From the NCBI GenBank assembly GCA_029204225.1, contig CM055110.1, forward strand, positions 1,699,672 to 1,763,671: a stretch of 64,000 nt of DNA, given 5' to 3'. This DNA comes from Diphasiastrum complanatum. Taxonomy: Eukaryota; Streptophyta; Lycopodiopsida; Lycopodiales; Lycopodiaceae. Below the pieces are notes generated by a model. That model was not told where the DNA came from and did not search any database. It saw only the letters and a program-made list of their open reading frames with translations. The translations under genes were made by a program, and so were the position numbers. This document shows positions 1 to 64,000 of the stretch, piece after piece; the first letter of the stretch is position 1, and every line of letters begins with the position of its first letter.

Positions 1-1020
1 TTTTTTTGGTTAAGCGATTATAATAGAAGCTATTTAAACCATAATACTTATCCTCACATGCACAATTAGAGTTTTTATTAATGTCAATGGGCTTGGTTAG
101 ATCTTAATTTATTTTAATCAAATTTAAAATTTAGTTAAGATTATTGTTTTGAGCTCAAGTACAGTTGCATTTGGCTTGTATAATTATTAGACAGTTAAAT
201 ATTTAAGGCCTAAATTTGGAGACTTTATGCTCACAAATCACTACAAGGATGGGAGTCGTGTATTTTAACCTTTGTGAAAATTGAAGTGAGTTAGAAAGTA
301 TTGGGTGACTTTTTTTATCTAATTAAAATTTTCTATGCAATTGCAAATGTATTTTACTTACATATGGGCTTCATTGGAATTTAATATACTTTGCTGGTCA
401 TGATGAGAGAACACAATTTCAGTTATACCTAGTTTTCTACATGCTATGTCTATTATTTTTAGATTGGAAAACTTTATGCATCTAGACCTTTATGTGGATT
501 ACTTTTGGGAAGTCTATGTGAAGGAGACTATCTTTCTTCTTGCGAAAATGATACCAAAACGATGATACACCATATGAGAATAGTTAAAATTTATAAGAGT
601 ACATGCTTTTTAAATTGCAAGTGATGAATATCATTTGAATTTTTTAATTCATTAGATTATAGAGAACAATCAAAATAAGATAGTTTTTAATAAAGCTGCA
701 CTTCATTTTCCAAGACATAAATGAATAACTAGGAAAATTCTGGAAAAGAGCTTAGGGAGGGTCAAGAAGTTCAATCTACTTTGTATTCATTGATTTTCTC
801 AAGAGTATTCAATAGAGTGAAAAATTGGCAAGATTTTATTGTAAGTAAATTTCACTTCATCTTATCTTCATTCCAACTTTGTGAGGGAGTGCTAGAACTG
901 AGATTATAAGTCCATTTGCTGGATTAGAAATCTAATTTCAGTGAAACGCTACAAGTGTGAGACCTTTGTGAGTTTCAAGTCAATTAAATCTATTTCTTGT
1001 GTGTAGAATTCACTAGTAAG
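1..1020. other. AT-rich sequence without a recognised gene
   Basis: No long reading frame, primer-binding site or clear LTR terminus was seen here. The stretch runs straight into the copia gag that begins near 1021, so part of it may be that element's leader or a diverged LTR. This is position-based inference only. Confidence 0.4.
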
Positions 1021-2316
1021 ATGGGATCTATTGGAGCATACCTTCAAGAAACTAGTGAGAGATTGAATTCTACTAATTATGCTATTTGGAAGGTTAGGAT
1101 GGAGTCACTCATGGGGTTCCAAGACCTTTATGAGTTCTTGATTGAAGATGAAGATGAACCTCTAGGTGCACATGAGTTGATCAAATACAAGAAGAGATCT
1201 AGGCTAGCATTTCATTGTGTGAAGATAAATGTAAGCAATGAACTTTTGAGGGAAGTATCATCATGTACTAGTGCTAAAGAGTCTTGGGAGTTTTAAAAAT
1301 CAATCTATGATCCAAGCAACACTTATAGAGTACTTATGCTTAAAATTCATAGTTTGCAAAGCATGAGGAGAAGTGAGGAGAGTGCACATGATTATGTACT
1401 TAGAATCAAGTCTCTAAAGAGGGAGTTGGCTTCCATTGGAGAGAAGATTCACGATGGAGAGCTTGTACAGATTATCCTTAATGGTCTAGGAGATGACTTT
1501 GCAAATTTGGTCCAAAGTGTTGCCATCCAAGACACTTTGCCAACTGTAGAAAAACTTCACAGTGTATTATTGGCTGAAGAGTGTAGGATGCTCCACACCA
1601 AGGCAAGAATGAGTTCACTGTCCTTGCAGGATGGAGATGAGAAAGCCAATTTCTCATTCAACTGTAAAAAAAAGACCAATGGAAAGAAGAAGCATCCAAA
1701 TGAGGCCAAAGAAGAGGATGATGCATCAAGCTCAAAGGACAAGTCAAAGCAAAAATGCTTCTTTTGTGGAAAGAAGGGGCATTATGCATCCGAATGCTAC
1801 GAGAGACTAAGAGCACAAGAGGAGGAGGACAAACAAGGAAACCTTGCACATGAGGAGGAGGAGGATGAAGTAGATGTATTCTTGATGGCATCTACATCCT
1901 CACCAACAAGCAATGGCAATTCAAGAGATATATGGTGGATTGATAGTGGGGCTAGCTCCCACGTGTCTTTTGAAAAGGATTTTTTCTAAACCTTACACTT
2001 ATTCAATCATGCTAAAATTTTTGTTTTTACTGCAAGTGATGAAGAGTGTAGGATAGATGGTGTTGGTACCATCTCTATGTATCTAGAATCCTCAATGAGT
2101 TTGGATCTAAAAAATGTCCTTTATGTACCATCAATCACCAAGAATATGCTTAGTGTTGGTCTACTCTTAGAAAGTGGTTTGAATGTCCACTTTAAGCATG
2201 GTGTTTGTTTCATTTTGAAGAATGATGTTTGCATTGCAAAGGGATTTAAACATGGAAGATTGTTTAAGCTGGAAGCTAGTGTTGCTTTTGAGAGTGTGAG
2301 CTTGGCAAAGGATTGA
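1021..2316 (+). pseudogene. Ty1/copia gag-protease fragment (copia family 1)
   Basis: One frame reads from an ATG at 1021 to a stop at 2314-2316, broken by in-frame TAA codons at 1294-1296 and 1987-1989. It starts with a copia gag of the UBN2 type (ERLNSTNYAIWKVRMESL, then SIGEKIHDGELVQIILNGLG). A CCHC zinc knuckle follows (CFFCGKKGHYASEC, CX2CX4HX4C), which in this family binds RNA. The retropepsin active site WWIDSGASSHVS comes next, then the pre-integrase region (NVLYVPSITKNMLSVG). Integrase, reverse transcriptase and RNase H are absent. Apart from the two stops the frame is undamaged, so decay is moderate. The same gag recurs inverted at 4010-4290. Confidence 0.9.
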
Positions 2317-3120
2317 ATCTATCAAACTCATGTACTACACTTTCCCACACTTTCAAAAAGTGCTTATTCAAATGCCTTTAGTCTAATATAACTTTGAAAA
2401 GTTAAATTCTAAGTCTAATATGAAAATCGGCCTCAATTGCCAACTATAGAAATATGACCAAAATAGCAAAAGTAGTTGAAATTTCTCACACAATTTGATA
2501 AAAACTTAGTGTTCCATCATATACCACTACAGAAATGATGCCAATACATTATTTGAGACCACTATAAAAATGATATCAAGTTGAGCAGTGCTCGAGCTGA
2601 AAACGTTTCATAAATACTTAATAGGCCATGAGGTTACATTATAGTAATTTACTTTAGACCACTCTAGCTTGATAAACACCTAATGTGAGAGAATGATCAA
2701 ACATCAAACTTAAGATAATGTGAAGTTGTTTTCCATACAAAAATAGTAAGCTACTGTATTTCACATGTGTAGATCTGAATGTAGCAAAATATGAGCATTA
2801 TACACAAAAGATTGCACGATATCATCAAGATAGTCCACCAATGGATAGATCAACTCAAGAGAACTCATGTATAAGCATCAAATGAGATGAGAGAGAGAAG
2901 AATCCTTTCTCCCATGAGTTTACATCATTTTATAGCATGTCCATGCATCATTAATGAGCTTGGTTTCCTTCCATAACAAAAACCCTGCTATTAATATGGA
3001 CTAGATTCAATGTTTTAGCATAGACTTTGAGAATACTCCAAGTGAAGTCCTAAGTTTTGTAAACAAGTCTTTTTCCAATGATTTGGTGAAGATATCAGCT
3101 ACACATTTCTTTGAAGGTAC
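2317..3120. other. Gap between inverted copia remnants
   Basis: No coding similarity was recognised. The stretch is AT-rich and may hold LTR or untranslated sequence of either flanking copia remnant, but no TG..CA boundaries or primer-binding site were found. Confidence 0.3.
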
Positions 3121-4290
3121 ATGTTGAAGCTCTACCTCCTTTTCCATGACTTGCTACCTCACAAAGTGATATGCCACCTCAATATGCTTGCCCCTAGAAT
3201 GAAACATAGGATTGCTTGCCAACTTTTGGGCTCATAGGTTGTCACAAAAGATGATTGGGCTTGCAAGTGAAGATCCTTGATAATTCTCTTGATCCATACC
3301 ATCTCTTTTGTGCAATGAATAAGTGCCTTGTACTCGGCCTCACTAGATGACAATGAGATAGTGGCTTGTTTTTTCGACATCCATTATATAGCTCCATCAC
3401 CTATGAAAATACAGTGTGCACTTATGGATTTGCTATCCATTTGATCTCCATCAAAGTCCAAATCTGAAAATCCAAACAAGTTAGGTCTTGGTCCCTCATA
3501 CAATATGCCCTAATCTTGAGTTCCCATGATGTATCTCAAAATTCTTTATTCTAGCTTCCAATGCTCCTCACTAGGATCTTGCATAAATTGGCTTAATCTA
3601 CCAATACAATAGCTTAGATATGGTCTTGTGATGGCTAGATATATAAGTGGACCAACTAGTTTCCTATAGAGAGTAATGTCCTTGAAGGAGTTTTCATTAC
3701 TCTTATAGTTAGCTTCACATTTGACTCCATAGGTGTATCACAAGACTTTGCATCTACCATATAAAATCTCTTTAGAATAAAATTATTGTATTGAAAAATA
3801 AAAGTAGATTGAGAAGATCTAATCACTTCTATTCCTAAAATGTATACAAATGACCAAGATCATGCACCTCAAACTCCTTCTTGAGAGCACTCTTGATATC
3901 ATCAACATCTTGATTGTTTCCACCACTCAAGATGATATCATCCACATAGATGATGACCCGAATGCTAACCATCTTTGCCATGAGTGCAAAGGTCTCATCA
4001 TAGTCAATACCATGTATGGCAAAACTTTGGACCAAATTTACAAAGTCATCTCCTAGACCATTAAGGACAATTTGTACAAGCTCTCCATGATAAATCTTCT
4101 CTCCAATGGAAGCCAACTCCCTCTTTAGAGACTTGATTCTTAATCATGTGCACTCTCCTCACTTCTCCTCATGCTTTGGAAAATTTGAATTCTAAGCATA
4201 AGTACTCTAGAAGTATTGCTTGTTTCATAGATTAATTTTAAAGACTCCCAAGCCTCTTTAGCACTAGTACATGATGATACTTCCCTCAAG
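3120..4290 (-). pseudogene. Internally deleted copia gag-RT-RNase H remnant (copia family 1)
   Basis: Read on minus from 4290 downwards. Gag sequence nearly identical to 1250-1530 (ending DDFVNLVQSFAIHG) passes directly into reverse transcriptase (DYDETFALMAKMVSIR), then jumps to the catalytic block VIIYVDDIILSGG. RNase H follows (ISLSSSEAEYKALIHCTKEMVW, near 3380-3280). Zinc knuckle, protease, integrase and the middle of RT are missing. The gag-to-RT join lies inside a single 93-codon ORF (3835-4116), so two deletions happen to keep the frame open. Several stops occur below 3835. At the high-coordinate end the gag abuts a plus-strand gypsy integrase near 4288. Confidence 0.85.
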
Positions 4291-4835
4291 AAGACAATCT
4301 CCGATGGAAAGAGAGATTGGGACTCAAAGGTACTAGCGGCTGTTTGGGCTTATAACATAGCTTTGAAGACCAGTACCGGACAATCGCCTTTCTTTCTGGT
4401 CTATGGTACTGAAAGTGTTCTACCTATTGATATTGAACTGGAGACATTGAGGTCCTCCAAGGATCATGACCGTTCTTCTGAACCGTCCGCTAAACAATGA
4501 CTCTTGGTGCTGAACAGATTGGATGAAAAGCGTACCAGAGTGCTGCTGTAGATGGAGAGAAAGAAAAGGCGAGTTAAGCAGTTACACGATCTAAAGGCCA
4601 AACGGTACTAGTTACACGATCTAAAGGCCAAACGATACCAGTTTTGAGTTGGACAACTGGTTTAGTTTTATGATGCTTGGAGAGAACTCTTTCCTAGCAA
4701 GCTAATGCCCATCTGGTTAGGACCATATGTTCTTAAGAAAGTTTCGAGGAATAATATAGTCCTATTATGCGACATGAAAGGCCGCTATATGGCTACATCA
4801 GTCAACATTAACAAAATCAAATCCTATTACACATG
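4291..4835 (+). pseudogene. Ty3/gypsy integrase C-terminal region
   Basis: The plus-strand translation from 4291 contains AAVWAYNIALKTSTGQSPFF, then LVYGTESVLPIDIELETLR, the conserved region after the integrase catalytic core of plant gypsy elements. Stops and a small tandem duplication (4580-4639) interrupt it. It ends with a beta-rich tail (WLGPYVLKKVSRNNIVLLCD) typical of the integrase C-terminus. The catalytic core and upstream pol are missing because the inverted copia remnant replaces them at about 4288. A decayed coiled-coil ORF lies downstream on the same strand, matching the place of an extra 3' ORF in some gypsy elements. Confidence 0.8.
4580..4639. repeat. 30-bp tandem duplication in gypsy integrase remnant
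   Basis: Two adjacent 30-bp copies beginning AGTTACACGATCTAAAGG differ at two or three positions. The period keeps the frame, but the duplication is absent from the usual protein family, so it looks like a local slip event. Confidence 0.85.
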
Positions 4836-5227
4836 ATGATACAACCAGATCAAGAAGTAATGCAATTTGTCAAGCATGCCCGTTTATGGTTTTATGGTTG
4901 CAGTAAAATGCAAGGAACTATTCGAATAGTGCTAAAAGATGATGTTGGGTATGCTAATAGCTCATTTGGGTGTCTGCCTTGGCAAACACTATACCTGCAA
5001 TTCGGTGGAAGCTAAGGCTTTGATAGCCAAATTGAGGATAGCTGACCAAAAACAGATACTCATCTAACACAATGTTTCATTATTCGGCTGGACCGCTTGA
5101 AGAGATCTTGTCTCGGATGGTTTGAAGGACTCCATTGCCCAATGGATAATGCATTGGGGAAAGTGCGATTCCAAAGATATTGAGTCCATCAGGCAGGGAC
5201 TGCCCTCCCCAGTTAAATCGCCACTGT

Positions 5228-5271
5228 TAGAGGGGAGAAAGGCCTCTTTTAGAGGGGAGAAAGGCCTCTTT
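5228..5271. repeat. 22-bp perfect tandem duplication
   Basis: TAGAGGGGAGAAAGGCCTCT plus TT is repeated twice head to tail. The unit holds the short palindrome AGGCCT and a purine-rich half. The location, after a gypsy integrase, would suit a duplicated polypurine-like tract, but that is speculative. Confidence 0.8.
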
Positions 5272-5337
5272 TTCAGTAATATTTTGAATAAAAACTTACC
5301 AGATAACCCAAGGGTTGTTGGGCTTAGCCTTTTTTTT

Positions 5338-5361
5338 GGGGGGGGGGGGGGGGGGGGGGGG
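5338..5361. repeat. Uninterrupted G24 homopolymer after a T run
   Basis: A run of T passes directly into about 24 consecutive G residues on plus. Such runs can form G-quadruplexes and are prone to sequencing error, so the exact length is uncertain. Confidence 0.85.
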
Positions 5362-5389
5362 TGACCTATTGCAGGTGCCTTATGGTTAA

Positions 5390-7319
5390 AGCATATGCAT
5401 GTGGCTCATACTTTGAAAAGCAATATGGCTTGCATGCCAAAGATTTTATCACACGCTTGGGAGTACTACGAGACGGCTGCCATATCAGAGTATCTTTCCT
5501 AAATTATTGCAAATGCGACCGTTGAAGTGCCTAGATTGATACAAAAGCAAGCCTTTATGCATTCGAGGGTGCTGCAATCTCTGTCATTCTAGCAAGTCAC
5601 CCTTTACATGAGTAGAGAAGAAGATGGATTCGGCTATGGCAAAGCGTGATCCAAGTCGGTATGCTGAATATGTGTCTGATTGAAGGCTGCAGAATTGCTG
5701 GCCTTTGCTAGCCATGGCCTACTATTATGCTCTAGGTTTTGGAGCCTCTCTCCTGAAGTTGTGATCAATCAAACTGGATGCTGCAGACTACGGACAGACA
5801 AGTGAGAGTTCTTACCACCCCTTGGGTGGTTGATGCTTTGAAGCTTCCTACTTGTGGTGAGCTGGTAAAGAAACGGTTGGGGACTACGCAAGGGAGGCTG
5901 AGGCGCTAAAGGATTATTTCGGGGGTGAGAAACCAACTCCTGAATCCTACTTTGCTATGGAAAAATGGCAAGATGCTAGTCTGATAATGTTCTTAAAATG
6001 AGTGGCCGAAGTGCTCACACGGCGGATTCATCCCAATTTTATGAGTGGAGAATTAGTTCAAGCGACAATCAAGGCTTACAATGGTGTTGTAATGAATTGG
6101 GCAGAATGGACGCTAGAGTGGATCAAATGGGATATCATTTGTTTTGCAACAGGGATGAGTAAGCGGTTGGGATTTGCTCTGTCTCTTAACAAGATGATTG
6201 TTGTCTAGTTCAATTTGTTTGTCTTCCAGGTGATTATCGGTCCAATTGCTGTCAAAGATCCTGATTGTCCTCAAATTGATGCTGAGGGGCATAATAATAT
6301 TCAACCACAAGATGATGACCTGCTGCGGAGATCCCGTATGAAGACAATGGCCAAGCAGAGGTTGCCTACCCAGCCTAAGGCACGAGTCAGACAGAAGATT
6401 GATGGACCAGAGGCATGTTGATAGGTACTCAGATTTGAGTACCCCAGTTCATGATTTTGAAATGGTTGAAGGACTGCCAGAAGACGAAGTCCTCGCGCAT
6501 GCTTCTGATAATATTGTGGACATCGATAATGATGTGGCTGTGAATGAGTCCGATGCTGGAGGCAAAGCCACTAATCTCGACTCTATAAATCCCTTTGTTG
6601 ATCCAACTAAGAAAGTACCAGAGACCCCATAATGCCACTTTCACCCGAAAGCTGCTGAACCTGCACGAACTGTTGCTACGAACGTTGATGTTGGAAACTC
6701 AGGACCACCTGGGTTCATGAAGACGCTGGTTGAAATCTGTGATGGGCTGCAATTACTGACGCGGGAGACATTGCAACATTCCAAGGACGATACTCCTGTG
6801 AGACCAGCGGACCCGCCTATTGATGCTGAGAAGAATGTTTCTGACAAGGGACAGTCGGTACGCGGTACTCCTGCTGATGCACAGCAGGTGCTTTATGATA
6901 CTAGTGACACCACACCACAGGGTCTTGATCCAAGTGTCAACCGATTCGGTGTCAACATACTTGGCTGCAAGCCACTCTTCCGCATCTGCCAATGATACCG
7001 TTATTGGTGTCCCTCAGTTTACCGGTAAGGTTCTTTAGCAGTTGAGCATTTAACAATAGAAGAAATGCTAAAAGAGAACCTGGAAGCCAGCGAGGCAAGA
7101 TTGGCATTGTTGAAAGCTAACAATATCAAATTGCGTGAGAAGTTGTTGGGGGTTGAAGGGCACTTAGCGGCCACTAAGGCTGAGTCCTATCAGCTGGAGA
7201 ATGAAATTCCATACTACCAGGCTGCATGCACTGTGGTTGCTGCTCAGGCCAACAAAGATAATCAATCAACAGACTACGGAAGCTTATACATAGGCGCTTG
7301 TGTCTTATTTTTACATTGA
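5390..7319 (+). pseudogene. Decayed coiled-coil ORF downstream of gypsy pol (copy A)
   Basis: Scattered open segments on plus, separated by stops and frameshifts, look like one decayed protein: a region near 5390-6200, an acidic linker near 6420-6630 (HDFEMVEGLPEDEVLAHASD) and a coiled-coil segment near 7065-7260 (ENLEASEARLALLKANNIKL). Function is unknown. Its place after a gypsy integrase on the same strand resembles the extra 3' ORFs described for some plant gypsy lineages. Three other coiled-coil ORFs in this window (22.5-24.8, 26.6-27.9 and 51.1-53.6 kb) have a similar build, but clear sequence identity with this copy was not seen. Confidence 0.45.
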
Positions 7320-7882
7320 TTGTGCCATTTTGCTGCTTTCTTTTATGTTGTCAAATGTTTTAACCACTCTCCTTTCCTCTATCAGTTTGATGAATGTTAT
7401 AATGTACTAATGTTAGATCTGATAAACATCTTGTGTGTGAGACACTTAAGCCTCGTGATGGCGACACTGATAGCATATCAACAACGTGATGGTTCCAACA
7501 CTGACTCCTGATAGATGGAAGTCAGACTGTTATCAGACCGGGTCTAGTTTAATTCCAACAACAATGATCTATTAGCTGGGTTGGATCTTACAAGGTCGAC
7601 ACAGATCTCGGAATGCATGCTACTATTATCGAGGATCTCTTTCCGAGGTATACATCATGGTATATACTGAGGTTTGGGAACTTTTTTTAAACAAAATTTT
7701 TACATAAAATCCTCGGTAATAAGGTCAGAAATCCTCCATAATGTTGTAGTGAGGACTGGATTTCCCTTGGAACCAGGGATGATAGAACCAGGTTCCGTGG
7801 GAAGCTTATCGAGCTATGAAGATAGCTCTGATATAAAATTGCTTTAGATACAATGTGGGTATCAGATAAAGGGATCAGATGT
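7320..7882. other. Non-coding junction between retroelements
   Basis: No protein similarity was recognised. On minus, the 7690-7882 part lies directly downstream of a primer-binding-site-like sequence at 7883-7894 and may be the leader of a second, otherwise missing element. A possible LTR between 7500 and 7690 could not be bounded. Confidence 0.3.
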
Positions 7883-7894
7883 GCTCTGATACCA
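7883..7894 (-). promoter_or_regulatory. Primer-binding site (initiator Met tRNA type)
   Basis: On minus this reads TGGTATCAGAGC, preceded by CAACA. This is the standard copia primer-binding site where tRNA-Met primes minus-strand DNA synthesis. Here it sits immediately after a truncated RT on the same strand, so it marks a junction to another element rather than the start of the copia element at 7904-10743. Confidence 0.7.
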
Positions 7895-7903
7895 TGTTGA
7901 GGA

Positions 7904-10743
7904 GTGTCATCATCTCTAGATGGCTTACTGCTAGTATCACTGGGCGTGGATACGGGTTTGCAATCTTGCATGTTGAACCTGTTCAAGAGTTCAGATGCAT
8001 AGTTGGCTTGGGAAATAAATACACAGTTTTGCTTTCTCCAAACCTCCAAGCCAAGAGAATAGTGGATGAGGCCCAAATCCTTCATCTCGAACTCATTTGA
8101 TAAATGAGCCTTCACCTTTTAAATAAGCTGCCCATTGTTACCCGTGATGACCAAGTCATCCACATAGAGAACTATCAAAACAATGTTTCCATCTTCCTCC
8201 TTCACGAACAGGTTGTAATTCGACTGACTCTTTATGAATTGCTCCTTGGCAAAATAGTCGTCAATACGACTATACCAGGCCCTGGGTGCCTGCTTCAAAC
8301 CATATAAGGCCTTCTTAAGCCTGCATATTATAGTTTCCTTGCCCTTAGCCTCAAAACCTTGTGGCTGATCCATGTAGACTTTGTCCCAACTGTCCATTGA
8401 GAAAAGCACTCTTCACGTCCATTTGATGGACCTCCCAATCAAAAAATGTAGCCAACTCTAAAATCAACCTGATAGACGTCATCTTAGCTACAAATGCAAG
8501 CATCTGATCATAGTCCAAGCCCTCCTGCTATGCATAGCCTTTAGCAACCAGCCTTGCCTTATGGTTTTCGATGCTCCCATCTGATTCGTATTTGGTCCTG
8601 TAGACCATTTACACCCAATACGATGCTTTCTTTTTGGTAACTTCACCAAATCCCATGTATCATTCCTGAGAATGGAGTCGTACTCCTCTTGCATAGCATG
8701 TTGTCTCATCTGCTGTCTCAACGAATGTATGTGGATCTTGTGAATCCAAAATAGTAGTCACAAGTGCATAGTTTGTCTCCTGGTGTCCATGCTGTTGGGC
8801 TTGCCTTTGAGACCTCCTTGCCCCTGGATTGTTGCTCTCTCCCTCATCCAATACCAAACCATTCTACACAGTTTGCCAATACCACTTGGGAAACTTCTTC
8901 CTTGTAGTTGGTGATGAAGATGTTGAATAGGACTCAATAGCTTTGTCCTTCCGCTTCCTAGCCTCCTTGGATTCTTCCTCTTGATCACTCATACGATCAT
9001 CCTGAGGCTCCCCAATATATGGATGTGGATCATCAAGTACTGGCACAAATTCACTTGTATCCTCCATCTCATGCTCCTCCATAGGAGGTGCTTGATCTTC
9101 TTCAAAGATCACATCTTGACTTATGATTCTCTTCTTGCTAGTAATATTGTAGAGTCAATAAGTTTTGCTTTCTTCATTGTATCCCAAGAAAATACACTTT
9201 GCTGATTTTGTATCCAGATTCTTCCTATTATCCTTGGGAATGTGGGCATAGGCCGTACAACCAAACACTCGCAAAGCGCCCACCTTGGGCTCAATGCCGC
9301 TAAATGCCTCTTCTGGAGTCGTGCCTTCCAACTTTGGTTGGACTTCTATTCAACAGAAAAACCGCTATGTGCATTGCCTCGCCCCAAAAAGAGTTTGACA
9401 GCCACTTTGCCTTGACACCTTACACTCTCCACAATAGTTTGGTTCTTTCTCTCAGCTATGCCGTTTTGTTGAGGGGTATAAGGAGTTGTAAGATGCTTTT
9501 TGATCCCATTGGCCTTGCAGAATTCCACAAATGTTGTCTTAATGAACTCTCCACCATCGTCCTGACCTGAGCATCTTTATCTTCTTTCTTGAATGTTCTT
9601 CTACCAAAGCTTTGAAATGCTGAAAGTACTTGAATGCTTCAGATTTTTGCTTCAAGAAATAAATCCAAATCTTGTGTGGGAAGTCATTAATAAAGGTCAT
9701 GAAGTAAAAAGCCCCCCCCCACCCCTGCAGACCTGGCTCCAACAAATCTGAATGTACCAAGTCAAGTATACATGCTGCCCTATTGGTTCTCTCCTTGGAA
9801 AACTTCTGTCTTTGTTGTTTTCCAATAGCGCAAGCCTCGCAAACTGAAGAGCTTGGCTTAATGATTGGAAGCCCCTCCACCATATGATGCTGGTTCAACA
9901 CCTGCATGCTTTGGTAGCCAAGATGTCCATACCTCTCATGCCACAACCTATCCACATCACTTCCTTTTGTTGTATAAGCATGCTGACTAGGGATAGAAGT
10001 GTACAACGTCCTATATAGATTTTCTTCCTGCAAACCTTTGGCCACAACCTTCATATCACTCAAGTCCAACACAAGACAACTAGCATCAAATTCTACTCTC
10101 ATATTTTGTTGAGTAATAGCTCCTACTGAAAGAATATTTTTAGCAAGTCTTGGTATATATAAGACATTCTTAATGACTTTGACTTCTCCTGATGGAAGCT
10201 TTATAGGTATTGTGCCCTTTCCCTTGACCTTGTGTGTTGAGTTGACACCTAGGCACATCTCTTTTCCATCACAAATCCCCACAAAGGTATCAAACCAGCC
10301 CCTATGAGGGGCTGATAAGCATATGACAAGCTATTCAAAACTATTAGCACCAAGTCTTTGTCGGCAATAGCCTCTCCAAGCACAAAAAGCTGATATCTAA
10401 GATCCTGAATCTTAGTAAGATGATCAGTAATTGTCTCCCCTATCTCCATTCTGAGAGTATACAACTTGTTCCTCAAGTAGAGAATCCTAGTTGTACTTGC
10501 TATCTCATACAATGCACAAAGAATGTGCCATGCATCTACAGGCCCTTTGGCTGACCTGATTAGAGGAATCACATTATCCCTCACTGACATGTTGATGATC
10601 CTGTGTGCCTTTTCCCATCTCTTGATATAGTCCTTGAGTTCAAGTTCAGATGTTGGAACAGGCACCTCACCCGTCACAAGCTTCCAACATTCTTTATCTG
10701 TTCCAAATGCTAAAGCTAGTGCCATCAAGTCGGCTGGCTTCAC
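7904..10743 (-). pseudogene. Ty1/copia gag-IN-RT remnant (copia family 2)
   Basis: Read on minus. Gag starts at 10743 (RIINMSVRDNVIPLIRSAKG). It is cut near 10290 and joined to the end of the protease region (KNVLYIPRLAKNILSVGAIT), so the zinc knuckle and protease active site are lost. The pre-integrase zinc region is kept (WHERYGHLGYQS then VCEACAIGKQ), followed by the integrase core (LVHSDLLEP to about 9346, TPYTPQQNGIAERKNQ). A linker follows (9112-8660), then reverse transcriptase with IVLYVDDLVITG near 8150. RT stops after NRFNMQDCKPVSTPSD at about 7904, where foreign leader sequence begins. RNase H and a 3' LTR are absent. Frameshifts are frequent, so the copy is dead. Confidence 0.9.
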
Positions 10744-11705
10744 TCAGCATGCTCTCTACAAGACTAGACATAGCTGGATAGAAATAAAACACAAAAGGTA
10801 AATTGGGGTTTTCACCCAGGTAGGGTATGCAGCCACTTGCTCAATAACCCTCAGCTTCTGGATTTGAAACTATCCTCTCGCCTATCCTAGCTCTTGTCCA
10901 ATATAAGGGAAGCTCCCTTAAGATCTTGCTTACAAGATAAAACACAATAAAAAACACACTATGGAGCAACCGCCAAACCAAATAGAAGCAACCAATTAGC
11001 TCTAGAAGCTTCACCCCCAAGCCAAGGAGTAGGAAGCATGAAGGTAGAGTAAAACCGTGGCACTGAATCCATCACAAATATATGAGGAGTAGCGCGAGTT
11101 TGGCCTCTTCTTATAGAGCCATGAACCACCTGTGCAATAGACATGCAAGGTCCTAACTCTCCTATACTTAGATTCCTCCAGAATAGATTCTCTATGCATA
11201 GATCCTCTATTCATAGAATTGCTATTGATAACTCTACACATGCCTTGACAGTCCCAAAACTTGTACTAACTGCATTTAGTGTGTTCTGGACCTCATAAGA
11301 ATATTAGTTACTTTCGGGTCACGTCCAGCATGATGTGGCATAACTAACAGCTTGTTTCACTATAGTACTGTGTATCCAGAACTAGGAGTATATTGAATCC
11401 TATGTACTGATCATGGACATGACATCCAAGGTCCACTCAGAACTTTCACTGAAGTTCCCACTGTAGAAAGCGCCCTTCTATAGCCCTAGCTATCCAAAAA
11501 GACTCAAAAAAATTTCTCCTAAGCTAGAAAGTTTTTGGATCACAGTACTCCCCTTGCCAACAGTACTCCAACCATGCAGATAGCATAAAGATCAGATGCC
11601 CCTACAAAAAGTGCGCCCTCCTCAAAGATAAGTTGCTCTCTAGGAATGGTAGGAATCTGATCAAAACAGGTCCAAGATTTCACCACACCACAGGCAACAT
11701 AGCTT
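10744..11705. other. Long leader between copia primer-binding site and gag
   Basis: No coding similarity was recognised. The stretch lies between gag (10743) and a minus-strand primer-binding site (11706-11717) of the copia family 2 element and fits a long 5' untranslated leader or an inserted non-coding segment. Confidence 0.35.
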
Positions 11706-11717
11706 GCTTTGATACCA
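11706..11717 (-). promoter_or_regulatory. Primer-binding site of copia family 2
   Basis: The minus strand reads TGGTATCAAAGC, one base from the usual initiator-Met type. It directly follows an LTR-like end in TTTTTTCA, so the 5' LTR should lie at higher coordinates from 11718. Confidence 0.65.
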
Positions 11718-11940
11718 TGAAAAAATCCAAGGCCTAGATATGGAGTATCATAACAACATAGTAAGCACACTATGGAAGCTTGAAAAAACCAGCTATGGAG
11801 TAGAAAATCAAAGCAAGAGAGAGAGGACTTCAAAGCTCACACAACTTGAATGATTATTGAAAGAGTAGTAGGGCGTGGAAACCCCTCCAAACTAAGGGCC
11901 ACTTATAGCATGTAATGTATAGAGGTGGTGTCTTGCTAAT

Positions 11941-12218
11941 TCTAGCTCTAGGACCCACATGGGTCCTCAACCTACTTATTATTACTTACCTAATTAGCAC
12001 AAGTGGGGTGTACTATGTACATAAATGTTTTACCCCCATGTCTTATGCACAACTTACAAGTTACAAGTATACAAGCCTTTCTAGCTCTAGGACCCACATG
12101 GGTCCTCAACCTACTTATTATTACTTACCTAATTAGCACAGGTGGGGTGTACTATGTACATAAATGTTTTACCCCCATGTCTTATGCACAACTTACAAGT
12201 TACAAGTATACAAGCCTT
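11941..12218. repeat. 139-bp tandem duplication (2 copies)
   Basis: The 139-bp unit beginning TCTAGCTCTAGGACCCACAT occurs twice head to tail (11941 and 12080) with about one visible mismatch, so the duplication is recent compared with the decay of the neighbouring pol. It has open frames (for example LGPTWVLNLL twice), but these carry no recognised domain. Confidence 0.95.
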
Positions 12219-12839
12219 AAGGGGCAAAATAGGCATCTATTTCAACAGACTGGTTCCCTCGGTGTGTTCACTACTACAATAGTAGGCGAACACAAAATAG
12301 AACTTAATTGTGCGATTGTTTGCGGAAGCAGAAGAGTAGACAGTCAGACAGAGAGTGGAAAGCATGCAACATTGATAAAATCTGAATGCAAAACCAGACA
12401 ATAATTTATTCAGCTTGAATGTATAGAGATACAAGTCAGATGATGCTGGTGAGCACAAAACAATAGCGGGCGAAACCGCGTGCTCACAAAGCTAACTACA
12501 ATCTGTAAAATCTATGAGCTTGTTCTGACAATCAGTCTGAAAGGAAGAAGGAATTAATTCATAAAAGCGTCTACTATGTCTATCTTTAATAAGTTGTCGT
12601 CTCAACGTCTATGGGCGCTTGAGCGTATATGAAATCAGCCTATATTCGTCTGGCTAAAATAATCTTTGTATATTGTGTTAATGAATTGACTAGAATGATT
12701 AACTATATATGATTTACATTTTTTGTGCATGTACAATAAGGTGGCATGGAGCCATTGCGCCATCTGGAGTAGATCTTGGGTGCTGCTGTCATATGCATTG
12801 TCCAAGTAGTTGCACAATACAGAAAGTGGACGTAAGAAG

Positions 12840-13050
12840 GGTTCGACTATTCGAAGTTGACGAGCGTGTTGCTACCGATAGTTAATAGAGTCAGAATAGT
12901 CGATTGACGGTCCTCGACAATAGTGGACTGATTCGACAAGTCGAACGTCCTCAACAAATTGGCCTTCTCCGATAAGTTGGCCAAGTCGGGTGCCTTCGAC
13001 AAGTCGGCCAACTCCGACAAGTCAAGTAACTTCGACAAGTTGGACTGCCA
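12840..13050. repeat. Degenerate TCGACAAGTYGG repeat cluster
   Basis: About nine variants of a TCGACAAGT(T/C)GG core occur with irregular 12-20-bp spacing. On minus they give a short leucine-rich ORF with recurring DLS and ANL triplets (12847-13038). It is probably a minisatellite within LTR-like DNA; coding function is doubtful. Confidence 0.7.
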
Positions 13051-13180
13051 CTCTCTTGCATCTTTCTGATAATAGAGTATTTCTGCAGACTGTGCGACAA
13101 TGTGTGTAAAACTGCAGCAATGTGAATGGAACTAGATTAACATGGGATTTAGGACAGTAGAGGAATAAATCCAACAGTGT

Positions 13181-13950
13181 TGACTATGTCACTTGATGCA
13201 TTGTCTTTCGCTTGATCACTAAATGGGTCAATGACGTGTCTTTAAGTGAATCACAATCCCCTTGGTTGATAGTTATGTTTCTTTGCACTAGGCTAGAAGT
13301 AGATGATTATTTAGATTTAAAAGAATAGATCCATTTTAATGATGCATTATGATTGCCCTCATATATTTCAATTAATCTCCTAAACCATATAGCATATGGG
13401 TGGTTCGACATACACTTTAAGCCTAAAATACTTTCATTGGTTGGAAGCAGTTCAAGTGTCCAGCCCTCCTTTTGCACATTGAGCCAAAATGCATTATGTG
13501 TGATGACGATGGTTGCAAAACTTGTGTAAGTCATATTGACAAGATATGTTTGCATCTATGTTGCATTATAACTTGGTAATGTTAAACATAGCACCTATGC
13601 AAGTGTTGATCCACAATAAAATGAAGGGACACCACATACATATTGAAATTTATTGTAATTGCACTTCCCTCCATGAGGTGGATTTTTGTGAAACCTTGAT
13701 CCACATAGCAGTTGTGAGCAATGATAGCGGACATGTGGCATTATGTCATTGGTTGAGAACATGCAATTTATGAGCCATAACATAGGCCGCAAACAGATTT
13801 AGATCTTGACTGTCTATCTCTCTCCTGCTAAGTCAAGTATTGTTCATCCGACGGCGGGCTACAGCCTTGTAGCCAAATTCGCTGCCCTGTGGGGCCGTAG
13901 CCCACCTCCTCATGAACGATACCTAGTCCATCTCCATCGCACTCATTGTT

Positions 13951-13981
<31 letters not shown>

Positions 13982-14290
13982 GGGGGAAGCCATAGATGGG
14001 TGGTGTAATAGTGAATTTATGCACCTTAAATTTGTGTTGAACCAACCTAAGCGATGCATATCAGCCTTAAGAACGCAAACATTTCTTAAGAATGACAATA
14101 ATGTACTTTCAAAATATTTCCCACAAAAATTTCGACGGACAGGAAAGTGTTGAGAAGCGCGGTTTTTGAAATATTCATTTTAAAAATGTTATTTGAATTA
14201 AAATGTTGCATTGGAATTATCAAAATCGCGCTCTGTTTTAGGGCTGGAACGTGGACGGTGGCTTCCCTCCCCATGCTTTCTCTGCACCTT
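13181..14290. other. 5' flank of the pectate-lyase-like gene
   Basis: No gene was recognised. It contains a (TG)n-G22 tract at 13948-13986 and, near its end, a possible TATA box. It presumably contains the upstream regulatory region of the gene beginning at 14391. Confidence 0.4.
13948..13986. repeat. (TG)n tract running into G22
   Basis: A TG dinucleotide repeat passes straight into about 22 consecutive G residues. It is the second long G run in the window and lies about 0.4 kb upstream of the pectate-lyase-like start codon. Confidence 0.85.
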
Positions 14291-14296
14291 TTTTCT

Positions 14297-14303
14297 TATA
14301 AAT
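14297..14303 (+). promoter_or_regulatory. Candidate TATA box of the pectate-lyase-like gene
   Basis: TATAAAT lies 94 bases before the ATG at 14391 and is followed by a CT-rich stretch (TCTCTCTCACTCACTC), a common plant 5' leader composition. It suits a transcription start about 60 bases before the ATG. The call rests on motif and spacing only. Confidence 0.5.
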
Positions 14304-14390
14304 CCCCATGTGTTTTCATTTCTCTCTCTCTCACTCACTCACTCACTGGAAAACGATCAATCGGTGAAGGATCGGAGATCAGTTATCGCA

Positions 14391-17300
14391 ATGGTAATTC
14401 CAAAATACGTGAGCTTTGTTTTGAGAGCTCTTTGTGTTGCAATCATTTTCCTGACAACGGGATTTTCTCATACTGTCGCTGAAAATGCAAAAGCATATCA
14501 TCTCGACGGAGATGAGCAAGTGAATCAAATGAACAATCTTTGAAATATTCGGACTGTAGAGAAGGCATTAGACTTTCTTCACAGAGCAGCTGAAACAGTT
14601 GGCGTCGACTACAGTAATTGTCGATCAGAAATTAATACTGCACTGGAGGCGCTATACTTGGCAAAGACTTACCTCGTGGATGAAAACGATGATCTGATGG
14701 GTCAGCTAGGGCGTGCCAAGAAAGCACTCTGTTCCTGCAACAACACTATCGCGACATGGAAAACGGTAAGCGTTCTAGTTGCTCTTGTCTCTCTATTCAG
14801 TTTCATGATTAGCAGAAAGGTCAATTAATCGCATGATGTTTTAATCATGAAGTTGTTAGGCTTGAGAAGGTTTATTTATGTATTCTAAGTTTGCATCACA
14901 TATTGAAGCGATTTTTTTCTAATAGTGTAAAATACAAAGAGCATATTTTTATATACTTTCATCTGTATTAAAGAACTAAGCAGGCAAACTCCTTTAAGTG
15001 TAGATCATAGCATCGAAATTGTATCGTCTGTTATATCATCTATCTCAGTCACGAATCCCTTGTAAATATGTACACCTGAGGTGTCTTCCTCAAGCTACAG
15101 TAAGTACTCATGTAAAACCTAAAGGCACTCTATCTGTCAAATATGATTGAGCCAAGTCAAACCTTTCAATCATAAGCCAGTCTGCATTATGCTACCCCCG
15201 CAAGAGGCAATTTAAACGACAATAAGCACATTTCTACTTGGATATTCATTAGAATCGCACGAATTTCATATAGATGTTGTAAATATTATCGTTAGAAAGT
15301 TTTCAGTTATCAACTTAATTTTAACAGTTTGGCGCTAACTAGAGAATCGGCAAATGTCATATATGCCCAAAGTTACCCTGTAGCTCAGGGTTATCATGCT
15401 TTTTGAAAAGCCAGGCAAAGCATCGTTAGTAACTACAAATTTCCATTTTGCGTTCTTATTGCGAAGAGTTGAGATTATTCGATCTGTTCAGGATTGTTTG
15501 TTGTGTAGGTGGATTTGGGGAGAGTTGTTCTCCACTTGGTAAAGCGCGCACTCGAGAATGTTGAAGCCGTGATGGAATCATTGAACATGTTCGTGAGCCA
15601 TTCAGCCTCCTACCCAAATCTAGAACCCAATTGGACAGTCAACTGGAAAGGCATTCAGACTTACAGTACGTTTCTTTATGAAACACTCTCGTAAAATTTC
15701 ATGCTTATTAGTTTACTCCTATTGAGGTCTTGCACATCATGATGCCACTTAGGAAAGAGTTCCCTCCTCCTCAATTACGCCCACGCAGTTTATTTAAATC
15801 AAGACAAACCACGTACCAGACATTGTCTGTTGAAATTAATTTGAGTGTTTGGATTAGTTTTCCAAAATATATAATTCGATAATGAAGACTGTAAAAGAGC
15901 ATTGTGCAACTTTCTTGCATGGATCGTTCAGCCAAAAGCACTAAATTGAAGTAATGTGCTTCTTTTTCACGTGGATATACACCATGCATGAGTTCTACGA
16001 AACTAAAATTCTAGCGCGCAAATTAAAGTATTCATTCCCCCAAATAAACTTTTTGATACATTGTTGATGGCATTTTTGGTTCTGAGATATTCATTGCAAT
16101 AGAGTTGCTTCATTGAAATCTGTTTAGAACCAATGCACCTGATTGCAATATTCTGGAGGTCCAGCCCTTGATTCTTTGAGTTTCCAGAATTGAATTCCAA
16201 AAGCCTTTTTACTGTTTTCCTAGAGATTGAAATGGCTTAATACGTCAATATTTGGTTCGAACTACCATTTTTATGTGAAAAATCTTCACTCTTGCGCTAC
16301 TTCACCGTCGAGTACTGTTTGTTGTGATCTTTTGCATTCTGTTTTTTATTTGTTTGTCTATAGTGCAAGGCAGTTGTGCTTGACATGTGCAATCTGCACT
16401 CATTGGTTCCTGTAGAATGAAATCATTTAGTTTTAGTCATATTTTTTATCTTTTAAACAGTAGCTACATCTGTTGCTCAAAATCTGCTCGTTAGGCTAGA
16501 AGATTGAGAATCACGTGCTAACTAACACTTACCACAACGTCATATTGACACACGAAAGACAAAATAAAAACGCTGTTACTGCCCAGAATGATGTCCATTG
16601 TATTGTGGTGACTGGTGAGCAGGTGCAAGTATAGACTACATCGCATATGGTACCACGTGCCAGTTTACAAGGTCTGGGTCAGGAAGAGCACTTCCTTCTT
16701 GCGCATTTGGCTTTGCTGCAGGTGTGACTGGGGGTGCCAATGGGCAATCCTATGTAGTCACGAATTCCGATGACAATCCAACAAGTCCTCAGCCAGGTAC
16801 TCTACGATATGGTTTAAACTTGGCTCGCAAAGACAACAAAGGAATATGGATCACCTTCGAACGAGATATGCTAATTGTGCTTTACGACAAATTATGGGTA
16901 ATGAACTCCACAACAATCGATGGTAGAGGAGTAAATGTCACTATAACTAAACAACCTGTGGTGCTTTGTGGTGTGACTAACGTGATCCTTCACAATTTTC
17001 AAGTGAATTCAATTGACAACAGTGACACTGTGCACATTTTTGATGGGTCCACGAAAGTGTGGGTAGATCATATCACCTCATTTGATGCAGACAAAGGATT
17101 AGTCTCCGTTGTTCAAGGCTCCACGGATGTTACAATCTCCAATTGCCGCCTGTCCAATTTAAATTTTAACATGCTACTAGGAGCTTCTGATTATGACTTT
17201 GAAGATAAGAATATGCGGATTACAGTGTATAGAAATTGGTTCAGAGACTCATTTCAGCGCATGCCTCATTGCAGGTACGCCTTGTATTCTGAGACTAACG

Positions 17301-17948
17301 CTGTTGAAAATTATAATGGATAAATATGTTGAATAAGTATGCTGTAAAAAGCTAAGCATGAGCACGTAAATTCAAGATTTAGAATTGTTAATAAGATGGA
17401 TTTAAGCTTTTGACAGTTGTTTTCCTACATCCCTTCTTATATGTGCAATCTAGACCTTCAGTATCTGTGATCGCGATGATCCCTCCGAGAGGTCAAGAAA
17501 TAAATCGTATGAGTTGCATTTCTAAACGAGTAGTTGATTACCTTACAACTGTTTGGATTGCAGACTGGGTTACTGCCATGTCAGTAACAATCTTTATACC
17601 AATTGGGGATTTTATGCGATTGGAGCGCGTGCACATGCCACAATCTTAAGTGAACGAAATCTTTTTAGAGCTGGTCAACGTAAAGAGGCAACTCCATGGT
17701 TTCCTGGAGCAGCAGAAGTCAGCGGTTTTGATGAGACATCTATTATTCAATCCGTACAGGATGAATTCCGCAATGGTAGCACATTTCATCAGTTTCTTCA
17801 ATTTGGAACGGCAGATGGAGTGCCGTATCCTAGTGATATGGGCTATCCTCGTATCCATCCAACTCGCACACTAGATGATCTGCTTCAACATTGTGCAGGA
17901 GCTCAATTTGGTCTCAATTTACGTACATGCTTATCCGGCACAGATTAA
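14391..17948 (+). pseudogene. Pectate-lyase-like (PL1 family) gene with helical N-terminal domain, in-frame stop in exon 1
   Basis: Four exons (14391-14765, 15509-15665, 16623-17274, 17564-17948) join in frame at GT..AG sites and give 523 codons with the final stop. Codons 1-30 encode a signal peptide, so the product would be secreted to the wall, where PL1 enzymes cleave de-esterified pectin by beta-elimination. Codons 52-175 form an unassigned helical, Cys-containing region. From about codon 195 the pectate lyase beta-helix is clear: YVVTNSDDNP, TIDGRGVNVTI, KVWVDH (323-327), RMPHCR (390-395) and NWGFYAIGA. Differences from typical plant enzymes are: the DGLID calcium-site block reads DKGLVSVV, the HDKVMLLGHSD block reads NFNMLLGASD (catalytic Lys position changed), and the first Asp of the SDGDG block is lost. 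Codon 51 is TGA (14541-14543). Either a recent pseudogene or a sequencing or allelic stop; the domain seems catalytically impaired in any case. Confidence 0.85.
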
Positions 17949-19681
17949 GTGAATTGCATGGCTGTGAACCGAAGTGATATATCGCGTTTCTTGACTAGGT
18001 AAGGAGAAATGTTGAAAGCAAGATTATGCAACAAATTTTTTCAGTTCAATGTCATTCTCTCAGATTTCATTTAACTGGGTTATTCATTTTGCGCTTTTGT
18101 ACTCGTGAAATAGTTCAAACTTTGAGATTTCTTGGTTAATTTGCTCAACACATACAGCTCATATTCTCTCCAACGTCTATTTATTCGACTAAATGCAATG
18201 GATAATTTGATCTAGAGAGTAGGTTTTGTTACTATTAACATTTATTAGCTACGGGAGCACAATGCTATTATGTGGACCTTGAAGATGTGGCTATAAGAAC
18301 ATGTAATTCATTACACTTCAAAAAATATATGGTTGTAAAATTGCCGCCTATATTGGTAGAGATGTCGAAATGCAACCTCAAATGGATCTAAACTTAGCGC
18401 TTATAGAGACAATGCAGAACTAGACATCCAATTCACTATCTAAACCACAAAGCTAATCTATAGTTACAAAGTCTCCGTGCATCTCCTCCCAAGTAGTTGT
18501 CAATTGGTACCAATTTCTAAAGTTATAGTCATAAGCGTTATCACTTAGCATTAGAGGAGTTCTAAATTCCAAAAAGACCCTTTGTAAAGATATTTTTTAT
18601 ATTTTTTCTCTAATTTTTCTTACACGCGGACCAATCAAAACACTCAAATTTGAAATCTACGTAACGTAACTTTTTGAGTCCACATTTTGATTCCACACTA
18701 AAAATGGCATAACTTTTTAGTGGTAAGTCCGAATTTAGCGGAGTTTGGTATTGGAAAGCGCTCAACAAGGGCTTTCCATTGATATGTTACATGACATACT
18801 TCTGAGCTATGATTAAAAAGTTATGGCAAGTCAAAAGTATTAGTGTTATAATATTTTAATAATATAAAAGACATCTTGCACGAATTTTTAAATGGTCTTT
18901 TTGGAGCTCAAAATTTCCTAATGGCTATTTCCATTGGGGAGACGATTGGGCCTTTGAACTGAAAAAAACAAAAACACAAGTACATGTTATTTAAGAAAAC
19001 TTATTTGAAATGCACAAAGATTCAAGTAGCAAGATCCCCTTGATCTTGATTCAAAAGAACTTTTTGGAAGGATCCTACAAAACAATGCTCAGAAAAATTG
19101 AAATTGATTTGATCCTAGAAACTCACAAAGGTTTCACTTTTACCTCAAATTTGACTTCTAGCCCTCTCTTGGACTTCTGGTCACAGTTCTTACACTCTGT
19201 CACAAAAATGAAATGCAGATTAGATGAGATTCTATCAATGACATATCAAATCCTATCAATTTTGACTATTTTTGGACAAAAAACATGACTAAATCTCCCT
19301 CACACTTTTTGATCTACTTTCAATACCTGTAAAACAAGTTTAGAGGACCTTATTTCATCATAGATTAATTAGATTTCATGACCCTATGTCAAATCTAATC
19401 AATGGCACTCAATCTTGGTAGCTTATTCTAAGATTTCCACCAAAAATTACATCAAAAGCTCACAAATTGAATTTCTTTGGATCAAATGAATACCATGCAT
19501 TATATGCAGGTTCAGAGGTTCCCCCACACGTGAAAAGTACAGATTTGGATCCCTACCAACTTTGGGATCAAATTCCCTCACCAAAATCAAGATTGTAGCT
19601 TTCCCTCTGAAGACTAGTTTTAGCACCAAAATTTGCAAAAAATGGATTTGCTTTTGATCAATGGTCAATGCTCTTGTACTT
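17949..19681. other. 3' flank of the pectate-lyase-like gene; no gene seen
   Basis: The first few hundred bases probably hold the 3' untranslated region. From about 18.5 kb the sequence is AT-rich with no recognised protein and may be the decayed leader and internal region of the minus-strand LTR element whose primer-binding site is at 19682-19694. Confidence 0.35.
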
Positions 19682-19694
19682 GGATCTGATACCA
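19682..19694 (-). promoter_or_regulatory. Primer-binding site next to LTR
   Basis: The minus strand reads TGGTATCAGATCC, close to the initiator-Met type, with no spacing from the end of the 697-bp LTR at 19695. Confidence 0.8.
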
Positions 19695-20391
19695 TGTGAA
19701 AGTATTGTACTTTAGGACCATAAATGGATCTACAAAAGATCCACAAGAGTGATTGGATGCTTGCTTAACAATCTATCAAAAAACTAGACACAAAAAAGTT
19801 GATCAAGATTGGCAATTTGACAAACAACAAGCATTAACAATAAAAAGCATTGATCAACCTTGAAATCCGAGCCCACACGTGTACTACAGGCTGTATTACG
19901 ACCTTCAAGTGAGAAACAAGTAGAAATTGATCTGGTTGCATTTGGATAACAAAAACTCAATGTACATAGTGAACTAGCTTGAGATTGCCAATGAGCTCCA
20001 AAAATATTCTATCTTCTCACTATGGGAGCTTGGAATACATAGCAAATTCGACTTCCTTTGTGAATTAAGGTTTATTTCCAGCATGTAATAAGGAAGTTAA
20101 CTCAGTCTTTTTGCTCTAAAATGAAACCCTAGTCTATTTCCTAGAGTCATGCTTGGTAGATAGCTAGTTGGTCAATTTTCACCTTAAATCTAGGATATAG
20201 GTCCTATAAACTAGGAATCACTACCAAAATGACATGACCAACCCTATGGACTTGACCTAACCTACATTAGGAGTGGATTTCCATGCAACATATTGGCCTC
20301 ACATATGTGGAATCCAAGTATGTAAAAATTTACACTATACTACATGGTTTTTTATCAAGCTAGATTTGCCAATTTTTGACAATTCTTCACA
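19695..20391 (-). mobile_element. 697-bp LTR with perfect 6-bp terminal inverted repeats
   Basis: On minus the element starts TGTGAA at 20391 and ends TTCACA at 19695. It is flanked on the 3' side by a primer-binding site (19682-19694) and on the 5' side by a purine-rich tract GAGGAGCAG (20392-20400). An LTR bounded by both a primer-binding site and a polypurine tract is expected in a tandem arrangement (internal-LTR-internal) or after LTR-LTR recombination, not in a simple 5' or 3' LTR. Coding domains of the parent element are not recognisable nearby. Confidence 0.8.
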
Positions 20392-20403
20392 CTGCTCCTC
20401 AAA
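20392..20403 (-). promoter_or_regulatory. Polypurine tract beside LTR
   Basis: On minus, TTTGAGGAGCAG immediately precedes the TGTGAA start of the LTR, as expected of the plus-strand priming site of an LTR element. Confidence 0.65.
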
Positions 20404-21470
20404 TTTAGCTTGATCTATCTACAACTCTCTTGCTAGATGAATGAAATCTTTTAGAAGTGTCTAAAAAATCCAATTACAAACAAGGAACTTTTGAGACTCC
20501 AATAGAGAATCATGTCGATGAAGGATTTTTCACCCTCTCTTAAAGGATCCCTTACAAAATGTTCCATAAATGTGTCTATATACATGTAGCACACTTCAAA
20601 AACTATACATCATGCCAAGCCATGGATTCCAAGGCATTTTGTGCACTTGAAGATACATCAACTAAAACTATTAAGTGCATACATAATGCTGCCAAAGACA
20701 ACTTGCCTTGCTTGATCCATATGATTGAGCCTTGATGGCTCCATCTTGATACTCATGGTTGTTCTTGGAGTCCTTGGGTCTTGAGCTTGCTCCTCCACTT
20801 GACTTGGCTCCATACCATCAATGAATTGAATAAGGTGTTGATCCAAATGTATTTCTTCAATAGCAAAACACTACAATTATTCCTATCATTTAAATAGGAT
20901 AATCTTTGGTCCTTACAAAACTATCACAAAAATAGTTATACAATGAAATTGCTTTATCAACAACAACATCCATTTTCATTGTCTTTTCACACAAAACACT
21001 AAACATCATAGATCTTAAAGATAAGCAACAAGTCACTCCATGTCTACTAATACTATCCAAAAAGTAGGACAAGTTGCATGCAATTTGATGACTCGGCCAT
21101 TGTCATTTAGGACTCCCTTGGAACTCTCATGCTTTGAGGCTGATCCTCAAGACTTGTGGGAAGAGACACATTCTCTCTATCTCTTATCTCTCTTCATGCT
21201 TATGCATGAGTTTTCTTGGGTTCATCTATCCATTGGTTCACTATATTTGTGATATCTTGCAATCTTGTGTGTAGAATGCTCATTTTATGTTATTTTTGGA
21301 TCCACATGTGTGAAATATAGTAGATTACTATTTTTTCTACAGACAACAACCTCATCATATCTTATGTTTGATGTTTGATTAGGTTCTTATTCATTATGCA
21401 TCTCTTTCATTAAGTAGATTGATTTTTCTACATTGGCAACATTGGTAGGATTGATTTCTTTCTAGCCAAA
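20404..21470 (-). other. Internal remnant of LTR element, no recognised domain
   Basis: The short minus-strand ORF at 20658-20846 (DQHLIQFIDGMEPSQVEEQA) is Gln/Glu/Pro-rich like the region before RT in copia polyproteins, but it is too short to assign. No RT or integrase motif was seen. Confidence 0.3.
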
Positions 21471-21479
21471 GATCAGATT

Positions 21480-22416
21480 ATGGATCTGGGGTCTGTCACT
21501 ATCCGGAGACCTATATACAGGCTGCGGGGAACCCCGGTTTGAGCCCACTCAAGCTCTGGACCTCGACAGACGTTGTAGATAGGCGCAATGGACTCCCACG
21601 AACCGTTCCGACATACTATACCCCCCATCCTAGTCAATTGTAGGTGTACTGGGTTTCTTTCCTATTTTAACCTCAACCCAAGATCTAGCATCGAAGATTA
21701 GAAGTTAGTTGTCACGCGGAGGTTTGTTTCCATGAGAGCGATAGCATATCTCAAAATTCAGCATGAATGGAAGATCCAGATTTAACTCTAACATCCATTA
21801 ACCCTAAGCATTAACACTACAATCATTAACACTACATCCATAATGAAGAAAGCTTACTCTTTCTCTCTCTCCCTTTCTCTCTCACAAAAAGTATAAAAAT
21901 GTGCAATCCCAATAACAATTAGATCCAACAATAAGCAAATACAATGAAAGGCATGAGAGATGGAGGAAAAGTGATAGAGAGGACATTCATGAATCCATTT
22001 CACAAGAGAACCAATATGCTTTATTGAAACGAAGATATGTGGATGTTTTCCAAACTCGAGTTTGGCACTATTTATAGTAGAGAGGAGGACCCTGGCCTCA
22101 AAATCCTATTGGTCCATTTCTACCTCCCTAACTATTATATTTAAAAAAGAGTGAGAACCCTTTCAAAATTGGAGAGAAGCAATTTGAATTTGAATTTGAA
22201 CCAATTTTGGTGGGAGAACCAACTTTATTCACTAACTTGACATTTAAGTCTGCGACATTAAAAGTCCAGCAAAAAGGCCTAAAGTCCTTTTATTGACTTT
22301 CTAATTATCAAATAACTATTTGATCATTGGGTTGGACTTACACACACGGGGTGCCAAATCCCTCTCACTTATTAACTAGGGTTAGGATTGCCTTGGGATC
22401 CGCAAACCCTCCAACA
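21480..22416 (-). mobile_element. Gypsy-type LTR (5' part certain, inner end unclear)
   Basis: On minus the LTR starts TGTTGGAGGGTTTGCGG at 22416, directly after the purine-rich tract TTGGTGGGGGATAC (22417-22430). About 95 bp next to that start (22323-22416) match 60955-61060, where TGTTGG also begins on minus, so both are the same LTR family. The lower end is set only roughly because no CA-primer-binding-site pair was recognised. Confidence 0.6.
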
Positions 22417-22430
22417 GTATCCCCCACCAA
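22417..22430 (-). promoter_or_regulatory. Polypurine tract of the gypsy-type element
   Basis: On minus TTGGTGGGGGATAC lies directly before the LTR start TGTTGG. It fixes the element's orientation as minus and shows that the coiled-coil ORF at 22460-24783 is immediately upstream of the 3' LTR. Confidence 0.75.
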
Positions 22431-22459
22431 AACTGGCGGCGGTCCCATGAGACCTCATG

Positions 22460-24783
22460 GTTTTATTCACTTCGGGCTTTGGTTAGCCTCGTGGCGTACC
22501 TTGATGAGATGGTACTGCACCTTCTCCATTCTAGGCGCTTTGCATTGAAACCGTACTTGTGTGGAAAAAGGCACTTATTAGCTTCAACAAGCCAATTGGA
22601 AGTTGTCCAAGCCAGAAACTTTGACTCCCAAGAACTTCCCAGCATGGCTGCATGATAGTATAACCTTGTGATGGGCAATTGGTCTTGGGCTTTATCAGAC
22701 GCCATCGAAAGATATGGATTAAATGACAATGGAGGTAGGCAATCATTCCATCTCGTAGCAGTTGATGCCAACTTGGACAAATCATTCGTAAAAATGGCCG
22801 ATTGTCTCACAGTTGGATCTGGCGAGTTGCGGTACTCAGCACCATAAAATTGGAGAGCTCTAATAAAATCGACTGAAATTTGCCAATTGAAGGTTTGATG
22901 AATTATGGGCTAATTTGGAGTGTGGATGCTGATTTGATCCAATGGCACGCCCAAATCTTTCCATTTATTGCGTCTTGGCATTGGCAAATAATAAGGATAA
23001 TTCACAATTTGCAAGAGCTAGCAACATAACTTGTAATGAAGTTAGGCGTTGTTTCAAAAACTGTCTTACGCCATGCCACTCCCAATGCGAGTAACCTGTC
23101 CAATTCTTTCTCGACCTCTATCTTAGAGGTTTTGAACTTAATGATCCACCCACCCCTCAAGGACATATGCAGATGCTGATGTAGAAAATTTTGAATTTGA
23201 TCCTCAATGGTGATAGGTTTCTGAAATAAGACTCTGGCCCTTGATGAAGATGGACCAGATTCAGTAGGTTGGGTGGACATTGTGTTTGGAATGTTTGGAG
23301 CTCCTCCCATGTCTATGCATGCACCCAACTCTGTATCCATTCGTGTGCCTTCCTGGTGTTGAGGGGAGAACTGTGGCGTCACTGGAACTTGGATTTGAGG
23401 CCCAGCTTTCAACACCTGAGCAGTTGCTTTTTCATAATCCTTTATAATTGCCTTTGCCTTGCCAAGCTCAGTGGTTGCCGTCCTTTTGAGTTTGTCAAAT
23501 TTTTCTTGAAACCCCGCCATTGTAGTACGGTAGGTTTCCACTTTTTGGAACAAGTCTGATTTCGTCCGATGTGACTAGACAATCAGCAGGCACTTGGGTT
23601 TGCAAATAGGAATCACATTCAAGGGTGATTGCGTCCAATTCACCTTGAAGTCATTCGCATTCCAATTCTGCTAAGTCCAATTGACCTGCTAGCAACAAGA
23701 TTGTTGTTTTGAATCTTGGACCGCCTTGTCAACCTTGGCTTGTGCCGTTAGAAGTGCATTCTGAAGACTAGCCACGTAATCTTCTAGTCTTTGAGCGGAC
23801 TCATTGGCCTTCTTCAAATCAGTTTCAGATTTTGTCTCATGTTGCATGGCAATCTTCAGTTCTCGATTTAACTGAATAACCTTCTGGCTAATCAATGTAT
23901 TCTCTGTCCCAAGATCGGCTATGCACTTGGACATGTCTTGATTTTCATCAATCATGGTCTGGATCACGCGCACAAGGTTAGAAAAAGATCCATTGCAACA
24001 CCAGAATCCACGGTAGTAGGAACAGTAGCAGCAGCAGCAGTGACAGGAACAGCTCCGGTAGGAATTGTACTAACTGGCCTCTGGTGTGTGGCCGGTTCTT
24101 CTTCTTCAAAGATATTTGCTTCTTCAAAACCTTGGGGCACTGTGGCATCGAACAACTTTGAAGATAGAACAACATGAATGACCCTAAGGGTGTCTGGTGC
24201 GGCTTCAACTTGATCATGCTGATTGATTTGGAAGGAATCATCAAATGTAGTAGCGGTATCATAGAACTGCTTGAATCCTCTTCCAGGGGATTCGAGATGA
24301 AATTTTTTGGGACTCTTGGGCATTTCAAAGATCTCATCTGGGCCCAGTGGGTTGGAATCATTGAACATATATATGAATGATTGGGTGTTTGGCGAAATAA
24401 CTCAGAGTTGTGGGGAGGAGGCAGCCTGGGCAGCTATGACTGGAATGGTAGATCCAATTATCACAGACTAACCTTGTGAGGAAGCGGACGCGAGGGATGC
24501 ATCAGTGGATTGAAAAACAAGTAGCATAGTGTGAATTGCAGCAGGGGGTGGAAGTGCAACTCGAGTTGATTGCCTAGTATGTCGACGTGTCGTGGGAGGC
24601 AAGTCAGGAACAACGATCTCGCTGCATGGACGACGGCGACTATGTGAATTTGACACCTGTTAGAAAGATTCGGTTGGTGCCTCTTCGTAAATAGAGAGCA
24701 TAGAATCCATACTGAAACCATGGATTTTGCTATCAAGATAGGAGGCTGCAAGGAGGGACAAGAGCTGGCCAACAACAAACTGC
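22460..24783 (-). pseudogene. Retroelement 3' coiled-coil ORF (copy B)
   Basis: Minus-strand segments in several frames align in order with the better preserved plus-strand ORF at 51106-53579. In order they are: the end of an N-terminal domain (LLSLLAASYLDSKIHGF), a low-complexity linker (HSRRRPCSEIVVPDLP; NPLGPDEIFEMPKSP; KLFDATVPQGFEE), a coiled coil (TENTLISQKVIQLNRELKIA, 23973-23689) and a C-terminal block (RGGWIIKFKTSKIEVEKELD; TPNFITSYVASS, 23553-23002). Several stops and frameshifts occur. A polypurine tract and LTR follow directly, so this is an extra ORF at the 3' end of a gypsy-type element. At 24783 it is fused to a copia gag. Function is unknown. Confidence 0.8.
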
Positions 24784-25609
24784 TGCTTCAATGGATACAC
24801 AATCTTCAGGTTTAGCCAGCATGAATCGATAGTATGTCGTTCGCGTTTGCATCTCATGCATATCTTCTTGTTGCCATTCTGTTGTTTGGGCTTTCCTTTG
24901 TTCTTCCATCTGCCTCTGTTGGCTCCCTTTGTTGTCTTGATCCTGCCTTCAGTCTCCCTCTTAGGCTTGAACTACTTCTTTGGCTTTTCTTTGTTGTTGT
25001 AGAGAGTTTGGTCAGAAGCATCTTTGTGATCAAGGTGCTCACGAGCTTTGACTTCCTCTCAAATCTCGATCATTGTCTTTTCGAGTGTCATAGTTGGATC
25101 CTTTGCTAGCAATGTTCGGGTTGTCTGGAAATATCTTGGTAAAGCTTGTAGCAGGTCTCTACTGATACTGCATTTCCTACTCCGGCGTTGTGTAATGAAA
25201 GGAACAGATCCTCCATCTTTCTAATAAAGGAGGTGAGGTCTTTGCCATCCCATTGCAGATTTGTCACCTGATCTTCAAGAAGCATGATCTGATTGCGTGA
25301 TTTCATCTGAAACCTTGTGAGCAAAGTATCCCACATCTTTCTTGCATTGGAGAGTGTAGCGAGGTCAAGTGTGAGACTATCTTCGATGGATGATGACAAC
25401 ATGGCTATTGCCTTGTCGTTCTTTTCTCTCAATTCGTGTAGCTCCTTGCATGTAGTTGCTGGCATTTCTTCGATGCCATCTTTCCAAGGCCATAGCCCTT
25501 CTCCCTTCAATATGAGAGAGGTCTTTATCTTCCATGCTAGGAAGTTTGACCCTGATGAGTCAATGATTATACAAATCTTTGATTGTATAGTGCTTATTGA
25601 AGCCATCAT
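24784..25609 (-). pseudogene. Copia gag remnant (copia family 3)
   Basis: Minus-strand ORF 25609-25106 (ILKGEGLWPWKDGIEEMPAT; KMWDTLLTRFQMKSRNQIML) is the same gag family as 61801-62380 on plus. It continues through frameshifts to a zinc-knuckle-like end (RERHTIDSCWLNLKIVYP) at about 24790, where it is cut and fused to the coiled-coil ORF of another element. Protease, integrase, RT and RNase H are absent. Confidence 0.88.
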
Positions 25610-25723
25610 ATTGAACTGTGTTTTTACTTGTTATTGGTTCTTTGTCTTGAATGCTTTGCCTCCTGGATTCAATAGCTTTGTGGATATGTCAATTTATAAG
25701 AAGTTCTGATTACCAACTCTGAT

Positions 25724-25735
25724 GCTCAGATACCA
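25724..25735 (-). promoter_or_regulatory. Primer-binding site of copia family 3
   Basis: The minus strand reads TGGTATCTGAGC, one base from the initiator-Met type. It lies about 115 bases before gag, the same arrangement as at 61688-61801. Confidence 0.75.
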
Positions 25736-26230
25736 CTAATGGGACTCACGACTTCTAAGCAAATGAAATGCGATCACCTGATGCGAATACTGCGTGATGA
25801 ATTTGGATGGAGTTCGAATTTGATTGCTGGTCACTACCAGCTATATCATTCTTACAATCTTCCAGAATGTAGACAGACACTGTTGATCTATGTTTAAGTT
25901 AATTCAGCATTCAACAAGATTGAACAAGATTGAACCTATGTGCAGAATAGATAAACAAGCAAATGAGATACACAAACAATGAGTAGACAATAATTCAATC
26001 GAGATCAGACAATTTGAATGATATGTGCATAACAACTACAACATCATCTATTGATCCTCTTTTGTTCAAGCACTGTGTGATAGACCCACACAATGCATTG
26101 GCATGAGAGAAGCGGTGTTCTCCCACATACAGTGTCTCGATTACTAGCGGACTTCTTGGATCTCTGTGGATTCTGCTTACAATATCTCGCTCACTAGCGG
26201 ACTTCTCTATTCTGCATTTTTCTTGTATCA
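25736..26230 (-). mobile_element. LTR of copia family 3 (outer end unclear)
   Basis: The minus-strand sequence matches the LTR upstream of the plus-strand copia at 61.1-61.7 kb, for example GATCAACAGTGTCTGTCTAC and TGATATAGCTGG. The match fades beyond about 26050, so the outer boundary is approximate. Confidence 0.65.
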
Positions 26231-26599
26231 TTAGTGCATCTAGCAGCTACATATATTTAGAGTAACATTTATGATTAGATAGGTTAAGCAATCTAAGACT
26301 AATCATAGATTACAAGAGCGGCGAGTTAGGCATGTCCTAACGTTCTTGTGCTGATGTCACCATATCATATCAGGGGACTGTATTTCATGGTACTTGTTTG
26401 ATCTTCCTGGTTCTTTGGAGCGTGAAGGGTCGAAAGTGTCTCGAGCATTTTCGTTTCGCGTCGTTTGACCTTCTCTTGTTGTTTGTGTTGTTCGCGAATA
26501 TTTCGTTTTTTGAGTTCTTCATTTTTGAGGTCTTCGTCAGGTTGGGAGTCGAGAGCTAGCAAAGCTTTGGTAATAAAAACATTTTGTTTCTTCAATCCC
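26231..26599. other. Junction DNA with a short charged minus-strand ORF
   Basis: A 76-codon minus-strand ORF (26365-26595) is rich in Lys/Glu (NEELKKRNIREQHKQQEKVK) and may be the C-terminal coiled-coil tail of the neighbouring copy D, but no domain is recognised. Confidence 0.3.
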
Positions 26600-27867
26600 T
26601 TCTTTCTTTCACTAAGAAAATCATGAAGTGGTCAATAGGATCCGTAGGTAGGTTTTCTTTCACTGTTCACCTCCCTTGAGAAGACTAACCTCTTGAGGAG
26701 AAGATCTACCAAGAATGCCTAGATAAGCACAAATAAATGAAACCAAAAAAAGACCAAAAAGAGAGATAGCATCAGAGATGAACGCCGCACCAATCTAGGC
26801 TATTCCACGAGTAGATTTGAAGCTAAGATTAACAACCTTAACAAGCCTAGATCCCTACTCCTATTTTGTCGCGTAGCCCTCTCCCCATTCGATTGAAGCC
26901 CGATACTACATGACAGAATCCCTTCTTTTCTCTCTAGATCCGACCAATTAGGGAGGCATGGAAAGGGTCCAACAAGAAGGAATGGGGGGTCAGTGTCTCG
27001 GTGGGGGTAGTCAGGTAGCGGTCTCGGATGATCCTCCCTTGCTGTGTATATCTTGGTCTTTTTTCTTCTCTGGATGAGCTAGCCTTATTTGTACCTTGCA
27101 TGTAGTGCTCCAGAACTGGTTCACTTGTTCTATGACTTTTTGTAAGTCCCGCTACATCTTCTAAATTTGACTCTAAGATTCAAGCAACTTCTTCTCATAG
27201 TGGTCTTGATGAATCTTGGTATTGGCCTTGTGGGGTTCATACCTCCGAATCAGTTCCACATACCTCTGTATCTGGATGGCTTTTCCAGGTGGTGGTACTA
27301 CAACAATATCTTTGGGTCTCATTTGGGTTAGATCAGCTGGTATGGCTGTCAACCGGTGTTGCTCGGTAGAGGCTTGTGTGTCTTTTTGCTTGAGCTGATC
27401 TTGTAGCTGCAAGAAGTCTTGGAATGTGTTGCTGGATCAATCCTTGTAGTTCTTGGCTTCTCAGCTCATTCTCTATGGCTCACATCCTCTAGTCCTTGAG
27501 TTCTACTTGGCAAGCTTCCATATCCTTAGTCTTCTCGGCTAATTGATCAGCCAACTCTTCATTCTGACTCACGAACTAGTGCAAGTGGAAAGACATCTCA
27601 ACATGGGTCTCAAGGGCCTGTTTGGTAGTCTTCGACATGTTACTGACATCTCTAAACAAAGCTGTATAATGTGAGGGTGGAAAGTAGAATTGTGGATCTG
27701 ATGGTAAGGTGGTGGTAGTAGGAGCTGAGGTGGTGGTGGCAACTGTATAAGAAGGAACAAGTATGGTGGAAAGGGGAATGGAAGCAATAACGGATTGAGT
27801 TAACTCCTCTTTATAGTTCAAGTTGCAACGATAGGAGCGGCTCACCTTGGAGATTGCTCCATCCACC
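26600..27867 (-). pseudogene. Coiled-coil ORF, 3' part (copy D), interrupted by a copia insertion
   Basis: Minus-strand segments read from 27867 downwards: a Thr/Pro-rich linker (PSYTVATTTSAPTTTTLPSD), a coiled coil (SQNEELADQLAEKTKDMEAC, near 27560-27490) and a Gln-rich helical part (27412-27173). Stops and frameshifts break it. The upstream part is not adjacent any more. By the duplicated AAGGG target site, sequence formerly joined to 27867 now lies at 33931-34461 on plus, where a 200-codon open region ends. Function unknown; the build resembles the 3' ORFs of the gypsy-type elements here. Confidence 0.55.
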
Positions 27868-27872
27868 AAGGG
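27868..27872 (+). repeat. Target-site duplication AAGGG (left)
   Basis: AAGGG directly precedes the 5' LTR at 27873. The reverse complement, CCCTT, directly precedes the minus-strand 3' LTR at 34462-34466. The pair shows that the two LTRs belong to one insertion. Confidence 0.85.
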
Positions 27873-28149
27873 TGTTAGAAATCAATGATAAACTTCATTG
27901 TTACACTTCCTAGTTACACTTTCTAGGTATTGTTTACGATGTACTTTATTACTAGTTGTAACTAGCCATATGATAGTCTAGTAGTCTACTCCTAGGATCT
28001 CCCTCTCTATTAGGGTTCAGGATTTATATGTACATTTTACATTCAGTATGAGTTGGTGTTATAGAGTAATATTGCATGTTCTTCTTCCGCCTCCCTACTT
28101 GGTGATTGCTTATGGTGAATGCTTGATGTTGCATATCTGATTCTTGACA
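27873..28149 (+). mobile_element. 5' LTR (277 bp) of the split copia element
   Basis: It starts TGTTAGAAATC and ends TTCTTGACA, directly before a primer-binding site. It is about 93 percent alike by eye to the minus-strand LTR at 34467-34743, which has the same length. Confidence 0.93.
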
Positions 28150-28161
28150 TGGTATCAGAGC
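28150..28161 (+). promoter_or_regulatory. Primer-binding site of the split copia element
   Basis: TGGTATCAGAGC, the standard initiator-Met tRNA complement, with no spacing after the LTR. Confidence 0.92.
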
Positions 28162-28998
28162 TACAATGTTCATGCATGCCTGATCAGTGGATACAACTTG
28201 TCACAGGCTTCGCAACGAAGTGAGAAAGTCCTTCATAGGAGGTGAAAGCTTGGAGAGACAAAAACGGTCGGAAGAAATCTTTCTTGGTGTATTTTGCAGG
28301 ATTTGGAGCTCACAGTTATTAGTGGAGAACAAAGACACACTTCCGGAGGCATTGGAAATGTCAGGGCAGCATCAGACAGATTGAAAATATGTTGAGTGGG
28401 AAAAGTTTTACAATTTTTTTAGTCTCTGTAAAAAGTGTCATTTGTCAAAGGGTTGTGTCAAGAAATCTCTCATTTGTTTGTTTGGGGTACTTCAAATCAC
28501 ACCATATAGTGTCTAGTATTGCCATTCAGAGGTTTGAGGCTTCATACCTTTCACATTACTGATATTTGTCTGTTTGAACGATCACTCGTTTCAAAATCTT
28601 TGTAAAGAGGAGGCGACGTAGCCGCCACGCCGAAGTAGGAAATGTAGAATATTCCCTCTGAAAGTTCTTATATTCTCTCTTTTTCCTTACCAATATCGGA
28701 TCCAAGCGTGCTAGTTGAAGAGACACCTGAGCAGTCGTACATCTGCGCTCCACTCCGATATCACATGTCTATACCGATATGGGATTCAAGCGCACGAGCT
28801 AAAAATAATTCCGAGCAGTTGTACATCCGCGCTCCAGTCCGATATCGCATGCTCCAATATCGGAGCCAAGCGCACAAGTTGAAGAGGATCCTGAGCAGTC
28901 GTACTTCTACGCTCCATTCCGATATCAGGTGTATAACCAGAAAAGTATACAGTTCTTTGGTGTGATAAATTACTTGATCTGGACTCATCTGTTTAGTA
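28162..28998 (+). other. Copia leader with three tandem ~82-bp repeats
   Basis: Untranslated leader between primer-binding site and gag. At about 28690, 28773 and 28854 three copies of an ~82-bp unit occur, each with a CCAATATCGG-like start, a GAGCAGT(C/T)GTAC core and a CCGATATC end. The start and end are inverted versions of each other (GATATCGG), so each unit could fold. A role in packaging or translation is speculative. Confidence 0.7.
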
Positions 28999-29756
28999 AT
29001 GGCAACTCTAAGCCAGAGTTTCCTCAATAAGTCAAGCAAATTGGAAGGAGCCAGCAATTATGCAGTTTGGAAATTCAAACTGAAGAACATTTTGATGGAA
29101 AAGGAGCTATGGGAGATTGTGACAGGCGACGAGACAAGACCAGTGATAGAAAAAAATCAGCGGACATTTGACAAGAGAAAACGGAAAGCACAAAATGTCA
29201 TCAACTTATCAGTTAGAGATGCAATTATTCCCTACATTTCAGACTCAGAAGGACCAAAAGAACCATGGGATTCGTTGAAGGCATTGTTTGAGATCACAAA
29301 CACATCTCGAGTGCTATTGTGAAGACGAAGCTGCACACATTGCGGACAAATGATGGTGCAACTATTGCTGATCACCTACTAAAGATCAAAGAGATTCGTG
29401 ACCAATTAGTAGCAGTTGGAGAGCGAGTACAAGATCGTGAGATCGTGCAGTTGACATTGAGTAGTTTGAGTGAGTCACATTAGATGTTTGTGACAAGCAT
29501 AGCCACACGGAAAAATCGTCCAACCTATGAAGAGTTAGGTGGATTGCTTTTGCAGGAAGAGCAACATTAAGAGAACTTGAGTCATCGCAATAGGCAATTT
29601 TATCAAGCTCTTGCAGTCAGAGGACGTGGTGGTAGATTTGGTCGTGGAAGACACCAATCAAGAGGTGGAAACTCCAATCCTGGATCATTCCAACAATTTC
29701 AAGAACAATCCAATGATGGCGCGGATCGAGAAAATTGGAATCCACAAGAACACATA
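28999..29756 (+). pseudogene. Gag of the split copia element (5' half)
   Basis: UBN2-type gag begins MATLSQSFLNKSSKLEGA and continues through NVINLSVRDAIIPYISDSEG to SRVLL, where a frameshift at about 29320 breaks it. It resumes as ADHLLKIKEIRDQLVAVGER and GRGGRFGRGRHQSRGG, an RNA-binding RG-rich stretch that should precede the zinc knuckle. Instead the palindrome array starts at 29757. The missing zinc knuckle and pol of the same family lie on minus at 36770-34773. Confidence 0.9.
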
Positions 29757-30270
29757 TAGCAAATATCCACGCAAATATCCACGCACAATACAAAGGACGC
29801 GCGGGCAAAAAAAAACTTCGCGTGGATATAGCCATGGATTGACGTGGATATACGCGTGGATACAAGTGCATGGATTATCCACGCGTGGATGTTCCACGCA
29901 AATGTCTTTTTCGGCAGTAGAGCGGCCGGACGTCGTGAAATTCAAAATGCGTGGATTATCCACGCGTGGATTATCCACGCCAAGTCCGACTACTGGCAGC
30001 CGGGCAAACCTCCGACACTCGGAGCCAAAAATAGAAATTCTAATTTTGCGTGGATAATCCACGCCATAGTAAAAATAAAATAAAAAAGACTCGGCTTTTG
30101 GATACTACGTGGATAATTATCCACGCATGGATTATCCACGCAAAATCTAGAGAGTTGAGGCCGTGGATACCGCGTGGATGATTTTTTTTTTATATCCATG
30201 TGGAAAGGTTTTTGGAATTTACGTGGATTATCCATGCGTGGATAATCCACGCAAAAAAAAATTTCCAAAA
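29757..30270. repeat. Palindrome array 1 (GCGTGGATWATCCACGC units)
   Basis: About 25 half-sites of GCGTGGAT or ATCCACGC occur in roughly 0.5 kb, many paired into 17-bp perfect palindromes such as GCGTGGATTATCCACGC. The first bases (ATATCCACGCAAATATCCACGC region) match the outer end of array 2 (TTATCCACGCAAAGTATCCACGC region), so the two look like terminal inverted repeats with subterminal repeats of one DNA-transposon-like element. Possible 6-bp target duplication AACACA at both outer ends. Confidence 0.85.
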
Positions 30271-30606
30271 AAAAAACATTTGGCGTGAACGAAATTCTGG
30301 TTCGCTCCGAATATAAAGGTGATTTCTATTTATGTGTTGTGTGAGAGAGAGAAAAAGAGAGTATAGATGGGAGTGAGAATGAGATGAGGATGAATGTGAG
30401 TGAGAAGATTGATAGTGTGTAGGACTTTTAGTTCATTGATGGATGTTAATAGTATGTGTTTTGTGATCATAAGTTTTAAGATCTTTTTTGTTTGTGATGT
30501 AGGTTTGGATATGAAAAATGAGCTTTCATTGCAAAGGATTCAAAGATCAAGTGCATGCAAAAGGGGCCAATAAATATTGAGCGATAGGATGAGTGCCACG
30601 ATACTT

Positions 30607-30775
30607 TGAAATTAATCTCTCACTTGCTTCTAAAAGGAAAAATCCAAATAGAATATTTAGATGAAGTTAATCTCTCACTTGCTTCTAAAGGAAAAATCCA
30701 AATAGAATGATTAGATGAAGTTAATCTCTCACTTGCTTCTAAAAGAAAAAATCCAAATAGAATGATTGGATGTAG
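30607..30775. repeat. Three tandem 56-bp repeats
   Basis: Three near-identical copies begin at about 30607, 30662 and 30718 with TTAATCTCTCACTTGCTTCT. On minus they give a repeating peptide (EASERLTSSNHSIW), which matches the N-terminal copia gag motif ASERLxxxNYxIW. The unit is therefore an amplified fragment of a copia gag start. Confidence 0.85.
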
Positions 30776-30823
30776 TTGATCTTGATTTCCATATTCAATC
30801 ACCCATAATAGACTCATTCACGT

Positions 30824-30826
<3 letters not shown>

Positions 30827-30874
<48 letters not shown>
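30827..30874. repeat. (AG)24 microsatellite
   Basis: An uninterrupted AG dinucleotide run. ORFs through it are low-complexity artefacts. Confidence 0.97.
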
Positions 30875-30876
<2 letters not shown>

Positions 30877-31204
30877 AAAGGTAACCAACACTCTTAATTC
30901 TAGGAAGGTTTGTAGCCCTTGTTTTCTTCTGTTAAAGACGTGGTTCAAATATTTTTTGTTGGAAGATGAGTTCCACAAAAAAGCCCAAACGTCACAAGGA
31001 GGGAGCATGTTGTGGCATTTTGGAGTAGGATATAATCGTGTGGTTCGGGAGTTTTGATTAGCACTCTATAATGTTCTCTTTGCTTTTCTCTTCATGTGTG
31101 TTTAAGGTCGGTGTGGGTGGGTGTGTGTGTGCGTGCGTGTGTTTGTGTGTGTGTTTCATGCTACTGGTTTACGGTTTGTGTTATATATTAATTTATGTTT
31201 CATG

Positions 31205-31329
<125 letters not shown>

Positions 31330-31353
31330 TGATACATCTAACATTTTCAACTT

Positions 31354-32106
31354 TTGCAGAAGAAGGACCATAAGTTGGTTTCAAGAAAAAGAGTTGCAAG
31401 AGAGATCGAGAATATTACTGATAGGATAAATCACATGAATACTGATTTTGGATCATCAGTGGCCCTAGATGATGCTCTTGTTGATGATGACCCCTTGCAT
31501 GATATAACTAGTTCATCAATGCCTTGTGATTCAATCCATGTCTCCAAATCTCTAGAATGTTCTTACCACCCAACCACACCTATCCTAGATGTTGCACATG
31601 AGCCCTCCACGATACTCCACGTGGATTCCACAAACTTGACTACCCCTTTAAAAAAGAGAACACGTCTTGGACGTATTATGACTAGTTTGAAAGATAATTG
31701 CAAATCACTACGCACTGTTGATATGTCAAAAGACATTCTAGGTTCTTTGTCTGACCTTCCTCTTTCACCTAGCTTGCAACCATTAGTAAAAACTTTTATT
31801 AGAAGTAGATATTCGTGTTGGCCACTCCAATCACCATTACTATTAAATGGAACAAAATTTACGTATTGGGGTCGAATGTACATGATCATGCCTAGTGAAC
31901 ACTTTCCTGAGGCTGGTTTGGACCTTTTTGCATTGAGTAGTATTGAGGTCCCTTTAAATAGTGTTGTGACACTGATGCCATATACAGGACCTCAATACAA
32001 TTGGGGTGATTGGCATGCTTTGTGTCGTCACCAATGGAGGATGCAAGTATATTTTACGCGTCAGTTTAAAGAAATTCCGCATTGGCATAATAGCGTGTGG
32101 CGATGA
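31354..32106 (+). CDS. Unrecognised 250-codon ORF
   Basis: An intact ATG-initiated frame right after the (GA)60 tract, so it may be an exon whose true 5' end lies upstream; a CAG at 31355-31360 could be a splice acceptor. The N-terminal half is acidic and low in structure (residues 30-110). A basic patch (LKKRTRLGRI) follows. The second half is denser, with many aromatic residues (RSRYSCWPLQSPLL; FTYWGRMYMIMPSEHFPEAG; GPQYNWGDWHALCRHQWRM) and looks like a folded domain. No family is recognised. It lies inside the inverted block between two palindrome arrays, so it could be transposon cargo, a captured host exon or an old host gene fragment. It is the longest intact ORF here not explained by retroelements. 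Confidence 0.45.
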   Translation: MQKKDHKLVSRKRVAREIENITDRINHMNTDFGSSVALDDALVDDDPLHDITSSSMPCDSIHVSKSLECSYHPTTPILDVAHEPSTILHVDSTNLTTPLKKRTRLGRIMTSLKDNCKSLRTVDMSKDILGSLSDLPLSPSLQPLVKTFIRSRYSCWPLQSPLLLNGTKFTYWGRMYMIMPSEHFPEAGLDLFALSSIEVPLNSVVTLMPYTGPQYNWGDWHALCRHQWRMQVYFTRQFKEIPHWHNSVWR

Positions 32107-32719
32107 TTTTCCGTCAAAGATAACTTGAAAAAAGGGTCTTTTTTCCCACAAACAATGGCAACCTTCACGGGTAAAGAATGGTCCCCATTCTTCGGACTCA
32201 GCCTTTTTGGTTACACAAAGACCAATGGACTAGCCAATAACATCCTAGGCTGACCCATAAGCCATACAACAACATGTCTTCAAGTTAAGCAGCAACAGAT
32301 TACCCCCCTGGACTGGCCAATAGCAACCTAGGCTGACCCAAAAGGGTTCCAATCAGCATTGGATCTTCATGAAGAACAACATCTCAGGTCTTGCATACAA
32401 AGCTTGATAATACCGTAACTTAATCAGATCACAATTAGTAGCTTGGTTTTTTTTTAATCATCATTTAAAGTTCTAGTGCCTTATCCATTGGGCTATGGAG
32501 TCCGGTCACACATCATAGGATAAATTTCTTTCAGGGTTTTTAGACTTTCACATATCATATGGAGTTCAGAAGCACCAGGTGCTAAACTTGCAAAACCAGC
32601 ACGAATGCTGGTTACCTCATGTTGTGGAATTACTGGCTGGGTAAAGTAGTAATTATACTACTAAAAGATTTATGGTTGGTCAATTTCTTCCGACCCTAGA
32701 GGCGGGATGAACTCCTAGG
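32107..32719. other. Non-coding, with a 34-bp direct repeat
   Basis: Near 32229 and 32313 a 34-bp sequence containing CCTAGGCTGACCCA is repeated directly, 84 bp apart. Nothing else was recognised. Confidence 0.5.
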
Positions 32720-33649
32720 TCAAAACTTATGTTTTGCTCTTGGCTTCCATTCCCAATCATCTTCAAGTCGAGTGTCAGCATCCAACCCTTTAGTCAAATT
32801 ATGGTATTTTAATATCACACAATGGACTTGATGTCCCTGACAATGGAAATAATCCACTCCCAATTTCACATTTGGTCCCAAGCTTGACTCAACTAGGAAC
32901 TGATCGTTTTTGGATTGGTTGTGGCTATTATAGAATGTGGATATACGAGTATCAATCAGAGCATTTTCATATTTGGATGCATTTTCAATTGCATAATCCA
33001 AACTAGTCAGATGCTTTTGTCTCAAATGGACTTGCATCTCTGTTTGCAATCCACTTATGAAGTAATCAAATATCAATTCAATTGGAAGTGCATAGATAGA
33101 GATGTGTTTTTGCACAAACCAATTAAATCTATGAGAATATCTTCCCACATAATCATCTTCACATTGTCTGATAGCTACCAAATGGTAACAAGCAACCGTT
33201 ATATTCATCTTGGGTGAAAACTCATCCAAGAATGCTTTTACCAAGGTATCCCATGAGTCAAGAGAATGGATTTCAAAAGCTTCAACATTATCATACCAAT
33301 CTCGAGCTTTATTGGTCAGGTATAATGGAAATAACAATTTCCAATCTTTGGGTTGTGAGAAACCATCTAGGAAAGAGAAGTTCATGAATTTTCGTATGAA
33401 AATATCAGCTTTATCACCTCTCTCTCCATCATAATGATCAATCTTAAATAGGTACACAGACTTTGGTCTAACACAGAGGGAGTCGCCAGCAACGAACACA
33501 GGTTGCACAGTATTACGATCAGGTTTAGCTCCTGATTTTCCAAGATCGTACTCCAACTCATCAAAGTTGGGAACACTCTTAGTTGACTCAACTACCAAGG
33601 TTTCACATGTAAAATTGCATGTATGGATATTGCATGTACCGCATGTCAA
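32720..33649 (-). pseudogene. Ty3/gypsy gag, long intact frame
   Basis: A 309-codon minus-strand frame has the retrotransposon gag core: DHYDGERGDKADIFIRKFMN, then FPLYLTNKARDWYDN, DTLVKAFLDEFSP and YVGRYSHRFNWFVQK. A zinc-knuckle-like remnant follows (DYFHCQGHQVHCVILKYHN), with the usual spacing lost. Gag coats element RNA in particles. The frame is intact but pol is absent downstream (below 32720), and LTR-like DNA begins right at its upstream end, so the element is truncated on both sides. Confidence 0.85.
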
Positions 33650-33930
33650 CTTTCAGAATTACCTAGACATGTGTAGATCATGAAAACTACTTTGCATGTT
33701 GCATGCAGTGATTGCATGTTGCTTGCATGCAATCTGAATGACTTTGCATGTAATTTAAACTTTTGCATGACATCAAGATTGAACCTACCTAACTCAAACT
33801 CGACCTATTCTAGAAGGTTATGTGCTCAATTCACATACCTTTATGTACAATAAAATATACAATGGAAATAAGATAGGCATGGCCCCCAAACTTGATATAG
33901 GAAGATATATCTTACTAATCTTCACAGATA
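33650..33930 (-). mobile_element. LTR-like segment with TGCATG cluster
   Basis: About 110-150 bp around TGTGAATTGAGCACATAACC (minus strand, near 33830) match the plus-strand segment around 44010-44120. This suggests a shared LTR or leader family. Nine or ten GCATG motifs, mostly as TTGCATG, lie in 33610-33780. Confidence 0.5.
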
Positions 33931-34461
33931 TTGATATTTGTAATCATGAAACGAATATTGCATCAGTTCCTAAGAAAAACAACAATCGATGACTCCAACT
34001 ACATGGGCAGGAAAGAAAAAATGAAAGTGTTGGACTCCTTGAGGTCGGTCCGAATGGACCCAGACACAGTGTCGTCATGCTCACAGATGACTGATAATCC
34101 AAAGATTATAAGTCAAACTAAGATCAACATGCTGAAGGAGGAATCCCACCGAATGCCAGTTCACGAGATGCTAGAGACCTTCAAGAACTATACCTTAGAA
34201 AATGTGCTAATCATGATGTGCAAACACAAAGAGAACCTGACCAGAATCAGGAACCAGCGGAACAAGTCTTTGAAGGACCTGCACATCCCATGAATCTAGC
34301 TAAGCCAAGTGAAGAAGAGAAAATTGCGCATGTGGGAGAACAGTTGACACCCACTCAATTCACAAGGCTACGTGCAACGGTTGGTAGAATACAAAGATTG
34401 CTTCAGATGGAATTACAAGGATCTGAAGGGTATACCACCAACAGTAGTCCAGCATACCATA
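33931..34461 (+). pseudogene. Displaced upstream part of coiled-coil ORF copy D
   Basis: Two overlapping plus-strand frames (33931-34293 and 34218-34592) join by one frameshift near 34215-34290. They give a helical, charged protein: LRSVRMDPDTVSSCSQMTDN, ESHRMPVHEMLETFKNYTLE, EKIAHVGEQLTPTQFTRLRA. The sequence ends at the copia target-site copy (34462-34466). Removing the copia and re-inverting the block places this segment directly upstream of 27867 on minus, ahead of the coiled-coil remnant. Domain not recognised. Confidence 0.5.
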
Positions 34462-34466
34462 CCCTT
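34462..34466 (-). repeat. Target-site duplication AAGGG (right, inverted)
   Basis: Plus reads CCCTT, so minus reads AAGGG immediately after the end of the 3' LTR. This matches the left duplication at 27868-27872. Confidence 0.8.
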
Positions 34467-34743
34467 TTTCAAGAATCAGATATGCAACATCAAGCATTCA
34501 CCATAAGCAATCACCAAGTAGGGATGCGGAAGAAGAACACACAATATCACTCTATCACACTAACTCATACTAAATGTAAAATGTACATATAATCCTTGAA
34601 CCCTAATAGAGAGGGAGAACCTAGGAGTAGACTACTAGACTATCCTACGGCTAGTTACAGCTAGTAATAAAGTACATCGTAAACAATAACTAGGAAGTCT
34701 AACTAGGAAGTGTAACAAAGAAGTTTATCATTGATTTCTAACA
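34467..34743 (-). mobile_element. 3' LTR (277 bp) of the split copia element, inverted
   Basis: On minus it starts TGTTAGAAATC at 34743 and ends TTGAAA at 34467 (the other LTR ends TTGACA). It has the same length as the plus-strand LTR at 27873-28149 and differs by scattered substitutions only. Confidence 0.93.
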
Positions 34744-34757
34744 CTCTCCCTCAATGA
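34744..34757 (-). promoter_or_regulatory. Polypurine tract of the split copia element
   Basis: The minus strand reads TCATTGAGGGAGAG directly before the LTR start TGTTAG. Confidence 0.8.
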
Positions 34758-34772
34758 TAAAATTACATTCTT

Positions 34773-36770
34773 CTATCCTGGTAGAGTACAAAACTTTTCA
34801 AATTTACATCTACCTAATGACTTAGTAAAAATATCTGCCACTTGATCTTCAGATTTACAAAAAACAAGATCAATGGCTCCATCAAAAAAATTTTCTTGAA
34901 CAAAATGATAATGTATTTCGATGTGCTTGGTTTGAGCATGTAAAACTAGATTTTTGGCAAGGTGAATGCAACTTTGATTGTCACAAGATATAGTAGTCTC
35001 ATCCACCTATGGTTGACCTAAATCCACAAGCAATCTTCGTAACCATACCGCTTCTTGTGCAGCATTGCTGAGTGCTCGATATTCAGCTTCTATCGAGGAT
35101 AAGGCTACTGTAGGTTGCTTTTTGCTATTCCATGAAACTGCAGCTGTACCATAACTGAATGTATGACCACTAGTAGACCTTCTGTCATTAGTATTACCTG
35201 CCCAATCAGCATCTGTATATCTTATCAATATTGGCGCTTCAGGCTGATTATATTTCAAACCTAAATTCAATGTCTCTCGAATGTATCTGAGAATACGTTT
35301 AGCAAACTTCCAGTGTGTTCGACTAGGATATTGCATAAATGACTAACAACACCAACAACATAAGCAATATCAGGTCGTGTGTGTGTCAAATAAATCAAAC
35401 TACCCACCAGTTGTCTACACAAATAAGCATCCAGTTTCTCAGATTCATCATATGCAGTAAGCTTCATGTTGACATCCATAGGTGTACTCAAAGGCTTACA
35501 ATCCTGCATATTGAACTTATGAAGCAAATCTCGTGCATATTTGCTTTGTGTAAAAAAGACCATGTCTTCCTTTTGCCATACTTCAATGCCAAGACAATAG
35601 TGCATCAATCCTAGATCACTCATGTCAAAGGCATTGGAAAGATCTGATTTTATTTCATCAATTAAGCTCTCATAACTTTCTGTAATAATCAAATCATCCA
35701 CGTACAACACAATGAACACTATATCTGAATCTTGCCTTAGAATGTAAAGATTAGGATCAGCATCACTCTTTACCATTCCCCTTCGCTTAAAGTGTTCATC
35801 AATGCAAGAGTACCACGTCTTTGGTGCTTGTTTCAATCCATAAATAGCTTTGTTGAGCTTACAAACAAGGTGCTCTCTCTCTGATTCAATAAATCCTTGA
35901 GGTTGTACTAAGTACACCTCTTCATCCAGCACTCCATAAAGAAAAGCATATTTAACATCCATTTGCTGGATCTTCCAACCATAGAAAGCAAAAATAGCAA
36001 TGATAGAATGTATAGTTACCATCTTAGCTACGGGTGCGAAGGTTTTCTCAAAATCAATACCTTTCTGGTGCTCAAATCCTCTCACAACCAACTATGCTTT
36101 GTATTTGTTGAGTTGCCCATCAACTCCATATTTGATCTTGTATATCCATTTGCAAGTGATAGGCGTCTTACCATCAGGTAGCTCAACCAAGTTCCAAGTC
36201 CTATTTTTGGATATAGCTTCCATTTATGTTTCCATAGCTTCACACCACTCCTCGTACTCCTTTGCTTTATCAAAAGTTTTTGGTTCTTGAGCCTTGAGCA
36301 CAAAATCGTTAGGGCTAGATTCATCTCTAATCTTGCAGGAGGTTTTCGATTTCTACTTGATCTTCTAAGCTCTTCTTGCTTACTAGATTCGAGAGTACCA
36401 TTTAGGTACTCTCTTGGGAATTTCAACATCAGGCTTGCCTTTGTCCAATGGATTTTCTATATCAGAATCCACTTCCTTCTTGCCCTGTACTTTTACCCCC
36501 TCATCAAAAGGTTCAGTGATTACTTCAGATTGTTCACCTCGGCCCATCTCGACAAATGTAACATCCCTAGAAATTACAAGCTTCTGTGCATATGTTGATC
36601 AGCATAATTTCCTGCTTGCTCTTTGTCTTTTCTTTGTTCCATCTCCTTCTATTTCTTGAAGCATTCACCCTCCCAATGGCCAGGTTTGTTGCAATACCTA
36701 CAATTTCTAGGTTTATTTTGCCTAGAATAGCCGCATCCTTGACCTCGGCCTCGATCACAACTAGAAAACT
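34773..36770 (-). pseudogene. Zinc knuckle, RT and RNase H of the split copia element (3' half)
   Basis: Read on minus. A CCHC knuckle at about 36710-36660 (CRYCNKPGHWEGEC) is followed closely by the pre-RT linker (ELRRSSRNRKPPARLEMNLA). Protease and integrase are therefore deleted. Reverse transcriptase is well preserved at 36091-35267, with QMDVKYAFLYG and FIVLYVDDLIIT (the YVDD catalytic pair). RNase H (35336-34773) keeps its acidic residues: RYTDADWAGN, SSIEAEYRALS and CDNQSCIHLAKN. A frameshift near 35300 and a stop at 35007 divide the frame. A polypurine tract and 3' LTR follow. The knuckle's 5' side stops at palindrome array 2. Confidence 0.93.
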
Positions 36771-36774
36771 TTGT

Positions 36775-37130
36775 GTTTATCCACGCAAAGTATCCACGCG
36801 AGACCCGACACTTAGTCGATTTTCCAAAATTTTGTTTGCGTGGAACATCCACGCGTGGATTATCCATGCCAAAAAAAATTTGAACACGCCTTCAGCCAGT
36901 CTACTGGTGTTTTTCTGATACGGCGCCCAAAAATTTATGCGCATGGATAATCCATGCAAAATTGAATTTAAAATTTTGGCAACTGTTTGGGAGAGAAGGT
37001 TGGCGGCACCGAAAAGCAGTTTTGGCATGGATGATTACGCAAATTTCAGTTTGTTCACCGGACGAGATTGGAAGTTAAAGATATCCACGCGTGGATATCT
37101 TCTGTGTGGATTATCCACGCATTTTATTTT
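36775..37130. repeat. Palindrome array 2 (GCGTGGATWATCCACGC units)
   Basis: About 15 half-sites of GCGTGGAT or ATCCACGC lie in 0.36 kb, in the same style as array 1, including CCACGCGTGGAT and GCGTGGATATC-type junctions. Its outer end abuts the copia zinc-knuckle segment as array 1 abuts the gag. Together the arrays mark the two ends of whatever interrupted this copia element. Confidence 0.85.
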
Positions 37131-38498
37131 TATTTTTTGTTTTTTGCATGTTGATAATATCAACAAGTTTAAGCTCATGTCGAATCCTTTTTGGAAGACC
37201 AACTATGAACCAAGTGATTAACATCTTTTCAATTATTCCTTCTTGGCATTGTCCGCGAAGACATTCGTCTGGTTGATCATCATATCTTCCTTTGTAATGA
37301 TTAGTGGCAACTATGGTTATGACAACAATTGGATCTAACCGACTACCCAATAGTTGCTTAAAATCATTAGTGTATTACAGATAGTTCAGGCGATCTATGT
37401 CCAGCACCCAGCAATGCAAAACATCGTACTCACACTTGGACTATGTTTAATATTGTAGTTTAATTTTAATGTACTTTGGGTTGTTTTGCAACATGACCAA
37501 GTACACCATTCAAGTGCCTCTATGAAATCTTTGTTTTTTTGTGGGTCTGTAAAACTATTCACGTTGTTGCCACATCTGTTTGGCTTGTTGTCTAGATTCG
37601 AGTGCATTGCTTGCATCACAAATATGTGTGAACGATCAGACAGCTAGATCCATCCAGTCTAGAGATATGACTGGATCCTTTACAGACTACACATTGAAAA
37701 TCATTAGTATCTTATGCATGAGTGCACCCATGTTAGGTGGCATGAAAATACATCAGAGTTGTATCCAATCTCGTGAAATCATATGCATGAGTGTATTCAT
37801 GTCAGACTGTCATGATCAGACTGGATCCAACCAACTACACAATAGCTGCTATAAATCATTAGTAACTTATGCATCGGTGCACACTTGTAAGAAAGTCTTG
37901 GGTGTCAAGAAAAGATCTGTACATTGGTGTGAAAAATACATAATGCACTCTACAGAAAAACTATCGTTTGGTGATATTCGAATATGGATTGCATTTTTGA
38001 CCCTAAACCCTAAAAACAACTGTTTGTGTTTTTGCGCAACTTCAAAAATATATTTGGAATCAAAAATACAAAATCAAGAACAGAAAATGTGCATTCTCAT
38101 GATTTACTTGTTTGGCTTGAGATCCATCAATTACTCCATTGTTCACATGTCTTTGTTTTTATCTATGGCTTTGACCACAAAATTCAACTTGCATAAAGAC
38201 CTTCGCTGCCAAGTTTTTTATCTTGATCCTTGACCAATGGAAGCGGTGGTAATGTTTGATGTGGAAGGGTTGTCGAGCATTGTGGTACCCTTCGTTGATG
38301 GAAAAATAATCATCAGCCAAAAGTTTTTTGAAAAGATCCTAGGTGATCATCGCTCATTGACAATATTGAGTGTTGTGATTAGATACGATTCAGAATCACC
38401 AACGATGATTGACTTTGTTCGTCAAAAGGACATAGAGGGTGCGGAACTTTATATATTGCAAGACACACTCTCACTAAAATACTTGGCATTTTCAAGGC
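37131..38498. other. Non-coding, with a degenerate dispersed repeat and one small ORF
   Basis: Three loosely related stretches near 37320, 37665 and 37815 share GACTGGATCC, AAATCATTAGTAand TTATGCAT(G/C)-type blocks. An 88-codon plus-strand ORF (38237-38503; MFDVEGLSSIVVPFVDGKII) shows no recognised domain and could be chance. Confidence 0.35.
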
Positions 38499-38500
38499 TG

Positions 38501-39734
38501 TGATGCCACGAATTTGCTAAATAACGAATATCAACCTAAATATGACATGGTATACTCGAATATGAAGATATGAGCTGGATAAATATAAATCATGAAGAGG
38601 CCTATATCTCTTGTATATAAGGACAAGACCTCTAGAAGTGAAACGTTGTCTTGGATAATCTTTATTAGGTCATCTATGCGAAATGATTAAATATGAATCG
38701 ACATATTTAACTAGAGTAATTTAAACTCATAGTTAAATATACCTCTCACGATATAATTGAACATACATTCAACCTAATTATTAACTAGACCTTTTCGAGG
38801 GAGCGATGCACCTGTAGTCTTTAGAGGTGTGTTTGTTCGCTTCGTAGAACATATATAGAATACGCGCTTCAGTCTCAAACATTGAGAGAGAAAGAGTCTA
38901 TGTATTTGTGAGAGATTGAAGAAGTGAATAGAGCGTTGAGAATTATTCTCTCTTATCTCTGTTCTCCGCACTGTTAAGTGTGAGTGATCTTGAGTCTACC
39001 AGCAATCTCTACTGCATTTCATAAATTACTCTCTGGTAAGAAAGTTGCCTTAGCACTTTACAGTCGTTTGTTGTATTTTCATAAGAACTGTCTTAAAACT
39101 ATTTTATTTGTCTGCCACGAACACTTTGTATTCGGCACTCAAATAACGTTTAAATTTGGTACAATTTTTCACGATCATTGATAGAACTATATGTATACAT
39201 CTGAGATGGCAATCCCTGTCTGAGGAATTGAGTCATTGATCTGTGTTCTTGTTTATAACAAACATAAGTTTCTAATATACTCTAAAACTATTTGTGTTCT
39301 TTAACCATGTTTTGGACTTAAGCTGTTGAGGACTTCTGTCTAGAATCGAACAGTTCATGAATAAGATTAACTAATTTTCTCTTCGTACTTGAGTACATCG
39401 AACATCTCTTGAATCTCTGCCAACAACTTAATCAGTCGGAGTGTAGTACTTTCGTACTACTCTAATAACATCTCACCTATAGAATGTTTTTCATTCGATC
39501 CAATAGAGACAAGACTGTTGTTCTAGAATTATAATCTCTAGACACCCCAATACAAGTAATATTGGTTACTTTTTAAATGTCTATTGACAACCAAAATAAC
39601 TCTCGATTTCACCTCATTCGAAATAAGTCATAGTTGTACCAAATATTTAACTTTCAAGCGCTATCCTCTTGGGGTTCGACATTAATTACTACAAAATCTA
39701 TAGTAAAACTATTGGTATAGCAAGACATATACCA
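38501..39734 (+). mobile_element. Probable ~1.2-kb gypsy LTR
   Basis: It starts near TGATGCCACGAATTTGC and ends near ATATACCA, a few bases before a strong gypsy-type primer-binding site. Length and position suit the long LTRs of Athila-like gypsy elements. The start is not confirmed by a second copy. Confidence 0.45.
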
Positions 39735-39739
39735 ATTTT

Positions 39740-39757
39740 TGACGCCGTTGCCAGGGA
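39740..39757 (+). promoter_or_regulatory. Primer-binding site, tRNA-Asp-like (gypsy)
   Basis: TGACGCCGTTGCCAGGGA is close to TGGCGCCGTTGCCGGGGA, the primer-binding site used by many plant gypsy elements, notably the Athila group. It differs from the initiator-Met sites elsewhere in the window and fixes a plus orientation. Confidence 0.8.
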
Positions 39758-39810
39758 TAGCTAAAGAAAGTTAATAAGAAACTGACACTTCCATCTCCAT
39801 TCCTAGTGTA

Positions 39811-40165
39811 TGTCAGATAGAAAATCCCGATTAGAATGATATCGTAAGCTTAGAGAGGAATTTTTACGAAGACAGTGTGCAGATACGAGTCGAAAAAATC
39901 TCGAAGACATCACTGACCAGCTTTTCGAACTCTTACTTAGCTTCGATATGGAGGGTCCTGCTCCACATTTCACTCCCATTTCAAAAATCAAGTATGATTG
40001 TTTTAAGGGAACTACTTCAGATGATGCATACAGCTATGTCTTGCAGTTTGAGTCGATTGCTAATACAAATAACAAAGGAATTGACGTTGACAAACTAAGA
40101 ATCTTTCTCGGTTTAATGAGAAAGCAGGCACGCATATGTTACAATCAAGTTGAACTAGGCCGTGT
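39811..40165 (+). pseudogene. Gypsy gag N-terminal fragment
   Basis: After the primer-binding site an open plus-strand frame reads FDMEGPAPHFTPISKIKYD, DDAYSYVLQFESIANTNNKG and LRIFLGLMRKQARICYNQVE, matching the start of a gypsy gag core. An early stop lies near 39835. Gag ends at about 40165, where copia integrase sequence begins, so the element is truncated. Confidence 0.7.
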
Positions 40166-40184
40166 AGTAACCTGGTTACTACTT

Positions 40185-40386
40185 CCTGAATTCCTTTCAC
40201 TAGAGACTCCTATGAAACAACAAGAATTTTGGAGCTGGTACATTCGGACATTTGTGGACCTTTTATGAGGCTTAAAGTACTATATCACCTTCTTTGAAAA
40301 CTACAGTAAGTTCGCCAGAGTCTACTTCATTCACAACAAATCAGAAGTACTTGACAAATTTACAGAATATGTGAACTGGGCATGAA
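40185..40386 (+). pseudogene. Copia integrase fragment (copia family 3)
   Basis: ILELVHSDICGPF and ARVYFIHNKSEVLDKFTEYV match the integrase core start of the copia at 63400-63590. Here the first catalytic Asp is kept (HSD), while it is Asn in the 63-kb copy. A small deletion and a stop lie inside. It ends at the LTR that starts at 40387, whose insertion probably cut it. Confidence 0.8.
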
Positions 40387-40627
40387 TGTGGAGAATTTAA
40401 AAAATATATATTCATCATACATTATTTTGCTTATATATTTTCCCTATTTGTGAGGAATTAGAGTTGCTTTGATCTGTAGCATTCTAGATTGTGCTCTAGC
40501 CTCAGATCTATTGGTAGATTGTAGTATTACTCTACAAGTGATTTGTGTGCCACCATAAAGCATGGTAAAGATCATTCACACTTTTGTTGTGGTTCCTCAC
40601 ACGTGTGAAGTTGTTGGATCTTCCACA
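40387..40627 (+). mobile_element. 241-bp copia LTR with 6-bp terminal inverted repeats (copia family 4)
   Basis: Starts TGTGGA and ends TCCACA, directly before the primer-binding site TGGTATCAGAGCC at 40628-40640. Most of it and about 350 bp of the following leader recur inverted at 44465-45010. Confidence 0.88.
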
Positions 40628-40640
40628 TGGTATCAGAGCC
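40628..40640 (+). promoter_or_regulatory. Primer-binding site of copia family 4
   Basis: TGGTATCAGAGCC, the initiator-Met type, with no spacing after the LTR. Confidence 0.92.
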
Positions 40641-41372
40641 ATACCATGCTTTGAATGCTACTAACATTAGGTGTATGAAAATTTTTTTGTCAATTCAAGC
40701 TAGGACGCCGTTTAGCCTTTTTTGCTATCTATTCTTGAATAGTTTTTGGATCGATGAGGTTAGAATTGATATTTTCAGCCCAGAACAGAGGATGTATGGA
40801 ATTTTGACTTTTCACACATGTGAAAAAATCATTTCATTCTACTTCCTTGATGTTAGATCCAAAGGTAATGACATTATAGCTAGAAAGCTAGAAGAGTCTA
40901 CTTTCTACTACAACCAAGTCCAAATCAATCTGATGATCCTAGTAGGAGTTATAAGCTCAAAACCCGAGTGGACACTTTTTGGTTTGATCATTTTGATTGC
41001 ATGTTTCATCATTCACAGTTGTGTAGTCAATCAAAGGTATAATTGGATAAGTCAAGATTCTTGTTGTCATAGTCACATCATTTCACACAAAGGATTGTGT
41101 TTGAGTTGCATGTGTGTATTTTGAGTGTTTTTCATTCATTTGAAACTTGTGGGAAAATATGACATCTGACTTGTAAGTGCTTCATCAGGTTACAAAGGCT
41201 AGATCCAAATTCAAAGTGATTGATTTTCTATTGTGAGCAAGATCTCACAGAGCTATTGCAAGATTTTACATAGGATTTGGTAGTACACCCAATTGTTTTA
41301 GTTCCTATAGTGAAAGAGAATTAACAATTTAATTCCATTTTGTTGTCCAAATTACAAGGAGTCTTCGCATTC

Positions 41373-43837
41373 ATGGCATCTATAGAAGGCCTTTTCTTAG
41401 AAGCTAGTGAGAGACTATCTACCTCTAACTATTCAATTTGGAAAGATAAAATAGAATCTTTGTTGGTTCTATATGATGTAATGGACATAGTATTAGGAAT
41501 TGAAGTTGAAGAGATCAAGAATTGCTCTTCATATTGGTAAGTTGAACATCTCTTGTTGAGAGAAATAAGTTCTTGCAACTTGGCCAAGCATGCTTGGGAA
41601 ACTCTTAAAAACATTTTTGAAGCAAATATCACACCAAGACTTCTTACTCTTAGAAATCAGACCTTTTCTAGTTTTCAAAGACTTGATGAAAGTGCTTCAA
41701 ATTTTGTAATGAGAGTTAAAGATCTTCACATAGAAATAGCATGCATAGGAGATACTCTAGAGAACAAAGAACTTGTTCAAGTAGTCTTTAATGAACTTAG
41801 AGAAGAGTATGTAAATCTTGTGCAAACTTATGCCATAATGGAGGAGCTATCAACTATGGAGACTCTGCATGATGTTCTTATTGCTGAAGATTGTATGCAA
41901 AAGAACAAGCTGCAAGACACTTTCAAAGGAAGGATGGAGGTTATGGCAAAGCTCACTTTGTCGAGGACAAGTCAAGAGGAAGGAGCAAGGACCAATTTTC
42001 TCAAGTCTTCTCCAAGGACAAATCAAAGGACAAAGCAAAGGACAAAGACTATGGAGGAATAGAAGATGATTCAACTCATTCTTCTATATTCAAGAAGAAG
42101 ACTCAAGAAGATCAAGCCAATTTTACCATAGAAGACTCACATGCAAGTGAAGGAGAAGCATCTCTCATGATGTCTATTTTCTCCTCTACTCCTTTTAAAT
42201 ATGTAGATTGATATATTGATAGTGGTGCATCATCACATACGAGTTGCACCAAAGATTCTTTTGTTTCTATTGAATCTGTGCCAAATCCAAAGAAATCAAT
42301 ATAGACTGTTGTTGGTAATACATGTTTTATTGAAGGAGTTGGATGTATATCCTTAAAACTTGCATCCTCAATGAGTTTTACACTTTTCGATGTACTTTAT
42401 GGTCCTAATCTCACAAAGAGTATGATTAGTCTTGAAAAGTTATTAGATGATGGTTTTGATGTGGATTTCAATGTCAATAGTTGTATTATTAAGAAAGACA
42501 ATAAGATCCTAGCATGTGGATCTAGATATGGAGGCATTTTCAAGTTAGATGTGCATGAAAATGCAACTAAATGTGATATTTCTTTGAAGACTTGTATTTT
42601 CGAGGAGGTATGGCATAGGAGGTTGCATGTTTCCAATTTCAGATCTATGCCTATTATAGTCAAGGAGATCAAGCCAAGAGAGGCTTGTTCTATGGCAAAA
42701 TCACATGTGGATCCATATTTGATGTCTTCTACCAAGACAAAACATCCTTTGGAGTTGGTACACTCGGATGTTCATCTTTCCTTATCAGTAAGCAAGGAAG
42801 GTGTCTCTTGCTTTGCATTTACTATTGATGGTTCCACAAGTAACAATTGCCTATGTCTTGTCTCTTCAAGTTTTATGGTGCATGTGTATTTTCCATCATG
42901 CAAAGTCTTTTGGAGTTACAGAGCTAATGGAAGGAATCCACTATATGGAGTCTTGTTCAATTATAAGCCTAAGGTTGTGTACCTTAGTGTTCTTGAAGAT
43001 TATTGCCTTGCATGTGATTTCTTGGAAAGAAAGAAGGATGGAGATCCAAGCTTATGGATCATGGTTGGATGCTTATCAACCAAGGAAGGCTACATAGCCT
43101 TTACAATCTCTATCTCAAAGGTGTTTGAGCATGGAGAAGTTATTGATTATGAAGATCTATTGGAAGGGTCCGAGACCACAGTGTCTCTAATTGCAACAAA
43201 AGTCCATTCTATGGAGAAAAGCCAGCTTATGATGGGGTCGAGGTTTGAGGAGGAGTATCCTCAACATGAATTTCCAAGGAGATCTTCATCATTGAACAAG
43301 GCCAAGTCCTTGTTGTTCTTATTTTATGGAAAATAAAGGTTAAGTAAAGGTGGTATTCATTCTACAGTACTCACGTATGATTCTCTTTCTTTGGTTGATG
43401 TATTATCTTGCTTAGTTGAGATTTGTTCCTCTCAAAGATCAAGTAGGATTATTTTAGTTTCGAATGAAGTCTTTAGTTTGGAATTAATTCTTGCTATTGG
43501 CGACTTGATTATGTTTCCAAAACATCTAGAAGGCAAGATATTGTAGCATCATTTGTATGCTCTTAAATTGAGTAGGAGCAAGAATGAGTTTAGTACTCAT
43601 AGTTTGAAAAAAGGAGTTTTTTCATGTTTTGAGACATATTGTGAACTTCTTTTGAGAGTAAGTGAAACATCCAATGAGGACACTTACATCCTTAAGAAAG
43701 TCTTTAGACTCAGTATCAAGCATGGAGGAGGCATGTTGATGATAGTGGCAGATTGGTGTAATATTTTTCAAAGGCATTTGGAAAAGATTTCTATCAAAGA
43801 GATCTTATCGTGGATTTGGTAAGTGTGCTGCTATGAT
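41373..43837 (+). pseudogene. Copia gag-protease-integrase remnant with deleted integrase core (copia family 4)
   Basis: Gag starts at 41373 (ASERLSTSNYSIWKDKIESL) with a stop at 41538, and continues at 41553-42062. A frameshift near 41990 leads to a Lys/Asp-rich tail in place of a zinc knuckle. The protease active site YIDSGASSHTS (about 42210) and pre-integrase block (DVLYGPNLTKSMISLEKLL) follow. A 321-codon open frame (42371-43336) then joins VWHRRLHVSNF and HPLELVHSDVHL directly to an integrase C-terminal part (CKVFWSYRANGRNPLYGVLF; LEDYCLACDFLERKKDGDPS). The catalytic core (DDE region) is missing but the frame is open across the join. The region to 43837 is a degenerate continuation; RT and RNase H are absent. 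Confidence 0.85.
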
Positions 43838-43924
43838 GGATTCTTTGATCATATTCAATTCAAATGCAAAGCAAAGAATTTACACACAAAAGATCTTCAT
43901 CATCATCAGACATATATATTTTAA

Positions 43925-44460
43925 GGAGTATGAATAATTGTAAAAAATATTTATCTTGCATATGTTGATTTGGGGGGTCCCCATATAATTTTACTGTACA
44001 TATTCAAGGTGTGTGAATTGAGCACATATCCTTGTAGATTAGGGCAATTTTAGGTTAGGTAGATCAAGTTTTGATGACATGCATAAAGTCTAGCTGGTCT
44101 AGTATGACATGCAACAATGTCACAATGTCTAGATTGACAAGCATATAGATTTACACATAGAATTGGTCTATGACCTTGTAGAAACTCAAGCCATCATATA
44201 TGCATTGTGGCATGCAAATATAGTAAGGGACACATGCATATATTTTTGTACATATCTAGTTGAGAAATTGACATTTGGAAAAAGTAGCTAGAAGTTAGAT
44301 GCAATTTCTACATGCAAGCTGTTAGGTGTCAATATGGTAGTAGTTTACACTTGAATAGGTGTAGGAAATGCATTGAATCCTAGTAGTACCACGAATTTAT
44401 GCTCCCTCTATATATGTACATGAGATTCTCTTTCATTTCTAATGATGAATCAAGCAACAA
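43925..44460 (+). mobile_element. Probable composite 3' LTR of copia family 4
   Basis: The first 35 bp (ATGAATAATTGTAAAAAATA) resemble the start of the 40387 LTR, after a purine-rich AAGGAGT. From about 44010 the sequence instead matches the LTR-like segment at 33650-33930. It ends beside the inverted copy at 44465. It may be two joined LTR pieces. Confidence 0.45.
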
Positions 44461-44464
44461 TAAT

Positions 44465-45010
44465 CAATTCAAAAATCGTCCACTCGGGTTTTGGGTCTCC
44501 TACTAGGTTCATCAGAATGAATTGAAACCAATTGCACTAGAAAGTAAACTCTTCTAGATTTCCAGAAGCTATAATGTCACTACATTTGGACCTAACATCA
44601 AGGAGATATAATGAAATGAAGTCCTCTGATTTTCACACGTGCGAACTGTCAGAATTTTGTACATCCTCTGTTTAGACCTGAGAATATCAATTCTAATCTC
44701 TTTGATCCAAAAACTGTTCAATACTAGACAACAGAATAGTGCTAACTTCTAGCTTGAATTGTCACAAAATTCTTCATACATCTGATGTTAATAGCATTCA
44801 AAGCATGGTATGGCGCTAATACCATGCGAAAAATCCAGCAAATTTCACACTTGTGGGGAACCACAACAAAAATGTGAATGATCTTCACCATGCCTTATGA
44901 TGGCACACATATCACAAGTAGAGTACATCTAGAATGCTACTGATCAAAGCTTCTATTAATTCCTCACAAATAGGGAATGTACAAAAGCAAAATAATGTAT
45001 GAATAATGCA
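44465..45010 (-). mobile_element. Inverted copy of copia family 4 LTR and leader
   Basis: The minus strand repeats the 40405-40980 segment: LTR part (45010-44825), a mutated primer-binding site TGGTATTAGCGCC (44824-44812) and the leader (to about 44465). Divergence is roughly 15-20 percent by eye. No coding region follows on minus because the plus-strand element's 3' end is joined there. Confidence 0.8.
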
Positions 45011-45469
45011 CTCTACTTGAGTTAGAGAGATGTTCGAGCAAATTTTGGCTAGGGATTGGTCCAGCCAAAATGCCTTAGCGAGGGAAGGACCCACACTATC
45101 CTTATGTGAGTAATCAGAGTCTGACCACTTCCAATCTTGGGTTCCACACTGATTACTCCGTACTCTTGGATAAATGAGAGTTTTCCAAGCTCTTAGATGT
45201 ATGACCATCACTCTGTGAATCTGCACTCTTACCATGTAGAACTTCATGGTTGACTAGCCCGTAACTGCATGAATTTAATCCCTCCCTCTTTATCTTGAGG
45301 TGCTTCATAGGTTCTGGGTTTACATTTATAGGTCTAAATGATGATCAAGTTTTGACCAGTTTTTTTTTTAGCACAATCCCACTAGGTTGTCTCAATTTCA
45401 TGGGAAATAACCTTGTACTGTCCTCTAAAGGGTCTTGTTCAATATTAACTATCTCGGGGTGTATCTGTG
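45011..45469. other. Non-coding junction
   Basis: No recognised feature between the inverted copia leader and the minus-strand gypsy gag tail. Confidence 0.3.
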
Positions 45470-46330
45470 TTATATCTTCTTTTCCACAATTTTGCTCATC
45501 GGATATACACTCTTGATGCAAGGTATTCTGATTGTATCACACTTATCTAACCATGGCTCACGTATACTTTCAAGCGTAGGACTGTATGGTTCAGTCCTAT
45601 TTTCATCATATGATCGATTTTTTGGTGCATCACTATGATTTGCAAATACATTTGGAACTTGGATTGGAACATGATAGAGTGGCTTGATACTTCCTCTTCC
45701 AACTAGGTGGTTTGATGGGTGTGAATTTTCCATATTTGATGGTTTGTTTCTAGACATAGGTGGAGTCCTTTCAAAATTTAAGGCTTGCATCATCTTCGTG
45801 ATATGCTAACTCCCATATGTATCTAGGTAGACATCCTCTATAATTATAGCTCTAAACACTGTGTTTTCAAATGTCGAGACTCCTGATTTATGTAATTCTA
45901 ACTGGATAGCAGGTTGTAAGCCTTTCTAGAAAAATGTGAGTACTAGCTGAGACGATATCTCAGTTGCTAGCCCAATGTTTAATTGGCAAATAAGTTCGTT
46001 GAGTCGTCTAACATATAAGCGCATGGATTCTCCTTACTCATGTTATATCATGGTTAGGGCGAGCATTAGGGTATCAACAATGTACTTGAGTCCAAATTCT
46101 CTCAAGAATAACTGATAAAGTTCATCCAAGGTATTAATAGATGCCATAGATAGATGGTAATAGCATTTCCTAGCTTCTCCTGCAAGGGTTGCCGTAAACA
46201 TAATCATTCAATGTGTAGGGTTTATGATTCTACTAACAACCATTGATGTCTCAAATTCTCGGACATGATTATGAGTGTCTTCATTGGTATCTCAGTGGAA
46301 CTAGGGTAGAGGACCTACCACTTTTGGTAT
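45470..46330 (-). pseudogene. Ty3/gypsy gag
   Basis: On minus, MFTATLAGEARKCYYHLSMA and TLDELYQLFLREFGLKY (about 46200-46070) are the gypsy gag core, followed by MRLYVRRLNELICQLNIGLA and LQPAIQLELHKSG. A Pro/Asn-rich tail at 45793-45470 has no zinc knuckle. Several stops are present. It lies downstream of RNase H on the same strand, the reverse of the normal gag-pol order. Confidence 0.8.
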
Positions 46331-46509
46331 TTTCTTGGTATCATTTGGTATGACTATTGGTGTTGGTATAGTGCTTACTACGCAAGTGCCCTATGCAGAA
46401 TTAGGATCTTGCCTAGTAGAAGGAGCATGCAGTTGGAGATTATCACTTCTACTTGTCTCACTTTTAACTTCCCAATCGTCATACCTTGTCTTGTTAAAAG
46501 TTGATTCGA

Positions 46510-47702
46510 TTAACCCTTTGGCATAGTCTCCCATTCAGATATAGTTGTTTCTTTGTCATCTGAGATCTCATCTAATGAGTTAGGTATTTCTTTGATCACA
46601 GTTTCTCTATCGGATGTGTTCATGGTACCTATCTCATCTGTTGAGGTATCATGATCTATTCTGTCTCTTTTTCTTAGTAGATACTCATCAAGATTGGAGG
46701 TTTTATTCTCACTTTCAAGTTGTGTCGATGTTTCACCTATGTTGGATTTTGGTGCTATGTCGTATAGGTGCAAGTCTACTAGATTTCTCAATTTGTCTTT
46801 TTCAGGTGATAATGACTCATATTACTGTAGCAATAGTGCTAAGGCTAGTCACAGATCATTATCTATTTTTTCTTGATCTTTGGTAGGAATCAACAACTCA
46901 AGCTCTTGTGATGAAAGTCCCATAGGCGCCACCACTATCCCATGATCTGATAAGTTTGAATTTAATGGTACCTCCCTTAAATTCAATGGGTGGTTTTGGC
47001 TTCGTAGTTGATGGACTAGGTTCTTGCAATGAGAGGTCTATAGCCAAGTAAAGGTCCGAGAAGAATTCCTCTAAGTTTTCATTCACATCCACAACTAGTT
47101 GTGGGTCAAGAAGGAATCCCTCTAGCTCTATTCTTGGTATCTCAGGTTCTTCCAACAAGGGTTTCTGGGGTTTAGTTACTGGCCTCTCAAATACTATGAT
47201 TTCCAAGTTCCACTTCTTCTTTTTCAAATTCTTCCAATCTTATCTCATTCTTACTGTAATTAAGTGTAGTGGTCTCAACTATCGGTATTCTAGTTCCATC
47301 CATACATTCATCTGTTGATTGATTCAAATATTTATAATTTCTCATCTGCGATTCAACTTGATTAGATGAGGGTACTCTAATCATTTCTACATGTTCTTCT
47401 ACATAGGGGACATTGGCTTGAATGTCAGTTACGTAATCCAAATTGGTAGGAGGAACTAGTGGTATCATAGTGCTAGCAATTGGAGATCCTTGATTGTGTT
47501 GCAAGATTGAACCTGGACTAGGATCATTGTTTTCATCTTGAGTGACTGGTATCTCTTGGTGTCTATGGTTTGATATCCATGAAGCAAAGTAGTTATAGAA
47601 GTTACTAAACCTGTCGAATGGCATGTACTTTGCTTCTAAACCTAACATTCCAAAATATTCATATATCACTCCTTCATCCATGATTTCTAAAAGGGTGTGC
47701 AA
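46510..47702 (-). pseudogene. Acidic unknown ORFs between RNase H and gag
   Basis: Three minus-strand segments (47702-47187, 47227-46898, 46791-46510) appear to be one protein interrupted by frameshifts, the first shift near 47200. The start has an aromatic block (EYFGMLGLEAKYMPFDRFSN). The rest is rich in Glu, Pro and Ser (PEIPRIELEGFLLDPQLVVD; NSLDEISDDKETTISEWETM). No family is recognised. As it precedes the gag at 46330, it may be the N-terminal gag extension or 5' ORF of a second gypsy copy. Confidence 0.5.
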
Positions 47703-47717
47703 GTCTCACAAATCATA

Positions 47718-48998
47718 TTAGTTATACATTTGTCCAGCAACTAGAACATAAGATCTAGACTTCAAAATCCGTTTATGCTTATCGACTTTAGACATAGTTG
47801 AATTCATTACTTCAATTGATAAAAATGAGATTGCGTCTTCATCAAATCTAGGAGTAGCGTCGATTTGGAATAGGTAGGCATCCAGTAGATCATCATTTAT
47901 AGGTTCTGTGACTTTCTTGACTAATGCTATCCTGGATAAATGGTCAACAAGAAAATTTTGCTTACCTTTCCTAACGATAATTTTAAAGTCGAACTCTAGA
48001 AGGATGAATAACCATCGTGTTGTACGACCAGAGAGGCATAGTTTGTTCAACAGATATAGCAATGTTTGATGATCCATGTAGAGTTTAAATTGATTTCCTA
48101 ATAAATAATGTCATAACTTTTGTGCAACATATATCATTGCTAAATCCTCTCTTTCGGTTGTAGAATAATTTACTTCAACAAGGACTAGTTGTTGGATGAG
48201 GAAACAAATTGGGTAGTCTTTCCCGAATTCTCCTGGCTATGTTAGGACGACTCCAGTAGCATACTTACTAGCATTAGTATGAACATGGAATTCTAGTTGG
48301 TAGTTTGGTGCTCGAAGAATGGGTGCAGTGACAAGTGTGTGCTTCAAATCCTCAACTGCTTGTATTCTTTTTTTGGTCCATTTTGGATCCGAAATCACTT
48401 CATAAATTAATATGGCTTCTCTTGCAAAATCAAGAATAAATATCTATAATAATTTCAATGGCCTACGAATATATAGATTTCTTTTACCGTAGCCGGTGGT
48501 GGCATTTCTTGAATCACTTTCACCTTAGCCGGATCCATTGAGATACCATCTTTGGATATGATATGTCCTAGGACAACACCATGTGTCACCCAAATATGAA
48601 ATTTCTCTAGATTCAGTAAAATTCCATACTTCCTACATTGGATCAAAACTTTTTCAAGACAATCAAGATGGTCACAATTTTTAGATTTAACACCAATATT
48701 GTCTAGAAAAACTTATTGCCTCTGCTCCTACCATCTCTTCTAATATGGCGTCAATTAATGGTAAAGGGAAGTGGTCCTTTTCTGTGACTTTATTCAATTC
48801 TTTTAGATCCACAGATCTCCTTAATTTACCATTCTTCTTGGGAACCACCACAATGGGTGATAACCATGTTGTATGTTCAATTTCTTTAATTTTCTCTCTG
48901 TAAAGCGGATTAAAATGGTAAGGCTTTGCTTGGACTGGCTTTGCATCATTTTCTAACGGAATGGAGTATACTGCCATATCAGGCGGTATACCCTTCAT
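47718..48998 (-). pseudogene. Ty3/gypsy reverse transcriptase and RNase H
   Basis: On minus, RT starts at 48998 (IEHTTWLSPIVVVPKKNGKL; SVDLKELNKVTEKDHFPLPL). It continues after a gap at 48646-48455 (LNLEKFHIWVTHGVVLGHII; ISKDGISMDPAKVKVIQEMP). The YVDD region between the two is damaged. RNase H is at 48077-47718 (TLLYLLNKLCLSGRTTRWLF; DFKIIVRKGKQNFLVDHLSR). Integrase, expected next, is absent; unrelated acidic ORFs follow at 47702. Confidence 0.88.
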
Positions 48999-49064
48999 CT
49001 CTTTATAGTTCCATGCAAAGACATCATGATACTTTCTTAGAAGTTTTTCTAAATTTTTGTGCTG

Positions 49065-50349
49065 TCATCTATCAAGATGCACGAATCTATCTTCTTTCTC
49101 ATCAGGGTCCTTTAAATCTAGAGGAATGATTTTAGGTGGTCCATCAAACGAAGATGGTTCACGTTTTGGTTGAGGAAACTCAATAGAAACATCACTTTTG
49201 TAGTAATCTTTGAACTTCTTTGGTACATCAAGTTCAAGATTCTCTTTACATACATGGATCTTGTCAAGTATAGATGGGGCTCTACTGGGATGTGGCCTTG
49301 AACAAGAAGCAACGTTAGATAAGTCTTTTTTCTGTTGTTCATTAAGAGGAGCAATCAGTTGTTTCACTTTTTGAAGGATCTGCTTCTGTTTCTTGGTTAA
49401 TCTTGAGTCAAGGATAAAAAGTAACTTATTCTGTAATTTGGCAATCTAGAAATTATTAATAGCCTTAGATTCAGATATCTAAGTATACGGTTGGACTGTA
49501 AGACTCTCATCTATAATACTAATAACTTCATGACTTGGATTATCCCATTCGTATAATTTATCACTCAAATGATAATCGGTGTATCGACTAGACTGCGCTA
49601 AATATTTTAGATTGGATTCATCTATATGTGCAAAAGGTGATTGCAACTTATTCTCTTTTGGTATTCTCGCAAGGTGGGATGACTATGGATCTAGATAATG
49701 AAGTATTTGCTCATCAGTTGGGCCTTTGTCAATCATCATTAGCATGATAATTTCATTTGTAATCGCTATAGGCACCTTAATCGACGGATTTGGTAGCCAT
49801 TCTATCTTAATAAGCTCTGCATCTATATAAGAAACATAGAAGGATCCATAATTGGTTGATCTATTTTTCTAGATGTGATGGTTATTTGTCTCTCATATTC
49901 GGATAATACTTCATTATTGCATCTATTAGCATCTACACAGTCAATGGTTGTTAAGAGGAACATTCATCTTCTTCATGTACTGGTTTTGCTTTACTAGTAG
50001 TGTAATCCAATTATATACTTTGATCTCTATTACCAAAAATGATTCGTTGTTTTTTCCAATCTTGGATTACTTCATCATTTGTTAACCATGTGGTTCCTAA
50101 TAAAAATTTATAGGCGGACTTTTCTTGTGGGAGATCTGGTACCACACAATCAACTGTAAACTTAAGACCTGCGATCTTTCTGGATATAACATTTATATGT
50201 CCATATGGCTGGTCAGCTAAATTCAGCCGATATTTGGGTGGAACAATAGGCCTGACACCCCATTGCTTAGGAAGTGATAGCGATATGATATTTACTCCTA
50301 ACCCACTATCGATGATAGTTGGTATAGTAGCTTGAACTTTATGGCTCAC
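49065..50349 (-). pseudogene. Ty3/gypsy protease and protease-RT spacer
   Basis: A retropepsin-like domain lies at 50349-50011 on minus: TIIDSGLGVNIISLSLPKQW (DSG active site) and KFLLGTTWLTNDEVIQDWKK. It would process the polyprotein. The spacer to RT (49367-49065) is Lys/Pro-rich and partly open. The stretch 49440-50000 contains stops in all frames. Confidence 0.75.
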
Positions 50350-50449
50350 AAGGTGATGCAGCCTCTTGCCTTTCCTGTTTGAAACAAGGTAGCATCAACC
50401 TGTTGCGTCGGCCTTGGAATCTTCGGTTGATGAGGTATTGTGATATCCT

Positions 50450-50830
50450 CATCGAGCTGATGTAACTCTCAGGTTATGATCTTGCACAAAGGTTCAAATA
50501 GCTTCAAAACAGTATTGAAAGGTAATGTGATTTGAGAATTCAAAAGATCGAACATGACCTCTATTTTTGAGGGTCGTGGCAAGTGTTTTTGTTTAGTTTT
50601 CTTGGGTAATGGAATAGGTTCATTTTCTTACTCATGAAGCAGCTCATCTTGAACTTGCTTATACCTCTCCTGCTCAACTATAGGATTAGGATAAGCTCTT
50701 GGCAATGTTGGAGTAGTAGAAGATCCTTCCTCCTCAATATTCTTACCCTTAGTTTTAGCGTCAGTACCTGGGCGAAGGACCCTCTTGGGAGAAGGTTCAT
50801 CCTTTGCCAACCCTGGAAAATGTTCACCTG
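50450..50830 (-). pseudogene. Gypsy gag-protease linker remnant
   Basis: The minus ORF 50810-50628 (KDEPSPKRVLRPGTDAKTKG) is a basic linker that precedes the protease. At about 50830 it meets the plus-strand coiled-coil ORF region head to head, so the upstream gag was lost or replaced. Confidence 0.45.
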
Positions 50831-51105
50831 ATAGGTTCAGATCCCTAGAAACCTTTGCCTAGATTTTTATAGCCTATTTTTACAGTACTGTACATGCCTG
50901 CAAATTTTTGTTCAAAACTGATCAGCCCAACTATTATTCAATGTAATGGACCCACCAAATTCACCTATAAGTTGGCTGAATTTGATTCATTCCTCACTTG
51001 TGCTAGCGAAGCTCTTGCAAATTTTTCTTGCGACCAAAACCTTCCAAATTTCTTGCATTGCCTTCTGATACACTTTCATGCGTTTATAATTCCTTTTTGA
51101 TCATC

Positions 51106-53579
51106 ATGTCTTCTATCCATACTTCCCAGTCTTCGCGCTATACTATCCATCGTGATGTCCCATCTGCAACGGACATCATGATTCTTCCTAGCACAAGCAT
51201 GGTCACTCAGTGGATGACCCTTGCGGAGCCTCTACTTACTGCAATGGGTATTCATGAGAAAGTCTTTTCGGGACGCATCAATATGGGTTTTATCATTCTT
51301 GCCTTCAGTACGTGGAAGGAAGAGAGATCCAAGTTTTATATCACCTTCCAAGGAGCCACACACAAGGTGCACGTCACTGAGACTGCACTTGTAGCTATAG
51401 GAATTCCATCTGGTACGCAAGCCTCATCCAATCACAAGCACGCCAAACAGGTCATCAAGACATACATTGACCTCACCAACGATGTGCACTGGAGTAATGA
51501 TGGCTACCTTTTGGAAGCCATCACTGAGCCTTCCATCCACGCCGCTGCCCAGTTGTTGAATCATTTCCTGATGGTTGGCAACCTCAGGAAAGACCGCATC
51601 ACATCTCAAATCCTTCACAGGATAGTGGAGTTCCACACTAAGTTGGCCAAAGCCCCTCTTGAACCATATAACTGGTTCAAGACTATTTCTGGTGAGCTCA
51701 AGCGAGCTATTAAGGCCAATACAAAGCAGCAGTTCACCGTTGGCTCTCTATTGTCCCTCTTCGCCGCTTCTCACTTAGAAAACAGAATCCATGACTTTCA
51801 CTTGGATTTTGTGCTTTCGGTTTACGAAGAAACACAAGCCGAGTCATCTCATCAAGCCTCAAGTTCTCATAGTCGTCGTCGTCCACGCAGTGAGATCGTA
51901 ATTCCTGAATTGTCTTCCGCGTCACGACGTCGCACTAGGCATACCTCGTCAGCTGCGCTTCCACCCCCTGCTACTGTTCGCACTGAACTTCCCATTCCCC
52001 TCACCTCTGATGCTTCCCTCTCCTCTACTCCCTTACAAGGACAATCTGTGACCTTTGGGCCTACCATTCCCATCACAGCTGCCCAAGTCGCCTCACCCTC
52101 GCACACCGAAGCAACCTCACCCAACACACAGTTCTTCATGGATATGTTCGATGATTCCGACCCTCTTGGGACCAACGAAATTTTTGAAATGCCCCAGAGC
52201 CCAGCGCCCTTTGAACCCCAATCCCGTGGAAGAGGATTCGGGCACATCCATGAATCTATTGTTGGTGTCGAAGATGCCAGTCAGCAACCACCCACACAGG
52301 GTAGCCCAGCCAAACTTTGGGTCGACACAACTGTAAAGTTACCAAAGCAGTTCGACGCCACGGTGCCTGAAGGGTTTGAAGAAGAGGATATTTTTTAAGA
52401 AGAAGAGACCTTGTCACCTATTCCACACCTACCAAGGACAGTACCATCAGGGTCTCCTACTGTTGTCACCTCCACGATTGTTGATTCTGGTGATGCTCTC
52501 AGGTTAGTTTCAAGCCTTGGGCAAGTGATTCAGTCTATGCTGGATAAGAAGAAGAAAATGGAACAGAGGATCTCTGATCTAGGATCCGAAAACACTCTGA
52601 TCAGCCAGAAAATTGTCCAACTAGATCAAGAGGTGAAGATAGCCAAGCAACATGAAGAAAAGATTGAAAGTGAAAAGACATTGGCCCAGCAACAAGCTGA
52701 TCGCTTGGAAACCTACATCAGCTCCCTACAAAACGCCCTGACAACCGCACAGAATCAGATAGATAAGGCAGTGCAAGATGCCAAACAACAAGTGCAACTG
52801 CTGAAGGGGCAATTACAGATGGCCAAACAAGATCGCACACGGCTTCAAACTGAATTGGATGCGATCACCCTTGAGCGTGATGCATATCTGCAAACACAAA
52901 TACCCGATCATCTGATCACACTGACGGACATTGCATATTGTTCAAGAAAGTGGAAACATACAAAGTGGCCCTTCAACAATTCCAAGGCCGCTTTGACAGG
53001 TTCAAAGGAGCAGCTTCAACCAAGTTGGCAAATGCAAAAGAGACCATTAATGCCTATGAAAAAGCCGCCACTCAAGTGTTGGAAGCCGGACTACAAATTC
53101 CCATCCCGGTCATGCCTCAATTCTCTCCTTCGCGCCAAGAAGTTGTACAAATGGATACAAAGGTTGATTCGAGTATGGACCAGGGGGGAGCTCCAGATCT
53201 AGCAGATCAACCGCCAAGCATACCTGCAGTACAAACAGGTCCATCCTCATCAAGGACAACCCATTTATTTAGAAGGCACATCAACGTCGAGGACCAGATC
53301 CAAACCTTCTTAAAGCAACATCCACATGAGTCCCCGCGTGGTGGATGGGTTCTAAAATTTAAGACCTCCGAGATCGAGACTGACAAAGAATTGGACAAAA
53401 TACCTGCACTGGGAGAGCAACCGACATGGAGAATCACGGTTTTTGAGAGAACTCCGAAATCCATTAGGAGTTACGTCGCCAGCCCTCGTCAGTTGCGGGT
53501 AGATCCTTATTACGTGCCAATGCCGCGAAGACAAAAATGGAAAGATCTGGGATTGGCTATGGACAAAATCACCAGATAA
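51106..53579 (+). pseudogene. Retroelement-associated coiled-coil ORF (copy C, best preserved)
   Basis: ATG at 51106 opens 430 codons: an N-terminal domain (ITFQGATHKVHVTETALVAI; LEPYNWFKTISGELKRAIKA; VGSLLSLFAASHLENRIHDF) and a Ser/Pro-rich linker. A TAA at 52396-52398 interrupts it, but the same frame continues through a long coiled coil (ENTLISQKIVQLDQEVKIAK, about 52520-52900). Near 52930 a one-base shift leads into frame 3 and the C-terminal block (RGGWVLKFKTSEIETDKELD; TPKSIRSYVASPRQLR; PYYVPMPRRQKWKDLG) ending at 53579. Copy B at 22.5-24.8 kb has the same order. The N-terminal part may relate to plant transposon-protein domains, but this is not certain. Function unknown; possibly a structural or nucleic-acid-associated protein of a gypsy lineage. 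Confidence 0.75.
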
Positions 53580-54450
53580 CCAGAGATAGAGTAAAAAGAA
53601 GTATCATGATAATCCAAAAAAGGTATGTAACCAGTGTACTCTATAGGTATGACATGAAAAACCACAAGTCGATAGACTTACCTATGGATTCATGATTCAA
53701 ACTGTCAAAGGACATGTGTCTTGAGAGAAGGAGATGTGCAAATACTTCTAAACATGATGACCAGAAAAAACATGACATTGAGACTCATTTTTTTTTATTT
53801 TTATAGATTTTTTAAAAAAATACTTATATTTAAAATGCTTCAAATAAAGATATTGTAATCTAACAAAAATGTTGTATTTTACAAGAAAATTAATCAAGCT
53901 ACTAAATTTTTGTTAATAGATTTTTATTAATAACTGCAAATTAGCTTATATAAAATAATAATACTATTTAAAATAAAATCATTAGACACACAACTACTAG
54001 AATAACTAAAATAAAATATTTTGCTTATTTAAAACAAAAGTTTTCAATTGTTTTTTTAAATTTTAAAAGTTTTCAAAATTGCAATTCTTGTATTAAGAAA
54101 AATATTTTTTAAATTAAAAATTTTAATCAATATTTACATCTTTACTGATATCTAAACATTAAATGATTGCAAATGAAATTATTTCCAAAAACTTATTATA
54201 AACACACAACGAAAAATTTAAATATTAAAAACCTGACAGTTCTTTGCAATTTTAGTTTTGCTAATATTCAAATCATTAAAAAAAATTACTAAATCTATCT
54301 TTTTAATAGAAACAAATCTAAAAATATCAAATTAATAAAAAAGATTTCAATACACAATATTTCAAAAAATAACAACGCAATTATTTTTTAAAATAAAAGA
54401 GAGTTTATTACTCCTAAAAATTATCAAAGTCATTTACATCTTTTTTTTTT
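53580..54450. other. Very AT-rich non-coding stretch
   Basis: About 80 percent A+T with many A and T runs and a T17 tract near 54441. No ORF was recognised. On minus it lies downstream of the methyltransferase remnant and may be its 3' untranslated or intronic DNA. Confidence 0.4.
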
Positions 54451-54559
54451 TTTTTTTGAGGAGCCACTACAATGTCAATTGAAACCTCTTCCACAATTTT
54501 CTTGACAACTGTAACCACATTATAGTCTTGAACTAGGACATCAGCCTATATCACTGACT

Positions 54560-56320
54560 TTCCCACTAGCAGGAAGTTGGGATTCTTTGGACAAGAAAAT
54601 TACTGAGTCCTTATTGTCTGAATTCTTTTCTACCTCAACCAATTCATCTTGCAAAACCGAAAGAGATTTCATTTTCATTTTTACGAAATCAACTAAATTA
54701 GAATCTAAGTCTACTACAATATCATGTCTGCCTTTCTAAACAGGACATGCGGTCGTAGTGCCACTACCGCTAAATAAGTCCAAAACCCAATCAGCTGGGT
54801 GAGAAAAAATATCAATGAAATGATTAATTAATTGTTGTGGCTTTTGATAGGGACAAGCCACGATACTCATCATTTGATTTTTAAGTTTTTTTGTCACGGC
54901 TGGATATTGGAACAAGTTGCCAAAACTTGTCAGCCCGGAGGTGTTGTAATGAAGCATCGAGCGCTTATTGTCCAAAGAATAAAAAACCAATGGTTATATA
55001 TTCTATTTCATTGCAAAGTTGCGCTCCTCCTGAGTTTCTGACATTAGGCTTGTACCTAAAAAGGAACATTACAGTTAATATAATAAAAAAATTCAAATTG
55101 TTTAAGTTAACATTGTTGCTTATACTAAAATTAAAATAAAACTTTGAATTAAAATACAAATTAATAATTCACGGATTTAAGGACTTACTACACAACATTT
55201 TCTATTCCCTCGTTACAGAAAGTTAATAAAGCTTTTTGTACTGAAGCTGATTACCAAGAGGAATGAAAAATAACAACTCTCCAAATAGGGGATGTTGTGA
55301 TTTCAAGAAACTCTTGCATGAAACTATGGATTTCACTGAATTTGAAAGGAGAATCATCATTTAATGATTCCTTCGTCTGAAATCCATATGGTATATCGGC
55401 AATGCAGGCAGGGTGTGTAAGGCCCTCTCTTTAAAAATTTTAAAATCTCTCTACAATTGTCCTCCTCAACTATGTAAAAACATGGTTGATCAACGACATT
55501 TTTGGGGAGGTAGGTCTCTAAAGGATTCTCCTCCGCAATGGTCTCACCTTGTGCTAGTCTTTCCCTGTCCTTTTTTTCAGCCTTCGCTTTCAACATATGT
55601 CTTCCGAATTGCTTTAGAAGGACTTTGTTTTTCTTATCTTTGGGGGACTGAAAAAGGAAAAGCTATGCTTAGCATATGAGATAAAATATAAAAAGACAAA
55701 GAAGAAACTATGCTTAGCATAGGAGATAAAACATAAAAAGATAAAGAAGAAGCTATGCTAAGCATAGGAGACAAAATAGAAAGAGATAAAGAAGAAGCTA
55801 TGCTTAGCATAGGGGATAAAACATACAAAGCTAAAAAAGAAGTTATGCTTAGCATGGGTGAAGTAAATACCATGTCTCTAAACAAAATAAAAAATGGACT
55901 TAGAGCCCTACTCAAAGGATAGAGCCTTTGGCACTCTTCGAAATCCTAATAGTTTAACTCTGTCACAAGGGCCTCTTGAACTTTCATAAACAATTAATGT
56001 CTACATTTAAAAAAATGTAATTGTTAGAAATTCTTTTAAATCTTGAGAATCGTTTTATAAAAAAAAGTGACTTGAAAATAAATATTTAAATCATGAATAT
56101 TACCTCTAAAATTTCTTTCCCATTTTTGCAAGGGAGAGTTGACCATCTGCAACTCTAGAAATAATGCTTATTATTAGCTCTGACGAGCTAATCCCTTGCA
56201 TGTTCTTCGACTCTGATATTCCCATTTCTGTAGGGATTGGCTTCAAAGTTCGAGAGATGACAACTTTATTTTTTTTCCTTCGAGGCACTCTGAGTAAGTT
56301 GGTCTTTTATTTGAAAATTC
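54560..56320 (-). pseudogene. Beta-class DNA amino-methyltransferase (N6-A/N4-C type) remnant with introns
   Basis: Read on minus. A basic N-terminal segment (VPRRKKNKVVISRTLKPIP, 56320-56106) and a small possible exon near 55984-55910 come first. The next exon (55647-55255) reads SPKDKKNKVLLKQFGRHM and YIVEEDNCREILKFLKRG. After a frameshift it reads PACIADIPYGFQTKES, carrying methyltransferase motif IV (DIPYG, cf. DPPY), then WRVVIFH. An intron (55254-55056) separates RYKPNVRNSGGAQLCNEIEY. Another frameshift leads to PQQLINHFIDIFSHPADW and VLDLFSGSGTTTA, the AdoMet-binding motif I at its beta-class C-terminal place. An in-frame TAG (54736-54738) precedes KGRHDIVVDLDSNLVDFVKM. Intact enzymes methylate the amino group of adenine or cytosine in DNA. 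Damage: two or more frameshifts, one stop, motif IV Pro-to-Ile. Spliced structure argues against bacterial contamination. Confidence 0.75.
55660..55880. repeat. 45-bp tandem repeat, about 5 copies
   Basis: The unit starts GCTATGCTTAGCATAGGAGA and is 45 bp long, so it keeps the frame. On plus it encodes a 15-residue repeat around EEAMLSIGDK, with stops in the first copies; on minus an uninterrupted Leu/Ser-rich frame. Each unit holds the near-palindrome TATGCTTAGCATA. It lies in a presumed intron of the methyltransferase remnant. Confidence 0.9.
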
Positions 56321-57117
56321 TTCCACTTGTTAAAAATTTTATCAACAAGGGCCCATACCTAAAATCAAAAGAGATTGCAATTATTTAAAAGCAATTTAAG
56401 GAATATTAAAATAAATTTTAAAATTTAAATCTAATAACATAAATTTTGAATAGAGCATTCCAAGCCAAGCATTTAAAAAAAAATACATGGCCACTACGGA
56501 AAGCAAGTTGAAAAAAATTATCATATTTTGTAAGGCTCTACATAGGATTTTTTGCATCAAACGGCAGGCAAGAGGAGGCTATTTTTGCCATAGTGAGCAA
56601 TTAGATTTTTTTCTATTCATTATCTCTCATAGTGAGGACTTAGCTTTTTGAGTCTGTGGTATGCCATTGTGCTCTTGCCTTGGATTTTTCAAGTCATCTG
56701 TTCTTTGATCATTCATATGCAATCACAACACCTTAGTAAGATCTTGTAAGGTGTGTAGTGAAGTTCACACATGCTAAAAACTTTACAAGTATATTCACAA
56801 AGAATAATAAAAACCTTTGAAGTAGGAGTCCGCTCAGCACTGGTCACCAGAAGTCACCAGGAGTCAGCCCTTCGCTGCTGCTCATTCACTATAGTCTGCT
56901 CATCCGCTGCTTAGGAGTCAGCTCTTTGTTGTTGCTCGTTCACCATAAGTGTGCCATGCTTAGCCCTCCGACAAATATTTTTTTGAGGAGATTAAAAATT
57001 TATAACTTTTTTTTAAATAGGTAAAAAAAGTAATACCAGTTTTTATTACCAATTGAATCTATAATTTCAAAAATGAGCTCATAAGGGCTTCGTAGATTTT
57101 TTTCGAGCATTGGAGTG

Positions 57118-57120
<3 letters not shown>
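56321..57120. other. Non-coding
   Basis: No gene was recognised. A short direct repeat of GTCACCAG(A/G)AGTCA(C/G)CC type and GCTGCTC-rich sequence lies near 56840-56940. Confidence 0.3.

Positions 57121-57207
<87 letters not shown>
57121..57207. repeat. (GA)43 microsatellite
   Basis: An uninterrupted GA run. Overlapping SL-repeat ORFs are artefacts. Confidence 0.97.
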
Positions 57208-57210
<3 letters not shown>

Positions 57211-59226
57211 ACCTCACGTGAAATTTTTATAACCATCAATCCTAAAGTTCCATAGATACTTGTTTTGAAACTTTTGGTTCAATACATTCCGTTCCATTCA
57301 TTCACAACGGAATGAGTTCCGTACGTAGAAAACAAGCTGTATTTTTCTAAAACACTTTGAGTCTGCTATGCACTCCTATAGAAAACTCGTGAAAACTGAT
57401 GTGCAAATTCATAGTCTGCCTACAATCTCACTTTTCTTGAGGGTGAGGTGCATTTTTGAATATATAAAATCCTACTTCTACGATCTCGAAATTTTTAGGA
57501 ATCATTTTTCTCAGTGATTCGTGAATGTGAAGAAATATCGTAAACTGGCAATTCATCAATCTGCCAACCCATCAGCTTCTGTCATGATTATGAATATGTC
57601 ACATTGGCAATGACTCTGAATCAAGATAGCGCTAATTACACTAATCAGCTTTGGTCTTGTGGAGTAGGGTGTGGATAGGGTGTTCGGCTTCATTTATCAC
57701 CAATTCTAAAAAAAATTACAAAAAAAAAAACAAGATCTTAGATTGTGGATCAAACGCACATGCATGTGCAATCAGGCCAAATCTACTATAATTCAATTAC
57801 ATGCAAGCACTAAATGTTCTAATCTTAGTCAATCATAGTTCATATACCCCAATTTTTGGCTAAAAATCGCTCTCTAGACCCACTTTTGACTTTTCCACTA
57901 GCATACAATCATTAGAATCAATCATAATGACTGGAAAACATTAAGTACATGTTTGAAAAACATTCATAAACAATAGCTTTGAGAAATTTCAAGCCAAAAC
58001 ATTGAATACTAGCTAAAAAACTGCAACAAACGATCAAGAATCCATAAATTTCCACCATTTTCTATGGAAAATTCCATAATAATGAACATAAGGCTGAAAG
58101 AAAATCAACTCAGAGAAGCCACTTACTTGGAGATCAATTCCACCACCAGGAAGTAAAAAACAAGGAGGAAATACCAAAAAAATGAGAAAAAGCAAAACTG
58201 ACACTTGGACAAAACCTTCTATTTTGAGCACTTTTGGTCCATTTTCCTTCTACATGGAGATCTACTTGGAAATCTTCTAGAAGTCAAAATTCACCTACTT
58301 CAGCTTATTCCACACATGTGAGCTGTCCTCTACACATGGGATATGACACCTAACCAAAGGATGTAGCTCATGCAATCAATAGATTGATGCCATGTGTCAT
58401 ATGTCTAGAAAACTAGTTTTTGGCCTTTTTAGCCACTAGAACTTGAATTAAATCATATGTACAACCTATATGATTATGGTACATGACAAGTACACTATTT
58501 TCACACGTGGGAACAGGCTCCACACGTGTGTGTTTATCTATATACAAGATTTTTGGCCTCTACCAAGCTTATTTTTGCATTTTTCACACTTGGATGATCT
58601 CCAAAGCAGAAGGTACATTCGTCGTTCTCAAGAAACTTAATTGAGCGAATATAAGCTTGCTGACAGTTTGAAGTGCAAAGTTCTTGGTCTTCTGCTGCAC
58701 TTGATCCACTTGACTCTGCTCCACTTAGTTGCCTTCCACAGGTTTCCATTCTTGTTTGATCATCACTTGTTGAAGACTCTAGTTCTTCTTATTCTCCATC
58801 TGATGATTCAGCAATTTGATGGTGATTAGTGTAGTCTCTAATTGTCTCATCATGGAACTTCTGCAACTTAGACAAATTTGCAAGGATGATCTCCATAGCT
58901 CAGCACTAGAATGTCGCAAAGTAGTTGGTTGGTGGATTGCTTCAAGTTCCGCACAATAATGCCGGTGTTTCGAATTTTTATTTTTATTTTTGAAGAAGAA
59001 CAAGAAGAAGAGAAAGACAAGAAAATAGTAAGTAAAGAGATTGATCAGTAAGAATGGATAAATAAGACCAGTATAAGAGAGTGGATGGAAGATTGAATGG
59101 AGATGGACAAGAAAAATGAAAATGAAGGATGGATGGTAATTGATATGGAGGCCACTCGCCAAAGAGGCTTGGGCCAAAATTAAAATTATTGTTGTGTCTT
59201 TTTTTTACGATTTTTTTTTTTTTAGG
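57208..59226. other. Non-coding, probably decayed retroelement DNA
   Basis: No domain was recognised. A 71-codon minus ORF (58749-58534; NDECTFCFGDHPS) contains Cys/His but lacks a known zinc-finger spacing. Paired ACACGTGTG-like words near 58500-58530 recall LTR sequence elsewhere, but no boundary was found. Confidence 0.3.
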
Positions 59227-59710
59227 GAATAGAACCGTCAAAGTCGTGGAAAGACGCTATCTTAAAGATAGAGAAGGCTCACCATGCTGAGGTTTTTCTT
59301 CCAATTTTTAGTTTTTACTATTATTTTAAAAGAATAGAATCGTCGAAGTCGTGGGAGGAGGGCTATCTAAAAGATAGAGTCACTCACCAGCGAAGCTTAG
59401 GTTCTTTTCGAATTTTTAGTTTTAAAGAGAATAGAACTGTCACAGTCGTGGAAGGAGGCTATCTGAAGGATAGAGTCACTCACCAGCGATGCTTAGGTTA
59501 TTTTCCAATTTTTGTTTTTTTAAAGAGAATAGAACCGTCGCAGTCGTGGGAGGAGGCTATCTGAAAGATAGAGTCACTCACCAACGAGGCTTAGGTTCTT
59601 TTACAATTTTTAGTTTAAAAGAGAATAGAACCGTCGTAGTCATGGGAAGAGGCTATCTGAAAGATAGAGTCGCTCACTAGTGAGGCCTAGGTTTTTTTCC
59701 AATTTTTTTA
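59227..59710. repeat. Five tandem ~97-bp repeats, each with a short hairpin
   Basis: Copies begin with GAATAGAA at about 59227, 59332, 59428, 59527 and 59624. Each contains a CGTCxxAGTCGTGG box, then CTATCTGAAAGATAG (6-bp stem), then GAGTCxCTCACCA and a T-rich end. The first copy has a 7-bp stem (CTATCTTAAAGATAG, 59257-59271). Spacing varies only in the T-rich part, so the boxes are conserved more than the spacers. Confidence 0.92.
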
Positions 59711-59891
59711 GTCTTTATTTTATTTTTTTGTACAAACAAAAAAAATCAAAAAAATGGCAAAATCTTGAAAAATGGCAAAACTAACACGAAATCACACTAA
59801 TCTAACCCCAAAAATTCTAATTTTTTTGTGTGAATGAGAGAGAAAAAAGAGAGAGAGAGAGGAGGGAGAATAGAGAGAGAGAGTAGAGAAA

Positions 59892-59894
<3 letters not shown>

Positions 59895-59960
<66 letters not shown>
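59895..59960. repeat. (GA)n tract
   Basis: GA run flanking the left side of the hairpin at 59962-60076. Confidence 0.95.
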
Positions 59961-59961
<1 letters not shown>

Positions 59962-59963
<2 letters not shown>

Positions 59964-60076
59964 TATGCGGTGAAGTGAGTGTGTGGCGCTCCCCGGCAAC
60001 GACGCCACTGTTGTGTCGTCGATGTAGCATAGGGGTTCGTCACTGGGAGCGGCAACCTCACCTTCACCTGCATAGC
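59962..60076. repeat. 115-nt imperfect hairpin between two (GA)n tracts
   Basis: The left arm has GCTATGC, GGTGAA, GTGAG and CGCTCCC in order; the right arm has GGGAGCG, CTCAC, TTCACC and GCATAGC. These pair over about 25 of 32 positions with a loop near 50 nt that itself has CGACG/CGTCG. GA tracts lie on both sides. It could be a fold-back element or a small-RNA-precursor-like structure; the sequence alone does not decide. Confidence 0.75.
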
Positions 60077-60077
60077 A

Positions 60078-60079
<2 letters not shown>

Positions 60080-60154
<75 letters not shown>
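60080..60154. repeat. (GA)n tract
   Basis: GA run of about 75 bp between two hairpin units. Confidence 0.95.
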
Positions 60155-60155
<1 letters not shown>

Positions 60156-60157
60156 AA

Positions 60158-60320
60158 AGTTCCAAGTAGCGAGAGGTTTGGGAGACCCGAGCACCTTCCC
60201 CAAACTATTTGGTCGCTACTTAGAGAGAGGAGAGAAGAGAGAGAGGGAATGCCTAGGTTGAGAAAGGCCTTGGGGGCTCGAGCGTCTACCCAAAGCTATT
60301 CTGTCCCAATGGAGAGAGAG

Positions 60321-60366
<46 letters not shown>

Positions 60367-60529
60367 CCTAGGTTGAGAAAGGCCTTGGGGGCTTGAGCGC
60401 CTACCCAAAGCTATTCTGTCCCAATGTAGAGAGAGAGAGAGAGAGAGAGAGAGATTTCCTAGGATGAGAAAGGCTTTGGAGGCTCGAGCGCCTACCCAAA
60501 ACTATTCTATCCCAACATAGGGATAAAGG

Positions 60530-60530
<1 letters not shown>
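60158..60530. repeat. Four related hairpin units alternating with (GA)n
   Basis: The first unit (60164-60221) has the perfect stem AAGTAGCGA/TCGCTACTT enclosing GTTTGGG/CCCAAAC. Three later units (about 60252, 60363, 60454) share GCCTAGGTTGAGAAAGG, CTCGAGCG and CTACCCAAAGCTATTCTGTC, and keep a TTGGG/CCCAA stem. GA tracts of different length separate them, at 60310-60362 and 60425-60453. They seem to be copies of one unit amplified with GA ends. Confidence 0.85.

Positions 60531-60619
<89 letters not shown>
60531..60619. repeat. (GA)44 microsatellite
   Basis: GA run that closes the repeat field. Confidence 0.97.
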
Positions 60620-60625
<6 letters not shown>

Positions 60626-60629
60626 TGGA

Positions 60630-61060
60630 AAAACCAAGAGAGTTTTATTAGAATGAGAATGGAAGATGATACAATACAAAGGAAATGGCTCATTCTTATA
60701 GATTTTAGAGGTGAGTCTCCTTCACTCTCATTGGCCACTTCATTGGGGCAAGGATTCTAATCCAAGCCTTTAAAATAAACACAACTTAAATCCATTGGTA
60801 CTAAGAAAGCATAAGGGCACTCACATGACTCATGTGAGTTTTAAGTTGGGCCCTTTTAGCTTTTTTATTTGCAACTTGACTTAGGGCCTCTAATGTCATT
60901 TTAGAGTTCTAAGCCCCTAATCTCTTATTCCTAAAAATTACAACTTGTTACTTGTGCTCATTGGGTTGGGCTTACACGCGCAAGATGCCAATGCCCTCGC
61001 ACTTATTACCCTACTGACAATGTAGTGTGGCGGGGCCCAATAGGTAAGGCTTGGCCAACA
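60630..61060 (-). mobile_element. Gypsy-type LTR 5' part (same family as 22416)
   Basis: On minus it starts TGTTGGCC at 61060. About 105 bp (61060-60955) match 22416-22323, for example the CATTGGGTTGG block read on plus. Its outer end toward the (GA)n field is unclear. Confidence 0.5.
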
Positions 61061-61079
61061 GTATTTTAAGTGGTGGGAC

Positions 61080-61687
61080 CCACTTGTTTATTATTGTGCA
61101 GGAAATACCCACAATATTATGCGCATATTATTTCGAATGATTGTATGATCTCGAATGAATATTTGTCTGCTACTATTCGTGTATCTCATTTACTTGTTTA
61201 TTCAATTTCACACATTGCTTTAATCTTGTTGAATGTTATATTAATTTACAACGTAGATCAACAGTGTCTGTCTACATTCTGGAGGATTGTAGGAATGATA
61301 TAGCTGGCAGTGACCAACAACCATATCTGAATTCCACACGAATTGATTTTATTCGTGAATGTTTTCGCTTCGTGTTTCGTTTCGTTTCACTTCGCAATCA
61401 TTTGGTTTTCAGCATAAATCATTTTCAGAGCTCATTCAAGTTTCGTTTCGCTTCGTTTTGTTTCATCTAGATTCATTTTGTCTAGTTTTGTTTCGTTTCA
61501 TTTTGTTTTGTTACAGAGCCTAATTGATCTTTTCGCGAATTTTTCTCATTTCATTACAGAGCTTGATTGATCTTTTTGTGAATTCTTCTCGAGCACGTGA
61601 TCAGAATAATTTCGCAAATCATTCAAGAGACTCCCATCAGTTCGTCATCAAAATTTTACTGGAATTTCAATTTGCACTTTTCATCAA
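61080..61687 (+). mobile_element. 5' LTR of copia family 3 (start approximate)
   Basis: It ends TTTTCATCAA directly before the primer-binding site. It matches the inverted LTR at 25736-26050 in several blocks (GATCAACAGTGTCTGTCTAC; GATATAGCTGG). It contains a series of TTTCGTTTCGCTTCG-like words near 61370-61510. Confidence 0.65.
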
Positions 61688-61700
61688 TGGTATCAGAGCC
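61688..61700 (+). promoter_or_regulatory. Primer-binding site of copia family 3
   Basis: TGGTATCAGAGCC, initiator-Met type, about 100 bases before gag. Confidence 0.92.
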
Positions 61701-61800
61701 ACCCTATTATAGTCTGACATAGCTGAAAAGCTATCAGATTCAGGAGGCTAAGCACTCAAACAAAAAACCATTAACAAGTGAGAACACAATTCACAGCAAT

Positions 61801-64000
61801 GGCTTTAATAAGCAGTATACAATCCAAGATCTATACAGTCCTCAATTCATCAAGATCTAACTTACTAGCATGGAAGGTTAAGACCTCGTTGATACTAAAG
61901 GGAGAAGGATTATTTCCCTGGGTAGATGGCACCGAGGAGATGCCTACAACTTCAGACAAGGAGCTACATGAATGGAGGGAGAAGAATGACAAGGCAGTAG
62001 CCGTGCTATCATCATCCATCAAGGATAGCTTGACTCTTGACCTGGCTACAGTCTCTAAAGCAAAAGAGATGTGCGATACTCTACTCACAAGATTTCAAAC
62101 GAAATCTCACAGTCAGATAATGATGTTCGAAGATTAGCTAACAAACCTGCAGTGGGATGGTAAAGACTTCACTTCTTTTATTAGGAAGATGAAGGATCTA
62201 TTCCTTTCACTACACAATTTTGGAGTAGAAAATGTAGTATCAACAGAGAAACAGCTCACTTATATGTTGAGAGCCTTACCAATATCCTTCCAAACAACCA
62301 GAACGCTGCTAGCAAAGGATCCTACAATGACACTCAAAAAGACAATTGTCGAGATTCGAGAAGAAGTCGAGGCTTGAGAGCACCTTGATCACAAGGATGC
62401 TTTTGACCAAGCTCTCTACATCAACAAAGAAAAGGAAAAGAAACAATTCAAGCCTAAGAGAGAGTCAGGTTGAAAGCAGGATCGAGATCAACAAGCATAA
62501 GAAACCAGCAAAGACAAATGGAAGAACAAAGGAAGGTCGAAACAACAGAGTGGAGACAAGAAGACATGCATGAGATTCCAACACAAAAGACACATTGTCG
62601 ATTCATGTTGGCTAAATCCAAAAATCGAGTGTATCCACTGTCAAGGGTCATGCAGCCATGGACTGTCGCTAGAATCCAAGAAACAAATCAACTCAAAGCA
62701 GACAAGAGAACAACAATAGTTTGTCCTATGTTGAGGAGCCAAAGAACTCAAAGATGGATGAAGAAAAATCGAATGACGGTAATTTGACCGCCTACATCTG
62801 TGCAGATATGTGTGCAGTATCAACACCTGACACACGGGAGACAATCCTTAATTCATGAACTACCTCACACTTCGTTACATCAAGATGAATCATGTCTGAT
62901 TTCTGAAGTGCAGATCCATCAAGATTTATCGTTCTTGGAGATGGACCAAAACATCAAGTGAATGGTATTGGTTCACTATGGCTCAACACAAACGACAAAG
63001 ACAGACGACTCGAAGATGTTTTGTTCACGTTTGCACTGCAACAGGACTTGCTATCAGTGGCAAGAATGGCTGATACAAAGATGCGTGTAACGTTCTCAGA
63101 TGAAGCATGCAACATTGTTGATGCAAGTACCAGTACACTGATCACTCAAGGTAGAAGAAAAGACAACTTGTATCACTTGAAGCTGCGCCTACCTACAGAT
63201 CAAGTGCATCAGAGTCATGATGATTCACTAGATACTCTATGGCACAAGAGACTATGCCATATGAGTTCAATGACATTATATCAAACAAGCCATCATGGAA
63301 CAATCACAGGAGTGAGCATCTCGAATGCAACCAATTCGATGACCTTTGATGCATGTTTGAAGGGTAATATGTCACGTACTCCTTTTGTCAAGGACTCCTA
63401 CAGAACTACCAAGATTTTGGAGTTAGTGCATTCTAACATCTATGGACCTTTCAACGTGATCTCAGTAGGAGGCCCAAAATATTATATTACCTTTATTGAT
63501 GACTACAATAAGTTATCCAGAGTCTATTTTATTCACAATAAATCAGAAGCATTTGACAAATTCACAAAGTATGTGAATTGGACAAAAAGATACACAGAAA
63601 GTAAGGTGAAGCAGATGAGAACAGATCAAGGTGGAGAATACATCTCAAATCGATTCACTGACTTCTACAATAATCATGGAATCATTCACAGAAAAACTGC
63701 ATCTTACACACCGCAGTACAACGGTGTTGCAGAAAGAAAGAACAAGACTCTAATGGATGCTGTCAGGTGCATAATGGCCTATTTGAAGGCTCCAAGAGTG
63801 CTGTGGGCTGAAGCAGTAGCTACAACTGCTTACATTCAGAACAGGACAGGAAAATCCGGTGTTCCTCACACGACACCACACAAATTATGGTGGGGTAGAA
63901 AACCAAATCTGACTCACATCCAAATCTTTGGTTGTGTAGCTTATGCACATGTTCCTGATAAGCTTCGAAAGAAGCTTGATGAGAAAGCAGAACAAGGATA
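61801..64000 (+). pseudogene. Copia gag-protease-integrase, runs off the right edge (copia family 3)
   Basis: Gag starts at 61801 (ILKGEGLFPWVDGTEEMPTT) with stops at 62135 and 62375; a CCHC-like region is near 62575 (RHIVDSCWLNPKIECIHCQG). The protease site reads ILNS followed by TGA (62856-62858) where IL-D-S-G is expected, so the catalytic Asp and next Gly are both lost. From about 62905 one frame stays open to the window end: LLSVARM, WHKRLCHMSS, then DACLKGNMS (first Cys of the zinc pair replaced by Phe). Integrase follows: LVHSNIYGPF (first catalytic Asp is Asn, codon 63435-63437), MRTDQGGEYIS and NGVAERKN (Asp and Glu kept), and FGCVAYAHVP. RT lies beyond the window. Dead copy despite the 1.1-kb open frame. 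Confidence 0.93.

Follow-up and report, generated by a model that had tools for sequence, protein, structure and literature searches.

A broken gene for a bacterial-type DNA methyltransferase in a lycopod genome raises the question of how it came to be there. The gene was noticed in a 64,000-nucleotide stretch of Diphasiastrum complanatum DNA (the window), and the original prediction had allowed three origins for it: a decayed host paralogue, an old transfer, or cargo of a transposon.

A decayed methyltransferase gene with introns

Both motifs lie exactly where they had been reported on the minus strand, with DIPYG (motif IV) at 55383–55397 and DLFSGSGTT (motif I) at 54754–54780, and the beta-class order, motif IV upstream of motif I, is borne out. 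In the profile check proposed at the time, positions 54541–54993 matched PF01555 at E=2.5e-12 with one TAG read as X (47.7 bits against a cut-off of 26.7), and the single open frame alone also exceeded the curated cut-off (E=2.4e-11). Among solved structures in the PDB, the joined window segments came closest to M.RsrI (1.5e-7), followed by M.MboIIA (1.4e-4). As measured by these profile scores, the likeness of the window gene to PF01555 is far beyond chance.

The plant setting and the decayed, intron-bearing state of the gene were also confirmed. The genome holds 37 matches to the light-harvesting family PF00504, and the window copy is interrupted by frame changes near 55405, 54973 and 54565 and by several stops, including ones near 55252 and 54737. 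The splice acceptor at 55648–55649 had been placed correctly. An intron had been proposed at 55056–55254; it exists and ends at 55056, but its donor had been set too far upstream, the true intron being 55056–55188 (donor GTAAGT, acceptor TTTTTAG). Twelve other copies were compared at this site, and the GT donor is kept in 10 of them and the AG acceptor in 10.

A family of hundreds of copies with a second gene

Searching the 1.74-Gb genome returned the gene many times over, and all copy counts given here are lower bounds. PF01555 gave at least 1605 first-look candidates, of which 150 were scored and 150 exceeded the curated cut-off; the catalytic exon gave at least 2515, with all 150 scored matching at E≤1.4e-68. 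With the 1.8 kb of window DNA as query, the 40 places scored among at least 1731 candidates yielded 56 pieces of 76–100% identity, found on small contigs as well as on 18 of the 24 largest. The methyltransferase family in this genome comprises hundreds of copies, many of which contain stops.

Twenty 10-kb loci around methyltransferase copies, picked mainly for long open frames, share DNA that extends well upstream of the methyltransferase. Mapping exon peptides onto them revealed a further gene, opposite in strand, the core of which is DUF7869 (PF25273, E=2.4e-26 in locus L028), a domain of unknown function in Pfam. The divergent pair was present in 5 of these 20 loci (L010, L021, L026, L027 and L028) and in all three of L029–L031, a set selected for matches to both families.

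Across the genome, linkage was assessed by position among the best or first 100–150 places for each feature, some pairs and loci being duplicates of each other. Among the matches listed, 14 methyltransferase–DUF7869 pairs lie within 15 kb, against 0.39 expected. The strands are opposite in 8 of the 14, with seven of these 4.9–5.8 kb apart; the six pairs in the same orientation may join neighbouring or nested elements. A smaller, earlier comparison found four pairs separated by 10 kb or less, where 0.32 would be expected; three of the four were divergent. Orientation relative to the ends of the element, again among the matches listed, was as expected for methyltransferase to left end (same strand, 6/6), methyltransferase to right end (15/17) and DUF7869 to left end (opposite strand, 7/7). 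At three places the two genes point the same way with about 4.4 kb between them (C6:63469138/63473508, C6:63678730/63683084 and C12:6351832/6347448); two of these places look like copies of each other, as in a recurrent composite or tandem arrangement.

The ends themselves are common to insertions with unrelated flanks. One full-length copy (L029) has both ends, spans 9,084 bp and is flanked on each side by AACT, with stops in both genes; the methyltransferase of the full element apparently has five or more exons. The terminal inverted repeats (TIRs) of complete copies are short (AACACGATGAC.../...GTCATCATGTT). Among five further left/right pairs, a 4-bp duplication is perfect in three (TTAA, AGTG, CAAT), matches at 3/4 positions in one and is absent from one, so that a perfect 4-bp target-site duplication (TSD) accompanies 4 of the 6 copies tested, L029 included, and is imperfect or absent in 2. 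The left-end pattern, with up to 3 mismatches, occurs at 772 places in the genome (0 for the reversed pattern), and the strict right-end pattern at 107 (control 0). A 1.5-kb derivative at C5:69073713-69075200 retains the two ends of the element and shows no clear TSD; it is possibly non-autonomous or rearranged.

These copies bear directly on the origin of the gene. An origin as a host paralogue now in decay, or by one old horizontal transfer, would suit a gene with introns that encodes a bacterial-type enzyme with phage relatives (27–43% identity in the best 20 of 59 records), but it does not suit hundreds of dispersed copies in TIR transposons, with common ends and TSDs, and any lone-gene reading also conflicts with the methyltransferase being half of a conserved two-gene unit. 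We regard such an origin as highly improbable and, for this locus, rejected it on copy number and ends; a domesticated single-copy relative may exist elsewhere in the genome. Transposon cargo is the one of the three proposed origins that the copies agree with, since the gene sits inside them.

Large DNA viruses and Maverick-like elements often carry methyltransferases, and an integrated one could have brought the gene in. Against this stand the size of the elements (6.0–9.1 kb), their two recognised genes and two scans of a viral contig collection, which found no relative; the empty viral scans led us to discard a viral origin. No capsid, polymerase or integrase gene was found among the ORFs scanned inside the TIRs, and in the scanned ORFs of the element nothing with a name was recognised apart from DUF7869 and the methyltransferase, nor any partner endonuclease. 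An origin of this kind is extremely unlikely.

A second lineage in a cyanobacterial MAG

A scan of GTDB with the AdoMet-exon alignment found seven relatives, six in the MAG uncultured Trichormus sp. ERR2144891_bin.1 and the seventh a weak Chloroflexi match. The cyanobiont of the water fern Azolla belongs to this genus: it is Trichormus azollae, under which 'Nostoc azollae' 0708 falls. Because the six contigs have a GC content of 0.36–0.40 and appear to contain introns (one of them within motif I), and because a frame in L055 resembles a gypsy element by eye, we took the MAG contigs (L050–L055 and L057–L064) to be contaminating eukaryotic DNA, which probably comes from Azolla. The run number ERR2144891 did not occur in the available excerpts of the Azolla metagenome paper (PMC5901025).

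DUF7869 occurs at 8 places in the same MAG, in frames of 529–924 aa with no internal stop, those of L057–L061, L063 and L064 measuring 873–924 aa. PF01555 gave 11 matches there, a number of them probably normal genes of bacteria. Contigs C142, C204 and C433 carry both genes, divergently arranged, in elements with both ends of 7,805, 7,724 and 6,044 bp. Their 31-bp TIRs begin with AACA[CT] and match at 24, 24 and 29 of 31 positions, respectively. A TGTT duplication flanks the C204 element and no TSD was found for C142 and C433, giving a 4-bp TSD in one of the three copies with both ends. These three contigs are the ones that were read through, the others being short. Identity to the D. complanatum copies is 31–53%, depending on the exon. 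The two-gene element, with open frames, occurs in a second lineage.

The relic in the window

The window copy retains the right end, a scrap of the preceding exon, the upstream exon, the catalytic exon and the AdoMet exon (Table 1); it has lost the DUF7869 gene, the palindrome-rich intergenic region, the left end and the first methyltransferase exons. Its homology to other copies stops at 56569–56570 in six distinct copies (L017, L018, L021, L023, L029, L030) and at 53750–53751 in six (L014, L016, L023, L024, L025, L029). The upstream exon begins alike in L011, L018, L021 and L029, with an acceptor followed by GTRTGGGCCC. On its likeness by eye to the MAG copies (...QGIKDETLLVSVLSRVLAKELSLDEM), we read the segment at 56106–56306 as the upstream exon of the methyltransferase gene; tblastn of a MAG copy's exon against the window gave no match at E≤0.01. 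Since its own scaffold bears copies almost identical to it (C19:1607089, 100%; C19:2281883, 99%), the relic has probably been carried in local duplications. The window gene is almost certainly a truncated, decayed copy of a plant DNA transposon.

Table 1 Coordinates of the relic and its parts in the window
Feature	Position	Strand	Basis
DUF7869/methyltransferase transposon relic, right part only	53751..56570	-	Limits of DNA homology to other copies
Right terminal inverted repeat, TGGTCATCATGTT	53751..53763	-	10/12 match to left end AACACGATGACA of complete copies
AdoMet-binding exon, motif I, two frame changes and stops	54411..55055	-	PF01555; 59-79% identity to L014
Intron	55056..55188	-	Position common to other copies
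Catalytic exon, motif IV DIPYG, one frame change and one stop	55189..55647	-	73-82% amino acid identity to L014
45-bp tandem repeat, 4.5 copies, in intron before catalytic exon	55653..55855	-	Five ATGCTWAGCAT palindromes
Upstream exon remnant (VWALVDKIF..., ...QGISSSELIISIISRVADGQLSLAKM)	56106..56358	-	Exon start common to L011, L018, L021, L029
Preceding-exon scrap (..SLTKYDNFFQLAFR..)	56487..56570	-	By-eye alignment with L029, L018, L021, L011

Other features of the window were recorded alongside the relic. Adjoining it, 51007–53579 (plus strand) contains long frames with related DNA in L028, perhaps an unclassified retroelement protein; the frames of 463 and 232 aa had no Pfam match at E≤0.01. 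A pectate lyase fragment at 16619–17320 (plus strand; PF00544, E=5.4e-14) is a possible host gene among retroelements, which are represented by fragments of a Copia-type reverse transcriptase (35270–36091, minus strand; PF07727, 1.5e-56), a copia gag (1297–1986, plus strand; 2.9e-10) and a retrotransposon gag (32723–33652, minus strand; PF03732, 7.9e-10). A tandem array of 96- and 194-bp units occupies 59227–59707, and GA runs lie at 57113–57207 and in pieces within 59836–60619.

The two proteins and selection on their genes

In the methyltransferase, the commonest catalytic motif is ADIPYG, both in this genome and in the MAG frames. Motif IV of beta-class enzymes is canonically DPPY or SPPY; here DIPY is instead the most frequent form in this genome and the one seen in the MAG catalytic frames read. 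A ParB-like domain in the upstream exon, suggested by GGxH...EEAKLLAWDHN, had no support from Pfam, PHROGs or the PDB and was retained as no more than a lead, and the search of the same three collections for a DNA-binding domain upstream of the methyltransferase returned sub-threshold matches only (best DUF6551, E=0.053).

Position, copy number and invariant residues make the DUF7869 protein the probable transposase of the element. Eight aligned frames share MD, DNxxRxNKN and VGHTHxxIDQ without variation, acidic residues included. DUF7869 is the sole Pfam family above cut-off in that gene, in which no named transposase domain was found; a profile of the eight frames found nothing in the PDB, and the open literature searched yielded no mention of 'DUF7869'. 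The genome holds at least 2954 first-look candidates for the domain. A second DUF7869 lineage is also present (L032, L035, L036 and L038), 23–26% identical to the methyltransferase-linked one.

Selection was estimated on frames chosen for being open, which biases all of the following values, and as raw pN/pS for the MAG copies, in which synonymous sites are largely saturated. In the MAG, the methyltransferase had a pN/pS of 0.112 in its upstream exon (15 pairs from 6 sequences) and of 0.117 in its catalytic exon (6 pairs from 4 sequences), compared with 0.265 in DUF7869 (28 pairs from 8 sequences). In D. complanatum, 18 open AdoMet exons had a median dN/dS of 0.24 (143 of 153 pairs usable), with 0.30 to 1.44 for the eight closest pairs; the upstream exon gave 0.26–0.73 (6 pairs) and the methyltransferase-linked DUF7869 0.56–0.73 (3 of 6 pairs usable). 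This is the usual pattern for transposon genes, constrained in the active lineage and decaying once inserted.

The same values weigh on the idea that the true unit is the DUF7869 transposon, which at some time captured a methyltransferase that has no role for it. The excess of first-look candidates for DUF7869 over those for PF01555 or the catalytic exon fits this idea, as does the existence of a second DUF7869 lineage; the open methyltransferase frames, with a pN/pS of 0.11–0.12 that is below DUF7869's own, do not, nor does the repetition of the divergent layout in a second lineage at 31–53% identity. Because purifying selection in the MAG copies is strong, the methyltransferase is unlikely to be a passenger.

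Palindrome arrays

Within the window, ATGCTWAGCAT was matched eight times with at most one mismatch (1.69 expected), and all five exact matches fall in the tandem repeat of Table 1. Copies elsewhere have up to 14 such sites. In L029 all 13 are non-coding, nine being intergenic (several 41–42 bp apart) and four lying between methyltransferase exons. The full palindrome, of 17–21 bp, is AACCTATGCTNAGCATAGGTT, and its arrays are found in the intergenic region and in introns. There are 2141 genomic sites for CCTATGCTNAGCATAGG (control 0), and, when 12 listed clusters of this sequence were compared by eye with 100 listed mismatch-free left ends, 3 of the clusters were no more than 5 kb from one of these ends. 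Half-sites are kept in L030 and in the diverged L022, the AdoMet exon of which is 56% identical.

The intergenic palindrome of the MAG elements differs (GTCGATGC-N3-GCATCGAC), with an ATGC-N3-GCAT core common to both lineages. It was chosen after inspection of C204, which has 4 full and 9 half-sites against maxima of 2 and 1 in 300 shuffles; C142 has 2 full and 4 half-sites against maxima of 2 and 2 (300 shuffles), its full count equalling the maximum. Palindromes showed no excess conservation relative to spacers in five recent copies. No array with three identical palindrome copies was found in L009, L010, L012, L013 or L026: L010 and L026 contain scattered imperfect palindromes only, and L009, L012 and L013, where the methyltransferase end alone was examined, have none in array form.

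An element protein may bind these palindromes, and the strongest rival to self-methylation is that they are operators for DUF7869. DUF7869 would then bind them as operators or enhancers and the methyltransferase would act elsewhere, for example genome-wide, as has been reported for Marchantia DN4MT. Arrays between two divergent genes occupy the classic position of an operator, and the methyltransferase has no detected DNA-binding domain; on the other hand, palindromes also occur in the methyltransferase introns, and they lie in the middle of the element rather than beside the ends, where transposases usually bind. We consider an operator role a real possibility, to be held tentatively.

Discussion

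Overall, we think it very likely that the element is a two-gene transposon of the cut-and-paste type, with DUF7869 as its probable mobiliser and a methyltransferase that may mark the element's own control DNA. In the working that we propose, DUF7869 would move the element, and the methyltransferase would methylate the control region, with either its own upstream part or DUF7869 guiding it to the palindromes. The methylation could tune the two promoters, as self-regulation, or keep host silencing off. Self-targeted methylation, taken as a separate claim, is a tentative proposal. More speculative and rather doubtful is that the elements form an undescribed superfamily of land-plant DNA transposons, with a DUF7869 transposase, a 4-bp TSD, an obligate bacterial-type methyltransferase and an origin early enough to be common to this genome and a fern, in which 4mC or 6mA might be read or written at palindromic iterons as a self-marking code apart from the host's 5mC.

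Several superfamilies of DNA transposons have 4-bp TSDs, among them Sola, Ginger and Chapaev. The element resembles these in its TIRs and 4-bp TSD, and differs in that its probable transposase gene has DUF7869 as its one Pfam family above cut-off and no named transposase domain was found. Its enzyme shares the motif order and the QKP..L..I..FS....VLDLFSGSGTT block with the PF01555 beta-class enzymes M.RsrI, M.MboIIA and M.PvuII, from which it is set apart by DIPY, a long upstream region, introns, the transposon setting and the lack of a recognised endonuclease beside it.

Transposons with their own DNA methyltransferase are already known. DNA methyltransferases have been described in retrotransposons, namely dinoflagellate LINE and DIRS elements and elements of Klebsormidium, with Dam-like enzymes in DIRS, and the same source mentions DNMT-encoding DNA transposons in marine viruses (excerpts of PMC5890265). 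As set out in those excerpts, the retrotransposon systems are similar in that an element present in hundreds of copies encodes its own methyltransferase, which poses the question of self-methylation, but they use C5 or Dam-like enzymes, whereas here a TIR DNA transposon carries a beta-class enzyme and DUF7869. In the literature searched, which lay outside Repbase and subscription journals, we met no account of TIR DNA transposons that have a beta-class amino-methyltransferase as a selected partner gene. The PF01555 enzyme N4CMT of bdelloids, of bacterial origin and depositing 4mC (PMC8885841), and the eukaryotic 4mC methyltransferase DN4MT of Marchantia (PMC8566409) are, by the descriptions in the excerpts available, host genes, whereas ours belongs to a transposon.

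The nearest working model is provided by VANDAL elements of Arabidopsis, in which binding of VANC proteins to short motifs leads to loss of DNA methylation (PMC5735166). According to the available excerpts of that paper, VANDAL21 and VANDAL6 likewise have element-specific short motifs arrayed as tandem repeats in non-coding DNA (upstream regions and introns). Those excerpts do not describe the VANC motifs as palindromes, and VANC lowers methylation, whereas the second gene here is a methyltransferase with putative binding. By analogy, a methyltransferase could achieve the same outcome by adding a mark instead of removing one.

These elements are a possible source of the bacterial-type methyltransferases of plant genomes and a candidate route for 4mC or 6mA into the plant epigenome. 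Their context suggests a function for DUF7869, and the enzyme and its palindromic target arrays would form a natural pair for studying how a transposon recognizes itself.
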